In this document: one piece after another, positions 1 through 58,852 of the stretch
Layout: every line of letters begins with the position of its first letter
How positions within the stretch are numbered: position 1 is the stretch's first letter
Assembly (NCBI GenBank): GCA_009692115.1
Contig: SHZU01000014.1
Location: 1-58,852, forward strand
Direction: 5' to 3'
DNA from: Gemmatimonadota bacterium
GTDB lineage: Bacteria > Gemmatimonadota > Gemmatimonadetes > Gemmatimonadales > GWC2-71-9
Length of the DNA: 58,852 nucleotides
Made by a program: the position numbers and the translations under genes
Notes under the pieces: generated by a model
The model's input: only the letters and a program-made list of their open reading frames with translations
What the model was told of the DNA's origin: nothing
Databases searched by the model: none

Positions 1-204
1 GGTGGCGTCGCCCACTTCACGGCGGGAGAGGCTGTTGACGATATGGACGATGGTCTGGGTCTCGAGGTCATGGATCACGACCTCGGCGAACGGAAACAGC
101 AGGACGGCAATGCCGTCGGCGAGCGGCCGGGTGCGTGCGAGGAGGAGGCGTTGGGCCGTGGTCTGACCGGTGCGGGTGCCAGTGGCCTTGGGGGCTTTTG
201 ACAT
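1..204 (-). CDS. YheO/DauR-type PAS transcriptional regulator, N-terminal part (cut by window edge)
   Basis: A leftward open frame of 68 codons starts at the ATG whose complement is at 202-204 and runs off the left edge. After a basic N-terminus (MSKAPKATGTRTG) it reads LLFPFAEVVIHDLETQTIVHIVNSLSRREVG, split here as LLFPFAEVVIHDLE and TQTIVHIVNSLSRREVG. This matches the start of the YheO-like PAS domain, which typically shows a pattern like EVVLHDL...I..I.N...GR.VG. Family members such as E. coli DauR/YheO regulate amino-acid catabolism and carry a C-terminal helix-turn-helix that would lie outside the window. A local role in controlling the amino-acid-type cluster to the right is only a guess. 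Confidence 0.7.
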   Translation of the reverse strand, partial: MSKAPKATGTRTGQTTAQRLLLARTRPLADGIAVLLFPFAEVVIHDLETQTIVHIVNSLSRREVGDAT

Positions 205-410
205 TGAAAGTCCACAATAGACGCTTGAGTCCAGTTCCGTCAAGGCACCTGCCCCGCGCCGACGATGCCGAGCGGAAGACGGCCTCGGCACCACGAACTA
301 CATTTCGGTTGGGCTGGCCGTGTCCTGGTGGCGCCGTCGTGAATCAGCGGTCTAGACCCCGGACGGCCGGACGGCGTCCAAGCAAGCGTCCTCCCAACCG
401 GATCCAACCC

Positions 411-638
411 ATGTCTCGTTCGCCATTCCGTCCGTCCGGGCTCGCCGTGACCGTGACCGCGACCCTCGCGCTGGGGACCGCGATGGCGGAGGAGGAAAAG
501 GGCTCGATCCGGGTGGGAAAACTCGCCGACCTCGTAGTGCCCACCAAGAACAGCATGACGGTTCCCGAAGACGAGAGCCCGACGGCGCGGGTGGCGATGA
601 CGATCCTTGGCGGGACAGTCGTGTACGACAAGAAGTAG
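411..638 (+). pseudogene. C-terminal remnant of an amidohydrolase-3 family protein
   Basis: From about residue 30 onward this short frame reads EEEKGSIRVGKLADLVV, then a TVPEDE segment, and ends GGTVVYDKK. This is the usual tail of YtcJ-like amidohydrolases (GSI.vGKlADlvvl...TvpedeI....T.vgGkvVYd). The metal-binding barrel that should precede it, over 400 residues, is absent. The upstream part of the frame is arginine- and proline-rich and looks like non-coding translation. The ATG at 411 is arbitrary. I read it as a broken gene rather than a functional small protein. Confidence 0.6.
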
Positions 639-698
639 CAGGGGGGCGCCAGGTCGTTGGGTGGGGCAGAACTCCGAGGAGAACGGGAGGCGTTTCGG

Positions 699-1571
699 TT
701 AACGGAACAGTCCGATCAGCGCCGCAATGTCTCGCTCCGACCACCCCCGCGCGGCGGCCTCCGCCAACAACCCCTCGGCGGCGGCGGTGAGCGGCAACGG
801 CGCCCCAGTCTCCCGCCCCACCACATCGATCAGACCGAGATCCTTCGCATAGAGACGGAGCGGCGCACCCGCCTCGAAGTTCCCAGCCAGGACTCTGCCT
901 AACGTTCGCTCCAGCATCTTCGACTGTCCGAAACTCACCTTCACCACCTCGCCCACCGCCGCGAGGTCGAGGCCGGCCCGCTCAGCGAATGCGAGCGCCT
1001 CAGCTGCCGCTGCGCCGTGCACGAAAGTCAGTAATTGGTTGACCAGCTTGGTGAGCGAGCCCGCGCCGACCTCGCCCATCCGGACGACGGTCTTGCCGTA
1101 CGCCCGCATGACCGGCCCCGCCCGCTCGAAGGTCGTAGCCGTGCCCCCCGCCATGATCGTCAGGGTTCCCTGCTCCGCTCCCTCGGGGCCGCCGCTCATC
1201 GGGGCATCGAGAAAGCCCATCCCCTTGGCGCCGAGACCGACGCCGATCTCGCGGGCCAGATCGGGGCCGATGGTGCCGTGGTCGAGCGCTATCGATCCGG
1301 AACGAGCCCGGTTCACGACACCATCGGGGCCAAGAAACACCTCGCGCGAGGTCTCGACCCGGTCGAGACAGGCGCAGATCACGTCGGCTTCCGCCGCGAC
1401 ATCACCCGCGCTGCCTAACACCCTAGCCCCCGCCGCTCGGAGCCCATCGGCCTTGGCTGCGGTCCGGTTGTACACCAGAAGCGGAAACCCGGCCTTGAGC
1501 AGATTGCGGCACATCGGGAGCCCCATCCGGCCCAGACCGATGAACCCAACGACCGGAAGTGGCTCAGCCAT
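699..1571 (-). CDS. NAD(P)-dependent beta-hydroxyacid dehydrogenase (3-hydroxyisobutyrate / tartronate-semialdehyde reductase family)
   Basis: A 290-residue protein of normal family length. It opens with the Rossmann motif [13 protein letters not shown] at about residues 8-20, followed by the NRT segment (VYNRTAAKA) that usually selects NADP. The substrate-binding signature is [18 protein letters not shown], and the catalytic lysine region is [13 protein letters not shown]. It is the last gene of a leftward operon and its start overlaps the dehydratase upstream by 8 bases. A hydroxypyruvate-isomerase-like gene lies nearby (10185), so tartronate-semialdehyde reduction to glycerate is one option and 3-hydroxyisobutyrate oxidation another. 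Sequence alone does not decide between them. Confidence 0.85.
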
Positions 1572-3237
1572 CGGTGACGCACCCTTCCGACGCGGGCCCG
1601 ACCGCCCGGGCGTACTTGAGCAGCACCCCGTGCTTCGCCTTGAGCGGTGGCGCCCGCCACGCCTTCCGTCGCCGCTCCCACTCGGCCGGGTCGACCGCGG
1701 CGCTCATGGTGCGGGTGGTGGCGTCGATCGCGATCCGGTCGCCATCCTGGAGTAAGGCGATGGGCCCGCCCTCCTGCGCTTCGGGCGTCACATGCCCCAC
1801 CACGAAGCCGTGGGTGCCGCCGGAAAAGCGGCCATCGGTAATCAGCGCCACCGAGGTGCCGAGTGCCGAGCCCATGATCGCCCCGGTAATCGAGAGCATT
1901 TCGGGCATGCCGGGGCCGCCTTTCGGCCCTTCGTAGCGAATCACCACCACGTCACCCGGTCGGACTGCCTTCCCCTCGAGCGCGGCCATCGCGTCTTCTT
2001 CGGCGTCGAACACCCGGGCGGGGCCTTCGAATCGCATCCCTTCCTTGCCGGTGATTTTGGCCACGGCCCCGTCGGGCGCCAGGTTGCCACGAAGAATCTC
2101 GATGTGCCCGGTCGGCTTGAACGGGCGGTCGATCGGCCGGATCACTTCCTGGCCCGCCTTGAGGCCGGGAAGTTCAGCCAAGTTTTCCGCTACCGTTCGG
2201 CCGGTCACCGTGGGGCAGCGACCGTCGAGCAGGCCGAGTTCGAGGAGATACTTCATGACCGCGGGGGTGCCCCCGACCTGGTGGAGGTCCTCCATGACGT
2301 ACCGGCCGCTGGGCTTCAAGTCCGCGAGGAACGGCACTCGGTTGCTGGCCGCCTGGAAGTCGTCGATCGAAAGCGGCACCCCGGCCGACCGGGCAATGGC
2401 CAACAAGTGAAGCACCGCGTTGGTCGACCCGCCTAACGCCATGACCACCACCATCGCGTTCTCGAAGCTGGCCCGGCAGACGATCTGCCGGGGGGTGAGC
2501 CCGGTTTCGAGGAGGCCGCGGAGCGCCGCCCCGGCCCGGAGGCACTCGTCGTGCTTAAGCGGATCGGTGGCCGGCGTCGAGGAGCTGTACGGCAGGGTCA
2601 GGCCCAGGGCCTCCGCCGCGGTGGCCATGGTATTGGCCGTGTACATCCCGCCACAGGCCCCGGCCCCCGGGCAAGCATGACGGACGACGGCGTCGACCGA
2701 CGCTTGGGTCCGGGTTCCACCCAGAAACTCGCCATAGCTCTGGAAGACCGAAACGATGTCGAGGGTCTCCCCGGCGTGGTGGCCCGGCCGGATCGTGCCG
2801 CCGAAGATCATCAAGGCCGGCCGGTCGAGCCGGACCATCGCGATCAGCGACCCCGGCAGGTTTTTGTCGCACCCGGGAATCGCGATCAGCCCGTCGTACC
2901 ATTGGGCCGACATGATGGTTTCGATCGAATCGGCGATGACCTCGCGGGATGGGAGCGAGTAGCACATTCCTTCGGTGCCCATCGAAATGCCGTCGCTCAC
3001 GCCGATGGTGTTGAAGCGCATCCCGAGCATTCCCGCCGAGATCACCCCTTCCTTGACGATATCGGCCAGGCCGAGGAGATGCATGTTGCAGGGGTTGCCG
3101 TCGAACCACATGCTGGCAATGCCGACCTGCGCCTTGTCCAGGTCGGATTCGGTCAAGCCGGCGCCGAACAGCATGGCCCGGGAGCCGACCTGGGCCCGGG
3201 CCTGGGTTAAACGGGCGCTGTACCGATTGAGAGCCAC
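1564..3237 (-). CDS. ilvD: dihydroxy-acid dehydratase (IlvD/Edd family)
   Basis: 557 residues with a GTG start at 3237. It has the Fe-S and metal signatures of IlvD enzymes: PGCDKNLPG at about residues 122-130, [16 protein letters not shown] at about 188-203, and the C-terminal region [21 protein letters not shown]. IlvD converts 2,3-dihydroxy acids to 2-keto acids in branched-chain amino-acid synthesis; relatives dehydrate sugar acids such as arabinonate or xylonate. No other ilv genes are present. It sits between a BKACE gene (8 bases upstream) and a hydroxyacid dehydrogenase in a catabolic operon, so a sugar-acid or other catabolic substrate is plausible. The family is secure; the exact substrate is not. 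Confidence 0.85.
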
Positions 3238-3245
3238 GGGAAGCC

Positions 3246-4067
3246 TCAGGAGTTCTTGATCTTGAGCAACTGGCGTGCTTCCGCCGGGGTCGCGATGTCA
3301 CGCTGGAGTTCTTTGGCCAGGCGAACCGCCCGCTCAACCAACTGGACGTTGGTGGCCAGCACTTTGTGGGAGTAGTAGATGTTGTCCTCGATCCCGACCC
3401 GGCAATGACCGCCCATGATGATGCCGAGGGTCGTCACCGGCAACTGGGCCCGCCCCACCCCAATGCAACTCCATTTGGCGCCGGCCGGGAGCAGGTTCAT
3501 CAGCGTGAGCATGTTCTGGGGGGTGAACGACAATGCGTTCTGGACGCCGAGCACGAAGTCGAAGAACGGCGGATCGTCGATCAGCCCCATCTTCCAGAGC
3601 CGGGCGCCGGCCTCGATATGGCTGGCATCGAAACACTCGATTTCGGGCCGGACCCCGTACTCCTTCATCTTGGCGGCCCAGTACTCGGCGTAATCGGTCC
3701 GGTTGATGTAGGGCCCCTGCGGAAAGTTGACCGAGCCGACGTTCAAACTCATCATGTCCGGCTTGAGGTCCACCATCCGGATCCGGCCTTCCCGGTCGTC
3801 GAGCCCCCAGCCGGTCGACATCTGGACAATCAAAGTGGTGTGCTTCCGAAGCCCCTCCAGCACCCTGGCGAAGTAGTCGTAGTCGAGGCAGGCCTTCTGA
3901 TCTTTGTCGCGGGCGTGGTAGTGGAGAATCGAGGCACCGGCCTCCCAGCATTGGATCCCGGTTTCGATCACCTCATCGGCCGTGACCGCGACGTGGGGGG
4001 TGTGCTCCTTCGTGGCCACCGGGCCATTCGGCGCGACGGTAATGATCAGCTTGTCCATTCGACTCAC
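3246..4067 (-). CDS. BKACE family beta-keto acid cleavage enzyme (DUF849), copy 1
   Basis: 273 residues. The zinc-binding pattern of 3-keto-5-aminohexanoate cleavage enzyme (Kce) is visible: HYHARD at about residues 49-54 supplies the His-x-His pair, and [11 protein letters not shown] near residues 220-230 supplies the acidic ligand and C-terminal signature. These enzymes condense a beta-keto acid with acetyl-CoA to give acetoacetate and a new acyl-CoA. The gene overlaps the upstream SDR by 4 bases (ATGA-type), implying coupled translation. A paralogue with a different N-terminal signature lies at 13863. The keto-acid substrate cannot be read from sequence, but adjacent aminotransferases suggest one derived from an amino acid. 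Confidence 0.88.
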
Positions 4068-4894
4068 GACATCTTATAGCCGCCACCGCAGGTCAGACAC
4101 TCTCCGGTAACGTAGTTGGATTCGGGAATACAGAGGAGATACACAGCCCCGGCCGCTTCCTCGGGCGTCCCGGCCCGACCAAGCGGAATCACGGTGCCCG
4201 CCGCCTTGAACGCGTCAGGACTGATGCCGACGGCAATCTGGCGCCCGTCGATATCGATCGTCGCCCCCCCGTGGGCCGGGGCGGTCGTCAACCGGGTCTC
4301 GATCAGACCGAACGCCACCGCATTGACCGTGATCTTGTACCGCCCCCACTCCTTGGCAAGGGCCCGAGTCAGCCCGATGACGCCGGCCTTGCCCGCCGAG
4401 TAGTTGGCCTGGCCCGCATTACCCCCCGTGCCGGACACCGAGGAAATGTTGACCACTTTTCGATAGACTTCGCGGCCCGCCGCGGCCTCGGCCTTGGCGG
4501 CGCTCCGGAGAAACTCGCTCGCGGCCCGGAGAATCCGGAAGGGCGCCCCGAGATGAACATCGATGATGGCATCGAACTGCTCGTCGGTCATCTTCTGGAT
4601 GACGTTGTCCCAGGTATAGCCGGCGTTGTTGACGATGATGTCGATTCCGCCATAGTTGTCCAATGCGGTCTTGATCCACCGATCCGGGAACGATTTATCG
4701 GTCACGTTGCCGGCGCAGACCACGGCCTGGCCCCCGCCGGCCCGAATGGCGGCCGCCGTGGCCTCCGCGGGGGCCGGATCGAGGTCGTTGATCACCACCT
4801 TGGCGCCCTCGGAGGCAAACTTCTTGGCAATGGCCTGGCCAATGCCCCGGCCGCTGCCGGTGACCAGCGCCACTTTTCCTTGCAATGTCGGCAT
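4064..4894 (-). CDS. SDR-family oxidoreductase (3-oxoacyl-ACP reductase-like)
   Basis: 276 residues, classical SDR. The cofactor motif TGSGRGIGQAIA is near residues 12-23, NNAGYT near 90, catalytic Ser in SSVSGTGG and the YSAGK Tyr-Lys pair near 165. The region between the catalytic helix and the C-terminus is slightly longer than usual (insert around AHGGATIDIDGRQ). It probably oxidises or reduces a beta-hydroxy/keto intermediate for the BKACE or thiolase in the same operon. The next gene downstream overlaps it by 4 bases; the thiolase-like gene upstream ends 23 bases away. Confidence 0.85.
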   Translation of the reverse strand: MPTLQGKVALVTGSGRGIGQAIAKKFASEGAKVVINDLDPAPAEATAAAIRAGGGQAVVCAGNVTDKSFPDRWIKTALDNYGGIDIIVNNAGYTWDNVIQKMTDEQFDAIIDVHLGAPFRILRAASEFLRSAAKAEAAAGREVYRKVVNISSVSGTGGNAGQANYSAGKAGVIGLTRALAKEWGRYKITVNAVAFGLIETRLTTAPAHGGATIDIDGRQIAVGISPDAFKAAGTVIPLGRAGTPEEAAGAVYLLCIPESNYVTGECLTCGGGYKMS

Positions 4895-4917
4895 ACCCTG
4901 AATCTCCAGAAAAGAGT

Positions 4918-6105
4918 CTAGTTGGTGGTCCGGTACATGGTCACGACGCAGGCTCCACCCAAGCCGAGGTTGTGCTGGAGCGCGATCCGGGCGCCCGGCA
5001 CTTGGCGGCCGCCGGCCTCACCCCGAAGGTGCCACACCAGTTCGGTGCACTGAGCGAGGCCGGTGGCCCCCAACGGATGCCCCTTCGACAGCAGGCCGCC
5101 GGATGGGTTGGTCACGACTTGGCCGCCATAGGTGTTGTCGCCCTCGACCACGAACCGTTCAGCGGTGCCGGGCGGCGTCAGGCCCAACGCTTCATAGGTC
5201 AGGAGTTCGTTGGCGGTGAAGCAATCGTGCAGTTCGACGACATCGACATCGGACGGACCGATGCCAGTCTGTTCGAAGACCTGGTCCGCGGCCCGGCGGG
5301 CCATGTCGAAGCCGACCAATCGCATCATGTCGCCCTGATCGAAGGTGCCGGGCACGTCGCTGGTCATTGCTTGCCCCGCAATCCGGACCCGCATATCCAA
5401 ACCAAGCGATTTGGCGAACGCCTCCGAGCAGAGCACGGCCGCCGCGGCCCCGCAGGTGGGCGGGCAACACTGGAGCCGGGTCAACGGAGCCACGATGGCC
5501 GGCGAGGCCAGGACCTCCTCTTCGGTGACCGGGGTCCGAAACAAGGCGAACGGGTTCTCCGCCGCGTGGCGCCGGGCCTTGACGCTGATCTTGGCGAAGG
5601 TACTGGCCTTGGTGTCGTGCTCCTTCATGTACTGACGGCCGGCGGCGGCAAAGTACTGGGGCGCGATCGGGCCGTCCAGGTCGATCCCGTCCTTCCGGTC
5701 AACCGCCGCCACGAACTCGTCGAGCGGCGTCGGGCGGTCGGTGTACATCTTCGTGATCGGGCCCGGTACCATCTGCTCGAACCCAAGCGCCAGAGCGCAT
5801 TCCACGACGCCCGACTCGACCGCCTGGCGGGCCAGGAATAGGGCGGTTGAACCGGTCGAGCAGTTGTTGTTGACATTGATGATCGGAATGCTGGTGAGTC
5901 CCACCTGATAGAGCGCCCGCTGGCCCGAACAACTGTCCCCAAACACAAAACCGACATACGCCTGCTCGATCCGCTCGTAGGGCACTCGGGCATCCGCGAG
6001 CGCGGCCCGGGCGGCGTTGGCCCCCATAGTTGGATAGGCGTCGCTCTTCCCCGGTTTCGCAAACGGAACCATTCCTACTCCGACGACATACACTGGTCGC
6101 GACAC
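4918..6105 (-). CDS. SCP-x-type thiolase / acetyl-CoA acetyltransferase-like protein
   Basis: 395 residues from a GTG at 6105. I prefer this to the ATG at 6141 because it removes a 26-base overlap with the upstream gene and has a GAGG ribosome-binding site 8 bases before it. Catalytic features are NNNCSTGSTAL (nucleophilic Cys), VELHDCFTANELL, GGLLSKGHPLGATG (His) and the C-terminal HNLGLGGACVV, as in sterol-carrier-protein-x thiolases. Members cleave or form beta-ketoacyl-CoA. Sitting directly after two hot-dog hydratases, it probably acts on the ketoacyl-CoA their pathway produces. Confidence 0.85.
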   Translation of the reverse strand: MSRPVYVVGVGMVPFAKPGKSDAYPTMGANAARAALADARVPYERIEQAYVGFVFGDSCSGQRALYQVGLTSIPIINVNNNCSTGSTALFLARQAVESGVVECALALGFEQMVPGPITKMYTDRPTPLDEFVAAVDRKDGIDLDGPIAPQYFAAAGRQYMKEHDTKASTFAKISVKARRHAAENPFALFRTPVTEEEVLASPAIVAPLTRLQCCPPTCGAAAAVLCSEAFAKSLGLDMRVRIAGQAMTSDVPGTFDQGDMMRLVGFDMARRAADQVFEQTGIGPSDVDVVELHDCFTANELLTYEALGLTPPGTAERFVVEGDNTYGGQVVTNPSGGLLSKGHPLGATGLAQCTELVWHLRGEAGGRQVPGARIALQHNLGLGGACVVTMYRTTN

Positions 6106-6115
6106 GGTCAGGGCC

Positions 6116-6523
6116 TCAGGTGGGATGATCGATGATGGCAAAGCCGGCCAGCTTTCGCTCGCCGGCGCTATTCCGAAGTTCGAGATCGACCCGGCACCGA
6201 TTGGGCACTCCGTCGACGCCCACTTCCGCCACGACCCCGGTAGCCGTCAGCACTTCCTCGGGGTAGGTAATGGCCACGAACCGGACTTGAAGATCGTGAA
6301 CCGCATCTTGGGAAACCCACTCGGTCAGGGCCCGGACCACGTAGGCAGAGCCGAGCATCCCATGCATGAAGACGTCGGGATACCCGGCCCCCTTGGCAAA
6401 GGCCGCGTCGATGTGGAGCGGGACATGGTCGCCCGACCCGCCGGCGTAGAGCGCGAGGGTTCCCCGGGAGAGCGGAGGCAGGGTGAGGGACGGGATGGCG
6501 TCACCGACTTGAGCCCGGGTCAT
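6116..6523 (-). CDS. MaoC-like hot-dog dehydratase
   Basis: 135 residues with the hot-dog signature YAGGSGDHVPLHIDAAFAKG at about residues 29-48 and the later FMHGMLGSAYVVRAL. The Asp-x-x-x-x-His hydratase residues are within GDHVPLH. It overlaps the preceding hot-dog gene by 4 bases. The paired arrangement of an N-terminal-type and a C-terminal-type half in separate genes resembles heterodimeric (R)-enoyl-CoA hydratases such as the mycobacterial HadAB type. It likely hydrates an enoyl-CoA for the thiolase downstream. Confidence 0.83.
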   Translation of the reverse strand: MTRAQVGDAIPSLTLPPLSRGTLALYAGGSGDHVPLHIDAAFAKGAGYPDVFMHGMLGSAYVVRALTEWVSQDAVHDLQVRFVAITYPEEVLTATGVVAEVGVDGVPNRCRVDLELRNSAGERKLAGFAIIDHPT

Positions 6524-6969
6524 TGCGGGTTCCTCACGGCCAGGAGATTCCGGATCCGGGCCACAGTCCGGTCGCCATCGCAGTTGGTCACGTCCGAATC
6601 GAAGACCGCAAACTCGAGCGCTCCGCCCTTCTTGACGATGACGTCCGAGAGGACGCGGGTCACCCGGATCCGATCGCCGGCGCAGATCGAGTCGAACCGT
6701 TTCAGCTGCAGTTCGCCGTGGAGGATCCGCTCGACCGGGATGCCAATTTCGGCCAGATACCCGTGGCCGCCGGGGTCGTCGGCCAGGAGACAGTAGGCAA
6801 AGGTCAGCGGCGCCAGCATCGACCGATAACCGGCGGCTTGGGCGGCCGCCTCGTCAAGGTAGACAGGCCGAGTCTCGCCGATCGCCTTGGCGAGGAGCCG
6901 GAGCCGCCCCTTCTCGACGTCGACGATCCAGGGCTTCCAGACCTTCCCGATATGGGCCCGATCAATCAT
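6520..6969 (-). CDS. FAS1-like / MaoC N-terminal-type dehydratase subunit
   Basis: 149 residues resembling the N-terminal half of two-domain MaoC dehydratases: IGETRPVYLDEAAAQAAGY near residues 29-47, then APLTFAYCLL and the ELQLKRFDSICAGDRIRVT strand region. This half normally lacks the catalytic Asp-His pair and partners a second hot-dog protein, here the next gene (4-base overlap). It overlaps the APC permease upstream by 8 bases, so the group is probably one transcript. Confidence 0.82.
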   Translation of the reverse strand: MIDRAHIGKVWKPWIVDVEKGRLRLLAKAIGETRPVYLDEAAAQAAGYRSMLAPLTFAYCLLADDPGGHGYLAEIGIPVERILHGELQLKRFDSICAGDRIRVTRVLSDVIVKKGGALEFAVFDSDVTNCDGDRTVARIRNLLAVRNPQ

Positions 6970-8317
6970 TCGCCACCAGCCTTTTCTTGCGAGACCAATA
7001 CCAGTAGAACGGGAGTCCGGCCGCCACGATGCCGATCCCGACCAGACTCGATTCGAGCCGGGCGATCAGGAGATTCCCAAGATACCAGACCAGGATCGCG
7101 ATGTAGACCAGCGGCACCACCGGGTACCCAGGCACCTTGAACGGCCGGGGCAGGTTCGGCTCGCGCCGCCGGAGCACCATCAACCCAAGCACGGTGAGCA
7201 GCATGAACGACTGACCCACGAAGCCGACGTAGGTGAGAATTTCCTGATAGGTGCCGGCCAACGCAAACCCCGACGCGATCACCCCGAACACCAGGATCGC
7301 GGTGGCCGGCGTCCGGCGGGTTGGATGGACCCGGGCCAGCCGGCTGAAGAACAGCCCGTCCTGCGCCAGCGAAAAGGTGACCCTGGGGTAGTTGAGCAAC
7401 TGGGCGTTGGCGCCCCCGATGCCGGACCGGAACACCACCACCGCGATGACCGTGGCCCCGGTCGGGCCGAGGACGACTTGCATGGCATCGGCCGCAACGC
7501 GGGGCGACGCTTTCAGCTGGTCAAACGGCAGGACGTAGAGATAGGCGGCGTTGATGCTCAAGTACAGCGCAATCAGTGTTACCATCCCGCCGACGATGGC
7601 GCGGGGGAGATTTTTGGCCGGTTCGCGGACTTCGCCGGCGACGTGGGTAATGAAATACCAACCGCTGTAGCTGAAGATCGTCAGGATCATCGCCGTCCCG
7701 ACCGAACTCACCATCTCAGCCGAACTCTTGTCGGCTGGGAGCACCGGCAGGAAGTTGGCGACGCTCCCGTTGCCGAGCAGGAAGCAGGCGCCCACCACGG
7801 TCAGCAACCCGCCGACCTTGAGGACGGTCAGGATGTTCTGGGTTCGCCCGCCCGCGGTGACACCGAGCGCGTTGATGATCGCAAAGGTCATGATGATCAC
7901 GACCGTGAGCACTCGGGTGGCCCACGGCCCCGCCTCGGCAAGGCCCGGGATGAACTGGCCCGCATAGAGCGCCGCCAGCGAAGAGGTCACGGCCGTGGCC
8001 CCCGCCGCATAGGCGAAGAACATCATCCACCCGAATAGAAACGCGATCGGCGTGCCGGGATAGGCCCGCTTCAGAAACTGGTAGGTGCCGCCGGTCTCCG
8101 GGATAGCCCCCGCCAACTCGGCGAAGCTCAGAGCACCGCAGAGGGCAAGGAGTCCGGTCACCAACCAGGTCGTCAACTCGAGCCCGGGCGATCCCACTTC
8201 CCGGGCAATGGCGCTCGGCACCAGGAAGATGCTGGCGCCGATCGTGCCCCCGACCACCAGCGCCATGGCTTCGACCGGACCGAGGCCCCGGGTGAGCGCG
8301 GGTTGCTCCGTGGCCAT
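6962..8317 (-). CDS. APC-superfamily amino acid permease
   Basis: 451 residues from the ATG at 8317. A longer frame reaches 8491, but its extra 58 residues are not hydrophobic and run over the neighbouring small gene. Just after the start it shows GLGPVEAMALVVGGTIGASIFLVP, a typical APC first helix, with about twelve hydrophobic segments overall and FSYSGWYFITHVAGEVREPAKNLP in the middle, the conserved APC region. It is an inner-membrane amino acid or polyamine transporter and first gene of the leftward catabolic operon, so it probably imports the substrate. Confidence 0.85.
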   Translation of the reverse strand: MATEQPALTRGLGPVEAMALVVGGTIGASIFLVPSAIAREVGSPGLELTTWLVTGLLALCGALSFAELAGAIPETGGTYQFLKRAYPGTPIAFLFGWMMFFAYAAGATAVTSSLAALYAGQFIPGLAEAGPWATRVLTVVIIMTFAIINALGVTAGGRTQNILTVLKVGGLLTVVGACFLLGNGSVANFLPVLPADKSSAEMVSSVGTAMILTIFSYSGWYFITHVAGEVREPAKNLPRAIVGGMVTLIALYLSINAAYLYVLPFDQLKASPRVAADAMQVVLGPTGATVIAVVVFRSGIGGANAQLLNYPRVTFSLAQDGLFFSRLARVHPTRRTPATAILVFGVIASGFALAGTYQEILTYVGFVGQSFMLLTVLGLMVLRRREPNLPRPFKVPGYPVVPLVYIAILVWYLGNLLIARLESSLVGIGIVAAGLPFYWYWSRKKRLVAND

Positions 8318-8384
8318 GGCCGCTACCGCCCCGCCGTCCAGCACAGCAACAGCGTACCGATCCGAAAACCACGCCACGATGGGA

Positions 8385-8825
8385 TCACTGAGGGACCTTT
8401 CCCGCGAGTTGATCGTAGGCCCGCTGGAGTCCACGCTCCACCCGATCGTAGGTGTCGGCGGTATCGGCACGCTGCGGGTACCGGGCCGCATGGGCCCGGA
8501 AGTCCATTCTCCGGGCTGCGGCCGGAATAGTCAACCCGTCCCGATGCGCCGCCATCGCTTGAGCCTGACAATCTCGGAGAAATACCTGGAGATGATCATT
8601 GTATCGCGCGCCGGCCTCCATGAACAGTTCTCGGACCCGCTCATCGCTCACCTGCGCGATCACCTCGTTTTGGGTGGCCGTGTTGCCGGCGTCGTATCCG
8701 GGAATCCCGACCGCGGTGTGCAACTCATTGATCACCGTCCGGCCCGGGAGCTCCGCTACGCCAAGGAGCTCCTCAATATCCCGAAGCTCCGCTGAAACCT
8801 CTTGCCCAGATGACGCGGTGGTCAT
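8385..8825 (-). CDS. hypothetical protein, 146 residues, no family recognised
   Basis: Starts at the ATG at 8825 (MTTASSGQEV) and ends 67 bases before the APC permease start. It is soluble, acidic and mostly helical-looking, with ELRDIEELLGVAELPGRTV, a central DERVRELFMEAGARYNDHLQVF and a C-terminal DTYDRVERGLQRAYDQL. No signal peptide or known motif is seen. It faces away from the aminotransferase at 8872 with only 46 bases between them, which would have to hold two promoters unless one start is wrong. It may be the first gene of the permease operon. Confidence 0.5.
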   Translation of the reverse strand: MTTASSGQEVSAELRDIEELLGVAELPGRTVINELHTAVGIPGYDAGNTATQNEVIAQVSDERVRELFMEAGARYNDHLQVFLRDCQAQAMAAHRDGLTIPAAARRMDFRAHAARYPQRADTADTYDRVERGLQRAYDQLAGKVPQ

Positions 8826-8871
8826 ATTCTCAGCCGTCGGATCCACTTCCCCCGCGCCCTGGAAGTCACTG

Positions 8872-10182
8872 ATGCCAAGTTCCCGATCGGAGGCGCTCTT
8901 CGACCAAGCCCGCGAAGTCATGCCCTCGGGCTACACCCGCCACATGGTCGTCGCCAAGCCCTACCCCCAGTATGCCGACTACGGAGCCGGCTGCCGGATC
9001 ATCGACGTCGACGGTCGTTCGACCATCGACTTCGTCAACAACTTCACCGCCCTGATCCACGGACACAGCAAGAAGGAAATCGTCGAGGTTATCGCCGCCC
9101 AGGCCGGCCGCCTTCTCTCGGCCATCCTGCCAACCGAATGGGAAGTCCGGCTCGCCGAACTGTTGGTCGAGCGGATTCCCGGCGTCGAGCAAGTCCGGTT
9201 CACCAATACCGGCTCGGAAGCGGTGATGATTGCCGTGAAGGTGGCCCGGGCCTACACCGGGAAACCGAAGATCGCCAAGATGGAGGGCGGTTATCACGGC
9301 CAATTCGATCTGATCGAGGCCAGCTTCCAGCCTCCACCTGACCGGTGGGGTGACCCGGCCCGGCCGACCGCGGTGGCCAACAACGTCGGGACACCGCAAA
9401 GCCTGCTCGACGAACTGGTCCTCCTGCCCGTAAACGACATCGAGAACACCCGGGCCCGGCTCCGTGCGGACGCCAATCAAATCGCCGCTGTCATCATCGA
9501 CCCGAACCGGCTCCAACTGGGAATGGTCGAACCCCGAGCCGACTATCTGGCCATGCTCCGCGATGAGACGGCTCGGCTCGGCATCGTGCTGATCTTCGAC
9601 GAGGTGATTGCCCTCCGGAACAGCTATCACGGCACCCAGGGCCTCCTCGGCATCACCCCCGACCTGACCACGATGGGCAAGATCATCGGCGGCGGGATGC
9701 CGATCGGGGCGCTCGGCGGTACCATCGAGGCGATGTCGGTGTTCAATGTCGACTCCGGTGAGCCCAAGGTGAAGCACAGCGGCACCTTCACCGCCAACCC
9801 GCTCTCCATGGCCACGGGCCATGTCGGGATGTCGCTGCTGACTCGAGAAGCCTTCGATGATCTGTCAGCCAAGGGCCAACGACTTCGCGACGGGCTCGAG
9901 CGGGTTCGCCGCGACCTCGGCATCGTCGGCCGAGTCGAGGGACGGACCTCGATGTCGGCGCTGATGATGACCGACCAACCGGTCACCAACTACCGGCAGC
10001 TCTCGGCCGTCATGGCGTCCGGGCTCCTGGCCAAGACCCAGGCCTACCAGAAACTGCTGCTGGCCGAGGGCGTGCTGACCCTCAGGGGCGGATTCATCGG
10101 CTCGACGCCGATGACCAACGACGACATCGATTTCACCATCGAGGCGGCCCGCCGGGCCCTCACCAAGTTGATCGCCGCCTGA
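8872..10182 (+). CDS. class III PLP-dependent aminotransferase (glutamate-1-semialdehyde aminomutase-like), copy 1
   Basis: 436 residues from the ATG at 8872. The open frame extends upstream but that part translates to low-complexity Ser/Arg. Features include FTNTGSEAVMIAVKVARAYTG around residue 110, EGGYHGQFD, IIDPNR, LIFDEVIALR and the PLP lysine in TTMGKIIGGGMPIGA. Overall it resembles GSA aminomutase, but heme genes are absent nearby. With Hyi and tartrate dehydrogenase genes following at 2-base spacing and overlap, it is more likely a catabolic aminotransferase or aminomutase. A paralogue lies at 14774. Confidence 0.87.
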   Translation: MPSSRSEALFDQAREVMPSGYTRHMVVAKPYPQYADYGAGCRIIDVDGRSTIDFVNNFTALIHGHSKKEIVEVIAAQAGRLLSAILPTEWEVRLAELLVERIPGVEQVRFTNTGSEAVMIAVKVARAYTGKPKIAKMEGGYHGQFDLIEASFQPPPDRWGDPARPTAVANNVGTPQSLLDELVLLPVNDIENTRARLRADANQIAAVIIDPNRLQLGMVEPRADYLAMLRDETARLGIVLIFDEVIALRNSYHGTQGLLGITPDLTTMGKIIGGGMPIGALGGTIEAMSVFNVDSGEPKVKHSGTFTANPLSMATGHVGMSLLTREAFDDLSAKGQRLRDGLERVRRDLGIVGRVEGRTSMSALMMTDQPVTNYRQLSAVMASGLLAKTQAYQKLLLAEGVLTLRGGFIGSTPMTNDDIDFTIEAARRALTKLIAA

Positions 10183-10184
10183 CG

Positions 10185-10982
10185 ATGGCGCGACCCAATC
10201 CGAGTTGCAGTGTCTCGATGATGTTCCGGGAGCTTCCGATCCTGGAACGGTTCGGCGCGGCCCGCGCAGCTGGGTTCGAGGGCGTCGAAATCCAAGTCAT
10301 CGACGAGGGCAACCCGGCGGCGATGGCTGATGCGGCCCGCGATGCGGGGGTCGAGGTCGTCCTGATCAACGTCGACATGGGCGACTTTCGCACCGGCGGC
10401 CCCGGACTGTCCGGGGTTCCCGGCCGCGAGGCCGAGTTCCGCGCCGCGCTCACTCGGGCCCTCGATGCCAGCCGGGTCCTCAGCGCCAACCGGATCCACC
10501 TCGGCCCCTCTCGGGTGCCGCCCGGCACGAGCCGGGACGAATGTCTGGCGGTCTATCGAGCTAACCTGGCCTGGGCCGTGGAACAAGCAACCGGTCACCC
10601 GGCGACCCTGCTCCTTGAGCCGCTGAATGTGGTCGAGAGTCCGACGATCCTTCTCAGCGACTTGGCGGAGACGGTTCGGTTGATTCAGGAATGCCGCTCC
10701 GACCGGGTTGGCCTCCAGTTCGACATCTACCACGCGGCGATGAACGGGGTCGACATCCCGAAGGCCTTCCGGGACCACTTCGCCTCGATCCGGCACATTC
10801 AGTTCGCCGACGCGCCGGGCCGCCATGAACCGGGCACCGGCCAAATCGATTTCCCAGCCATCTTTTCGAACATTGCCGCGAGTTCGTATGCCGGCTGGGC
10901 CGGCGCTGAGTACGTTCCGGCAACCACCACGGCCGCCTCGTTTGGGTGGCGCCACACCTTGCGAGAGCACTTCGCCTCATGA
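10185..10982 (+). CDS. hydroxypyruvate isomerase-like TIM-barrel protein
   Basis: 265 residues of the xylose-isomerase-like TIM-barrel superfamily, Hyi/OtnI branch. N-terminal SVSMMFRELPILERFGAARAAGFEGVEI matches the family's opening (split here: SVSMMFRELPILERF, then GFEGVEIQ). Metal-site blocks are LLEPLN (Glu), LQFDIYHA (Asp, His), HIQFADAPGRHEPGTGQIDF and WAGAEY (Glu). Hyi interconverts hydroxypyruvate and tartronate semialdehyde; relatives act on 3-oxo-tetronates. Its stop overlaps the start of the next gene (ATGA). A tartronate-semialdehyde-reductase-like gene is at 699. Confidence 0.8.
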   Translation: MARPNPSCSVSMMFRELPILERFGAARAAGFEGVEIQVIDEGNPAAMADAARDAGVEVVLINVDMGDFRTGGPGLSGVPGREAEFRAALTRALDASRVLSANRIHLGPSRVPPGTSRDECLAVYRANLAWAVEQATGHPATLLLEPLNVVESPTILLSDLAETVRLIQECRSDRVGLQFDIYHAAMNGVDIPKAFRDHFASIRHIQFADAPGRHEPGTGQIDFPAIFSNIAASSYAGWAGAEYVPATTTAASFGWRHTLREHFAS

Positions 10983-12037
10983 CCACATACCGCATTGCCC
11001 TGATCCCCGGCGACGGCATCGGCAAAGAAGTCGTCCCCGAAGGCGTCCGGGTCCTCGATGCCGTCGGCCGGAAGATCGGGGTGTCCTTCGAGTGGACCCC
11101 GTTCGACTGGAGTTGCGAGACCTACCATCGGACCGGCCGGATGATGCCGGCCGACGGCCTCGACCAACTCCGGGGCTTCGACGCGATTTATCTTGGCGCG
11201 GTCGGATTTCCCGGCGTCCCCGATCACGTCTCGCTCTGGGGACTCCTGATTCCGATCCGGCGGGAGTTCGACCAATACGCCAACATCCGGCCCTGCCGAA
11301 TCATGCCCGGTCTCAAGTCGCCGCTGGCGAACACCGAGGGGCGGAAGATCGATTTCTGGATCGTCCGGGAAAACGTCGAGGGCGAGTATTCCGAGATCGG
11401 CGGCCGGATCTTTGCCGGCACCGACCGCGAGACCGTGGTGCAGCAATCCGTCTTTACCCGGATCGGCGTCGATCGGATCGTCGAGTATGCCTTCCGGCTG
11501 GCCGAGAAGAAGGGCCTGGCCAAGGTGACCTCGGCCACCAAATCGAACGGGATTTCGATCAGCATGCCCTACTGGGACGAGCGGTTTGCCGAGGTGGCGA
11601 AGCGATTTCCCAAGATCACGACCGACAAGTTCCACATTGACATTCTGACCGCCCACTTCGTGGCCCATCCCGAGTGGTTCGACGTGGTGGTCGGGTCAAA
11701 CCTCTTCGGCGACATCCTGTCGGACTTGGGCCCCGCGGTCTGCGGCAGTATCGGCATTGCCCCGTCGGCCAATATCAATCCGGACCGGAGGGTTCCTTCG
11801 ATGTTCGAGCCGGTTCACGGCTCGGCGCCCGATATTGCCGGACGGGGCATCGCCAACCCGATCGGGCAAATCTGGGCCGGGGCGATGATGCTCGAGCACC
11901 TCGGGCACACCGACGGGCACGACCGGATCATCAGGGCCATCGAAACGGTTCTTGGGAGTGGTGGTCCCCGAACTCCTGACCTGGGCGGGAACGCCACCAC
12001 GGTCGACCTGGGGCGGGCCATTGAAGGCGCGATTTAG
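10979..12037 (+). CDS. tartrate / D-malate dehydrogenase (isocitrate-isopropylmalate dehydrogenase family)
   Basis: 352 residues from the ATG at 10979. Motifs: LIPGDGIGKEVVPEG at residues 8-22, IRPCRIMPG, DFWIVRENVEGEYSEIGG, TSATKSN and the metal-binding VGSNLFGDILSDLGP near residues 240-254, then EPVHGSAPDIAGRGIANP. The ENVEGEYS segment and the overall length fit the TtuC/DmlA branch that oxidises tartrate or D-malate with NAD. It ends the rightward trio. The stop codon is followed immediately by a CTCGGC tandem tract. Confidence 0.85.
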   Translation: MTTYRIALIPGDGIGKEVVPEGVRVLDAVGRKIGVSFEWTPFDWSCETYHRTGRMMPADGLDQLRGFDAIYLGAVGFPGVPDHVSLWGLLIPIRREFDQYANIRPCRIMPGLKSPLANTEGRKIDFWIVRENVEGEYSEIGGRIFAGTDRETVVQQSVFTRIGVDRIVEYAFRLAEKKGLAKVTSATKSNGISISMPYWDERFAEVAKRFPKITTDKFHIDILTAHFVAHPEWFDVVVGSNLFGDILSDLGPAVCGSIGIAPSANINPDRRVPSMFEPVHGSAPDIAGRGIANPIGQIWAGAMMLEHLGHTDGHDRIIRAIETVLGSGGPRTPDLGGNATTVDLGRAIEGAI

Positions 12038-12076
12038 GCTCGGCACTCGGCAACTCGGCGCTCGGCGCTCGGCGCA
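12038..12076. repeat. CTCGGC heptad tandem tract A
   Basis: Directly after the stop at 12035-12037 lie five imperfect copies of a 7-8 base unit of form (A/G)CTCGGC. Similar tracts sit at 35704-35741 and 38152-38190, all at gene ends. No function is known to me. Confidence 0.7.
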
Positions 12077-12150
12077 ACGGACGGGGGGGACAGGTTTTCC
12101 ACGCTGCACTCGCCAGGCTTCAGAGCAACGGCTGTGGGTTGAACAGCGTT

Positions 12151-12252
12151 GACAGGATGAACAAGATGAAAAGATGATAGAACTACTGGCCCGCGGCTGA
12201 ATCTTGAGACCAAGCCGTCCGTTGAGTTTCTGTTCATCCTGTTCATCCTGTC
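12151..12252. repeat. intergenic inverted repeat with TTCATCCTGT arms
   Basis: The 20-base arm at 12151-12170 (starts GACAGGATGAACA) is the reverse complement, with one mismatch, of 12233-12252 (ends TTCATCCTGTC). The right arm itself contains TTCATCCTG twice, at 12233 and 12243. Sixty-two bases separate the arms. It fills much of the 278-base gap 12038-12315, where I see no gene. It looks like a REP-like or miniature mobile element. Confidence 0.65.
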
Positions 12253-12315
12253 GTGGTTGTTCCTCCGGCCCGCCGCAAACCCACGCTCCGGGTGGAGCAA
12301 CCGACTGGAGGAGTA

Positions 12316-13071
12316 CTACCGCCGCTTCTCGAGGATGGCGCGGATGGTCTCCCTAGCCTCCGGACTCCCTAGCCGCGCCGCCAGAATCCTGGTTTCGGTT
12401 TCCGCCGTTTCCCGGACCCGCGCGGCGAGCGGCGCCCGCATTAACCGTTTGGTTTCCCGAACCGACTCGGGCGCCAGGGCATTGAACCGTTCCGCGACCC
12501 GGCGCGCGTGCGCCACCACCTCCGCCGCCGGCACCACAGCGGTCGCCAGACCGCACGCGACGGCTTCGGCCGGGGTGAGTGGCTCGCCTAGGAGCAGCTT
12601 CTCGGCGGCCCGGGCGTGGCCCATCAATCTCGGCAGCAGCAGGCTCGAGCCGAACTCGGGCACCAGGCCCAGCGCCACGAACGGCATCAGGAGCCGGGCC
12701 TCGTCCGAGACGTAGACCAAGTCGCAGTGCAGCAATATCGTGACGCCTACCCCAACGGCGAGGCCGGTCACCGCCGCCGCCACCGGCTTCGGACAATCGA
12801 ACATCGCCGCCATGAACGGCGGCAACGGCGGATCCCGCTCGACCGGCGATCGTTCCAGGAAGTCACCCAGATCATTCCCGGCGCAGAAGATGCCCGGCTG
12901 CCCGGTCAAGAGGATGGCCCGGACTTGGGGGTCGAGCCCGGCCGTCCGAACGCCCTCGGCGATAGCATCGTACATCGCCTTCGTGAGGGCGTTCTTCTTC
13001 TCGGGCGGGGCCAGCTCGATCGTGGCGACTCCGTTGGCAATACTGAACCGAACGTACGGCGTGGATGTCAT
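12316..13071 (-). CDS. enoyl-CoA hydratase/isomerase family protein (delta3-delta2 isomerase-like)
   Basis: 251 residues, crotonase fold. The oxyanion-hole blocks are PGIFCAGNDLGDF and GLAVGVGVTILLHCDLVY. The catalytic Glu is in LGLVPEFGSSLLLPR, but the first hydratase Glu (GGG.EL in hydratases) is replaced by VGVGVT. This pattern is typical of the PECI-type delta3,delta2-enoyl-CoA isomerases rather than true hydratases. It is last in a leftward four-gene operon, 6 bases after the SDR. Confidence 0.83.
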   Translation of the reverse strand: MTSTPYVRFSIANGVATIELAPPEKKNALTKAMYDAIAEGVRTAGLDPQVRAILLTGQPGIFCAGNDLGDFLERSPVERDPPLPPFMAAMFDCPKPVAAAVTGLAVGVGVTILLHCDLVYVSDEARLLMPFVALGLVPEFGSSLLLPRLMGHARAAEKLLLGEPLTPAEAVACGLATAVVPAAEVVAHARRVAERFNALAPESVRETKRLMRAPLAARVRETAETETRILAARLGSPEARETIRAILEKRR

Positions 13072-13077
13072 CCCGGA

Positions 13078-13866
13078 TCAGGAATGAATCACGGACACGC
13101 CGCCGTCGACGGCCAGGATTTGTCCGGTGATGTGCTTGCCGGCGTCCGAAGCAAACAGCAGCGCCGCGCCCTTCAGGTCATCGTCATCGCCGAGCCGCCG
13201 AAGCGGAGCGCGGGCGGCCAGGTTTTCGGGGCCCATTTTCTCGAGCGTGCCCTTGGTCATTTTGCTTGGAAAGAAGCCTGGCGCCAGGGCGTTGACGGTG
13301 ATCCCGAACTCCCCCCATTCGCCGGCCAGCGTCCGGGTCAGGTTGACGACCGCGCCCTTGCTGGTGTTGTAGGCCACCGTGTCGTGGCCGGGGGGATTTC
13401 CTCCCAGGCCCGCGATCGACGCGGTCATGATGATCCGGCCCTTCCGGCGGGGAATCATGCTCTGCTTGGCAATGGCCTGACTGAACAGGAAGACGCTCCG
13501 GAGATTCAGGTTCATCACCTTGTCCCAGGCTTCGAGCGGATGGTCTTCGGCCGGGGCACCCCAGGCCGCGCCGGCGTTGTTGACCAGGATATCGACATCA
13601 CCGAGCCGGGCCATCGTTTCGGCCACCACCCGATTCACTTCGGCGGGTATGCTGGCGTCGGCGGCGATCCAGCTTGCATCGATGCCCAGTTTGCCGAGGT
13701 GGGCCGCCGCCGCTTCGAGTTCGGCCGCTTTCCGGGACGTCAAAACCACCCGGGCGCCCGCCTCACCGAGGGCCTCGGCGATCTGCAGGCCAAGCCCGCG
13801 GGATCCCCCGGTCACCAGGGCGGTGCGGCCGGTCAGGTCGAACAACTTGAACACGGGGGTACTCAT
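13078..13866 (-). CDS. SDR-family oxidoreductase (gluconate 5-dehydrogenase-like)
   Basis: 262 residues from the ATG at 13866. The open frame continues to 14172 but that part is antisense-like. It has TGGSRGLGLQIA at about residues 17-28, NNAGAAWG, the catalytic Ser in TASIAGLGG, YNTSKGA and a C-terminal AVDGGVSV. Resemblance to gluconate 5-dehydrogenase-type SDRs is general, so the substrate is open. It overlaps the BKACE gene by 4 bases, so it probably makes or consumes the beta-keto acid that BKACE cleaves. Confidence 0.84.
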   Translation of the reverse strand: MSTPVFKLFDLTGRTALVTGGSRGLGLQIAEALGEAGARVVLTSRKAAELEAAAAHLGKLGIDASWIAADASIPAEVNRVVAETMARLGDVDILVNNAGAAWGAPAEDHPLEAWDKVMNLNLRSVFLFSQAIAKQSMIPRRKGRIIMTASIAGLGGNPPGHDTVAYNTSKGAVVNLTRTLAGEWGEFGITVNALAPGFFPSKMTKGTLEKMGPENLAARAPLRRLGDDDDLKGAALLFASDAGKHITGQILAVDGGVSVIHS

Positions 13867-14768
13867 GGCGAAGCTCCGGAGGCGGTTAGGCCTAGAATAT
13901 CTCGTGCTTCGGCCGGAGTTGCGAGGCTCCCCCCCATCGACTCGACGACTTTGACCGCCCGCTCCACCAACACGGTGTTGGACGGGGCCAAGACGCCCCG
14001 GTCCAAATACAGATTGTCTTCGAGGCCGACGCGGACATGGCCGCCCGCCGCGGCCGCCATCGCCACCATCGGGAACTGCCGGGGACCAATCCCAAACGCC
14101 GCCCACTCCGCGTCGGCCGGGGCCAGGCTCCGCAGAAACCCAAGCGCTTCGGGCGTGTCGGGGGCCCCCCATTCGATCCCGAGGCAGAATTGGAAGAAGG
14201 CCGGCCCTTTGACGAACCCGGTCTTGATGAGATGACTGGCCAGCCGGACATGCCCGGAGTCGAACACCTCGAGTTCCGGTTTGACGCCCGCATCCCGAAT
14301 GGCCGCCGCCATGATCTGGAGGTGCTTCACCGTGTTCATCATGACCGTGCTGCCGAACGCGTCGCCCGAGGCCATCGTGGCCACATCGAGGCTGCAGATC
14401 TCCGGCTTGAGCTCGACCACGTGCTGGACCCGGATCGTGGGCGCCGCGAGGTTGGTGCCGGGACCGGGCGTCCGGGGATCGTCATCGCCGGGGGCAAACC
14501 GCTGGCCCGGGCCGGTGGTGAGGTTGATGATCACGTCCACCGACGAACTCCGGATCCGGTCAACCACCTCGCGGTAGAGATCAAGCCGCATACTGGCGAG
14601 GCCGGTCTCGGGATCGCGGACGTGGATATGGGTGATGGCCGCGCCCGCCTTGGCGGCCTCGATGCAGGCGGTGGCAATTTGGGCCGGCGTCACCGGCACG
14701 GCCGGATTTTTCTTGACCGTCGGGGGCGACCCGGTCACGGCACAGGTCAGAATCGTCTTCTTGGCCAT
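13863..14768 (-). CDS. BKACE family beta-keto acid cleavage enzyme (DUF849), copy 2
   Basis: 301 residues. The opening TCAVTGSPPTVKKNPAVPVT and the block ITHIHVRDPETG, with the zinc His-x-His, are typical of the BKACE branch that includes dehydrocarnitine cleavage. GGHVRVGLEDN near residues 250-260 gives the C-terminal signature. Product would be acetoacetate plus the substituted acyl-CoA. It differs clearly from copy 1 (HYHARD branch), so the two should take different keto acids. Five bases separate it from the aminotransferase upstream. Confidence 0.88.
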   Translation of the reverse strand: MAKKTILTCAVTGSPPTVKKNPAVPVTPAQIATACIEAAKAGAAITHIHVRDPETGLASMRLDLYREVVDRIRSSSVDVIINLTTGPGQRFAPGDDDPRTPGPGTNLAAPTIRVQHVVELKPEICSLDVATMASGDAFGSTVMMNTVKHLQIMAAAIRDAGVKPELEVFDSGHVRLASHLIKTGFVKGPAFFQFCLGIEWGAPDTPEALGFLRSLAPADAEWAAFGIGPRQFPMVAMAAAAGGHVRVGLEDNLYLDRGVLAPSNTVLVERAVKVVESMGGSLATPAEARDILGLTASGASP

Positions 14769-14773
14769 GGTCT

Positions 14774-16090
14774 CTACTTGGTTCGGGTCATACCGGCCAG
14801 CGCGGTCTTGAGCGCCGTCACGAAGGAATCCACCTCGGCGTCGGTCATCGGCGTCGAGAGACAGCCGAGGCCGGTCTTCCCGATGATAATCCCGGACCCC
14901 ATCAGGCGGCGATGCAACTCGGCCATTCGGGCCGCCGGTTGGGCGTTCCGGACCCCGCTCCGGTAGTTGGTGATTCGATCCGACGTCAGCACGATCCGGA
15001 ACAAGGAACCGTCCCCGGTGAGTTGACCCCGTTCACCGGCGTCATGGAAGGCTTGGTTGCCCTCCCGGCGGAGCCGCTCGCCCATGGCGTTGAGCCGATC
15101 GACGGCGGCAGGGGTCCAATCCTCGAGGGCCGCGAGCCCGGCCACCATCGTGAGCGGGTTACCGCTGAACGTACCGCCGGACAGCACCTTCGGGGTGCCC
15201 TTGGTCGGATCGAGCATCGCCATCAACTCGATCCGGCCACCGACCGCGCCGACTGGGAGGCCGCCCCCCATCACTTTGCCGAATGTCGTGAGGTCCGGCG
15301 TACCGCCATACCGGCCTTGGGCCCCGTGGTACCCCACCCGAAAGCTGATCACTTCATCATAGATCAACACCACCCCGTACTGCCGGGTGATCTCGGTCAG
15401 AAACTCGAGGAAACCCGGTTCCGGCATTGGGGCGCCGGTCCGGACCGACATCGGATCGACCAGTAGCGCCGCGAGCTCGCCACCATGCTGTTGCATCAAC
15501 CGCTCGACCGCGGCCCGATCATTGTATTGAACGACCAGCACCTCGTCGAGGAGAGACGGCGGCAAACCTCCGGTGGTTGGAGCGCTGGCTGGTTGATCCT
15601 CCGGCCCCCAATTGGCCGGCGTGCCGCCGAAGCTCACCTGGACGTAGTCGTAGTATCCGTGATACCCTCCCTCGAACTTGGCGATCTTGGCGCGGCCGGT
15701 AAACGCCCGAGCCATCTTCACGGCCAACATCACCGCTTCAGTGCCCGAGTTGGCAAACCGAATCTGGTCGAGGCTGGCCACTCGTTCGACCATCGCTTTG
15801 GCGAGCAAGACCTCCGCTTCGCCGGGTTCGGACCAGACCGTTCCCCGCCCCAATTGGGCGACGATCGCCGCCACGATCGCCGGATGGGCGTGACCGTGAA
15901 TCAACGAGGTCATGTTGTTGAGGAAATCGACCCGCTCGACGCCGTCGACATCGATCAGCCGGCACCCGCCCGCCGACCGGGCGTAGATCGGAAAGGGCGT
16001 ATAATGGTAATGCAGCCGAGAGGTACCGCCCGGGATGTATTTCAGGGCTTCCCGGTAGAGTTGTTCGGTGGGGCTCGAAACCGAGGTCAT
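14774..16090 (-). CDS. class III PLP-dependent aminotransferase (glutamate-1-semialdehyde aminomutase-like), copy 2
   Basis: 438 residues from the ATG at 16090. Features: FANSGTEAVMLAVKMARAFTG, FEGGYHGYYDYVQVSFGG, LIYDEVISFRVGYHG and the PLP lysine in TTFGKVMGGGLPVGA. It is first in the operon aminotransferase-BKACE-SDR-isomerase and is the natural donor of the keto acid for BKACE. The upstream gap to the divergent amidase (16091-16253) holds the 14-bp palindrome at 16147. Confidence 0.87.
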   Translation of the reverse strand: MTSVSSPTEQLYREALKYIPGGTSRLHYHYTPFPIYARSAGGCRLIDVDGVERVDFLNNMTSLIHGHAHPAIVAAIVAQLGRGTVWSEPGEAEVLLAKAMVERVASLDQIRFANSGTEAVMLAVKMARAFTGRAKIAKFEGGYHGYYDYVQVSFGGTPANWGPEDQPASAPTTGGLPPSLLDEVLVVQYNDRAAVERLMQQHGGELAALLVDPMSVRTGAPMPEPGFLEFLTEITRQYGVVLIYDEVISFRVGYHGAQGRYGGTPDLTTFGKVMGGGLPVGAVGGRIELMAMLDPTKGTPKVLSGGTFSGNPLTMVAGLAALEDWTPAAVDRLNAMGERLRREGNQAFHDAGERGQLTGDGSLFRIVLTSDRITNYRSGVRNAQPAARMAELHRRLMGSGIIIGKTGLGCLSTPMTDAEVDSFVTALKTALAGMTRTK

Positions 16091-16146
16091 GAGGCTCCTT
16101 CGGAGTGATTTCGACGGGATGCTTCTCGGGACACGAGGTCGTCGCC

Positions 16147-16160
16147 CGTTGGTACCAACG
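16147..16160. promoter_or_regulatory. candidate operator, 14-bp palindrome CGTTGGTACCAACG
   Basis: Perfect palindrome in the divergent gap between the aminotransferase (start 16090) and the amidase (start 16254). The same core GTTGGTACCAAC followed by an identical GTCGCG recurs at 22858 in the only other divergent promoter of this locus. The TTGGT half-site resembles those of GntR/FadR-type repressors, but no regulator gene is in the gap. Confidence 0.5.
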
Positions 16161-16253
16161 GTCGCGGGCGGCGACATCCGCTCAACCGATCCGGTCGCTT
16201 GACTTTCGATCTTCAGGCAGCGAATTAGGTCCATCCCGATCCAAGGTGTCACT

Positions 16254-18128
16254 ATGTCGAGCCCGCGAGCATACCTCCTGATCGCCGCCATCGGCGCCGG
16301 TCCGGCCACCGCCCAGGCTCCCGTCGGGGCTCAGGTCTTCGAACAATCGATCGTCGAGCTCCAGGCCTCGCTGACGGCCGGCCGGGTCACCTCCGTCCAG
16401 TTGGTCGACGCCTACCTGGCCCGGGTCGCCGCCTTCGACGCCGGCTGGCTTGGGCTCAATAGTCTTCTGCGCACGAATCCCCGGGCCCGCGCCGAGGCGG
16501 CCGGCCTTGACCGGGAACGGAAGGCCGGACGGGTCCGGGGCCCGCTCCACGGCATTCCGGTCGCGCTCAAGGACAACTTCACGACGATCGGGATGCCAAC
16601 CAGCGGCGGATCGTTAGGCTTGGCCGGCCTCGTGACCGACGACGAGGGGCCGATCGTGGCCCGGCTCCGGGCAGCGGGGGCGATCGTGATCGGCAAGACG
16701 AACATGCACGAGCTGGCGGCCGGCATCACCTCGATTTCGTCGTTAGGCGGACAGACCAAAAACCCCTATGACCCCCGTCGGTGCCCGGGTGGGTCGAGCG
16801 GCGGCACCGGCGTGGCGGTGGCGGCCAGTTTCGCGGCGGTGGGATGGGGGAGCGACACCTGCGGGTCGATTCGGATCCCCGCGGCCTACAACAGCCTCTT
16901 CGGGCTCCGGCCCACCCAGGGCTTGGTGAGCCGAACCGGCATCCTGCCGCTCTCCCACACCCAGGACATCGCGGGACCATTGGCCCGCACGGTCATGGAC
17001 CTGGCCATTGCCCTCGACGTGAGTGTCGGGTACGACCCGGCCGATTCAAACACCGCGGTCCTTCGCGACCGGCCGGTTCCCCGGTTCGTCGCGGCCCTCC
17101 GGTTCGCCTCGCTCCGCGGCGTCCGACTCGGTCTCCTCGCCCCCTACCTGGCCGAGGCCGATCAGGACATTCGCGACACCGTGCGAGCGGCGGCGGCGGC
17201 CATGAAGGCCGCCGGGGCCGAGATCGTGGAGGTCACCATCCCGGGATTGGACTCGATCGTGGCCGGCACCAGCGTTCTCAACTTCGAGACCAAATACGAC
17301 TTGACCGATTTCCTGGCTCGGATCCCGGGCGCGCCGGCCGGCTCGCTCGCCGAGCTTCTGGATCGGGGCCTCTACCACGACGCGATGGAGGCTCGGCTTC
17401 GCCGGGCGGACACGGTCTCGTCGCGCGACAGCGAGGCGTATCGCAGGGCGATGGCGAAGCGGACGGTGCTTCGGGACCGGATCGTCGCCGTGCTCGACAG
17501 CCTCCGGCTCGACGCCCTGGTGTATCCGACCATGCAGCGTCGCCCAGTCCTGATCGGCGATCCCCAGACCGGCGGCACCTGCCAGCTGAGTGCGCAGTCG
17601 GGACTCCCCGCCCTGGCCGCGCCGGCCGGCTTTACCGCCGACGGTCTTCCGGTCGGCCTCGAGCTGATTGGCCGTCCATTCGAGGATCCCAAGCTGGTGG
17701 CCATTGCCGGCGCCTTTGAGGCGTTAGGTCCCCGGCGCCGCTCGCCGCCTTTCGCCCCCGCGCTGGTGGCCGGTCGAGCACCGCCAGCGGTCTCGTTCAC
17801 CATCACGGCCCGCGCCAGACCCGGCTCGGCGACGGGAATCTTCCGCTTCGACCCCTCGCGCGGGACGCTCCGCTATGACGTCAGGGTGGCCGGCGTGGCC
17901 GCCGGGTCCGTCGACGCCGTGGTGCTGCGCCGCACCCGGATTGGATCGAGCGGGCCGGTCATCCAACGGTTACTCGGCCCCGGCGAGTTGCGCCAGAGCG
18001 GCGAGCTCGTGCTGACGGGGATCAATCGAACCGCCCTCGACGCGGGCGCGCTCACCATGGACCTCTTCACGGCCGGCGAGCCGGGCGGTCTCCCGTCGGC
18101 GTCGGTGGCCTTGCCGGCGCCGAAGTAG
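16254..18128 (+). CDS. secreted amidase (amidase-signature family) fused to a C-terminal CHRD-like domain
   Basis: 624 residues with a short signal peptide ending near GPATAQA. The amidase-signature triad is visible and correctly spaced: Lys106 in ALKDN, cis-Ser181 in GGSSGG and nucleophile Ser205 in SDTCGSIRIP, where Cys replaces the usual Gly at 203. The spacing matches fatty-acid-amide hydrolase (75 and 24 residues). After about residue 510 comes a beta-rich domain (GTLRYDVRVAGVAAGSVDAV, LFTAGEPGGLPSASV) that looks like CHRD. It likely hydrolyses amides in the periplasm or outside, beside a SusC/D pair. Confidence 0.85.
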   Translation: MSSPRAYLLIAAIGAGPATAQAPVGAQVFEQSIVELQASLTAGRVTSVQLVDAYLARVAAFDAGWLGLNSLLRTNPRARAEAAGLDRERKAGRVRGPLHGIPVALKDNFTTIGMPTSGGSLGLAGLVTDDEGPIVARLRAAGAIVIGKTNMHELAAGITSISSLGGQTKNPYDPRRCPGGSSGGTGVAVAASFAAVGWGSDTCGSIRIPAAYNSLFGLRPTQGLVSRTGILPLSHTQDIAGPLARTVMDLAIALDVSVGYDPADSNTAVLRDRPVPRFVAALRFASLRGVRLGLLAPYLAEADQDIRDTVRAAAAAMKAAGAEIVEVTIPGLDSIVAGTSVLNFETKYDLTDFLARIPGAPAGSLAELLDRGLYHDAMEARLRRADTVSSRDSEAYRRAMAKRTVLRDRIVAVLDSLRLDALVYPTMQRRPVLIGDPQTGGTCQLSAQSGLPALAAPAGFTADGLPVGLELIGRPFEDPKLVAIAGAFEALGPRRRSPPFAPALVAGRAPPAVSFTITARARPGSATGIFRFDPSRGTLRYDVRVAGVAAGSVDAVVLRRTRIGSSGPVIQRLLGPGELRQSGELVLTGINRTALDAGALTMDLFTAGEPGGLPSASVALPAPK

Positions 18129-18239
18129 AATCGGATTAGGGAAGGTCGAGGGTATCGGGCGGAAGCACGGGCGGGGGTGGACCACCGATCGGAGACGCGG
18201 AGGAGCCGAGCATCCGGCCCCTCCGCTCCGGGACCAGAC

Positions 18240-19520
18240 TCAGCGACCGTTGGTCTCCGCGACCGGCGTCGGCCAGCAGGTGGTAGCGCCGTAGGGGCGG
18301 TTGGTGAACGGATTCCGCCCCACCTTCCACGGGATGTTCTTCCGGATCAGATCGTTCATGCGATGCCCTCCCTCGAATGACAACTCCCGGCGCCGTTCCT
18401 CGATGATAATATTCACGGCTGCTGCTTGGTTGACGCCCGCCACCGCCAGCGCTGGCAAGTCGACTTCGGCCCGTCTCGCATTGATGATGGCCATTGCTCC
18501 CGTCACATCCCCGAGCATCGCGTTGGCTTCGGCGAGGATCAGGCGAGCTTCCCGGTAGCTGGCCAACCGAATGGGATCGGCGATTCCGGAGTACTTGGTG
18601 GTGACCCAGAGGTTGATGTAGGGATTAAAGGCGGGCTTATTGAGATTTTTCACAAGAACCCGCGGATCGTTCATGGTCCGATAGTCATTCGAGACCACGA
18701 AGGCGCCCAGATCGGTCGCGAAGTAGTGGAGCTTGTTCCACCGGCGGTCGTTTTCGATACCGCGATCCGCGAAGAACTCGAAGCCGGCGGGAACCCTGGC
18801 AGCGAAGGTGGCCGCCTGCGCCCAATTCTTGAGATTCATGTTGACCCGGGCCAGGCCAACGTTCGACAACTTGATGAGATCCGCGCTCCCCGATCCGGCC
18901 TGCCCGGCCAGGGCGATGGCCTCAGCGAAACGGGCCGCGGCAATGGTGAGCGCGGCGGCCGGGGGCCCGGGCGCTCCGCCGTCGAGGGCGACGGTGCAAT
19001 AGGTCTCACCGAGAAAGGTATAGGCGTAGGCACCGTACGCCCGCACCATGGCTTGGAGCCCCACTCGGCCCGGCACCTGGGCATCGGTCCATGCGGCAAG
19101 GCGTTTGAACACGTCCTCCGACTGAAAGCGAGCTACCTGCATCGGCACATGCAATCCGAAGTCCGAGGAGCCCGCTTCGCACTGACCGACGGCGTAATCG
19201 CCGTTTTCGCTGGTAATGTTGCGCTCGCCCCAGTTGGCGAGGAGTCCGTTGTCGCTCGCCGATTCATACTCATCGGAATGGACAGAGGTTCCGCCGACGT
19301 AGTTGTTGTAAGCGCACTCGAGATCGCCGACCACACCGTTCGCGAGAACCTCGGCGAGCGCCGGATTGTTGAGTTGGTCGAACGGGATCCGACCAGGATA
19401 CTTGACATCGAGCAGGTTGCTACAGGCCCCGAGCGCTAGTCCGACGATCGCGATCACGAGTCCGGTAGCGGGGCGGAGGAGCCTGGTCAGGCCCCCAGGA
19501 ACATGGTGATTGGTCCGCAT
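18240..19520 (-). CDS. SusD/RagB-family outer-membrane lipoprotein
   Basis: 426 residues from the ATG at 19520, chosen because the lipobox LGLALGAC then places the lipidated Cys at residue 33. A second in-frame ATG at 19553 is too far upstream. Helical TPR-like content, DIRLASYREARLILAEANAMLGD and the C-terminal RRRELSFEGGHRMNDLIRK are typical SusD features (first segment reads PIRLASYREARLILAEANA). It is shorter than most Bacteroidota SusD proteins, common for Gemmatimonadota members. It lies 32 bases after the SusC gene and should cap that channel on the cell surface. Confidence 0.88.
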   Translation of the reverse strand: MRTNHHVPGGLTRLLRPATGLVIAIVGLALGACSNLLDVKYPGRIPFDQLNNPALAEVLANGVVGDLECAYNNYVGGTSVHSDEYESASDNGLLANWGERNITSENGDYAVGQCEAGSSDFGLHVPMQVARFQSEDVFKRLAAWTDAQVPGRVGLQAMVRAYGAYAYTFLGETYCTVALDGGAPGPPAAALTIAAARFAEAIALAGQAGSGSADLIKLSNVGLARVNMNLKNWAQAATFAARVPAGFEFFADRGIENDRRWNKLHYFATDLGAFVVSNDYRTMNDPRVLVKNLNKPAFNPYINLWVTTKYSGIADPIRLASYREARLILAEANAMLGDVTGAMAIINARRAEVDLPALAVAGVNQAAAVNIIIEERRRELSFEGGHRMNDLIRKNIPWKVGRNPFTNRPYGATTCWPTPVAETNGR

Positions 19521-19552
19521 GTGGTATGTCTCCCTGACGCAGTGTGTCGTCA

Positions 19553-22500
19553 TCAGAATGTGAACCGGAGTGACATCCGAATCCTCGCCGCTTGGGCAAA
19601 CGACTCCTGAGCGTAGCCTTGGCTGCCAGTGACGTCGCCCGCAAAATTAGGATGAATCTCGGGATCGATCCACTTGGTCCCGTGTCCCTCCGTTTGGGCC
19701 CGCCAGAGGAACGCGAGGTTCTCACCGGATACGGTAAAGGAGCCGTGTGAGGCGCCGACCCAGCGGGAAAGACGGGCCGGCAACTCATAGCTGGCCGACA
19801 CGGTCCGGAGCCTGGCAAAGCCGGAATTGAAGAGACCGGCGGCATCCCCCGCGCCACCGTATCCCGATTGGAGCAAGCCGTAGTAGCCGGTGAGGATCGG
19901 ATCGTCGCCGGTGAGGATCGACTTGGAGTTTAAGAAGAACAGGTGTCCAAAACCGACATCGCCGACGTCGGTGGTGCTGCCACCGAGATAATCAACCAAC
20001 GCGAGCAGGCGGAGTCGCTTGCTGATGGTCAGGGTAGCACTGCCGCTGCCACTCCACGACGGCGTAGGGTTGCCCCGATAGATCCGGGGCGCATCGGCGC
20101 ACGGGACGATGGCGCCGTTACCCGCACCCAGATCTTTACCACCCTCGCACATGATGTTAGTTGCCGTCGGCACTTCCTTCGCCACTTTGACCACGGTAGC
20201 GCTGACCACCCTCTTCAAGAAAAACGATGCTGGAGCGAAGCCTTCGACATTGTACTGGGAGGCCCAGGTGGCGATCGCCGGAGGCAGGCCCCCCATGCTG
20301 GTGATCTTGGAGTCGTTCTTGGCCATCGTGAACCGGAGATCCAGGCCGAGGTTCTTGGCGGCAACCGGACTGACGTCGACCGCGAGCTCGATTCCCTTGT
20401 TTCTCGTCTGGCCGATGTTCACGAACGAATAGCCCGGAAACCCGCCTGACGGCTTGAGCGGGATATTCAAGATCGCATCGTCGATCTTCTTGTCGTAGTA
20501 GGTGAACTCGATGCCCACCCGCTGATTCAACAGGCCGGCATCGAAGCCGATTTCGAACTCCTGCCCCACTTCGGGTTTGAGGTCCGAATTGCCGAAGTTC
20601 TGGGGGGTTACCACCCCGCCTCCAAGATGGCCGACCTTGGCCTGGTAGGTCCGGAGCGCGGAGAAGACGTCCGGCTGCTGACCCGCCTTGCCCCAGGCGC
20701 TCCGGATCTTGAGCTGCGGGATCCAGCTCTTATCGGCCAGGAACGGCTCTTCAGAGACCACCCAGGAGAGGCTGAACTTGGGATAGTAGACCGCCTTGAA
20801 GCTCTTGCCGAAGGCGCTGTTGCCGTCGCCCCGAAGCGCCGCGGTGAAGAACCTCCGGTTCTTCCAGCTGAGCTGCTCCTGGACGTACACGCCAAACGTC
20901 TTGTTCTCTAGAAATGACTCGGAGGCCGAGCGCTGGGCGGCCCCATTGATATTGCCTGGACCGGGAATAGCGAAGTTCAGGCCCTCGCCGTAGAGTGACG
21001 CCAATTGCTTATAGTAATACTGGGTTCCAACCGATGACGTGGTCGTCAGTCCGGCGGTGGGTTGCCAGGTTGCCGAAGCGCCGTAGTCGATGGTGAGGTA
21101 TGTCGTTCGGTTTTCCCCTTGGGTCTTCTGACCGTTGCTGGCACTGAAGAACGGCCGGCGAGAGTCCGCGTGCCGCTCGACCAGATTATCGGAGTTATTG
21201 TTGACGAAGTCCGGCCCGACGGTCAGGTGGTGCTGAAGCCAGGAAAAGGGCTGGTGAGTGAACTTCGCGCTGAAGTTGGTCCGATCGATGTAGTCGTACG
21301 CGTTGGTCTCCGCGTAGTCCTCGGGCCGGTAGAAGGTGAAGCCGCGACCACCATTCGGGTCGTTAAAGCCGGTGGTGGACGGATTGGCCTGAGTGGGCCG
21401 GCAGCTGTTGTTGACGCAAGCCCACACGATGGAGGTGGTGATTGGCTGGAATGCCTGGGCGCTGTGGGTCGCCGAACGGAGCGTGCCGAGGCTCAGATCA
21501 ATCTTGAACTTATCGTTGGTCGAACGGTAGCTGAGGTTGGCGCGGGCATTGTATTTGTTCTGCGAGTTGTAGCTGACGTACCCTTCCTCACGATTGAAAT
21601 CCGCGGCGAACAAATAGGTGATTCGCTCAGTGCCACCGCTCACGCTGCCTCCAAGGCTCGTCGGAACGCCGGTGGAGAAGATCGCGGGGTAGCCTTTGGA
21701 CAACCGGAACCTCTGGACGTTGTGTTCCTTGACGCTTCCGTCGTGGTCCATGTAATAAGCGGAGGGATACCGGCCCTCGGGATCTTGCAACCAGGTGAAC
21801 CCGGAGGCCGCATGGGTCTCGAATACCGGTCTCCCAGCCCGGCCCCGCTTGGTGATGACCTGGATCACCCCGTTGGAGGCCTCGGTCCCGTAGATCGTAG
21901 CCGCCGAGGGCCCTTTGAGCACCTCGATGGACTCAATCTCTTCCGGATTCAAGTCGTTGATGCGAGAGGGCGACTCGCCGCTGAAGTTCTGAAATCCCTG
22001 AGTTGCGACCGCCGCCTCGTTGTAGACCCGGACGCCATCGATGTACAGCAGCGGCTCATTGGAAAGACTCAGGCTTCCGGTACCGCGGATCCGAGTAATC
22101 CCACCGGAACCCACCGACCCGGCGGCCCGGACGACCCGGACTCCGGGCACGTTGACGGACAACATGTCCTGGAGTTTGGTAGGCGGCGCAATCACAACCG
22201 TATTGGCGACGTCGACCCTCCCGATCGTGTTCCCGAGGCTTCGCGAGGTGGCCTCGCCCACGGTGCCCGTGACGACAAGTTCGTCGAGCTTGACCGCGAG
22301 CTCAGTGAGCTCGATCCGGACCGGACTGCCGCCGACCGGCGCCTGCCGCGTGACGGCTAGGAAACCGACGCGTTGGGCCGTGATCTGGGCGGTCGACCCC
22401 GTGAGCCCCGTGAGGGTGAACTGGCCTCTGACATTGGTGACCGCCCGGACGGCGGTGCCCTGAACGCCGACCACTGCATCGACGAGCAGCCGCCCCGACT

Positions 22501-22642
22501 TCGCCTCGACCACGGTGCCGGTGATCGTTCCGGCCTGGGCCGAGACCGACGGCACGAGTCCGAAGAGAAGGAGCCAACCGAGCGCAGCCGGGACGAGCAC
22601 GGCTGCCAATCGGGATGATCGGAGCCTCAAGTGTCGGACCAT
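19553..22642 (-). CDS. SusC/RagA-family TonB-dependent outer-membrane transporter
   Basis: 1029 residues from the ATG at 22642. A signal peptide ends near SVSAQA. It is followed by a carboxypeptidase-regulatory-like domain (TITGTVVEAKSGRLLVDAVV), the plug (LQDMLSVNVPGVRV, then SIEVLKGPSAATIYGTEASNGV, which is the SusC hallmark) and a long beta-barrel ending RMSLRFTF with the terminal Phe needed for outer-membrane insertion. It imports oligomers with its SusD partner. No glycoside hydrolases are near; an amidase, MBL hydrolase and serine hydrolase flank it, so the ligand is probably not a glycan. Confidence 0.92.
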   Translation of the reverse strand: MVRHLRLRSSRLAAVLVPAALGWLLLFGLVPSVSAQAGTITGTVVEAKSGRLLVDAVVGVQGTAVRAVTNVRGQFTLTGLTGSTAQITAQRVGFLAVTRQAPVGGSPVRIELTELAVKLDELVVTGTVGEATSRSLGNTIGRVDVANTVVIAPPTKLQDMLSVNVPGVRVVRAAGSVGSGGITRIRGTGSLSLSNEPLLYIDGVRVYNEAAVATQGFQNFSGESPSRINDLNPEEIESIEVLKGPSAATIYGTEASNGVIQVITKRGRAGRPVFETHAASGFTWLQDPEGRYPSAYYMDHDGSVKEHNVQRFRLSKGYPAIFSTGVPTSLGGSVSGGTERITYLFAADFNREEGYVSYNSQNKYNARANLSYRSTNDKFKIDLSLGTLRSATHSAQAFQPITTSIVWACVNNSCRPTQANPSTTGFNDPNGGRGFTFYRPEDYAETNAYDYIDRTNFSAKFTHQPFSWLQHHLTVGPDFVNNNSDNLVERHADSRRPFFSASNGQKTQGENRTTYLTIDYGASATWQPTAGLTTTSSVGTQYYYKQLASLYGEGLNFAIPGPGNINGAAQRSASESFLENKTFGVYVQEQLSWKNRRFFTAALRGDGNSAFGKSFKAVYYPKFSLSWVVSEEPFLADKSWIPQLKIRSAWGKAGQQPDVFSALRTYQAKVGHLGGGVVTPQNFGNSDLKPEVGQEFEIGFDAGLLNQRVGIEFTYYDKKIDDAILNIPLKPSGGFPGYSFVNIGQTRNKGIELAVDVSPVAAKNLGLDLRFTMAKNDSKITSMGGLPPAIATWASQYNVEGFAPASFFLKRVVSATVVKVAKEVPTATNIMCEGGKDLGAGNGAIVPCADAPRIYRGNPTPSWSGSGSATLTISKRLRLLALVDYLGGSTTDVGDVGFGHLFFLNSKSILTGDDPILTGYYGLLQSGYGGAGDAAGLFNSGFARLRTVSASYELPARLSRWVGASHGSFTVSGENLAFLWRAQTEGHGTKWIDPEIHPNFAGDVTGSQGYAQESFAQAARIRMSLRFTF

Positions 22643-22730
22643 AGAACGTCCTCCCAGTGGATGTGGTAACACGGGACACGGTAACACGGTCGCACGGCAT
22701 TCGGCGCCGCGAAGGGAACGCGACGAATCG

Positions 22731-22758
22731 CATTAAATGAAAAATCTGAGGTTGCCAA
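22731..22758 (-). promoter_or_regulatory. possible promoter of the SusC gene
   Basis: In an AT-rich patch of the leader, the minus strand reads TTGGCA (22758-22753) and, 15-16 bases later, TTTAAT/TTAATG (22737-22731). The predicted start of transcription would be about 80 bases before the ATG at 22642. This is a visual match to a sigma-70-like promoter only. Confidence 0.3.
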
Positions 22759-22789
22759 GTAACAACACACATTTAGTCAGCATCCGCAA

Positions 22790-22808
22790 CCCCCCCCCGA
22801 CCCCCCCC
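22790..22808. repeat. double poly-C tract (C9-GA-C8-GA)
   Basis: Nine C at 22790-22798, GA, then eight C at 22801-22808. It lies in the divergent gap between SusC and the MBL-fold gene, about 150 and 87 bases from their starts. Such homopolymers are prone to slippage, and the opposite strand could form G-rich structure. Confidence 0.8.
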
Positions 22809-22857
22809 GATCCACGACCGCTCGACGGGAATGTCCTCGCGATGTGAAACCGCCGCT

Positions 22858-22871
22858 GGTTGGTACCAACC
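22858..22871. promoter_or_regulatory. candidate operator, 14-bp palindrome GGTTGGTACCAACC
   Basis: Perfect palindrome ending 23 bases before the GTG start at 22895. It shares GTTGGTACCAAC and the following GTCGCG with 16147-16166, at the same offset. The position would overlap the promoter or start region of the MBL-MFS-hydrolase operon, which fits repressor binding. Confidence 0.5.
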
Positions 22872-22894
22872 GTCGCGCCCGGCGTCTTCTTCTC

Positions 22895-23824
22895 GTGACC
22901 CTGGTCGCCCCCGGAACCCATCTTGTCGACGTTCACTACCTCGGCCGGCCCGAGATCATCGCCGTCGGCGTGATCGACACCGGTGTGGGGACGCTGCTGA
23001 TCGACCCAGGCCCGTCGTGTGCGCTCCCGGCGCTCCGGCAGGGCATCACCAATCTCGGCGTTGCCGTGGGTGACATTTCCGCCATTCTGCTGACCCATAT
23101 CCATCTCGACCACGCCGGTGCCGTCGGCTCATTGCTCCGGGACAACCCGGCCATCCGAGTGTATGTGCACGAGAAGGGCGCCCACCATCTGATCGACCCG
23201 TCCCGCCTCCTCGACAGCGCCCGGCGGCTCTACCGCGAGGATATGGATCGCCGCTGGGGCGAGTTTCTCCCGGTGCCGGCACCGAACGTGATCGCGCTGA
23301 CCGGCAGCGAAACCCTTCGGTTCGCCGACCGACGGTTTCCCGTGGCTGATACTCCCGGCCACGCCTCGCACCACGTGAGCTTCCTCGACCACGCCACCGG
23401 CACCGCATTCGTCGGTGACGCCGGCGGGAATCGGTACTCGAACCGGAACTACGTCTCGCCGGTTACCCCACCCCCGGACGGGGACCTCGCCGGCTGGCAG
23501 ACTAGCATCGATCAGTTTCGGCGCTGGGATCCCGCCCGGTTGTTCTCGACCCATTTCGGGTGTTCCAACCCGGTCGGGGCCCACCTCGACGAACTGGAAT
23601 CGCGATTGGCGCTCTGGTCCGACCGGGTCCGGACCTCGCTGGCCGACACCGGCCGCTCCGACGAGCAGCACGCCACCGAATTCGTCGGGTGGGTCGCGGC
23701 ACAAATCCGGGAGCGGCTTGCGCCGGCCGACGCCGTCATGTACGAATGGGGTACCACCGCCATCAACAGTTGGCACGGACTCGCCCGCTATTGGCGGACC
23801 ACCACCGGAGATGCCCCTCGATGA
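22895..23824 (+). CDS. metallo-beta-lactamase-fold hydrolase
   Basis: 309 residues from a GTG at 22895. An ATG at 22844 is in frame but would place the palindrome inside the gene and add a basic 17-residue tail. The Zn-binding motif THIHLDHAG lies near residues 67-75, with later His/Asp ligands in DTPGHASHHVSFLDH and FVGDAGG. The C-terminal helical extension and short linker resemble the glyoxalase-II-like or quorum-quenching type of MBL fold. The stop overlaps the start of the MFS gene (ATGA). It probably hydrolyses an ester, thioester or amide made from the imported ligand. Confidence 0.82.
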   Translation: MTLVAPGTHLVDVHYLGRPEIIAVGVIDTGVGTLLIDPGPSCALPALRQGITNLGVAVGDISAILLTHIHLDHAGAVGSLLRDNPAIRVYVHEKGAHHLIDPSRLLDSARRLYREDMDRRWGEFLPVPAPNVIALTGSETLRFADRRFPVADTPGHASHHVSFLDHATGTAFVGDAGGNRYSNRNYVSPVTPPPDGDLAGWQTSIDQFRRWDPARLFSTHFGCSNPVGAHLDELESRLALWSDRVRTSLADTGRSDEQHATEFVGWVAAQIRERLAPADAVMYEWGTTAINSWHGLARYWRTTTGDAPR

Positions 23825-25038
23825 CCAGCCCGAGCAGAGAGCCCGCTCCCTCGCCGATCCGGTGGCGGATGCCGATCGCCCTGCTCATCGTCACGATGAT
23901 CAATTGGTTCGACCGCTCCGCCTTGTCGCTCGCGCTGCCGAAGATCGCCGAGGAGCATGGGTGGTCCACCACCGAGATTGGGACCAACGGCGGCCGGTTG
24001 ATTTCGTTGTTTTTTCTCGGCTACGGACTCGCCAATTTGATCTTGAGTCCGATTGCCGAGCGGTTCGGGCCGCGGAAGGCACTGGCGTGGTCAGTCGTCG
24101 CTTTTTCCCTCGCGACGGCCTTGAATGCCCCGTTTGGCGCCACCGTCATCGCCCTCGCCGCACTCCGGTTCTTGCTCGGCGTGGCCGAGGGAATCCATTT
24201 CCCGATGTCGAGCGCGATCGTGAGCCGGTGGTTTCCGCTCAATGAGCGGTCGCGCGCCAATGGCCTGTTCATCATGGGCGTCCAAGTGGCGGTGGTCTCG
24301 GGCCCATTCGCCATGGTGCCGCTGATCGAGCACTTCGGGTGGCGGAGCATGTTCCTCGTCCTTGGGGCACTCGGCTTCTTCGTGGCGCTGCCCGCGGTCA
24401 TCTGGCTCCTCCGCGACGATGGGCCGTACCGCCAGGGCGACGGGACCGACGGCGCCCCGCTCTGGGCCGTGTTTCGGAACCGCAACTACTGGCTGGTGCT
24501 GGTGGCCGGGATTCTCAGTAACATTGTCATCTATGGCATCCTGACCTGGCTTCCCACCTACCTCGCCAAGGGCCGCCAGGTGCCCTTTGCCGACTTGGCC
24601 GCGAGCGCGTCGGCACCGTTTTGGCTCGGTGCGTTAGCCATTCCGGTGTGGGCCGTCCTTGGGGATCGAACCGACCGCCGAGCCCAGTTTGCCAGCGTGG
24701 GATGCGGACTCGCGGGTATCGGCGTGTACCTCGCGGCTCACTCGACCAGCTTGGCAGTCACGGTCGCGTTCTTGGCCGGTTCGCTGTTTTTCCAGAACGC
24801 GTACCAAACTGCGGAATTCGCCCTGGTCCAGCGGATCCTCCCCCCGGAACGGGTCGGGGCGGCCACCGGTCTCTACAATGGCCTGGCCATCATCCTCGGC
24901 GGGGCGGGCGGCACGGCCCTGGTCGGGAAAGTGGTCGAAGTCACCGGCAGCTACGACAGCGGGCTGATGGTGGTGGTCGTGGCCGGCCTGCTCAATGCGG
25001 TGGTACTCGGGCTCCTCTCTCGTCGGATCAAGTATTGA
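23821..25038 (+). CDS. MFS transporter (anion:cation symporter / ACS-like)
   Basis: 405 residues from the ATG at 23821. Twelve hydrophobic segments are seen, with TMINWFDRSALSLALPKIAEE at the first helix, the MFS motif A-like ERFGPRKA between helices 2 and 3, and GVAEGIHFPMSSAIVSRWFP at helix 4 as in the ACS subfamily (split: GVAEGIHFPMSS, AIVSRWFP). This subfamily carries organic anions such as hexuronates, tartrate or 4-hydroxyphenylacetate. It would move the product of outer-membrane uptake across the inner membrane. Seven bases separate it from the next gene. Confidence 0.85.
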   Translation: MTSPSREPAPSPIRWRMPIALLIVTMINWFDRSALSLALPKIAEEHGWSTTEIGTNGGRLISLFFLGYGLANLILSPIAERFGPRKALAWSVVAFSLATALNAPFGATVIALAALRFLLGVAEGIHFPMSSAIVSRWFPLNERSRANGLFIMGVQVAVVSGPFAMVPLIEHFGWRSMFLVLGALGFFVALPAVIWLLRDDGPYRQGDGTDGAPLWAVFRNRNYWLVLVAGILSNIVIYGILTWLPTYLAKGRQVPFADLAASASAPFWLGALAIPVWAVLGDRTDRRAQFASVGCGLAGIGVYLAAHSTSLAVTVAFLAGSLFFQNAYQTAEFALVQRILPPERVGAATGLYNGLAIILGGAGGTALVGKVVEVTGSYDSGLMVVVVAGLLNAVVLGLLSRRIKY

Positions 25039-25045
25039 GGCAACC

Positions 25046-26617
25046 ATGAAGCGCGAAGCCAAGACCCCGGGCATCATCAGCGCGGCCCTCGTCACCATCC
25101 TCTTTGGGCTCGCTCGGCCGTCCGTTGCCCAGCAGCCGGGGTGGGGCCGCGGGTTCGACGCGCTGATGGACTCGATCCGGGTCCAGTGGAACGTTCCCGG
25201 CATGGCGGTGGCGGTTGTGTCCAAGGGTAAGGTCATTCACATGGCGGGGTACGGTCTCCGCGACGTGGCCGCCAAGCTTCCAGTCACCACCGACACCAAA
25301 TTCGCCATCGCCTCGATCAGCAAGTCGTTCACGGTCACCGCCCTCGCGGCGCTGGCCAAGCAGGGCAAGATCGAATGGGACCGCCAGGTCCGGGACTATC
25401 TCCCGGATTTCCGGATGTCTGATCCGGTGGTGACCGAGCGGATGACGATTCGCGATCTGGTCACCCATCGCTCCGGGCTCGCGCGACACGATCTGATGTG
25501 GGGTATCGGCGTCTATAGCCGGGAGGACCTCTACCAGCGGCTTCGATATCTCCAGCCGAATAAAGACTTTCGAACCACGTGGCAGTACCAGAACCTGATG
25601 TTCACGACGGCCGGCTACCTGGCCGGCAAGGTGAACGGCAGCACGTGGGAAGACCTGGTGCAAGCCGCGGTGTTCACGCCGCTCCGGATGACCAACTCGG
25701 GCACCTCGATCGCGGCCTATCAACAGTCGCCGAATATCGCGCTTCCCTACGCCCTCCACGATGCGGACACCCTGATGCCGGTCCCGTGGCGGAGCACCGA
25801 CGCGATCGCACCGACCGGCGGGGTCCACGCCAGCCTCGACGACCTGACCCGCTATCTCATCATGCAGATGCAGGGCGGCACCTTCGAAGGCCGTGACCTC
25901 ATCGCCCGGGCCGACGCCCGCGCCATGCAATCGCCCCAGATGGCCATGCAGCAACCAATGACGACGCTAGCCGGCGAATTCCCCGAGTTGGGCGACGAGG
26001 CCTACGGCATGGGCCTCCTGGTCACCAACTACCGGGGCCACAAGCTGGTCCACCACCCCGGCAACTGGGACGGCTATTCGCTCGAGCTGAGTTTTCTGCC
26101 TAACGACTCGCTCGGCGTCGTGGTGCTCACCAACATGTACAGCACCATCCTCAGGGATTTCCTGCCCTGGCTGATCTACGACCGGCTCCTCGGCCTCCCG
26201 CCGGCGAATTGGAATGCCCGGTTTCTCGACCGGCGAGGCCGGATGCGCGCCATGACCCAGAACCAGCGGGCCGCCGAAGTGGCGAGCCGGGTGCCGAACA
26301 CGACGCCGTCCCACCCGCTCGACGCCTACGTCGGGCGCTACAGCCATCCAGCCTACGGCGACATGGTGGTGAGCCGAGACGGCGACGGCCTCCGCCTCAA
26401 GTTCGGGGCCTATGAGTTCCCGCTACCCCACTTCCACTATGACGTGTTCCGGTTCGCGCCGGCAGCCGGGAACCCGGTGCACAACCGGTTCCGGTGGCGA
26501 GTGACGTTCAATACCGATGGGGATGGGTCGATCGGGTCGATCTCAGCGCCGGTCGAGCCGACGGTCGGACCGACCGTGTTTACGAGACGGCAGTCTACTC
26601 GGCCCACACCTCCCTGA
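25046..26617 (+). CDS. secreted serine hydrolase (beta-lactamase / class C family)
   Basis: 523 residues with signal peptide (LFGLARPSVAQQ). The active-site SxxK is Ser90-Ile-Ser-Lys93 and the second motif is Tyr181-Gln-Asn183. HHPGNWDGYSLELSF gives the third motif in the HxG form. The long C-terminal part (YVGRYSHPAYGDMVV) is the DUF3471-like beta domain common in these proteins. Members are DD-peptidases, D-aminopeptidases or esterases. It is third gene in the MBL-MFS operon. Confidence 0.86.
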   Translation: MKREAKTPGIISAALVTILFGLARPSVAQQPGWGRGFDALMDSIRVQWNVPGMAVAVVSKGKVIHMAGYGLRDVAAKLPVTTDTKFAIASISKSFTVTALAALAKQGKIEWDRQVRDYLPDFRMSDPVVTERMTIRDLVTHRSGLARHDLMWGIGVYSREDLYQRLRYLQPNKDFRTTWQYQNLMFTTAGYLAGKVNGSTWEDLVQAAVFTPLRMTNSGTSIAAYQQSPNIALPYALHDADTLMPVPWRSTDAIAPTGGVHASLDDLTRYLIMQMQGGTFEGRDLIARADARAMQSPQMAMQQPMTTLAGEFPELGDEAYGMGLLVTNYRGHKLVHHPGNWDGYSLELSFLPNDSLGVVVLTNMYSTILRDFLPWLIYDRLLGLPPANWNARFLDRRGRMRAMTQNQRAAEVASRVPNTTPSHPLDAYVGRYSHPAYGDMVVSRDGDGLRLKFGAYEFPLPHFHYDVFRFAPAAGNPVHNRFRWRVTFNTDGDGSIGSISAPVEPTVGPTVFTRRQSTRPTPP

Positions 26618-26740
26618 AGTAGCCAGGAAGATCAATCGCGAGCGCGGTGTCCGTGCCGGGAGGGGCCCAGCGCAGGGAGACCTCGATGACGGCCGGCCTC
26701 GGGGCCCCGGGGGACCACCAGGGGGTTCACAATTCACGAC

Positions 26741-27916
26741 TTAGAGCACCTCGAACACCCCGGCCGCCCCCATGCCGCCCCCAATGCACATGGTGACGCA
26801 AACCCGCTTGGCGCCCCGGCGCTTCCCCTCGATCAAGGCATGGCCGGTCAGCCGCTGGCCACTCATCCCGTACGGATGCCCCATCGCGATGGCCCCGCCG
26901 TTGACATTGAGCCGGTCCATCGGAATCCCGACGGTGTCGGCGCAATAGAGAACCTGCACCGCAAACGCCTCATTCAACTCCCAGAGGTCGATATCGTTGA
27001 CCGTGAGGCCCAGGCGCTTCAAAACCTTCGGAATCGCGAACACCGGCCCGATCCCCATCTCATCCGGCTCGCACCCCGCCACCGCAAAGCCCAGAAAACG
27101 GCCTAACGGTTTGAGCCCATGCTGCTCGGCGAACTTCTCACTCGTCACGACACACGCCCCCGCCCCATCGCTGAATTGGCTGGCGTTGCCGGCCGTGACT
27201 ACGCCGCCCGGTACGGCGGTCCGAATACCCTTGATGCCGTCGTATGTCGTGCCCGGCCGAAGTCCCTCGTCGACGCTCGACGTGACTTCCTTGGTCCGAA
27301 GGCCATTCACCGGATCGGCCACCCCGGCCGTCACCGTGATCGGCGCGATCTCGTCCTTGAACTTGCCGGCGTCCTGGGCGGCACAGGCCTTCTGCTGGCT
27401 CGCGGCCCCGAACTCATCCATCCGCTCTTTCGGCACCGCATACCGCTTGGCCACCGTCTCGGCGGTCTGGAGCATCGGCCAGTAGATCTCCGGCTTGTGC
27501 TCGGCAATCCAGCTGTCGGCGATCATATGCGTGTTCACTTCCTGCTGGACGCAGGAAATGCTTTCGAGTCCGCCCGCGACGTAGACGTCGCCCTCACCGG
27601 CCATGATCCGCTGCGAGGCCAACGCAATCGTCTGCAGCCCGCTCGAACAAAACCGATTGATCGTCATGCCCGCCACCGACACCGGCAAGCCGGCCCGAAT
27701 CGCACACTGGCGGGCGATGTTGACCCCGGTGGCCCCTTCCGGATTGGCGCACCCCATCAGCACATCTTCGACCAGGCCCGGGTCGATCCCGGCGCGGTCG
27801 AGGGCAGCCTTGACGACGTGACCACCGAGGGTGGCTCCATGGGTCATGTTGAACGCGCCCTTCCAGCTCTTGGTGAGCGGGGTACGGGCAGTCGAGACAA
27901 TCACAGCACGGCTCAT
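26741..27916 (-). CDS. fadA: acetyl-CoA acyltransferase (thiolase, FadA-type)
   Basis: 391 residues from the ATG at 27916 ([18 protein letters not shown]). The nucleophile Cys is in [11 protein letters not shown], the His in [14 protein letters not shown] and the second Cys in [17 protein letters not shown]. It performs the final thiolysis of beta-oxidation. It follows the FadB-like gene by 13 bases in the same direction, giving a fadBA-type operon. The 123 bases between it and the converging serine hydrolase hold a GGGGCCCC palindrome but no clear terminator. Confidence 0.9.
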
Positions 27917-27929
27917 GTCGTCATTCCTC

Positions 27930-30035
27930 TCAAGTAAAGCTCTTGCCGTCGGCCACCAGCTTCGCGAGCAGCGGCGCCGGTTGCCAGAAGGCGGCATCGT
28001 CGTTGGGGTTTTGGGCAAACCGCTTCATGGTCTCGGCGACATTGAAGAGACCTTGGCTGTCGGCGTAGCACAGCGGCCCGCCCCGGTGAATCGGGAAGCC
28101 GTAGCCGGTCAGGTAGACGATGTCGACGTCGCTCGCCTTGTTGGCAATGCCCTCTTCGAGCAGCCGGGCGCTTTCGTTGACCAAAGCATAGACCAGCCGG
28201 TGCACGATCTCCTCATCGGAAATCTTCCGGGCAACAATCCCGATCGACTTCCGGTAATCGGCAATGATCTGGTCGACCACCGGTGACGGAATCGCGTCCC
28301 GCTGGCCCGGCTGGTAATCGTACCAGCCGGCCCCGGTCTTCTGGCCGAACCGACCCGCCTCGCACACCACGTCCGCGACCTTACTGTACTTCATCTTGGG
28401 ATATTCGACATAGCGCCGCTTCCGGATGGCCCAGCCAATGTCGTTGCCGGCCAAGTCGCTCATCCGGAACACGCCCATGGCAAACCCGAACTTCTCGAGC
28501 GCCCGGTCCACCTGCGACGGGGTGGCCCCTTCGTCGAGGAGGAACCCGGCCTGCCGGAAGTAGTGCTCCACCATCCGGTTGCCGATGAACCCGTCGCAGA
28601 CGCCCGCCACCACCGCGGTCTTCTTGATCGTCTTGGCCATACCCATCACCGTGGCCAGCACGTCCTTACCCGTGGCGGCACCGCGGACCACCTCGAGCAG
28701 CTTCATCACGTTGGCCGGGCTGAAGAAGTGGAGACCGAGCACGTCGGCGGGGCGCTTCGTGAACGAGGCGATCTTGTTCATGTCAAGCGTCGACGTATTG
28801 CTGGCCAGGATGGCGCCCGGCTTGGCCACCTGGTCGAGTTTCTTAAAGACCGTTTCTTTGACGCCCATGTCCTCGAACACCGCTTCGATGATCAGATCGG
28901 CCTTCTTGAGATCGTCGTAGCTCAACGTCGGCGTGAGGAGACTCATCCGCTGCTCGTACTTGGCGGGATCGAGTTTACCCTTTTTGACTTGGCCCTCATA
29001 GTTCTTCCGAATGACGCCCAAGCCGCGGTCAAGCGCTTCCTGGCTGGTCTCGACGATGGTCACCGGAATGCCGGCATTCAGGAAATTCATCGAGATCCCG
29101 CCACCCATGGTGCCGGCGCCAATGACGCCGACCGAGGCGATGGTCCGGACCGGGGTGCCCTCGGGCACATCGGGAATCTTGCTCGCGGCCCGCTCCGCGA
29201 TGAACCCATGGCGGAGCGCGGCCGATTCCGGGGTCAAGTACAGCGCCTGGAACAGCTCCCGTTCCCGTTGCATGCCAGCCTCGAACGGCAACTTGACCGC
29301 CCCTTCGACCGCGTCGACGCACTTGGCCGGTGCCGGGAAATTCTTGGCCATGGCCTTGACGGTGTTCCGGGCAAACTGGAAGTAGGCGTCGGGGTTCGGG
29401 TGCTTGGCCGGCAGGTCGCGCACCTTGGGGAGAGGGGCCCCGCCGGCATGCTTGGCCCCCATCTCGGCGGCAAAGGCCAGGGCGCCGGTCATCAGATCGC
29501 CGTCGATGATTCGGTCGAACAGCTTCTGCCCCGGCAGTTTGGCCAGCAGTTCACTCTTCACCGGCTCGCCGCTCACGATCAGGTTGAGCGCGGTTTCGAC
29601 GCCCAAGACCCGGGGTAGCCGCTGGGTTCCCCCCGCCCCGGGCAGCAAGCCCAGTTTGACCTCAGGCAGCGCGATGCTGGCCCCTGGTGCCGCCACCCGG
29701 TAGTTGCAGGCCAGCGCCAACTCGAGCCCCCCACCCATGGCCACGGAGTGGATCGCCGCCACCACGGGTTTCCGGCACCCCTCCACCAGCCGGAGCAGGC
29801 TGTTCAGATTGGGCTCGGCCAGGGCCTTCGGGGTCCCGAACTCCCGGATGTCGGCCCCGCCGGAAAACGCCTTGCCGGCCCCGGTGATCACGACGGCGGT
29901 GACCGATGCGTCGGCTTCGACCTGGTCGATCCCGGCCGCAACCGCCGAGCGGGTGGCGATGCTGAGCCCGTTGACGGGTGGGTTGTTTAACGTGATGACG
30001 GCAATGCCGTCGCGGACCTCGTAGGAGGCGCTCAT
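27930..30035 (-). CDS. fadB: bifunctional enoyl-CoA hydratase / 3-hydroxyacyl-CoA dehydrogenase (FadB/FadJ-like)
   Basis: 701 residues from the ATG at 30035; the open frame extends upstream without homology. The N-terminal crotonase domain shows [12 protein letters not shown] and [14 protein letters not shown]. The NAD-binding site of the dehydrogenase is [15 protein letters not shown] near residue 295, with [12 protein letters not shown] and [20 protein letters not shown] following. The C-terminal 3HCDH domain contains [20 protein letters not shown]. It carries out the two middle steps of fatty-acid beta-oxidation. Confidence 0.92.
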
Positions 30036-30115
30036 CCGGACCTGGTTCCTCTCTGGGCTATGCGAATCCTGCAACCCAGAAAGATAGATCCGGATCTGCC
30101 CCCGGCGCGACCCGA

Positions 30116-30487
30116 CTAGTAGGCGGCGAGGGTAAGGCCGAGCGGCTCGAGTCGCTTGAAGTCGGCGGGGTTGGCCGTCGCCAGCGCAGCCCCGGCCCGG
30201 ATCGCGGTGGCCGCGATCATGCAATCGATCAGGGTTCCCCGGCGGCGACCGGTGGCGTTGAAAAAGCCAGCGGCGGCAACCGCGTCTTCGGCCGCAAACT
30301 CGACCCGGTCAACGACGATCAGGGCGGCAAGGTCAAACTCGGCGGGCTCGAGCGGGCCGCAGAGAAACTCAGCCCACGCGACGGCGCTGGTGATCGGCCG
30401 CTGACCGTCGCGGAGCCACCGGCGCAATGCCCGGTCCTCGCCCGTGCCCGGAACCAGAGCCCGGATCAGAAAGCTGGTATCGACCAT
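30116..30487 (-). CDS. vapC: PIN-domain toxin (VapC)
   Basis: 123 residues from the ATG at 30487 (MVDTSFLIRALVPG). The PIN acidic residues are Asp3, the Glu in AWAEFLCGP, and the Asp of LIDCMIAATAI, followed by ANPADFKRL near the end. VapC toxins are Mg-dependent ribonucleases, usually of tRNA or rRNA. The start lies 2 bases after the antitoxin stop, a typical tight TA operon. Confidence 0.87.
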   Translation of the reverse strand: MVDTSFLIRALVPGTGEDRALRRWLRDGQRPITSAVAWAEFLCGPLEPAEFDLAALIVVDRVEFAAEDAVAAAGFFNATGRRRGTLIDCMIAATAIRAGAALATANPADFKRLEPLGLTLAAY

Positions 30488-30489
30488 GA

Positions 30490-30738
30490 TCACCGGGTGC
30501 GCCGCTCGGTCCTGACCGCCGCCGCCCAACGCCCCGCCGCGGCATTCGTCAAGGCAACCCGTCCCTGCAATTGATCGAGCACCGTAGCGCCCGGTGGTTC
30601 GAGACCGGCGGCGGCGACCCGAATCGCCCGTCGGAGGACATCCGACTTCGACGTTCCCCACCGCTTGGCGAGGGCGTTGAGCACCCGGACGGTCTCGGCA
30701 TCAAGCGTGTAGGTTCCTTTGATTCGCGATATGGCCAT
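30490..30738 (-). CDS. vapB: ribbon-helix-helix antitoxin (VapB-like)
   Basis: 82 residues from the ATG at 30738. An in-frame ATG at 30756 adds six residues, and both start codons lie in opposite arms of the operator dyad. The ribbon-helix-helix core is KGTYTLDAETVRVLNALAKR followed by WGTSKSDVLRRAIRVAA. The C-terminal tail (LQGRVALTNAAAGRWAAAV) would wrap the toxin. Neither start has a convincing ribosome-binding site, so leaderless translation is possible. Confidence 0.82.
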   Translation of the reverse strand: MAISRIKGTYTLDAETVRVLNALAKRWGTSKSDVLRRAIRVAAAGLEPPGATVLDQLQGRVALTNAAAGRWAAAVRTERRTR

Positions 30739-30758
30739 ACTTGAAGGTATGGCCATAT
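30729..30758. promoter_or_regulatory. VapBC operator dyad
   Basis: Perfect 12-bp inverted repeat (arm ATATGGCCATAC) with a 6-base spacer TTGAAG. Each arm also contains the self-palindrome TATGGCCATA. It overlaps the antitoxin start codons, as expected for autoregulation by a ribbon-helix-helix protein. Confidence 0.75.
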
Positions 30759-30779
30759 GCTCAATTCGGCTAGATTGTC

Positions 30780-30872
30780 CTACCGGCGGTCCCAGTCGCG
30801 GGCCATCTCTCGTTGGTGTTTCTCCCAGCGCTCCTGTTCTCGGCGCCGGAATTCGCGCTCTCGCTTGGTCAT
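30780..30872 (-). other. short highly charged open frame, 30 residues
   Basis: ATG at 30872 to TAG at 30780 encodes a Glu/Arg/Lys-rich helix (MTKREREFRRREQERWEKHQ and a short tail). The frame stays open further upstream as KRRIDFEND. It may be the tail of a lost gene or a small protein. It overlaps the end of the metallophosphoesterase remnant in another frame. Confidence 0.2.
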
Positions 30873-31003
30873 GTCGTTCTCAAAGTCGATCCGCCGTTTC
30901 CGCGCCGGGTGCAGTCGCCGGCGTGCACGACGACGTCACCGGCTGGCACGGGCGGCATGTGGTGATGGAGCCCATGGGTATCGCTGATCAGAACGATTCG
31001 CAC
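30869..31003 (-). pseudogene. N-terminal remnant of a metallophosphoesterase
   Basis: From a GTG at 31003 the frame reads VRIVLISDTHGLHHHMPPVP, then AGDVVVHAGDCTRRGN, and stops soon after. These are the first two metal-binding blocks (DTHG and GD) of the calcineurin-like metallophosphatase family. The remaining blocks (GNHD/E, GH, GHTH) are missing, so it is a 3'-truncated gene. The rest of the gap up to 31226 holds only the start region of the next operon. Confidence 0.65.
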
Positions 31004-31226
31004 GGGGTCCGCGATCAGGGCCGGAGTGAGCGGCGGATATGTGATGCAACAGCCTTGGGGCGGTGGCACGGACGTTAGGCCGAACCGGGCGCTTTCCCCA
31101 GGGGGGCCTGCACCTGGAATCCACCAGACCAGACCCGACCAGACCCTCGCCGTCGCTCGACCCTCGCCGTATCTTCCGATGCGAGTTCCGTCCGACCTTT
31201 GTCACGTCTCCAGGAGACCAGTCCCA

Positions 31227-32417
31227 ATGCCTCTGGCTCGATTGATCAGGGCGGCGCTGTTGCTCGCCTCAGTTCTTGCTCTTCCCGCCCCAGCGGGGGC
31301 GCAGGACGACCCGGCTCCATTCATCGCCCGGATCGAGGCCGCCCAGTCTCCCAACCGGCAGGGCTTCGATGGCCTGACCATCCCGGAGCTGCTGGCGCGG
31401 TTCAAGGTCCCGGGCGCCAGCGTGGCGGTAATCAAGGATTTCAAGATTCACTGGGCCAAGGGGTACGGCCTCGCCGACGTGACGGCCAACCGGCCGGTCG
31501 AGGTGACCACCGCCTTCCAAGCCGCGTCGATCAGCAAGCCGGTCATGGCCATGGCCGCGGTCCGACTGGCCCAAGAGGGCCGCTTTTCGCTCGACCAGAA
31601 CATCAACTCGCTCCTCAAGTCTTGGCGAGTGCCTGAGAGCGAGCTGACCCGATCGCAGCCGGTCACGCCGCGGTCGCTCTTGAGCCATACCTCCGGTTCC
31701 GACGACGGGTTCGGGTTTCCCGGCTATGACCCCGATGCCCCGCGCCCCACCGTACCCCAAATCCTCAACGGCGAATCGCCGTCCAACGTGGGGGCCGTGC
31801 GCTTCGTCCGGCCGCCGTTCACCGGCCAGAAGTACTCGGGCGGCGGCACCGAGATGATGCAGCTCGCGTTGACCGACCTGACCGGACAACCATTTGCCGA
31901 GTTGATGCGCCAGAAAGTGCTCGACCCGCTCGGGATGACCGCGAGTTCCTACGAGCAGCCCCCGACCGGGGCGATCGCCGAGCGGACTGCCCGGGCCCAC
32001 GGCGGCGACGGAAAGGCGATGGGAGCCAAGTGGCACGTCTACCCCGAACAGGCCGCCGCCGGTTTATGGACGACGCCGAGCGACCTGGCCAAAGTCGCGA
32101 TCGAAACCCAGCGGGCCATCCAAGGTCCCGCGGGCAAGGTGCTCTCGCAGGCCAGCGCCCGCGAGATGATCGCCCCGACCGGGATGGGACCGTTTGCGGT
32201 CGGCTTCATGGTCGAGAAGCGGGGCGAGGGCTGGTACTTCATGCATAGCGGTGGCAACTGGGGTTTTCGCTGCGACTTGGTGGCCCACGTCCGGAAGGGC
32301 TATGGCGTGGTGGTCATGACCAACGGTGACAACGGCGGGGCCATCATCCGGGAAATCGAAGAGCGGGTCGCGGCCGCCTACGGCTGGGACTCGCTCGACA
32401 AGCCGATTCCCCGATAA
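31227..32417 (+). CDS. secreted serine hydrolase (beta-lactamase family)
   Basis: 396 residues from the ATG at 31227, with AGGAGA at 31212-31217 as ribosome-binding site. The signal peptide ends APAGAQ. The nucleophile motif is Ser101-Ile-Ser-Lys104, and the second motif is the Tyr of QKYSGGG. FMHSGGNWGFRC carries the HSG third motif. It is shorter than the other hydrolases and lacks the DUF3471 tail. It is followed after 22 bases by a D-aminoacylase-like gene, which suggests joint action on D-amino-acid-containing amides or peptides. Confidence 0.87.
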   Translation: MPLARLIRAALLLASVLALPAPAGAQDDPAPFIARIEAAQSPNRQGFDGLTIPELLARFKVPGASVAVIKDFKIHWAKGYGLADVTANRPVEVTTAFQAASISKPVMAMAAVRLAQEGRFSLDQNINSLLKSWRVPESELTRSQPVTPRSLLSHTSGSDDGFGFPGYDPDAPRPTVPQILNGESPSNVGAVRFVRPPFTGQKYSGGGTEMMQLALTDLTGQPFAELMRQKVLDPLGMTASSYEQPPTGAIAERTARAHGGDGKAMGAKWHVYPEQAAAGLWTTPSDLAKVAIETQRAIQGPAGKVLSQASAREMIAPTGMGPFAVGFMVEKRGEGWYFMHSGGNWGFRCDLVAHVRKGYGVVVMTNGDNGGAIIREIEERVAAAYGWDSLDKPIPR

Positions 32418-32439
32418 CATCTCACAACGGAGTTTTCGC

Positions 32440-34059
32440 ATGACCTCGGGTTCCCGCACCGCCCGGATCGTCTTCTCCCTCCTGACCCTTGGGACGGTGG
32501 GCCACGCCCAGGGTTACGACATCGTGATCCGGAACGGACGGGTGCTCGACGGCATGGGCAACCCCTGGATCGCCGCCGACATCGGGATCCGGGGCGGCAA
32601 GATCGCCAAGATCGGACGGATTCCAGAGGCCGGCACCCGGGAACTCGACGCCACCGGCAAGTACGTCACGCCGGGCTGGATCGACATGATGGATCAGTCG
32701 GGCGGCGTCTTGCTCCGGAACGGATTGGCGCAAAACAAAGTGCTGCAAGGCGTGACGACGTCGATCGGCGGCGAAGGCGGTTTTCCGGTCCCGGCGGGCC
32801 GGATCACCGAGTATTTCCAAACGCTCGAGCGCCAGGGCATCAGCATGAATTTCGGGTCGTACTTCAGTGAGACCCAAGCTCGAAACCCGGTGCTCGGCCC
32901 ATCGGCCCGGAAGCCGACTGCTGACGAGTTGACCCGGATGCGCGCCATCGTGGATACCGCGATGCGGGCCGGCGCGATGGGGATGACGACGGCGCTGATT
33001 TATCCTCCATCGAGCTACGCCACGACCGAAGAGCTGATCGAGGTGGCCAAGGCCATCGCGCCCTACGGCGGCACCTACGCGAGCCACATCCGGGGCGAAG
33101 GGAAAGAACTGATCGAGTCGATTGCCGAAGCCATCCGGATCGGGGAGGAGGCCAAGGTGGCGGTCGAGGTCTTTCACCTCAAGGCGGCATACAAGCCGGG
33201 CTGGGGCAAACTGATGCGGGCGGCCGGTGACCTGATCGACGCGGCCCGGGCGCGGGGTGTGGATGTGGCCGCCGACCAGTACCCCTACACCGCCGGCGGC
33301 ACCGGGCTCGAGGCCACGATTCCGTCGTGGGCGTTCGAAGGCGGGATGGATTCACTCCGGGCCCGGCTCACCAACCCCGAGATCCGGAAGCGGCTCAAGC
33401 AGGAAACCAGGACCGGCTCGCCGGGGTGGTGGAACATCATCGAGGCGGCCGGCGGCTGGGACGGCATCGTGTTAGGCAACGCCCGGAACCCTGAGAACGC
33501 CAAGTACGTCGGGAAATCGCTGACCGTGATCGCCAAGGAAATGAAGAAAGACCCCCGCGATGCCGCCTGGGACTTGGTACTGGCCGGGGGAGGCCGGGTT
33601 ACCGCGATCTATCACATGATGGGTGAAGACGACGTCAAGATGGCGCTCAAGTTCCCCTGGGTCAGCATCGGCAGCGACGCAGGGGCGTCAGCCGACCCCG
33701 GCGCCATCGATGGGACCGGACTGCCCCATCCACGCGCCTACGGAACCCACCCGCGGATCATCGCGCAGTACGTCCGAAAGGATGGGCTTCTGACTCTGCC
33801 GGAGGCGATTCGAAAGATGACCTCGTGGCCCGCCACCCGGATGAAGCTCGCCAACCGCGGCTCGCTCAAAGAGGGCAATTGGGCCGATGTCGTGGTGTTC
33901 GACTACGACAAGATTGAGGACGAGGCGACCTGGGCCGAGCCGGTGAAGTATCCGAGCGGAATCGACTACGTGCTGGTGAACGGCCAAGTCGTCACCGAGC
34001 ACGGCAAGCATACCGGCGCCAAGCCCGGCATGGTGCTGTACGGTCCGGGCAAGAATTAG
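32440..34059 (+). CDS. secreted amidohydrolase, N-acyl-D-amino-acid deacylase-like
   Basis: 539 residues with signal peptide (LLTLGTVGHAQG) and a GGAG ribosome-binding site 7 bases before the ATG. D-aminoacylase features are DIVIRNGRVLDGMGNPWIAA, GVTTSIGGEGG, ASHIRGEG, the EVFHLKA His and the GSDAGASAD Asp, then LANRGSLKEGNWADVVVFD near the end. The usual HxH metal ligands after PGFID are replaced: here PGWIDMMDQSG, with Met84 and Gln86 at the two His positions. It probably uses a single metal at most, or has altered activity. Confidence 0.85.
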   Translation: MTSGSRTARIVFSLLTLGTVGHAQGYDIVIRNGRVLDGMGNPWIAADIGIRGGKIAKIGRIPEAGTRELDATGKYVTPGWIDMMDQSGGVLLRNGLAQNKVLQGVTTSIGGEGGFPVPAGRITEYFQTLERQGISMNFGSYFSETQARNPVLGPSARKPTADELTRMRAIVDTAMRAGAMGMTTALIYPPSSYATTEELIEVAKAIAPYGGTYASHIRGEGKELIESIAEAIRIGEEAKVAVEVFHLKAAYKPGWGKLMRAAGDLIDAARARGVDVAADQYPYTAGGTGLEATIPSWAFEGGMDSLRARLTNPEIRKRLKQETRTGSPGWWNIIEAAGGWDGIVLGNARNPENAKYVGKSLTVIAKEMKKDPRDAAWDLVLAGGGRVTAIYHMMGEDDVKMALKFPWVSIGSDAGASADPGAIDGTGLPHPRAYGTHPRIIAQYVRKDGLLTLPEAIRKMTSWPATRMKLANRGSLKEGNWADVVVFDYDKIEDEATWAEPVKYPSGIDYVLVNGQVVTEHGKHTGAKPGMVLYGPGKN

Positions 34060-34313
34060 CGTCGTTCGAGGAAGGTCTCGACGGTCATCGGGGCAACCCC
34101 GAAACGATCAGCGGTCTTTTGCCAATGGTCGAGCCGGTGATCTTCCCGGCCCGACCAGTACCCGATGGGCATGAACCGGGCTGCCAGTTCGTTGAACGGC
34201 CGAACCAACGCCGCCCCGTACCGGAGCACCGCCAGCGGAATCCGCCGACGGCAGACCTTCCGGCCGGCTGCCTGCTCCAGGACATCGGTCAGGGCCGCGA
34301 TCCTGGTGGTCAT
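34056..34313 (-). pseudogene. C-terminal remnant of an NmrA/atypical-SDR protein
   Basis: 85 codons reading LTDVLEQAAGRKVCRRRIPL, then RPFNELAARFMPIGYWSGRE and ADRFGVAPMTVETFLERR. This looks like the last third of an NAD(P)-binding epimerase/NmrA-type protein; the Rossmann fold is missing. It converges on the D-aminoacylase gene with overlapping stop codons. I consider it a truncated gene; the assignment is by pattern only. The 98 bases to the next gene hold a possible promoter. Confidence 0.45.
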
Positions 34314-34385
34314 CCTGTCGGTGAACTTTCTGGGCGACGGGTTCCGGCGGGTGAACCCCGGCTCACCCTCCGCTCGTATCTGACG

Positions 34386-34391
34386 TATACT
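34386..34391 (+). promoter_or_regulatory. possible -10 element (TATACT) of the transporter gene
   Basis: TATACT lies 20 bases before the ATG at 34412 in an otherwise GC-rich stretch. No good -35 hexamer is seen. Confidence 0.25.
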
Positions 34392-34411
34392 CTTTCACCC
34401 ATCAACCTGAA

Positions 34412-35743
34412 ATGGCCGCGATGACCACCCCGAAAACCCAAGAAAATCCCAGCCTGCTCGGCCGGCTCATCGACGCCAAACCCGGGGAGTTGGCCCCGGT
34501 CCTCTGGGCTTCGGCCTATTTCTTCTGCGTCATGGCAAGTTGGTTCATTCTTCGGCCGATCCGCGATGAAGCGGGCATCGCCGGCGGGATTCGCAATCTG
34601 CCGTGGCTCTTCACCGGCACGATGATCGCCATGCTGGTGGTCAGTCCTGCGTTCGCCGCCTTGGTCGCCAAGTTGCCCCGGAAGCGATTCGTTCCGATTG
34701 CCTACCGCTTCTTCCTGGTGAACCTGGTCGTGTTCTTTGCCCTGTTCACCGCATTCCCGGAACCCCCACAGCAGGTTTGGGTTGGACGGGCCTTCTACCT
34801 GTGGGCCAGCGTTTTCAACCTGTTCGTCGTGTCGGTGTTCTGGGGTTTCATGGCCGATGCCTTTCGGTCTGAGCAGGGTAAGCGACTCTTCGGTTTCATC
34901 GGCGTCGGGGGGACCGTCGGCGGTATCATCGGGTCCTTCACCACAGCCTCCTTAGTGAAAGGAGTCGGCACCGCGGGGTTGTTGCTGGTTTCGGCCGCTC
35001 TCCTCGAGGTCGCGGTCCAGTGCGCCGGGCGACTGGCCAAGCTGTTCCGCGACGGAGGCGAGGGGCGCGAGGCGGTTCCGGACGAGGCCGCGATCGGGGG
35101 AGGCGCCCTGTCCGGCATCAGTCACGTGTTCAAGTCGCCCTACCTACTCGGCATTTGCGGATACATGCTGCTCTACACGATTGGGTCGACGTTTCTCTAC
35201 TTCCAACAAGCCCATATCGTCGAGGGTGCCTACCAGGAGGATCGCGCCGCGCGAGCCGCCTTGCTCGCCCAAATCGCGCTGGCGGTCCAGACGTTGACCG
35301 TGGTGGTCCAAGCCCTGCTGACGGGCCGGTTGATGAAGCGCTTGGGCATTGCGGTCATGTTGACGATCGTGCCGGCCATTTCCGTCGCGGGATTCCTCGG
35401 CGTTGCCTTGGTGCCCAGCGTGGCGGTGCTGATTGGGTTCATGATACTTCGGGGCGCCGGCAACTACGCCGTGGCGCGGCCCTCGCGGGAGGTGCTCTAC
35501 ACCGTCGTGAGTCGCGAGGACAAGTACAAGGCCAAATCGTTTATCGATACGTTCGTGTACCGATTCGGCGATCAGGTGGGGGCATGGGGCGATCGTTTGC
35601 TCGGCTCACTCGGACTCGGAATGGCCGGGGTGGCGTTGGTGGCGGCCCCGCTCGCCGGCCTCTGGCTCTTGATCGGGCTCTGGCTCGGGCGCCGGCAGGT
35701 GGTTCTCGGCACTCGGGACTCGGCGCTCGGCGCTCGGCCGTAG
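34412..35743 (+). CDS. ADP/ATP-carrier-like (NTP/NDP exchange, TLC family) or MFS transporter
   Basis: 443 residues and about twelve membrane segments. N-terminal LWASAYFFCVMASWFILRPI and RDEAGIAGGIRNLPWLF, then FWGFMADAFRSEQGKRLFGF, are typical of the TLC ATP/ADP-translocase-like family found in non-parasitic bacteria. A second ATG at 34421 is also possible. The last 12 residues (VVLGTRDSALGARP region) are encoded by a CTCGGC tandem tract, so the natural C-terminus has probably been replaced or extended by the repeat. The substrate is unknown; nucleotide exchange should not be assumed. Confidence 0.75.
   Translation: MAAMTTPKTQENPSLLGRLIDAKPGELAPVLWASAYFFCVMASWFILRPIRDEAGIAGGIRNLPWLFTGTMIAMLVVSPAFAALVAKLPRKRFVPIAYRFFLVNLVVFFALFTAFPEPPQQVWVGRAFYLWASVFNLFVVSVFWGFMADAFRSEQGKRLFGFIGVGGTVGGIIGSFTTASLVKGVGTAGLLLVSAALLEVAVQCAGRLAKLFRDGGEGREAVPDEAAIGGGALSGISHVFKSPYLLGICGYMLLYTIGSTFLYFQQAHIVEGAYQEDRAARAALLAQIALAVQTLTVVVQALLTGRLMKRLGIAVMLTIVPAISVAGFLGVALVPSVAVLIGFMILRGAGNYAVARPSREVLYTVVSREDKYKAKSFIDTFVYRFGDQVGAWGDRLLGSLGLGMAGVALVAAPLAGLWLLIGLWLGRRQVVLGTRDSALGARP
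35704..35741. repeat. CTCGGC heptad tandem tract B, inside the transporter 3' end
   Basis: Five imperfect copies of (A/G)CTCGG(C/G)(A/G) encode the end of the transporter and run up to its stop codon. Same unit as tracts A (12038) and C (38152). Confidence 0.7.
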
Positions 35744-35821
35744 GGGGGCAATCTCGACGAAGGGCACTGACCGGATCGACTCCCGCGAGATTGCGAGGTC
35801 CGGTCAGGCCCCCATTATCAT

Positions 35822-36160
35822 CCGCCGATCACACCCACTCTTCGCGTTGCCGTCATTGGCGCCGGCCGCTGGTCGGCCTCCGCGCATTTACCAGATTTTC
35901 AACGCTCGCCGCTGTCCGAACTCCTCGTCATCTGCGACCTCGACCGGGATTTGGCCGAGCGGCGGGCCCGCGAGTTCGGGATTCCTGAGGTGACCACCGA
36001 CTACCGCTCGATCCTGTCCCGGCCCGATATCGGCGTCGTCGACATCGTCACCCGGGGCGACCATCAGGACCTGGTGTTCGAGGCCCTCGAAGCCGGGAAG
36101 CATTGCCTGGTCGAAAAACCGGTCTGCCACGACTACCGCGGTGGGTTGCGCTGCCGTTAG
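35822..36160 (+). pseudogene. remnant of a Gfo/Idh/MocA-family oxidoreductase
   Basis: The frame encodes TLRVAVIGAGRWSASAHLPD, LSELLVICDLDRDLAERRA, VVDIVTRGDHQDLVFEALEA and GKHCLVEKPVCHDYR, then stops. This is the NAD-binding domain of a Gfo/Idh/MocA protein up to the conserved EKP block. The catalytic C-terminal domain of over 200 residues is missing. There is no ATG, GTG or TTG before 35951, which lies inside the domain, so the start is also lost. The gap 35744-36197 holds nothing else that I can recognise. Confidence 0.7.
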
Positions 36161-36197
36161 GGGAACAGGATCGGGGTCCGGCGCAAACGAGTCCGTT

Positions 36198-37376
36198 TTA
36201 GATCAGCCCGGCCACGCCGTCCCGGATTCGTTCCATGGCGGACTCGAGATCGGAACTCGCCGATGCGAACGACAATCGGAGCCGTCCTTCGCCCCGGGAA
36301 CCGAAGGCCAGGCCGTCGATCGTAGCAACCCCATGGTGTTCGAGGAGGTGCACGGCCAGCTCGCGGGATTTCATCTGATGACGGGCCAGCAACTCAGAGA
36401 AGTCGGGGAATACGTAGAACGCTCCGGCCGGGACTGGACAGCGCACCCCGTCAATCGCATTGAGCCCGGCCACCAGCAGGTCGCGCCGGACCCGATACAC
36501 CGCGACTTGGGCGGCGACACTCTCCTGGGGACCAGTCAGTGCGGCCACCCCGGCCCGCTGGATGAACGGCGCGACACAGGTATAGCCGTTGATCGCGAGG
36601 GTCGTGAGTCGCTCGACCCAAGGCCTGGGAACCGCCAGGTAGCCCAGCCGGTACCCAGTCATGGCATACGTCTTGGAAAATCCATCGACGACGATGGTCC
36701 GGTCGCGGGCACCCTCGTACGCCGCCAGGCACGCCGCTCGCTCGCCCTGGTACACCAAGCGGGAATAGATGTCGTCGGAAACCACGGTGAGTCCATGGCG
36801 CGCCACCAAGGCGGCGAGCCGTTCGGTGGCCGCTCTGGTGAGGGCGCCGCCAGTCGGATTGTTCGGCGAGTTCAAGACCAGTACCCGGGCCCGGGGAGTA
36901 ATCCGTGCTTCGATATCATCGACATCGGGGGCGTTGTTGTCGTCAACCCCGTAGCCCACCGGCGTCGCGCCGACGAACCGGGCCACCGACGGGTAAATCG
37001 GAAACCCCGGGTCCGGCACCAGCACGTCATCGCCGGCGCTGACCGTGGCCAGCATCGAGTAAAACACGGCCGACTTGGCGCTCGGCGTCACGATGACTTG
37101 GTCGGGATCGAACCGAACGCCACGGGAGGCGAGATCGGCCGCAATGGCCTCGCGAAGTTCTGGAATGCCGGTCGGGGCGACGTAGCGGGCATCGCCGGCC
37201 CAGAGCGCGGCAATCGCCGCCTCGGTCACATGCGGAGGGGCGGCGACGTCGGGCGCCCCCAGTTCGAGATGGACGACCGAACGGCCGGTCCGCTCGATTT
37301 CCGTGGCGCGCCGGAATACGTCCAGCGCGCCTTCACCTGACAACAGGTCGAGCCGTGCGGCCAAGTCTCCGGTCAT
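36198..37376 (-). CDS. class I/II PLP-dependent aminotransferase
   Basis: 392 residues of fold-type I. VHLELGAPDVAAPPHV near the N-terminus, TPSAKSAVFYSMLATV, NSPNNPTGG, the Asp/Tyr of VVSDDIYSRLVYQG, the PLP lysine in DGFSKTYAMTGYRLGYL and the C-terminal Arg in RLRLSFASA are all present. It resembles aspartate/aromatic aminotransferases of the AAT-I subgroup. The preceding SDR gene ends 9 bases upstream, so the pair is probably cotranscribed. Confidence 0.88.
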   Translation of the reverse strand: MTGDLAARLDLLSGEGALDVFRRATEIERTGRSVVHLELGAPDVAAPPHVTEAAIAALWAGDARYVAPTGIPELREAIAADLASRGVRFDPDQVIVTPSAKSAVFYSMLATVSAGDDVLVPDPGFPIYPSVARFVGATPVGYGVDDNNAPDVDDIEARITPRARVLVLNSPNNPTGGALTRAATERLAALVARHGLTVVSDDIYSRLVYQGERAACLAAYEGARDRTIVVDGFSKTYAMTGYRLGYLAVPRPWVERLTTLAINGYTCVAPFIQRAGVAALTGPQESVAAQVAVYRVRRDLLVAGLNAIDGVRCPVPAGAFYVFPDFSELLARHQMKSRELAVHLLEHHGVATIDGLAFGSRGEGRLRLSFASASSDLESAMERIRDGVAGLI

Positions 37377-37385
37377 TCCAATCTC

Positions 37386-38135
37386 CTACATCATCAAGTC
37401 GCCACCGTTGATATCGAGCGAGGCACCGGTGATGTAGCCGGCCGCCTCGGAGGAGGCAAAGCAAATCAGATCGGCGACCTCGCGGGCCGTCCCCAGACGC
37501 GGAACCGGGTATCCCTGCGCTAGCTGATTCAATCGCTCCGGGGTCGCGGTCTCACGAGTGAGTTCCGTGTCGATCATACCCGGGCACACCGCGTTGACGG
37601 TAATCCCGAACCGACCGAGTTCCTTCGCGGCGGCCCGAGTGAAGCCGAGCAAGCCGGTTTTCGACGCGGTATAGTGGGCGCCACCGAGCGTGCTCACCAT
37701 CCGTCCGGCGGTGGACGAGATATTGATGATCCGGCCATAGTGCTGGCCCTTCATCGTCGGGAGGGCCGCCTTGGTCAGGAGGAACGGCGCCGTCATGTTC
37801 ACTTCCAAGGCCAGCCGCCACTCCTCGGCGGTCAATTCATCGAGCCGGGTCCCGAGGGCGTGAGCAGCGTTATTGACGAGGATGTCGAGCCGGCCAAACC
37901 GCGCCACGACCCGAGCGACCAACTCCTCGGGCACCCCGGCGCCGGTGATGTCGCCGGGGGCGGCGAAGGCTCGGTCACCCAACTCGGAGGCGATCGCCTC
38001 GGCCCGGGAGGGGTCGCGGACGTTGACGGCCACCGAGGCGCCGCGCTCGAGCAACCGTTCCGCCGCCGCCCGGCCCAGGCCGCGCGAGGCGCCGGTCACC
38101 AGGGCCACTCGGCCGGCGAAATCTTGGGGAACCAT
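37386..38135 (-). CDS. SDR-family oxidoreductase (3-oxoacyl-ACP reductase-like)
   Basis: 249 residues from the ATG at 38135; an upstream ATG at 38168 would add residues encoded by the tandem tract. TGASRGLGRAAA is at about residues 13-24, NNAAHALG near 85, the catalytic Ser in NISSTAGRM and Tyr-Lys in HYTASKTG. The C-terminal GASLDINGGDLMM is FabG-like. It is first in a two-gene operon with an aminotransferase. Confidence 0.85.
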   Translation of the reverse strand: MVPQDFAGRVALVTGASRGLGRAAAERLLERGASVAVNVRDPSRAEAIASELGDRAFAAPGDITGAGVPEELVARVVARFGRLDILVNNAAHALGTRLDELTAEEWRLALEVNMTAPFLLTKAALPTMKGQHYGRIINISSTAGRMVSTLGGAHYTASKTGLLGFTRAAAKELGRFGITVNAVCPGMIDTELTRETATPERLNQLAQGYPVPRLGTAREVADLICFASSEAAGYITGASLDINGGDLMM

Positions 38136-38151
38136 GGTCGAATATACTCGG

Positions 38152-38190
38152 GGCTCGGCACTCGGCACTCGGGGCTCGGCACTCGGCGGG
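38152..38190. repeat. CTCGGC heptad tandem tract C
   Basis: Five copies of (G/A)CTCGG(C/G) lie just upstream of the SDR start at 38135 and could separate it from its promoter. Same unit as tracts A and B. Confidence 0.7.
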
Positions 38191-38193
38191 GGG

Positions 38194-38277
38194 TTAGAAC
38201 CATTGGCCGAGGCGGAGGTAGAGGGCCAGGCAGCCGGGGCCGGGCGCGGCGAGCAGCGTGACCAGGGCGAGGATCAT
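38194..38277 (-). pseudogene. possible DoxX-like tail remnant, 27 residues
   Basis: Three bases after the DUF5916 stop, an ATG at 38277 opens MILALVTLLAAPGPGCLALY followed by LRLGQWF and a stop. One hydrophobic segment with GPG near the end resembles the tail of DoxX-family membrane proteins. It is too short to be intact, and the match is weak. Confidence 0.25.
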
Positions 38278-38280
38278 GCC

Positions 38281-40614
38281 CTACATCCGGAACAGATAGC
38301 TGGCCTTTAAAAAGAACCCGTCACCGGTCCGGGCGAGGTCGCCGAACTTGAACCGGCCGGTGTCGCGATAGCTCCCGCCGTACCCGGCGAAGAACACGGT
38401 GCCGGGCGTCGGCTGAAACGAAAAGAGAAAATCGGTCCGAAATCCGTTGGTCTCCGTTTGGGAAGCCGGCCCACGTTTGTAGATCCCGTCGCGCGGATCG
38501 AGGAACAGAATCGGATCGCCGGTCCGGCCATCATCTCGGAGGGCGTCCCGCTTCGACGCCCGGTACTCGCCGACGACCCGGAGAAAGAGCGACCGATTGA
38601 GCTGGTACTCGACCCGAAGCCTCGGGATATGGGTCACCGAGACGACCGATCCATCGGATCGGCGCTGGAAGTAGGTCAGCACGTAGGTCCCGAGGGCCCG
38701 GATTTGGCTGGTTGGCTGAAACTGAATCGTCGAGTTGACGAAGAGAATGTTGGCGGGCGACCATTCGAAGTAGTTCACGTCCGCTCCGAAGGTGGCGTTG
38801 ATATCGACGGAGAACGGACCGACCCACGGCGTGCCGAGGGTGACACTACTGCCATAGTTGTGAACGGTGGCGCCCCCCGGGTAGGGAGCGACCGTATCGA
38901 CGATGCCGGCCGCGCCGTGGCGCTCGAGGGCGTACCCCTGGAACAGACGCCGGTCGTAGCCGAAGTACTCAAACCAATTGAAGGCCCTGAGACTCCAGCC
39001 GCCCCGGAACTCGAAGCTCCCGGTGAGAAAGAACTGCCGGTCCTGGAACCCTCGGCCCTCGACGAAATCATCGTAGGTCCATCGGCCGTTGGCGCTCACC
39101 CCGCCGGTAGCCCGGGCCACGAACGCACCCGGCTTCCCGTAGACCGTCCACGACGGCCCGCCCGAGATCGTCACGGCATCCGGAACCCCGATGAAACCGG
39201 CCGCGGCCTCAAAGGCATCACTGACACCTTCGAATTTGGCCTGGAATCCGAAATGCCGGCCGGCCCGCCGAGCGTCGAGCTGCCAGAGCGGCGCCACATC
39301 CCGGTGCCCGTCGCGCGTCGTCACGCTGCCCACGACTTGGGCCGAGAGGGCGGTGCCGCCCGGGAGCACGACGCGAGTGTCGACCCCGCCGAGGTGACTG
39401 CTGAATCGCGGCTCGGTGCGGCTGGTGAAGACCAGGCCCGCCCGCGATCCGCCCCCCAAGTCTCGCTGGGCCCTGGCGATGGCGAAGAACGGCTGGTCGA
39501 TGCCGCTCCGCGAGGTCTCCCGGCCGTCCAGGGCAAGCATGGTGGCCACGGTCGTCCCCGAGACCTTGCCGGTGAGCTTCGCGGCACCGACCGGCGCGGC
39601 GATTCGCCGGGAGTAGATCAGCTGGTTCGGCGTCGAGAACTGTTCGATTCCCTCCAGAAAGAACGGGCGCTTCTCGGCGAAGAACAGGGCCCGCCGCGGA
39701 TCGTTCACGATCTGACTGGCGTCGGCTTCGACCTGGGAAAAATCCGGGTTGACGGTGCCGTTCAGGGTCAGATTGGGGGTGACACCCCACCGTACGTTGC
39801 CCCCGAGTTCCGCCGCATTGTCGTACCCCCACCGGCCCGACGGCAAAGTGGGCGCGCCGGTGGCCCGGGCGGTAACAACCGGGTTCAGATCCATCACGAT
39901 GCCGCGTCGGAGCCCGGTCAGACCCAGCAGAGTGCCCCCCTGCCGGAGGAAACTCGGCGCGCCGCGAATAGCGGGGGCCCAGGAATCTTCATGCCCCGAG
40001 GCCTGGGTCCGCCGGATGATGTGGAGACCCCAGTCTTGTGACTCGGCGGGTTGGTACCGAAGGGTCTTGAAGGGAATCCGAACTTCCACCTCGAAGCCAT
40101 CGGCGGTCAACCGGCCCCGGGAGGCGAACACGAAGTCGGGACTCAAGTCGGTGGTATCGCGGCCGCCGTTGCTCCGGCCCTGCTCGGCCATCGTGCCGTC
40201 CTGCTGGACGCCGAGTGGATTGACCGCAAAGACCAGCGCTTGATTGCCGTCGTTATAGGTCCCGAGGTAGAACTCGACCCGATCCTCATCCGCCAACCGA
40301 TCCCGGTTGGCCAGGGTGGCCCTGACGCTCCCGGGGCGAGCCTTGGCCCGAACCCCGAAATGCAATGCGGTCGGTGAGTACCACACCAGGATCTCGGTAT
40401 CCTGCTCGGCCCGGCGGCCATCGGCCGGCGCGTATTGGGAGAACTCGGTCAGCCGCGAGGCTTGAGTCCACGAGGGCTCATCCAGGATGCCGTCGATGAC
40501 AACGCCGGCGTCGATCCGGGGGAGGGCCACTTTCAGACGGCCGGCGGCTCCGGAATAGGCATCCACAAGAGTATCGGGCGCCGCGGCGAGGACGGTCAGA
40601 AGCAAGCACAACAT
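38281..40614 (-). CDS. DUF5916 outer-membrane protein with N-terminal CBM9-like domain
   Basis: 777 residues with signal peptide (LCLLLTVLAAAP). The CBM9-like domain covers about residues 30-215: PRIDAGVVIDGILDEPSWTQ, FGVRAKARPGSVRATLANRD, DRVEFYLGTYNDGNQ and EVEVRIPFKTLRY. The rest is a beta-barrel-like DUF5916 region with FFAEKRPFFLEGIEQF and ends with aromatic-rich strands (FFLKASYLFRM). The family is common in Bacteroidota and Gemmatimonadota and has no proven function. It faces left; its upstream neighbour, a VOC gene, ends 105 bases before its start. Confidence 0.82.
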   Translation of the reverse strand: MLCLLLTVLAAAPDTLVDAYSGAAGRLKVALPRIDAGVVIDGILDEPSWTQASRLTEFSQYAPADGRRAEQDTEILVWYSPTALHFGVRAKARPGSVRATLANRDRLADEDRVEFYLGTYNDGNQALVFAVNPLGVQQDGTMAEQGRSNGGRDTTDLSPDFVFASRGRLTADGFEVEVRIPFKTLRYQPAESQDWGLHIIRRTQASGHEDSWAPAIRGAPSFLRQGGTLLGLTGLRRGIVMDLNPVVTARATGAPTLPSGRWGYDNAAELGGNVRWGVTPNLTLNGTVNPDFSQVEADASQIVNDPRRALFFAEKRPFFLEGIEQFSTPNQLIYSRRIAAPVGAAKLTGKVSGTTVATMLALDGRETSRSGIDQPFFAIARAQRDLGGGSRAGLVFTSRTEPRFSSHLGGVDTRVVLPGGTALSAQVVGSVTTRDGHRDVAPLWQLDARRAGRHFGFQAKFEGVSDAFEAAAGFIGVPDAVTISGGPSWTVYGKPGAFVARATGGVSANGRWTYDDFVEGRGFQDRQFFLTGSFEFRGGWSLRAFNWFEYFGYDRRLFQGYALERHGAAGIVDTVAPYPGGATVHNYGSSVTLGTPWVGPFSVDINATFGADVNYFEWSPANILFVNSTIQFQPTSQIRALGTYVLTYFQRRSDGSVVSVTHIPRLRVEYQLNRSLFLRVVGEYRASKRDALRDDGRTGDPILFLDPRDGIYKRGPASQTETNGFRTDFLFSFQPTPGTVFFAGYGGSYRDTGRFKFGDLARTGDGFFLKASYLFRM

Positions 40615-40719
40615 TTCGGTTCCTCAGAGACTTATCGGTGGTCGCCGGATTGCCGCGGGTAGGCCAAGATACCTACGGGCGAACGGGTTCTGGAGTAACA
40701 CGGTTGCACTCCGGACCCG

Positions 40720-41571
40720 TCACTCCACGAAGGTCAAGACCATCCCCGCCCCGTGGGAGGCCGGGATCACAAGCCGGCTTCCCTCGTCGATCGCCGGGAC
40801 GCCGTTGGTGGCCAGCAGTGCCCGGCTCCGCCCGAGGTTCTCGACCCGGAATTCCATCGCAACCCCGTAGCCGCCTAACAGTCCGCACCAGGCGGGCGCC
40901 GCCGCTCCGAACCGGTCCTCCAGCAGAGGCGGCGCGATGATCTCGACCAGTTCCCCCCGCGGAGTAATGAACGCCACCGCCGTCGGGGAGGCCCGCACCG
41001 GCGGAGCCCCGAACATGGCCCCGAAGTACTTGGTATCGCCCGCCGGGTTCTCGGACACGTAGGTGAGTCCCGTGACCTCGATCGCTCCGTTCGGGTGGCG
41101 CTGGTAGACCGGCACGAAGATGGTCTCCGGCTTGTAGTGGTGGGACAGAAAAAGGGTCAGATACCGGCGGCGCCCATCCCGCCAGACGTAGAAGCAATGA
41201 CTGTTGGTTTCGTCGGTAGTGCCGTCCGGCATTGGAATGGCGCGCCGGGCGTTCAGGATCGGATCCGGCGCCAGGCCCAGGGCCGCCACGGTGTCCCGGT
41301 CGCGCGGCAAGTCGTCCGAGGTGAGGCTCACGATCGCCATCCCGTCGCCACATTGAAACCGGGGCATCATCCGATCGCGAAGCAGTGGCAAGCTCCAATC
41401 GAGATCCGCCACGATTTCGTAATAGGTGTTCCGGAGCTGGAAGATCCGGTTGCAGGAACCGAGCTCGGCGTGGCGGGCCACCGGCAAGACCTGGAAGCCG
41501 AGCCGTTCAAAGGCGGCCCCGGCCAGATCGAGGTTCTGAACTGCATGGGCAAAATGGTCGAGGGATCGCAT
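40720..41571 (-). CDS. VOC-family (glyoxalase-like) protein
   Basis: 283 residues. It opens RSLDHFAHAVQNLDLAGAAF, with His6 and the ERLGFQV strand typical of glyoxalase_3-type VOC proteins. HPNGAIEVTGLTYVSENP starts a second half with another beta-alpha repeat. The Glu and His positions could bind a metal. Members include ring-cleavage dioxygenases and isomerases, and no substrate is evident. It points left and is divergent from the cyclophilin-amidohydrolase gene, with 49 bases between starts. Confidence 0.7.
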   Translation of the reverse strand: MRSLDHFAHAVQNLDLAGAAFERLGFQVLPVARHAELGSCNRIFQLRNTYYEIVADLDWSLPLLRDRMMPRFQCGDGMAIVSLTSDDLPRDRDTVAALGLAPDPILNARRAIPMPDGTTDETNSHCFYVWRDGRRRYLTLFLSHHYKPETIFVPVYQRHPNGAIEVTGLTYVSENPAGDTKYFGAMFGAPPVRASPTAVAFITPRGELVEIIAPPLLEDRFGAAAPAWCGLLGGYGVAMEFRVENLGRSRALLATNGVPAIDEGSRLVIPASHGAGMVLTFVE

Positions 41572-41620
41572 CGAAACGGCTTTCAGGGTAATCTAGGCAA
41601 GCCAACCTTCTGGAGTCACC

Positions 41621-43486
41621 ATGCCGAGGCTAAGATCGCTCCTCGCGGTCCTCATCCCAAGCGTCCTCGCGGGGCAAACCCTCCCGCGGGTCGTCATTCA
41701 GACCACCCTGGGCCAGATCGAAGTCGAGATCGACACGGTCCACGCCCCGGTTTCCGCCCAGAACTTTCTCCGGTATGTCGACGCGAAGTTCTCCGACCGG
41801 GGCTCGTTTCATCGAACCGTCACCATGGCCAACCAGCCCAATGACGCGGTCAAGATCGAAGTGATCCAGGCCGGTGGGGACACGACCCTCCAGAAACAGT
41901 CCGGACCGATCCTGCTCGAGCGGACCACCGTCACCGGCCTGAAGCACCGGGCCGGGACGATCTCGATGGCCCGGACCGGCCCGGACACGGCCCGAGATCA
42001 ATTCTTCATCTGCGTCACCGATCAGCCCGAACTGGACTTCGGCGGCAAGCGGAATCCCGACGGGCAGGGCTTTGCCGCCTTTGGGAAGGTCGTGGCTGGC
42101 CTCGACATCGTCCGAAAGATCCAGCAAAGCCCGGCCGACGGCCAACGGCTAACCCCGGCAATCGCCATCACCCAGATCAAGCGGAATAGCATGCTGTTCC
42201 AAGCGCCACCACCACCCACGGCCTTCGTAGATGTGGCCGTGCTCGCGATGGACCAGCCTGGCGTCCTCGAGCACCAGACCGTGCTCGTGAAAGACGGCCG
42301 AGTCTTCTGGATCGGCCCGGCCAAGCAGGCCCCGTCGTCGAAGAACTACCGGGTCATCGACGGGCGGGGCCAGTTTCTGCTGCCCGGCTTTTCCGATATG
42401 CACACCCACCCCGGCCGGCCGCTCGACCTGGTCACCTACCTGGCCAACGGGATTACCACCATCCGGGTGATGTGGGGCGACACCGCCACGTTAGGTTGGC
42501 GGAAGGCGGTCGCGGCCGGCTCGCTCGCCGGACCCCGCATCGTCACGTCGGGCGCCATCATCGACGGGAGCCCGCCGTTGCAGCCATCCATGACCGTCGT
42601 GACCGACCCCGCCAAAACTCGCGCCGAGATCGCGGCCCAGCATCGGGCCGGCTACGACTTCATCAAGGTCTATAACAGCGTCCCGAAGGCGGTGTACGAC
42701 ACCATCGTTCGGGTAGCCCGGGGGTTGGGCATGCCGGTGGCCGGCCACGTTCCGTTCGAGGTCGGACTCACCGGCGCCCTCGCCGCGAAGCAGGCCTCGA
42801 TCGAGCACTTGCGAGGATACATTGCCGAGTTGGTGCCGAAGGACGCAGCCGTGCAGCCCGGGGCAACCCTCCGGTCCCGCACCGTGGCGTGGAACTACAT
42901 CGACCGGTCGCGGTTTCCGGGCCTGGTGGAGCAAACGGTCCGGGCCGGAGTCTGGAATACTCCCACGTTCGTCGTGGCGTATCACATGATGCTGCCCGAT
43001 TCGGCGTACCGGGCCCTGGCCCAACGTCCCGAGGTCAAACTGTTTCCGGGCCAAGGGGCTCCGGACCGTTCCAAGATCAGTTTCTTGGCCGACTTTACCG
43101 AGGCCGATTTTGCCGAGGCAGGGCGGGCCCTGGTGCCCCAACTGGAGTTGGCCAGGGCCCTGGCCAACGGTGGCGCCAAGCTGATGATCGGGACCGACTC
43201 GTGGCTCCAGGGGTACGCCTATCACGACGAGCTGATGCTCTTCGAGCGCGGCGGGTTCTCGCCGGCGGAGGTCCTTCGGATGGCCGCCCGGGCCGGACCC
43301 GAGTTTCTGGGTAACGCCCTGACCCAGGGCACCGTGGCACCGGGACAGGTGGCCGACCTCCAACTGGTGGGCGGCAATCCGCTCGAGTCGTTAGGCAACC
43401 TCCGGGACCGTCGCGGGGTCATGGCCCAAGGCCGGTGGTACTCCGCGGCCGACTTGAACGCCAGACTGACCGGAGGCGCCCCCTAA
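41621..43486 (+). CDS. secreted fusion of cyclophilin-type peptidyl-prolyl isomerase and amidohydrolase
   Basis: 621 residues, one uninterrupted frame with GGAG 5 bases before the ATG. A signal peptide ends near LAGQT. Residues 23-190 are a cyclophilin: VVIQTTLGQIEVEI, APVSAQNFLRYVDAKF, SFHRTV, GTISMARTGPDTARDQFFIC and FGKVVAGLDIVRKI. After a proline-rich linker (APPPPTAF) an imidazolonepropionase-like amidohydrolase begins at about residue 200: PGFSDMHTHPGRP with the metal pair His261/His263, KVYNSVPK (Lys), AGHVPFEVGL, IEHLRGY and IGTDSWL with Asp526. Each half looks complete for its fold. The cyclophilin keeps SFHRTV, QFFIC and FGKVV but lacks the strict FMIQGGD block (VIQAGGD here). Confidence 0.85.
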   Translation: MPRLRSLLAVLIPSVLAGQTLPRVVIQTTLGQIEVEIDTVHAPVSAQNFLRYVDAKFSDRGSFHRTVTMANQPNDAVKIEVIQAGGDTTLQKQSGPILLERTTVTGLKHRAGTISMARTGPDTARDQFFICVTDQPELDFGGKRNPDGQGFAAFGKVVAGLDIVRKIQQSPADGQRLTPAIAITQIKRNSMLFQAPPPPTAFVDVAVLAMDQPGVLEHQTVLVKDGRVFWIGPAKQAPSSKNYRVIDGRGQFLLPGFSDMHTHPGRPLDLVTYLANGITTIRVMWGDTATLGWRKAVAAGSLAGPRIVTSGAIIDGSPPLQPSMTVVTDPAKTRAEIAAQHRAGYDFIKVYNSVPKAVYDTIVRVARGLGMPVAGHVPFEVGLTGALAAKQASIEHLRGYIAELVPKDAAVQPGATLRSRTVAWNYIDRSRFPGLVEQTVRAGVWNTPTFVVAYHMMLPDSAYRALAQRPEVKLFPGQGAPDRSKISFLADFTEADFAEAGRALVPQLELARALANGGAKLMIGTDSWLQGYAYHDELMLFERGGFSPAEVLRMAARAGPEFLGNALTQGTVAPGQVADLQLVGGNPLESLGNLRDRRGVMAQGRWYSAADLNARLTGGAP

Positions 43487-43488
43487 GC

Positions 43489-44448
43489 CTACGGCTCGAG
43501 GATCCGCGCCAGCCAGTGGAGTACGTTGAGGACAAATTGAGAATTTTGTTCCGCCATCGGGGCGTTCATACCCATCGGCCGCTGCTCAGGTCCGGCCACT
43601 TGGGCGCTGAACATGGCGGCTTCGCCGAAGAAGGCCACCCGGCCGCCGCGGACCCGGATCGTCGCGCCCTGCAACCAACCGCCGACCGGCCGCCTTTTGG
43701 TGTCGGGGCCGAATTGCCACGCAATCCGGGGCTCGAGCGACACAAACGACGCCGGCAGGATCAGCACCGGGGCGGCCCGCCCTACCGCCACCCGAAACGC
43801 CTGTCCGGTAAAGCTCCGCACCTGAGTGATCCGCTCGGTGGTATCGCGACCTCTCACAATCGGGTGCGGCCGGAGGGTGCCATCGCTCGAGGTAAAGAGG
43901 GTCGGGAGGGCAAAGGCGGCCTGGCGCTCCGCATCGCCTCCTTCGAACCCCGCCACGGCAAACCCATCGGTAAACGAGATTCCGAATGCCGTCGCCAGTT
44001 GGGCCGCGGCGCCCGCCAGCGGCATATGATCGGCAATCAGGAGCAGCGACCCGCCCTGCTCCACCCACAGATAGACCGACTTGATTTCATCTTTGGTAAA
44101 CGCCGACGGCGTCGGGGTTGGATAGGTGTCCCAACTGCTGTCGTTCGGCTGGGCGTTCGAGATGACCAAAATCCGGCACCGGGACAACCCGTCGAAATCG
44201 AACCCCGCTCGATTGGCCGAGACTCGGAACCCGTCCCGCCGAGCCAACTCACCAAAGGCCCGGAACCGGTTGTCGAGGGTGTGAAAGTTGTGGTGGGCCT
44301 CGTCGAGGCAGAGCGTCGGGCCCGCCCCGATCGGATAGGCGGGCCGCCGGACCGGCGGCCGGAACGCGGTGTCGGGAACTTGTTGGGCGCTGACCGATCC
44401 GCCGGCCAGCGCCCCGACCAGCCACCCGACCGCACAGCGGATCATCAC
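43489..44448 (-). CDS. secreted DUF4350-like protein
   Basis: 319 residues with signal peptide (LVGALAGGSVSAQQ). LCLDEAHHNFHTLDNRFRAF, CRILVISNAQPNDSS and VYLWVEQGGSLLLIADHMPL resemble the DUF4350/GldG-like alpha/beta fold, related to class I glutamine amidotransferase-like domains. A catalytic Cys is not obvious. It is last in a leftward operon, 4 bases after a small gene, and converges with the cyclophilin fusion gene at 2 bases. Confidence 0.6.
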   Translation of the reverse strand: MMIRCAVGWLVGALAGGSVSAQQVPDTAFRPPVRRPAYPIGAGPTLCLDEAHHNFHTLDNRFRAFGELARRDGFRVSANRAGFDFDGLSRCRILVISNAQPNDSSWDTYPTPTPSAFTKDEIKSVYLWVEQGGSLLLIADHMPLAGAAAQLATAFGISFTDGFAVAGFEGGDAERQAAFALPTLFTSSDGTLRPHPIVRGRDTTERITQVRSFTGQAFRVAVGRAAPVLILPASFVSLEPRIAWQFGPDTKRRPVGGWLQGATIRVRGGRVAFFGEAAMFSAQVAGPEQRPMGMNAPMAEQNSQFVLNVLHWLARILEP

Positions 44449-44452
44449 TTGA

Positions 44453-44704
44453 CTACTTGCCCTCGAATTTGGTGGCGATGGCTTCCGCCACCCGCTTTAC
44501 CAGGGCCGATGGATCCTCGGCGCCGTTCCGGGACTCGACCGTGATGACATAGCGATACCGGGTGATGGCGGTGATCTTGGCGTCCTTGGACTCCTTGTCG
44601 AACTCCTCCCATCCTCCGGTATAGGGCACGCCCATCTTGACCGACCCGACCCGGCGGCGGGCATCTTCCTGGCCGAAGGCCATCATCATCGGGGCCGCCA
44701 TCAT
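44453..44704 (-). CDS. small hypothetical protein, 83 residues
   Basis: A Met-rich start (MMAAPMMMAFGQEDARRR) is followed by VGSVKMGVPYTGGWEEFDKE and a beta-alpha segment ITRYRYVITVESRNG ending VAEAIATKFEGK. No signal peptide or family is recognised. Its position, 9 bases after the LVIVD-protein stop and 4 bases before the DUF4350-like start, supports real expression within the operon. Confidence 0.55.
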   Translation of the reverse strand: MMAAPMMMAFGQEDARRRVGSVKMGVPYTGGWEEFDKESKDAKITAITRYRYVITVESRNGAEDPSALVKRVAEAIATKFEGK

Positions 44705-44713
44705 CGCGTACCC

Positions 44714-46660
44714 TTAGGGTGTGAGGCGCTTCGGCGCCAGACGGCCCACCCAGATCCCGCTGTTCATGTCGGTCGCATAGACGAATCCCCGGTGCGGCTG
44801 GGCGCCCCAGCTCATCGGGACGTTCGGCCGGAAGCCCTTGGCCGACGCCGCCCAGATCGAGCCGATCTCCCGGCCCTGGGCGTACAGATCACCCCGGAGT
44901 TCGCCGCTGACATCGACCGCGCGGACTCCGGCCTCGAAGTTCCCCACGTACAGCACGTCGTTCTCGATCCAGATGTTGTGGCTCCCGGCATTCGGCACGC
45001 TGTACTCCGCCACCTTCACCGGGTGCTCGATGTCGGTCACATCGAGCACGTGGAGCCGGCCCAGGGTCTTGATCCGGTCCCGGCTGTCGGAGTCGAACAG
45101 CTGGGGAAACACTTCATCGCCGATGACGAGGTACTTCCCGTAGCGAAACACGGTATGCGTCCCCGCCAGCATGTCGGGCGGATAGAACTCAGTGGTATTG
45201 TAGGTGTAGCGACTGACGAAGGCGGGGTTGGCGGGACTCCCGCCCTTGATCCCGCTCCCGACATCGAGAATGACCACGCCGTCCTTGAAGTAGGCCAAGT
45301 ACGCCAGGCCATCCTTGACCTGAATGTCGTGCAGGTAGCGGCCGGCGGTCTGCCCCGTCGGGTCGACATAGGCATGCCGGTTATCCAAGGTCCACTTCCC
45401 GACCTCCCGCGGATTGGCCGGGTCCTGGAAGTCGATCACCTTCATGCCCCGGGTCCCGTCGTCGGTGAGATAGACATAGTGCCCGTCGACAAACGCGCTG
45501 TGGACGCCGGCGGACACGGTGGCCGTATACTCCGACAACAGTTTCGGGTGGAGCGGCGCGGACAAATCCAGGAAAGCAATCCCGTTCTTCCGCACAGACG
45601 AGCCCTGCCGGGACACCACGCCGATCTTGCCGTCGGCCGTGGTCGAGATGTCGTTGATGATCCTCGCGTCGAACATCACGGAATCGGTCTTGACCGGAGC
45701 GGCCGGATTGGAAATGTCGAAGGCGTAGATCCGGTCGGCGATGGTGCTCACGTAATACACGCTGCCGATGGCCCACCCTTCGGCTGCCTGGAGGTCGCTG
45801 AACACCACCGACCCCACGGTCTCGAAGGTCCGATCGTGGACCCGCGGCAGAATCGTGACGGTGGTGGCGGCGGTCACCGCCCCGGCAATCGCGTTCACGA
45901 GATAAGCTCCGGCCCGCTCGGCCACCAAGGCGCCGTCCGGATAGACCGTGGCCCCGCCGCCACTCACCACCCACCGCACCGGGGCGTCCGCCACGAACCC
46001 GCCCGATCGATCGAACGCCCGGGCACTCATTCGGAGCACATCACCAGTGCGTCCCCCCGCTGGTCCGGTGACCTCGAGCCGCGCCACCGGATTCTTGATC
46101 ACCTCGACCCGGAGTGATCCGGACACGCCGGCGGTCGTGGCGGTGATGGTCGCGGACCCCGGCGCCCGGCCGGTCACGACGCCGGACGGATCGACCGACG
46201 CGACGCCGGGCGACGAGGACCGAAACACCATCGCGGGACCGAGCAAGGGTTCGTCGTCTTCGGTCGTGGCGGTCGCCGTGAGGCGGACCACGCCGCCTGG
46301 AACGAGTCGGCCGCCCTCAGCACCAATCGTCACCTTGACGGCCGGCTTCGGCAGCACCGTGAATTCGGCCGAACCGACTTTGCCGCCCACCCGAGCCAAC
46401 ACCTTGAGACTACCTTGCCGGAACGCGCGGACCATCCCGCTTTGGTCCACCGCGGCAATCTCGAACGGCCCCGAGAGCCACACCACAGTGCCGCCCGGGA
46501 TCACGTTGCCCGCCGCGTCTTTGGCGCGGGCCGTCAACTGCACCGAACGGCCCGCGACCACAGTGCCCGAGGCCGGCGACACTTCAACCGAAGCCACCTG
46601 GGCCCCGGCTTGGCCCCGGACCAATGCCACCAGCAGGAACAACGTGACGGCTGTCTTCAT
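44714..46660 (-). CDS. secreted protein with Ig-like (BIG2) domains and LVIVD repeats
   Basis: 648 residues from the ATG at 46660 (overlap of 4 bases with the permease). Signal peptide ends RGQAGAQ. Residues 25-295 are three to four Ig-like beta domains with BIG2 hallmarks (ASVDPSGVVTGRAPGSATIT). Residues 300-640 are LVIVD-type beta-propeller repeats: RIYAFDISNPAAPVKTDS, GMKVIDFQDPANPREVGKW, LHVLDVTDIEHPVKVAEY and VRAVDVSGELRG. Such proteins bind surfaces or partners outside the cell; no enzymatic site is seen. Confidence 0.82.
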   Translation of the reverse strand: MKTAVTLFLLVALVRGQAGAQVASVEVSPASGTVVAGRSVQLTARAKDAAGNVIPGGTVVWLSGPFEIAAVDQSGMVRAFRQGSLKVLARVGGKVGSAEFTVLPKPAVKVTIGAEGGRLVPGGVVRLTATATTEDDEPLLGPAMVFRSSSPGVASVDPSGVVTGRAPGSATITATTAGVSGSLRVEVIKNPVARLEVTGPAGGRTGDVLRMSARAFDRSGGFVADAPVRWVVSGGGATVYPDGALVAERAGAYLVNAIAGAVTAATTVTILPRVHDRTFETVGSVVFSDLQAAEGWAIGSVYYVSTIADRIYAFDISNPAAPVKTDSVMFDARIINDISTTADGKIGVVSRQGSSVRKNGIAFLDLSAPLHPKLLSEYTATVSAGVHSAFVDGHYVYLTDDGTRGMKVIDFQDPANPREVGKWTLDNRHAYVDPTGQTAGRYLHDIQVKDGLAYLAYFKDGVVILDVGSGIKGGSPANPAFVSRYTYNTTEFYPPDMLAGTHTVFRYGKYLVIGDEVFPQLFDSDSRDRIKTLGRLHVLDVTDIEHPVKVAEYSVPNAGSHNIWIENDVLYVGNFEAGVRAVDVSGELRGDLYAQGREIGSIWAASAKGFRPNVPMSWGAQPHRGFVYATDMNSGIWVGRLAPKRLTP

Positions 46661-47976
46661 AGATGATCTGGCGCCCCCTGCGCCTTCCGAGATGCGAAGT
46701 AGGTTACCGCGGCAAGCAGGACCGTGACACCTACCGCCCCCACCTCCCGCCGCTCCAACGTGGTGGCGAGCACCACCACCAAGCCCATGGCCGCGAGCGG
46801 AATGACCGGGCCACCGATCAGCCTGAAGGGCGCGCCATCCTCGCCGATCCGCCGCCGCTGCAGCACCAGCGTGGCGGCGCAGCAGACGAAATAGATCAGG
46901 AGTAACGCACTCGACGACAAGGCCGTCAAGGTGTCGAAATCCGCCACGATGGCCAGGACGCAACTCAAGGCAGCATGCACCATGATGGCCACCGCCGGCG
47001 AGCCGAACCGCGGATGCACCGCGGCAATCGCGCGCGGAATCCGGCCGGCCAGCGCCATGGCATAGAGCGTCCGCGGCGCAATCAGCATCGCCGCGCTAAG
47101 AAACCCGATCGTCGAAATCACGGCGGCCAGCAGAATGAAGGTCCGTCCGCCGTCACCGAACACCACCGCCGCCGCATCGGCGAGTGGGGCCTGGGTATGA
47201 GTCGGCAGTTCCGGGCCGAGGAGGCCTTGGGCCGCGAATTGGACGCCGAGATAAATGATCGTCGCCGCCACCAGCCCGCCAAGAATTCCCCGCGGAACCG
47301 TCCGGGCCGGGTCGCGGAGCTCGCCGCTGACTGCCAAGGCCGACTCGAGGCCGGCAAAGAGATAAAGCAGTCGCATCGCCATCCGGCCGATGTCGGCCGC
47401 GGGCGGGATCACGTCCCATCGGACAAACTCGGGTCGGAACGCCACCAGGCCGATGATCCCAAGTAGAATCAAGGGCGCCAACTTGGCGAAGGTGACCAGT
47501 TCCACCACTCGGACCCCGCCGCGGGCCCCGCCGCGGATGTTGATCCAGGCAAAAATACCGAACGTCAGGACCAGGATCAGCGCCCGGGGCATGCCTTCCC
47601 CGACCACCGGAACCAGCACCGACAACGACCGGATGAACACCGTGCCGACCACGGCTGTCGCCACCAACTGGACCCCGAGGTAGGTCAGGAGGCCAACCAG
47701 CCACGCTGTAAACGGGCCAAAGGCCGTCTCGACGTACGCGTACATGCCCCCGGTACCCGTCACTCGGCTGCCCGATTCCGCGAAACAGAGCGCGATCAGG
47801 CCCATCAGCGCCGCGGCCACCACGTAGGCCAGAATGCCGGGCCCGCCGAGCGTGGCGGCAATGGTGGCCGGGAAGACGAAAATGCTCGATCCAATGATGA
47901 GATTGATGACGCTGGCCCCGAGGCCGAAGGGGCCGATCGTCCGGGCGAGGCCACCGGAACTCTGCTGGTCGTTCAC
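46657..47976 (-). CDS. APC-superfamily amino acid permease
   Basis: 439 residues from a GTG at 47976. An ATG at 48060 is in frame, but its 28 extra residues are polar and would leave only 21 bases to the divergent hydrolase gene. IGPFGLGASVINLIIGSSIF is the first helix; GARGGVRVVELVTFAKLAPL and LYLFAGLESALAVSGELRDP are conserved APC blocks. About twelve membrane segments are seen. It is first in the permease-LVIVD-small-DUF4350 operon, an unusual set. Confidence 0.83.
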   Translation of the reverse strand: MNDQQSSGGLARTIGPFGLGASVINLIIGSSIFVFPATIAATLGGPGILAYVVAAALMGLIALCFAESGSRVTGTGGMYAYVETAFGPFTAWLVGLLTYLGVQLVATAVVGTVFIRSLSVLVPVVGEGMPRALILVLTFGIFAWINIRGGARGGVRVVELVTFAKLAPLILLGIIGLVAFRPEFVRWDVIPPAADIGRMAMRLLYLFAGLESALAVSGELRDPARTVPRGILGGLVAATIIYLGVQFAAQGLLGPELPTHTQAPLADAAAVVFGDGGRTFILLAAVISTIGFLSAAMLIAPRTLYAMALAGRIPRAIAAVHPRFGSPAVAIMVHAALSCVLAIVADFDTLTALSSSALLLIYFVCCAATLVLQRRRIGEDGAPFRLIGGPVIPLAAMGLVVVLATTLERREVGAVGVTVLLAAVTYFASRKAQGAPDHL

Positions 47977-48081
47977 TGGTCGTGAGTCCTTGGTGGCCGA
48001 GGCGGTGCCAATAGTATCACCAACACCTAGCGATGGACCAGAGAAGGGCCGTATCTTCATTTATCTACGATCCGAGAACTC

Positions 48082-49539
48082 ATGTTGACTCCCGCCTTCC
48101 GGCTCGGCGTTCTGACGCTCGCCCTTTTCTGGGGTAGCGCCCGAGCCCTCGACGGCCAAGCAATCGCCACCCATCCCCGGGTCAAAGAAGCCCTCGCGGC
48201 CTACGAAAAGTGGCTCGACGGCGAACGGGCCTTCAAGAAGATCCCCGGCATCGCGTCCGCGCTGGTCATCGACCAAGACGTGATCTGGCAGGGCGGCACC
48301 GGGTATGCGGATTGGGCCCGGAAGACGCCGGCCACCCCGAACACCCTCTACAGCATCTGCTCGATTTCAAAACTGTTCACCAGTATTTCGACGCTCCAAC
48401 TCCGCGACCAAGGCAAGCTCCGCCTCGATGATCCGGTGGCCAAGCACGTCCCCTGGTTCGCGCCGAAGACGGCCTACCCGGCCGACGGCCCGATCACCGT
48501 CGAGGGGCTGTTGACCCATGCCTCGGGATTGCAGCGGGAGTTTGCCGACACCCTCTGGGTCGAGCCGAACATGGCCTTCCCGACCATCGACGAACTCAAG
48601 CGCGACGTGGCCGGCCGCGAGGTGGCCTACCGGCCCGAGCAGTACTTCCAGTACTCCAACCTCGGCTTCACGATGCTGGGCGCCGTGGTGGAGGCCGCCT
48701 CGGGCCGGCCCTACGCCGACTACGTCCAAACCAACATTCTGGGCCCCTTGGGCTTGACCAACACCTTCTCCGAAATGCCGGCGGCGGAACGCGGGAAACG
48801 ATTGGCCATGGGCTACAGCGGTATCGACCGGGACGGCAACCGTCACCCGATGCCGTTCTATCAGACCAAGGCCATGGCGCCGGCCGCTGGCTACGCGTCG
48901 ACCGCCCTCGATCTCGCCAAGTTCGCTTCGTGGCAATTCCGGTTGCTCGCCGAGGGCGGCACGACCGTCCTCTCCGCCACCACCCTCCGGGAAATGCAGC
49001 GGGTCCACTTCCTGGATCCGGGCTGGAAGACCACCTGGGGCTTAGGGTTCGAAGTCTGGCGCCATGATGACAAGACCTTCGTTGGCCACGGGGGCAGCTG
49101 CCCGGGCTACCGAACCCAGTTGACCATGAAGCCCGACGAGAAGATCGCCACCATCGTCATGACCAACACCTTCGACACCGACGCGTCCGGGTTGGCCCAG
49201 CAGGCCTACGAGTTCCTCGGCCCCGCCGTCAAGGAAGCCCGGGCCGACACGGCCCGCACCATCGCCGCGGCCGACCCCGCGCTCGATCGGTACCTCGGTA
49301 CCTATTTGAGCTTCGGGGGCGAAATGGAAGTGATCCGGTGGCAGGGCGGGTTGGCCACGATGCAGGTGCCGAGCGCCAATCCGGTCAAGACCATCACGAA
49401 GTACCGCAAAACGGGCGACCACACCTTCCGGGAAATCCGGCCGGACGGCGCGTTAGGCGAACGAATGACCTTCGACCTCGGTCCCGACGGCCGGCCAACC
49501 CGGGCGCGGACCAACTACCTCATGCCGAGAATCAAGTGA
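48082..49539 (+). CDS. secreted serine hydrolase (beta-lactamase family)
   Basis: 485 residues with signal peptide (FWGSARALDGQA). The nucleophile motif is Ser94-Ile-Ser-Lys97, the second motif YSN in FQYSNLGFTMLG, and the third HGG in VGHGGSCPGYR. The C-terminal 100 residues (YLGTYLSFGGEMEVIRWQ) are a DUF3471-like beta domain. It is followed after 8 bases by another hydrolase of the same superfamily but clearly different sequence. Likely substrates are D-amino-acid esters, amides or peptides. Confidence 0.87.
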   Translation: MLTPAFRLGVLTLALFWGSARALDGQAIATHPRVKEALAAYEKWLDGERAFKKIPGIASALVIDQDVIWQGGTGYADWARKTPATPNTLYSICSISKLFTSISTLQLRDQGKLRLDDPVAKHVPWFAPKTAYPADGPITVEGLLTHASGLQREFADTLWVEPNMAFPTIDELKRDVAGREVAYRPEQYFQYSNLGFTMLGAVVEAASGRPYADYVQTNILGPLGLTNTFSEMPAAERGKRLAMGYSGIDRDGNRHPMPFYQTKAMAPAAGYASTALDLAKFASWQFRLLAEGGTTVLSATTLREMQRVHFLDPGWKTTWGLGFEVWRHDDKTFVGHGGSCPGYRTQLTMKPDEKIATIVMTNTFDTDASGLAQQAYEFLGPAVKEARADTARTIAAADPALDRYLGTYLSFGGEMEVIRWQGGLATMQVPSANPVKTITKYRKTGDHTFREIRPDGALGERMTFDLGPDGRPTRARTNYLMPRIK

Positions 49540-49547
49540 GACTTTCC

Positions 49548-50954
49548 ATGCTTCGTCCTATCGTCCGCGCCATCGTGCTGCTTGGGCTCCTCGCCGGCAC
49601 CCCGGCCGCCGCCCAGACGGGCCAGTTCAACCTCGAAAAGACCAAGACGGTGCTGACCGGCCTGATCGAAACCGCCATCCGGGAGCGCGGGGTTCCGTCG
49701 ATCTCAATTGCCCTGGTCCGGGGCGATTCGATCGTGTGGAAAGCCGCGTTCGGCTACGCCAACGTCCGGACCAAGACGCCCGCCACCCCGGAGACGATCT
49801 ACAGCACCGGCTCGACCTTCAAATCCGCCACCGCTACGGGGTTGCTGCAGCTCCTGGAGCAGAAGAAGCTCGACCTCGATGCCCCGGTCAACCAGTATCT
49901 CGGCAATATCCAAGTCCAAGACCGACTTCAAAGCGACAAGCCCGTCACCACCCGCCACATCCTCTCGCACTGGTCGGGGTTGAACGCGGGCGCCGTGACC
50001 AAGCCGCTCTGGGGCCGCGAGCTGCCGAAGGCCCTGGAGCAGATGGTGTCCGGGCTCTATTCGATCCGCGCGCCGGAAGCCAAGTGGGAGTACAACAACT
50101 TCGCCTTCGGATTGGCCGGGCTTCTGCTCGAGAACATTTCCGGCACCGAGTACGAAAAGTACCTGATCGAGAACATCTTAAAGCCGCTCGGCGTCGCCAC
50201 GCCGCATCCAGTGTATCCCTCGGCTGAGATGGTGGAGTTGATGGCATTGCCGTACAACGCGGGCGGCGCCACCGGCAAGCCAGTACCCGTTGCCCAGGTC
50301 CACTTCGACGTCTACCCCGCCGGCGACATCTACCTCACGGCGGAGGACATGGCTCGCTTCCTGGCCATGCACTTGAACGGCGGCACCTTCCGCGGCAAGC
50401 GGATCATTTCCGAGGCGTCGGCCAAGCTGGCCCACGAGCCGCCCTACGGCGGGACCTACGGTTTTGGTTGGAGCGTCCGGAAGGAGTCCAGCGGCCACAC
50501 GATTATTTCTCACAGCGGCGGGATTCCGGGGCAGAGCAGCTATATGATGGGCGACGTGGACGCCAAGGTCGGCGTCTACTACATGTCGAACTCGGGGGCG
50601 CCGCCCGCCATCGGTGAGGCCGCGCTCAAGTTGCTCCGGGGCGAAGAGTACGTCCCGCCGGTTGCGGTTGAACGGAAGGCCATCACGGTCGACCCCAAAG
50701 TGCTCGACCGCTACGTCGGCACCTACAACCTGGGCGTCGGGATCAGCTTGGTCGTGACCCGGGAAGGCGCCGGCCTAGTCCTCCGGCAACACGGGTCCGA
50801 CGCTCCCATGGCGCTTCTCCCCGAGACCGCAACGACCTTCTTCGTCAGAGGCCAGGAGTTGATTGTCACCTTCGTCGCGGGGCCAACCGGGGCGATCGAC
50901 AAGTTGGTGGTTGGAAGCGGTGCCTCCGCGCTGGAAGCCAAGCGGAGCCAGTAG
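49548..50954 (+). CDS. secreted serine hydrolase (beta-lactamase family)
   Basis: 468 residues from the ATG at 49548, signal peptide ending GTPAAAQ. The nucleophile motif is Ser89-Thr-Phe-Lys92, an unusual x-x pair compared with the SISK/SVTK of its relatives here. YNN is in WEYNNFAFGLAG and HSGG in ISHSGGIPGQS. The C-terminal YVGTYNLGVGISLVVTREG is the beta domain. It is second in a two-gene operon. Confidence 0.87.
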   Translation: MLRPIVRAIVLLGLLAGTPAAAQTGQFNLEKTKTVLTGLIETAIRERGVPSISIALVRGDSIVWKAAFGYANVRTKTPATPETIYSTGSTFKSATATGLLQLLEQKKLDLDAPVNQYLGNIQVQDRLQSDKPVTTRHILSHWSGLNAGAVTKPLWGRELPKALEQMVSGLYSIRAPEAKWEYNNFAFGLAGLLLENISGTEYEKYLIENILKPLGVATPHPVYPSAEMVELMALPYNAGGATGKPVPVAQVHFDVYPAGDIYLTAEDMARFLAMHLNGGTFRGKRIISEASAKLAHEPPYGGTYGFGWSVRKESSGHTIISHSGGIPGQSSYMMGDVDAKVGVYYMSNSGAPPAIGEAALKLLRGEEYVPPVAVERKAITVDPKVLDRYVGTYNLGVGISLVVTREGAGLVLRQHGSDAPMALLPETATTFFVRGQELIVTFVAGPTGAIDKLVVGSGASALEAKRSQ

Positions 50955-51007
50955 CCGCCGCTTGAGCACGACGCCGGGATCGTCTGGCCGGTGACGGAGC
51001 TCGCAAC

Positions 51008-51025
51008 CCCCGATCAACATCGGGG
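51008..51025. terminator. hairpin, possible terminator without T tract
   Basis: CCCCGAT-CAAC-ATCGGGG forms a perfect 7-bp stem with a 4-base loop, 54 bases after the hydrolase stop at 50954. No T run follows, so it may act only as an RNA 3'-end stabiliser. Confidence 0.35.
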
Positions 51026-51074
51026 CGGAGCCGCGACTTGTCACATCGGAGCAACTCGATGAGATGATGGAGGA

Positions 51075-51164
51075 CTACTCCCGGACCAGTTCAAAGGTCG
51101 CGAGGGCCTCGGGCTGGACATTGATGAATCGCAACCGAGGGACGGCGCGGGGCGCATCGGGCAT
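51075..51164 (-). other. short open frame, 29 residues, possible gene tail
   Basis: The frame (MPDAPRAVPRLRFINVQPEA then LATFELVRE) stays open upstream as FDRTAR. RLRFINVQP..ATFELVR recalls a cupredoxin strand from a multicopper oxidase, but the match is weak. The rest of the 352-base gap 50955-51306 holds the hairpin and a 13-bp direct repeat GGCGGAGCCGCGA at 51023 and 51194. Confidence 0.2.
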
Positions 51165-51306
51165 TCGGGCTGTCCGATCGAAAGGTGGAGGTTGGCGGAG
51201 CCGCGATTAGACAAGATCAACCAAGGCCGACCCCCGTCAAGGGGCCAGCGTCGGAACACCGGCCCCGGAGTATCTTTGGTCTCTGAGTTCAACCCCATGG
51301 AGGGAC

Positions 51307-51735
51307 ATGGCTCCGGACCCCACCTCTCGCCTAGCAACGCTCCGCGACTTCGCCGCCCGCTACACCGCCGCCTGGTGCAGCCAGAGCGCTGCCAGCGTGG
51401 CCGCCTTCTTCTCGCCCACCGGCTCGCTCGCCATCAACGGCGCCGCCCCCGCCATCGGACGCGTAGCCATCACCGCCTCGGCGCAGGACTTCATGACCGC
51501 CTTTCCCGATCTGGTCGTGACGATGGACGATCTGATCGACGCCGACGCGCGGATCCGCTACCACTGGACCCTCACCGGCACCAACACCGGGCCCGGCGGC
51601 ACCGGGCACCGGGTCCGGATCAGCGGAGTCGAACGCTGGCAGATCGGGACCGACGGCTTGGTGGCCGAGTCCGCTGGAAGTTTCGACGCCGCCGAGTACC
51701 AGCGGCAAACCGAGCACGGGGTGGGAGCGACCTGA
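51307..51735 (+). CDS. SnoaL-like / NTF2-fold protein
   Basis: 142 residues with FAARYTAAWCSQSAASVAAF at the N-terminus, FMTAFPDLVVTMDDLIDADA in the middle and RIRYHWTLTGTNTGPGGTGH, which is the SnoaL polyketide-cyclase/ketosteroid-isomerase-like fold. No signal peptide. The function is open; many such proteins are small-molecule isomerases or dimerising binding proteins. It lies 88 bases before the next hydrolase. Confidence 0.75.
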   Translation: MAPDPTSRLATLRDFAARYTAAWCSQSAASVAAFFSPTGSLAINGAAPAIGRVAITASAQDFMTAFPDLVVTMDDLIDADARIRYHWTLTGTNTGPGGTGHRVRISGVERWQIGTDGLVAESAGSFDAAEYQRQTEHGVGAT

Positions 51736-51823
51736 CCGGGACGAAGCTCGTCGCGGGGTGGCCTGGCGGCGCGATACCCGTGGTGCCAGGTTAGGACATC
51801 ATCACTCTCCACCGGGATCGCCC

Positions 51824-53017
51824 ATGGCACCCTTGCTCCGCCTCGCCACGCTGCTGGCCATCGTTGGATTCCCTGGGTATGTCGCCGGCCAGCGACCGAC
51901 TTCGTCCGGATGGCCGGCCACCACACCAGCCGCCGCCGGCATCAACGGCCGGACGCTCGATAGCCTCGATGCCGAAATCACCCGCGGCGACTACGGGAAC
52001 GTCGACCGGATGCTGGTGATTCGGGGCGGCAAGATCGCCTTCGACAAGAGCTACCAGCATGACTACGCCACCATCTACGCCGACTCGGCCAAGACCAAGA
52101 ACGCCCTCAACGCCGGCGACCCGACCGGGCCCTACAATTATTTCAACCCCTGGTGGCATCCCTACTACCGGCGGGGCCGGCTCCACACCCTCCAGTCCGT
52201 CACCAAGACCATCACCTCGGTGGTCATCGGGACCGCCGTCCTCCGCGGCGATTTCCCCTCGGTCGACACCCCGGTCTTGAGCTTCTTCGATACCACCGCC
52301 ATCACCAATATCGACGACCGGAAGCGGCGAATGACCGTGCGGCATTTGCTCACCATGACCGGCGGCTTCGACTGGAACGAGAACCTGCCCTACATCGACC
52401 CCCGCAACAACGGCGCGGCGATGGAAGCGAGCCGGGACTGGGTCGAGTACACGATCAACCTGCCGATGGCCCGGGAACCCGGCGCGGAATTCAACTACAG
52501 CAGCGGCGAAACCGAACTCCTCGCTCATATTTTTCGGCGGGCCACCGGCCAGGACATCGAAGAGTACGCCGCCAAGCATCTGTTCGGACCGCTGGGCATC
52601 GCGGACTGGCATTGGAAACGGATTCCGACCGGCTTGATCGACACCGAAGGCGGTCTCTACCTCGAGGCCCGCGATCTCGCCAAGATCTGGCAACTGTTCC
52701 TCGGCGGCGGGGTGTGGCAGGGCACCAGGATCGTCTCGGCGGAGTGGGTCAAGGCGTCGGTCACGCCGGCGGTGCGAGCCGGGAACCGGGCCGGGACGCC
52801 CTACTACGGCCTCAAGTGGTGGCTCCACCAGAACCCGGCCGACACGACCAAGTTGGTCTGGTCGGGGTCGGGCTTCGGTGGCCAGCTTCCGATGGCGTTT
52901 CCGGAGCGCGACTTGGTGGTGGTGTTCAACGGATGGAACATCCTGCCCGGCGGCACATCGCTCCCGTTGCGGCGGGTCATGGAGCGGCTGGTGAAGGCGG
53001 TCCCGGTAGACCGCTAG
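51824..53017 (+). CDS. secreted serine hydrolase (beta-lactamase family)
   Basis: 397 residues from the ATG at 51824, signal peptide ending GYVAGQ. The nucleophile motif is Ser125-Val-Thr-Lys128, set later than in its neighbours because of an insert (YNYFNPWWHPYYRRGRLHT). The second motif is Tyr in FNYSSGE. The third motif is SGSGFGGQLPM, with Ser in place of His (WSGSG). This is the arrangement of 6-aminohexanoate-dimer hydrolase (NylB)-like enzymes. It lacks the DUF3471 tail. Confidence 0.86.
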   Translation: MAPLLRLATLLAIVGFPGYVAGQRPTSSGWPATTPAAAGINGRTLDSLDAEITRGDYGNVDRMLVIRGGKIAFDKSYQHDYATIYADSAKTKNALNAGDPTGPYNYFNPWWHPYYRRGRLHTLQSVTKTITSVVIGTAVLRGDFPSVDTPVLSFFDTTAITNIDDRKRRMTVRHLLTMTGGFDWNENLPYIDPRNNGAAMEASRDWVEYTINLPMAREPGAEFNYSSGETELLAHIFRRATGQDIEEYAAKHLFGPLGIADWHWKRIPTGLIDTEGGLYLEARDLAKIWQLFLGGGVWQGTRIVSAEWVKASVTPAVRAGNRAGTPYYGLKWWLHQNPADTTKLVWSGSGFGGQLPMAFPERDLVVVFNGWNILPGGTSLPLRRVMERLVKAVPVDR

Positions 53018-53063
53018 CGGATCGGCACCACGATCGCGTCCTGGCACCCCTAGGTGCATTGCC

Positions 53064-53478
53064 ATGAAGTCGTTCCCGGCCCTGCTCACCAAAGTCCGCG
53101 GGTGCACCATCTGCGCGGCGCATCTGCCCCACGGCGTCGGGCCGGTGCTCCAGATCCATCCCGAGGCGCGGGTCCTGATCGCGGGCCAGGCCCCGGGAAG
53201 CAAAGTCCATGCGACCGGGGTGCCGTTCGACGATCCGAGCGGCCGGCGACCTCCCGCCGAGACCGGAGTGTGCCCCCGCGTGGCGGAAGCCACTGCTCGA
53301 CCGACTCCGCCACCTCGAGCTGACCGAGACCGTGATGGCGTGGCGAACCTACGGCCCGTCCGCGATTCCCCTGCCCCACCCAAGCCCCCGCACCAACATC
53401 TGGCTCCGCCGGCATCCCTGGTTCGAGGCCGAGGTCATCCCGGCGCTGCGACGCCGCGTGTCGGCGGCGTTGAAGTAG
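53064..53478 (+). pseudogene. uracil-DNA glycosylase family gene with internal deletions
   Basis: Frame 1 (from 53064) reads VRGCTICAAHLPHGVGPVLQ and VLIAGQAPGSKVHATGVPFD, then DPSGRR. The sequence then continues in frame 2 as GDLPPRPECAPAWRKPLLDR, LELTETVMAWRTYGPSAIPL and PHPSPRTNIWLRRHPWFE. These are the beginning, middle and end of the small uracil-DNA-glycosylase-family proteins of about 190 residues. The FYDP...PMGFCYPG block is missing after SGRR, and the GQYA..WHL block is missing between LELT and ETV. At least two deletions and a frameshift make it non-functional. Confidence 0.75.
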
Positions 53479-53491
53479 AGTTCGCGCCGGA

Positions 53492-53692
53492 TCACCCACT
53501 GGCCCAGGCCTTCTTGATCCGGTCCTGCTTCACGCGGTGACGCCTGATCCGCTTGAGCAACGCGTGCGGGAACGGCTGATCGAGCGGGAACTTGAGATTG
53601 TCTTTCGGCCCGGCATCGATGAGGGTGGGCCGGACCGCGGCCGGGCAGGCTGCGATGTATTGGCTGATGCCTTCGGGTGCCTTGGAACTCAT
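53492..53692 (-). pseudogene. DUF1801 (YdhG-like) gene with its centre deleted
   Basis: The 66-codon frame joins MSSKAPEGISQYIAACPAAV, the family start, directly to LKFPLDQPFPHALLKRI and a basic tail, which is the family's end. The central half of a normal DUF1801 protein (about 60 residues, including the YGMP..Y region) is missing but the frame is kept. It converges with the uracil-DNA glycosylase remnant. Confidence 0.6.
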
Positions 53693-53808
53693 CGCCATGA
53701 TCATGCCCTATGGGAGAGCGGGACCGGAATATTTTACCCGGGGGAATCGGCGACAACCGGCAGAGCCCGGTACTACATTGAGTACCCATGAATCCCCCCA
53801 GAGAATCC

Positions 53809-55173
53809 ATGACCAGACGACTCGCCTGCCTGCTGCTGTTGGTGCCCGGTGCCCTCGCGGCCCAGCAACCCGCCGGCTCCTCCGCCCTGCTGGCCCGGAT
53901 CGACTCGATCGTCACGGCGGAGATGGCTCGCACCCAGACGCCGGGGGCCGCGGTTGCGGTTGAGCATCACGGCCAGATCTTGCTGGCCCGCGGCTTCGGG
54001 CTCGAGAACGTCGAGTCAAACTCCCGGACCAGCGCCGAGACCGTGTTCCGGATCGGGTCGGTCACGAAACAGTTCACGGCAGCCGCGATCATGCAACTAG
54101 TCGAGCAAGGCAAGATCGGGCTCGACGACGAGATGACCAAATACCTGCCCGACTATCCCACCCAGGGCAATCGGGTCACCATCCGCCACCTCCTGACCCA
54201 TACCTCGGGCATCAAGAGCTACACCAGCCTCGGCCCCAAATTCTGGAGCGAGTCGAGCCGGCTCGACCTCACCAACGACCAGATGCTCGCCCTGTTCAAG
54301 GACATGCCGTTCGACTTCAAACCCGGCGAGAAGTACGCCTACAACAACTCGGCCTTCTTTCTCCTCGGTGTGATCATCGAGAAGGTCACCGGGATGCCGT
54401 ACCGGAAGTATGTCGAGGAGAAAGTGTTCCAGCCTCTCGGCCTGGCGTCGAGCTCGTACTGTGACGATCGCGCCATCGTCCCCCACCGGGCCGCGGGGTA
54501 CGAGGCTGCCGCCGGCACGGTGTCCAACGCGGCGCCCTTGAGCCTCAACGTCCCCGGTGCCGCCGGATCGCTCTGCTCCACGGTCCTCGACTTGGTCCGG
54601 TGGCAGCGGGCGTTTGACGAGGCTCGTCCGGTCTCGGCGGCCTCGCGCGACCAGGTCCGAACCCCCGCCACCCTGAACGACGGCAAGCCGACCAGCTACG
54701 GGTTCGGCGTCAGCCTCCGGCCGTTCGAATCCCACCGGTCGTTCGCCCACAGCGGCGGGATCAACGGCTTTGCCTCGTGGCTGGCCCGTTACCCGGACGA
54801 CGAGTTGACCGTCACCGTACTCACCAACTCGGGCGGTGGACCGGCGGTCCGGATCGGTGAACTCGTGGCCCGCGTGGTGCTCGGCATGCCCTTGCCGACC
54901 ATGGCGGACCTACCGGTGCCGGCCGCCAATCGGGCGGAGTTGGTTGGGAAGTACGAGATGAGCGGCACGACGTTGGTCGTCACCGACGGCCCGCAGGGTC
55001 TCGACATTTCAATCGGCGGCGGCGCCCCGGGCCGCCTGCTATATCAGGGAAACGGCGAGTTTCGGATCAAGACCATGCCGGATGCGATCGTCCGGCTCGA
55101 TCGGGCCGCCGGAGCACGGCAGTTGGTCATCGTGCTCGGTGGGAGCCCGATGGTGGCAAAGCGGATTCCCTGA
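53809..55173 (+). CDS. secreted serine hydrolase (beta-lactamase family)
   Basis: 454 residues from the ATG at 53809 (53788 is an alternative). Signal peptide ends GALAAQQ. The nucleophile motif is Ser84-Val-Thr-Lys87, the second YNN in KYAYNNSAFFLLG and the third HSGG in FAHSGGINGFAS. DUF3471-like beta domain from VGKYEMSGTTLVV. It is the sixth serine hydrolase of this superfamily in the window. Confidence 0.87.
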   Translation: MTRRLACLLLLVPGALAAQQPAGSSALLARIDSIVTAEMARTQTPGAAVAVEHHGQILLARGFGLENVESNSRTSAETVFRIGSVTKQFTAAAIMQLVEQGKIGLDDEMTKYLPDYPTQGNRVTIRHLLTHTSGIKSYTSLGPKFWSESSRLDLTNDQMLALFKDMPFDFKPGEKYAYNNSAFFLLGVIIEKVTGMPYRKYVEEKVFQPLGLASSSYCDDRAIVPHRAAGYEAAAGTVSNAAPLSLNVPGAAGSLCSTVLDLVRWQRAFDEARPVSAASRDQVRTPATLNDGKPTSYGFGVSLRPFESHRSFAHSGGINGFASWLARYPDDELTVTVLTNSGGGPAVRIGELVARVVLGMPLPTMADLPVPAANRAELVGKYEMSGTTLVVTDGPQGLDISIGGGAPGRLLYQGNGEFRIKTMPDAIVRLDRAAGARQLVIVLGGSPMVAKRIP

Positions 55174-55187
55174 ACCGAGCGGAGTAG

Positions 55188-55493
55188 GCCGAGGTCTGCT
55201 ATCATCTCAATCAGGCAAAGGCGCGGTACCTCTTCGTCGGCGCCCGGGCGCTCCAACTCTGGGGCAGCGCCCGCGCCACCTGCGACATCGACATCCTGAT
55301 CGAGCCCACCGAGGAGAACGCTACCCGGGTCCTCGAGGCGCTCGGCCATGTCGGGTTCGGCTTTACCCGCGAATGGGCGGCCAAGGAGATCGTCGCCAAG
55401 TTCGGGACCATCATCGGAGATTCGCCGCGGGTCGACATTCTCGTCTTGGTGGAAATCAAGCGACTGCGCGGCACCCGGCCTCCGGAGCGATGA
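55188..55493 (+). pseudogene. remnant of a nucleotidyltransferase (AbiEii/DUF6036-like)
   Basis: The frame reads RYLFVGARALQLWGSARATC, DIDILIEPTEENATRVLEAL, IIGDSPRVDIL and then VLVEIKRLRGTRPPER and a stop. The G-[AG]-x-A...DIDI nucleotidyltransferase motif is intact. There is no ATG, GTG or TTG between the preceding stop (55185) and the motif, so the start is lost. The segment joining VDIL to LVEIKR, normally 40 or more residues, is absent. A third short gene in this area with a missing centre. Confidence 0.6.
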
Positions 55494-55513
55494 CCAAAAC
55501 CATGGAGCACTTC

Positions 55514-57736
55514 ATGAGTCGAGTCCAGCCATTCCTTTGGTGCCTGCTCTCCGCCCTCTCGGTCGCGAGCGCCGCCGCCCAGAGCAAGCCTACCATCGAT
55601 CAGTTCATGAGCCCCGGCTTCCCCTCCGAGCTAGTCTCCGCCCGGAAGGCCGACCGGATCGCCTGGCTCGCCGAGGAGCGGGGCCGCCGGAACGTCTTCA
55701 CCGCGGCGGCTCCGGCGTGGCAGCCGGTCCGGCTCACCAGCTTCATGAACGACGACGGGGTGGTGCTCTCGGATCTCGCGATTGCCGATGACGGCGCGAT
55801 CGTCTCGTTCGTCCGGGGGAGCGCTCCCAACCGGGAGGGCTGGGTCGCCAATCCGAGCAGCGATCCGCGGGGACCGGAGCGGGCCATCTGGGCCGCCCGG
55901 ACCAGTAGAGCCGGCGCCTGGCGCGTCATCGAAGGCGGCGCCCCGGTGCTCTCGCCCGACGGCCGCTCGATCGCGCTGGTCAGGGACGGGCAGATCGTGG
56001 TGGTGCCATCGAGCCGGACCGGGACCACGGCGGCGGTCGACAAGACCCTGCTCCCGACGATCAAAGCGTGGGGACGAAATGGGGGTCCGGAGTGGTCTCC
56101 GGATGGATCCAAGATCGCGTTCGTCAGCGTGCGCGACTATCACTCGCTGATCGGGGTCTACGACGTGCGAGCCCGGACCCTGGCCTACGCCTCGCCGAGC
56201 GTCGACTTCGACGCGAGCCCGACCTGGTCGCCCGATTCGAAGCGGATCGCGTTCATCCGGCGTCCGGGCACACCCTATGGCCAGCAGGCGGTGCCGGGGC
56301 TCCCGGGGATCATCTCGCAGGCCCCGCCGACCGCCGGGCAGCGGGCGGCCCGGGCCCCGAACAGCCGAGGCCCAGGTCAGGCGCCCGACTCCGACGAGAA
56401 GCCGGCCGACGGCCTCTACCGCGCCACCCTCAAGGGCGGCTACGGCCTGGCCCTCATGGTGGCGCCGATCACCGGCGACACCGGGGTCGAGGTCTGGCAC
56501 ACCCTGCCTAACGGCAAGACCTTCCAGGCCATTCAGCGAATTACCTGGGCGGGCTTAAGCCTGATCTTCCAGCAGGAGCCCGAGGAGTGGATCCGCTACT
56601 ACGCGGTGTCCGCCGGCGGCGGCACCACCACCCCGATCGAGCTGAGCCCCGGCGAAGGCGCCCTCGAAACCACGGACCTCTCCCCCGACGGCGCCACCCT
56701 CTACTACGCCAGCAACGCCCTGGACATCGACCGCCGCCACCTCTGGAAGGCACCGACCTCCGGAGGCCCGGCGGTCCGAATCACCCAGGGCGACGAGATC
56801 GAGATGTACCCCGCCGCCATCGCGTCCGGCCGCCAGGTCGCCGCTCTCACCGCTTCGGCCACCCGCCCGCTCTCGGTGAGCGTGATCGACATCGCAAGCG
56901 GCCGGGCGCGGGTCATTTATCCGATGTTGAGCAAAGAATTCCCGGTGGCGGAGTCCGTCGTACCGGAACCGGTGGTCCTCAAAGCGGCCGACGGGTTGAG
57001 CTTCCACAACCAGCTCTTCCTCCCCAAGGACCAGAAGCCGGGCCAAAAACGCCCCGCCATCATCTTCGTCCATGGCGGGCCCAGCCGGCAAATGCTCCTC
57101 GGCTACCACTACATGGACTTCTACCACTTTGCCTACGCCGTGAACCAGTGGCTCACGACCCAGGGCTACGTGGTGCTGTCGGTGAACTACCGGACCGGGA
57201 TCGGCTACGGGAAGACCTTCCGGACGGCTCCGAAGTCGGGGTGGCTCGGCAACGCCGAGTATCAGGACGTGGTCGCAGCGGGGAAATATCTCCAGCAGCG
57301 GGCCGATGTCGACCCGGCGCGAGTTGGGATCTGGGGGTTGTCGTATGGCGGGGTGCTGAGTTCGCAGGCACTGGCCCGAAACTCCGACATGTTCGCCGCC
57401 GGCGTCGACATGGCGGGCGTCCACCTCTGGGGCTCGACCCTCGACTCGACCGACGTCAGCTATCAATCGTCGGCCATCGCGGCCATCGATGGGTGGAAGT
57501 CGCCGGTGCTGATCTGGCACGGCGATGACGACCGAAACGTCCCATTCAGCCAGACCGTGGGGCTGGTCCAGCTCCTCCGGCAGAAAAACGTGCCCTACGA
57601 GTTGATCGTGGTGCCGGACGACACCCACGAGACCCTGATCTACGACCGGTGGATGTATCTCTGGGGCCGGATGGAGCGGTTCCTGAAGACGCATCTCTGG
57701 AACAAGCCTTCGGCCGCGACGGGATCGGGCCGATGA
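55514..57736 (+). CDS. secreted prolyl-oligopeptidase-family (S9) peptidase
   Basis: 740 residues from the ATG at 55514 (an ATG at 55490 overlaps the remnant's stop). Signal peptide ends SVASAAAQ. The N-terminal beta-propeller has repeats such as PEWSPDGSKIAFVS and PTWSPDSKRIAFIR. The hydrolase domain carries the catalytic Ser610 in WGLSYGG, the Asp in HGDDDRNVPF and His705 in DDTHE. It cleaves short peptides outside the cytoplasm, in keeping with the other secreted hydrolases. Its stop overlaps the CPBP gene start (ATGA). Confidence 0.9.
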   Translation: MSRVQPFLWCLLSALSVASAAAQSKPTIDQFMSPGFPSELVSARKADRIAWLAEERGRRNVFTAAAPAWQPVRLTSFMNDDGVVLSDLAIADDGAIVSFVRGSAPNREGWVANPSSDPRGPERAIWAARTSRAGAWRVIEGGAPVLSPDGRSIALVRDGQIVVVPSSRTGTTAAVDKTLLPTIKAWGRNGGPEWSPDGSKIAFVSVRDYHSLIGVYDVRARTLAYASPSVDFDASPTWSPDSKRIAFIRRPGTPYGQQAVPGLPGIISQAPPTAGQRAARAPNSRGPGQAPDSDEKPADGLYRATLKGGYGLALMVAPITGDTGVEVWHTLPNGKTFQAIQRITWAGLSLIFQQEPEEWIRYYAVSAGGGTTTPIELSPGEGALETTDLSPDGATLYYASNALDIDRRHLWKAPTSGGPAVRITQGDEIEMYPAAIASGRQVAALTASATRPLSVSVIDIASGRARVIYPMLSKEFPVAESVVPEPVVLKAADGLSFHNQLFLPKDQKPGQKRPAIIFVHGGPSRQMLLGYHYMDFYHFAYAVNQWLTTQGYVVLSVNYRTGIGYGKTFRTAPKSGWLGNAEYQDVVAAGKYLQQRADVDPARVGIWGLSYGGVLSSQALARNSDMFAAGVDMAGVHLWGSTLDSTDVSYQSSAIAAIDGWKSPVLIWHGDDDRNVPFSQTVGLVQLLRQKNVPYELIVVPDDTHETLIYDRWMYLWGRMERFLKTHLWNKPSAATGSGR

Positions 57737-58539
57737 CCCCGCCATCGATCAGCCGGGCGGCGCTGGCAACCTTCCTTTGCCTAACGTTCGCCCTGAGTGC
57801 GGTGTGGTGGTGGCTGGGCATCAGCGGCCGGATGGCCGAGGGCTCGTATATCTTCTTGCTGATGTGGTCGCCGGGGACGAGTGCCATCGTCACTCGGCTC
57901 ATCTTCCAGCGGAATCTCCGCGGGCAGGGCTGGCATCCCGGCGCCCCGCGGTGGCTGGCGCTCGGCTACTTCCTTCCGGTGGCTTACGCGATCGTGGCGT
58001 ATGGCGTCGTGTGGGGCGCGGGTCTCGGTGGGGTCGACTTGAGCCGGTTCACGACCCCGATCGCGACGTTCGTGTTCCTGGGCACGGCCCAGAGCGTGCT
58101 TGCCGCGACGGGGGAGGAACTGGGCTGGCGGGGTTTTCTGGTTCCGGCGCTGGCCGAGCGGTTTTCGCTGGCCAAGACGGCGATCATCAGCGGCGCGATC
58201 TGGTCGGCCTGGCATTACCCGCTCATCATCGGGGCCAACTACAACGCCGGCACCGCCACCTGGTGGGCCCTCGTCTGCTTCACCGTCATGGTGATCGGGC
58301 TCTCGTTTCCCCTCGCCTGGATGCGGCTCCGGTCGGGCAGTTTCTGGCCGGCGGCGCTGTTCCATGCGTCGCACAATTTGTTCATCCAGAGTTTTCTGGA
58401 CCGGGTGACGGTCGACACGGGTTCGACGCTCTGGTTGACGACCGAATTCGGGGCGGCGCTGGCGGTTACGGTGGGGGTGACGGCGTGGCTCTTCTGGCGC
58501 CGTCGCGACCAATCAGTCACCTTTTCGACAAGTGGCTGA
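57733..58539 (+). CDS. CPBP-family intramembrane metalloprotease (CAAX-type)
   Basis: 268 residues with about eight membrane segments. Motif 1 is Glu128-Glu129-x-x-x-Arg133 (GEELGWRGF), motif 2 the His in SAWHYPL and the last His in FHASHN. These are the residues of Rce1-type glutamic/metal proteases. Translationally coupled to the S9 peptidase, which suggests linked roles, but no substrate is evident. The C-terminus (RRRDQSVTFSTSG) overlaps the first bases of the integrase remnant in another frame. Confidence 0.85.
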   Translation: MTPPSISRAALATFLCLTFALSAVWWWLGISGRMAEGSYIFLLMWSPGTSAIVTRLIFQRNLRGQGWHPGAPRWLALGYFLPVAYAIVAYGVVWGAGLGGVDLSRFTTPIATFVFLGTAQSVLAATGEELGWRGFLVPALAERFSLAKTAIISGAIWSAWHYPLIIGANYNAGTATWWALVCFTVMVIGLSFPLAWMRLRSGSFWPAALFHASHNLFIQSFLDRVTVDTGSTLWLTTEFGAALAVTVGVTAWLFWRRRDQSVTFSTSG

Positions 58540-58772
58540 CGGTCGCCGAACAAGAGGCAAACCTTGAGAAGTTGGACGGGGGCCTCTGGCACCCCTACCG
58601 ACGAGCCTGGGCGACCAACCGGAAGCACCTTCCGATCAAGGACGTCGTAGCCGCCGGGGGGTGGGTTGACACCGAGACGCCGCTGACCTGCTACCAGCAG
58701 CCGGATACCGAAACGCTCCTCAGCGTAACCGCCGAAGAGCGTAAGGTCCGAGAGTTTGGAACTCGAGCCTAG
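58518..58772 (+). pseudogene. C-terminal remnant of a tyrosine recombinase (integrase)
   Basis: The frame reads HLFDKWLTVAEQEANLEKLD, HPYRRAWATNRKHLPIKDV, AAGGWVDTETPLTCYQQPD and ends VREFGTRA. The HPYRR box and the catalytic Tyr in TCYQQPD are the last motifs of phage-type integrases. The N-terminal two thirds are missing. It lies 37 bases from the tRNA 3' end and points toward it. Confidence 0.7.
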
Positions 58773-58809
58773 AAACTCAGCTCCAAACTCGTATCCGTTT
58801 CGTAAGTCA

Positions 58810-58852
58810 TCGGGACGGCGGGATTTGAACCCGCGACCCCCTGAACCCCATT
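58810..58852 (-). tRNA. tRNA-Pro(GGG), 3' part (cut by window edge)
   Basis: On the minus strand the sequence gives the anticodon loop ATGGGGT with anticodon GGG at 58849-58847, a stem TCAGG, variable loop GGGTC, T-arm GCGGG-TTCAAAT-CCCGC and acceptor CGTCCCG plus discriminator A at 58810. No CCA is encoded. The 5' half lies outside the window. Confidence 0.85.

Follow-up and report, generated by a model that had tools for sequence, protein, structure and literature searches.

We suggest that one gene in the window (the whole stretch of DNA analysed, 58,852 nucleotides, which is all of contig 14 of a Gemmatimonadota draft genome) is probably the product of a real, recent and lineage-specific fusion of two once-separate genes for secreted proteins, a cyclophilin and an amidohydrolase, and that its two domains are joined by a tether, with no catalytic coupling between them. 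The pairing is a new one of known parts, each half being otherwise an ordinary secreted-protein gene. No literature on a cyclophilin-amidohydrolase fusion and no described protein with this pair was found, which agrees with an earlier note on this DNA that knew of no characterised protein of the kind. If real, the gene offers a clean, young case of a secreted enzyme gaining a domain by end-to-start joining and reduction of the inner leader; the practical impact is small.

The fused gene

As the earlier note had read it, the gene is a single unbroken frame of 621 codons on the forward strand, from the ATG at 41621 to the stop at 43486, as seen in the ORF list and its translation. Profile searches found both domains in it, PF00160 at residues 24-187 (E 1.6e-29, 103.6 bits, profile positions 2-158 of 159) and PF01979 at residues 253-605 (E 6.6e-16, 58.9 bits). 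Against Pfam cut-offs of 21.7 and 25 bits, respectively, this two-domain result is far above chance level. Both halves also model well, with a mean pLDDT of 92 and a pTM of 0.78 for the whole chain in AlphaFold2, and a pLDDT of 87 and a pTM of 0.87 for the cyclophilin part by itself. GC content by codon position is coding-like in both halves and through the joint, and rough Nei-Gojobori comparisons with G003, a genome of the same genus, indicate purifying selection on the cyclophilin half (dN 0.28, dS 0.77) and on the hydrolase half (dN 0.27, dS 1.31). The host genome is a 3.1-Mb draft in 23 contigs and is 97% complete; the named relatives that match it most closely are Gemmatimonadota. Scans for promoter and terminator consensus sequences around the gene found none, a result that is uninformative for this phylum.

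Residues 1-18 (MPRLRSLLAVLIPSVLAG; 41621-41674, forward strand) form a predicted signal peptide, with a basic n-region followed by the hydrophobic core LLAVLIPSV (Kyte-Doolittle 2.63), and residues 1-17 are disordered in the AlphaFold2 model. Homologous stand-alone cyclophilins likewise begin with leaders. The earlier note's reading of a secreted two-domain fusion is supported.

A cyclophilin with a divergent pocket

The cyclophilin domain spans residues 22-189 (41684-42187, forward strand) on the evidence of the PF00160 match, the fold match and the stand-alone relatives; the earlier note's claim of a whole domain stands. The model matches 1j2a (labelled E. coli cyclophilin B K163T mutant) with a Z of 23.8 and an rmsd of 1.9 over 153 residues, and the half is 55-69% identical to stand-alone Gemmatimonadota cyclophilins. 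In human CypA numbering, HMMER alignments to PpiA place the catalytic region at 41813-41869 (forward strand), where R65 is equivalent to Arg55, E80 (41858-41860) to Phe60, V81 to Met61 and Q83 to Gln63, with an NQP insert at residues 71-73 (41831-41839); E137 (42029-42031, forward strand) aligns with Trp121. Arg55 and Gln63 are kept in the fused protein, and the pocket residues Phe60 and Trp121 are absent, with Glu at both positions. The motif SFHRTV, which had been taken as a departure from the cyclophilin core, holds a canonical FHR at 63-65; the real departures are E80 and E137. Among 28 cyclophilin homologues R65, NQP and Q83 are invariant, position 80 is E, A, T or D, and position 137 is S, E or A. 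Because Phe60 and Trp121 are absent throughout these homologues, their absence is a trait of the clade and not of the fusion.

Arg55, Phe60 and Gln63 have been named the most important residues for cyclophilin catalysis (PMC4898713). In human PPIA the W121E substitution abolishes activity, and natural isoforms without Trp or His at this position are inactive on the test peptide (PMC2911226). E. coli PpiA carries Phe at the Trp121 position in our alignment. With both pocket residues replaced by Glu, and missing clade-wide, the domain is expected to isomerise standard peptides weakly or not at all; the invariant NQP insert might rebuild the isomerase pocket. We note, as a by-product, that this secreted Gemmatimonadota clade, which keeps the catalytic Arg and the NQP insert without two key pocket residues, is possibly a group of non-standard or non-catalytic cyclophilins, and hence a testable case of possible loss of standard isomerase activity.

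Separate genes in the relatives

Every homologue found of either half is a gene of its own, and in the genomes that were compared the two genes lie on different contigs or at a great distance from each other; the earlier note had named such a separation as a finding that would speak against its reading. G003 has the two orthologues on different contigs, the cyclophilin being 68% and the hydrolase 65% identical; G005 carries a hydrolase orthologue (66%) and lacks a close cyclophilin. In three genomes assembled as single contigs (G070, G089 and G100), some 0.2 to 2.4 Mb separate the cyclophilin from the best amidohydrolase matches. At one locus (L056), a single case, a 39% cyclophilin match lies about 2 kb downstream of its amidohydrolase. 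The host genome holds no second orthologue of either half, its next best cyclophilin being 31% and its next best amidohydrolase 34% identical. Of 395 genomes of the phylum, about 84, the host among them, carry the cyclophilin clade (matches better than 1e-35). At those of its loci that were read, the stand-alone members end at the equivalents of residues 188-192, save for a few short tails. Long frames at some cyclophilin matches (509, 699 and 708 aa) were considered as fusions and rejected: these are upstream extensions, and the cyclophilin ends at its normal C-terminus.

A search for the same architecture in other genomes, which the earlier note had proposed, did not find it. No fused homologue was detected in 288 genomes of the order apart from that of the host; few candidates were scored per genome, so that a very divergent fusion in the order could have been missed. 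Among 53 cyclophilin-bearing genomes of the class, none has a match that spans both halves, and the search of the phylum returned no fused homologue. Within the limit of the candidates scored per genome, the architecture was thus not found in more than one genome, as it would be in a conserved fusion family, and its presence in one genome only, a draft assembly, counts against the fusion reading.

Several features of the stand-alone cyclophilins were seen in passing. In four genomes (G008, G018, G014 and G081; loci L109, L110, L114 and L145) the gene is convergent to one for a secreted M61 glycyl aminopeptidase, and at L109 and L110 a class I (E and Q) tRNA-synthetase-type gene lies upstream. 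Contig C1 of G055 carries two copies of the clade (L112 and L113) about 0.8 Mb apart. At the G003 locus (L105, 9428-10117, reverse strand) the signal peptide is in another frame than the domain, pointing to an indel in the G003 assembly.

The distribution of the two genes bears on the possibility that the cyclophilin domain helps, from within the same chain, to fold the exported hydrolase domain. Folding assistance is a role of periplasmic cyclophilins such as PpiA, and the cyclophilin domain, being N-terminal, would leave the translocon first. However, the orthologous hydrolases of G003 and G005 are encoded without a cyclophilin, and the isomerase pocket is divergent; we consider such a role unlikely.

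The joint between the two halves

By comparison with the ends and starts of stand-alone homologues, the joint comprises residues 190-200 (S MLFQAPPPP T; 42188-42220, forward strand). The stand-alone cyclophilin of G003 ends in ...ILRVVRR*, and the window protein has ...ITQIKRN at this place and continues with S190 and M191. The codon of Met191 (42191-42193) was once the start of the hydrolase gene, the orthologues of G003 and G005 starting with ATG CTG at the same position (G003, MLRLAAVLLQATVPPAAF; G005, MLTLAMMQAATTAF; window, MLFQAPPPPTAF). That the joint lies exactly at the C-terminus of the one protein and the start of the other argues for a true fusion. The hydrophobic stretch that follows the hydrolase start reaches Kyte-Doolittle maxima of 2.27 and 2.38 in the relatives, against 0.44 across the window linker. 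The leader thus appears to have been reduced to MLFQAPPPP in the fused gene, a modest contrast given that the leaders of G003 and G005 are short. Since a leader buried within a fused chain would hamper its export, the loss favours a real fusion. The proline-rich linker of the earlier note is present as APPPP (195-199), but it is a leftover of the hydrolase's own N-terminus and not an added linker. The codon of Met191 is still ATG, with GGAA a few bases upstream, which would also allow translation of the hydrolase by itself.

It might be argued that the gene is an artefact of sequencing or assembly, in which two cistrons of one operon had their frames joined by a one-base error. The DNA of the joint, CGG AAT AGC ATG, with its short G run, permits this, as an extra base after CGG would yield an in-frame TAG one base before the ATG; the genome is a 23-contig draft, the fusion is in no other genome, and Met191 is conserved as the hydrolase start in relatives. 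Against this, a separate hydrolase would begin with MLFQAPPPP and have no export leader, unlike nearly all its relatives, composition is even across the joint, and a random chimera is not expected to join the end of one gene to the start of another in frame. The apparent loss of the hydrophobic leader makes an error at the joint less likely, and we regard an artefact as distinctly improbable. A chimeric contig was examined separately and rejected, composition and tetranucleotide distance being even on either side of 42190. Synteny was likewise discarded as an explanation of the joint: the flanks of the window gene are unlike those of either half in eight genomes (G001, G003, G005, G008, G018, G043, G055 and G014), the comparison giving only weak matches within large paralogous families.

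A prolidase-like amidohydrolase and its setting

The amidohydrolase domain spans residues 201-621 (42221-43483, forward strand) on PF01979 and fold matches. Its two-metal set is complete, with H261-x-H263 (42401-42409), K349 (42665-42667), the predicted carboxylated bridging lysine, H376 (42746-42748), H396 (42806-42808) and D526 (43196-43198), metal ligand or general base, all on the forward strand and all invariant in 59 homologues; the earlier assignment of a whole domain with H261, H263 and D526 as ligands is hence borne out and extended. The label of imidazolonepropionase-like did not survive, as the NCBIfam HutI model scores 35.3 bits against a cut-off of 298.15 and the fold comparison gives a Z of only 28-29. 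The modelled hydrolase instead matches prolidase 3feq, carboxypeptidase 3be7 and bottromycin amidohydrolase 6i5s at Z 37-38, with a phmmer match of 1.2e-16 to 2p9b, and both kinds of comparison put it closest to these enzymes. The bottromycin amidohydrolase, an enzyme with two zinc ions, cleaves off a follower peptide (PMC10885120). Substrates of related enzymes include at least dipeptides, N-acyl amino acids and ochratoxin and, according to a recent preprint, taurine-conjugated bile salts. By analogy with these reactions, the hydrolase would likely act on peptides or N-acyl amino acids.

The neighbourhood of the gene fits peptide and amino-acid use: the window also encodes an S9 prolyl oligopeptidase, an amino-acid permease, an aminotransferase, four PF00144 proteins and another amidohydrolase. 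The four PF00144 genes (beta-lactamase-type serine hydrolases; 31026-32417, 48082-49539, 49338-50954 and 53788-55173) share a contig of 58.9 kb, two of them overlapping as ORFs, and the S9 gene (55082-57736) lies beside PF00144 genes of the window. The fused protein has 53 matches in the 3.1 Mb of the host genome, which suggests a strongly expanded amidohydrolase set. On contigs C1, C4 and C5 four PD40 propeller-amidohydrolase proteins were confirmed by Pfam, in frames of 1,049-1,248 aa (L188 1831-5313, L188 5151-8894, L189 6-3293 and L190 2512-5658), and several further frames of this size also match.

The earlier note had proposed a coupling in which the cyclophilin interconverts the cis and trans forms of X-Pro bonds and passes the suitable one on to the active site of the hydrolase. 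The resemblance of the hydrolase to prolidases, the S9 prolyl oligopeptidase gene in the same window and the retention of the catalytic Arg and Gln would suit this idea. Nevertheless, no relative that was examined has the halves joined, and a cyclophilin clade without Phe60 and Trp121, the latter replaced here by the very residue that inactivates human PPIA (PMC2911226), is unlikely to isomerise a substrate for the hydrolase. There is no sign of the two activities working together. Small X-Pro peptides, moreover, isomerise spontaneously within minutes, so that a tethered isomerase would be of little benefit, and we find the coupling very hard to credit. Scarcely probable, too, is a secreted two-domain enzyme, selected as a unit in this lineage, whose divergent cyclophilin binds proline-containing peptides and delivers them to the tethered prolidase-like hydrolase.

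Proposed origin and role of the fusion

We posit, in keeping with a real and recent fusion, that the hydrolase gene came to sit directly downstream of a stand-alone gene for a secreted cyclophilin, that the cyclophilin stop codon was then lost, and that the hydrolase's own leader was reduced, leaving a single polypeptide that would be exported by the signal peptide of the cyclophilin. Outside the cytoplasm, the two-metal hydrolase, of the prolidase/carboxypeptidase (COG1228-like) type, would most likely supply nutrients by cleaving small peptides or N-acyl amino acids. For the cyclophilin domain, whose standard prolyl-isomerase activity would be weak or absent, the most likely role is that of a module for export, solubility or binding. 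In the likeliest case, being exported together as a single chain is all that the two domains share.

Comparison with known systems

The cyclophilin half resembles E. coli PpiA and other bacterial periplasmic cyclophilins in fold (Z about 23, 40-42% identity in structural alignment), in its signal peptide, predicted here, and in its catalytic Arg and Gln. It departs from them in an insert of about ten residues that carries the invariant NQP, in the Glu at the Phe60 and Trp121 positions, and in the attached hydrolase. The other half shares with the COG1228-type prolidases and carboxypeptidases (3feq/3n2c, 3be7, 3mtw Cc2672 and 2p9b) the fold (Z 36.6-38), the two-metal ligands and the overall length, but only 22-26% identity in structural alignment; its clade has GHVP and EHL blocks, and the fused protein has the N-terminal cyclophilin. 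The bottromycin amidohydrolase PurAH/BotAH (6i5s) is the best full-length sequence match in the PDB (4.3e-22), with IKVY and GHVP blocks in common and a Z of 38.0 over 393 residues. In contrast to that enzyme, the window protein is fused and predicted to be secreted, and the surrounding genes that were examined showed no RiPP cluster. Imidazolonepropionase shares the superfamily and the fold but is clearly more distant. Finally, the PD40 propeller-amidohydrolase proteins of the same genome are likewise large and place an N-terminal partner domain before the hydrolase, but their partner is a propeller, whereas that of the window protein is a cyclophilin.
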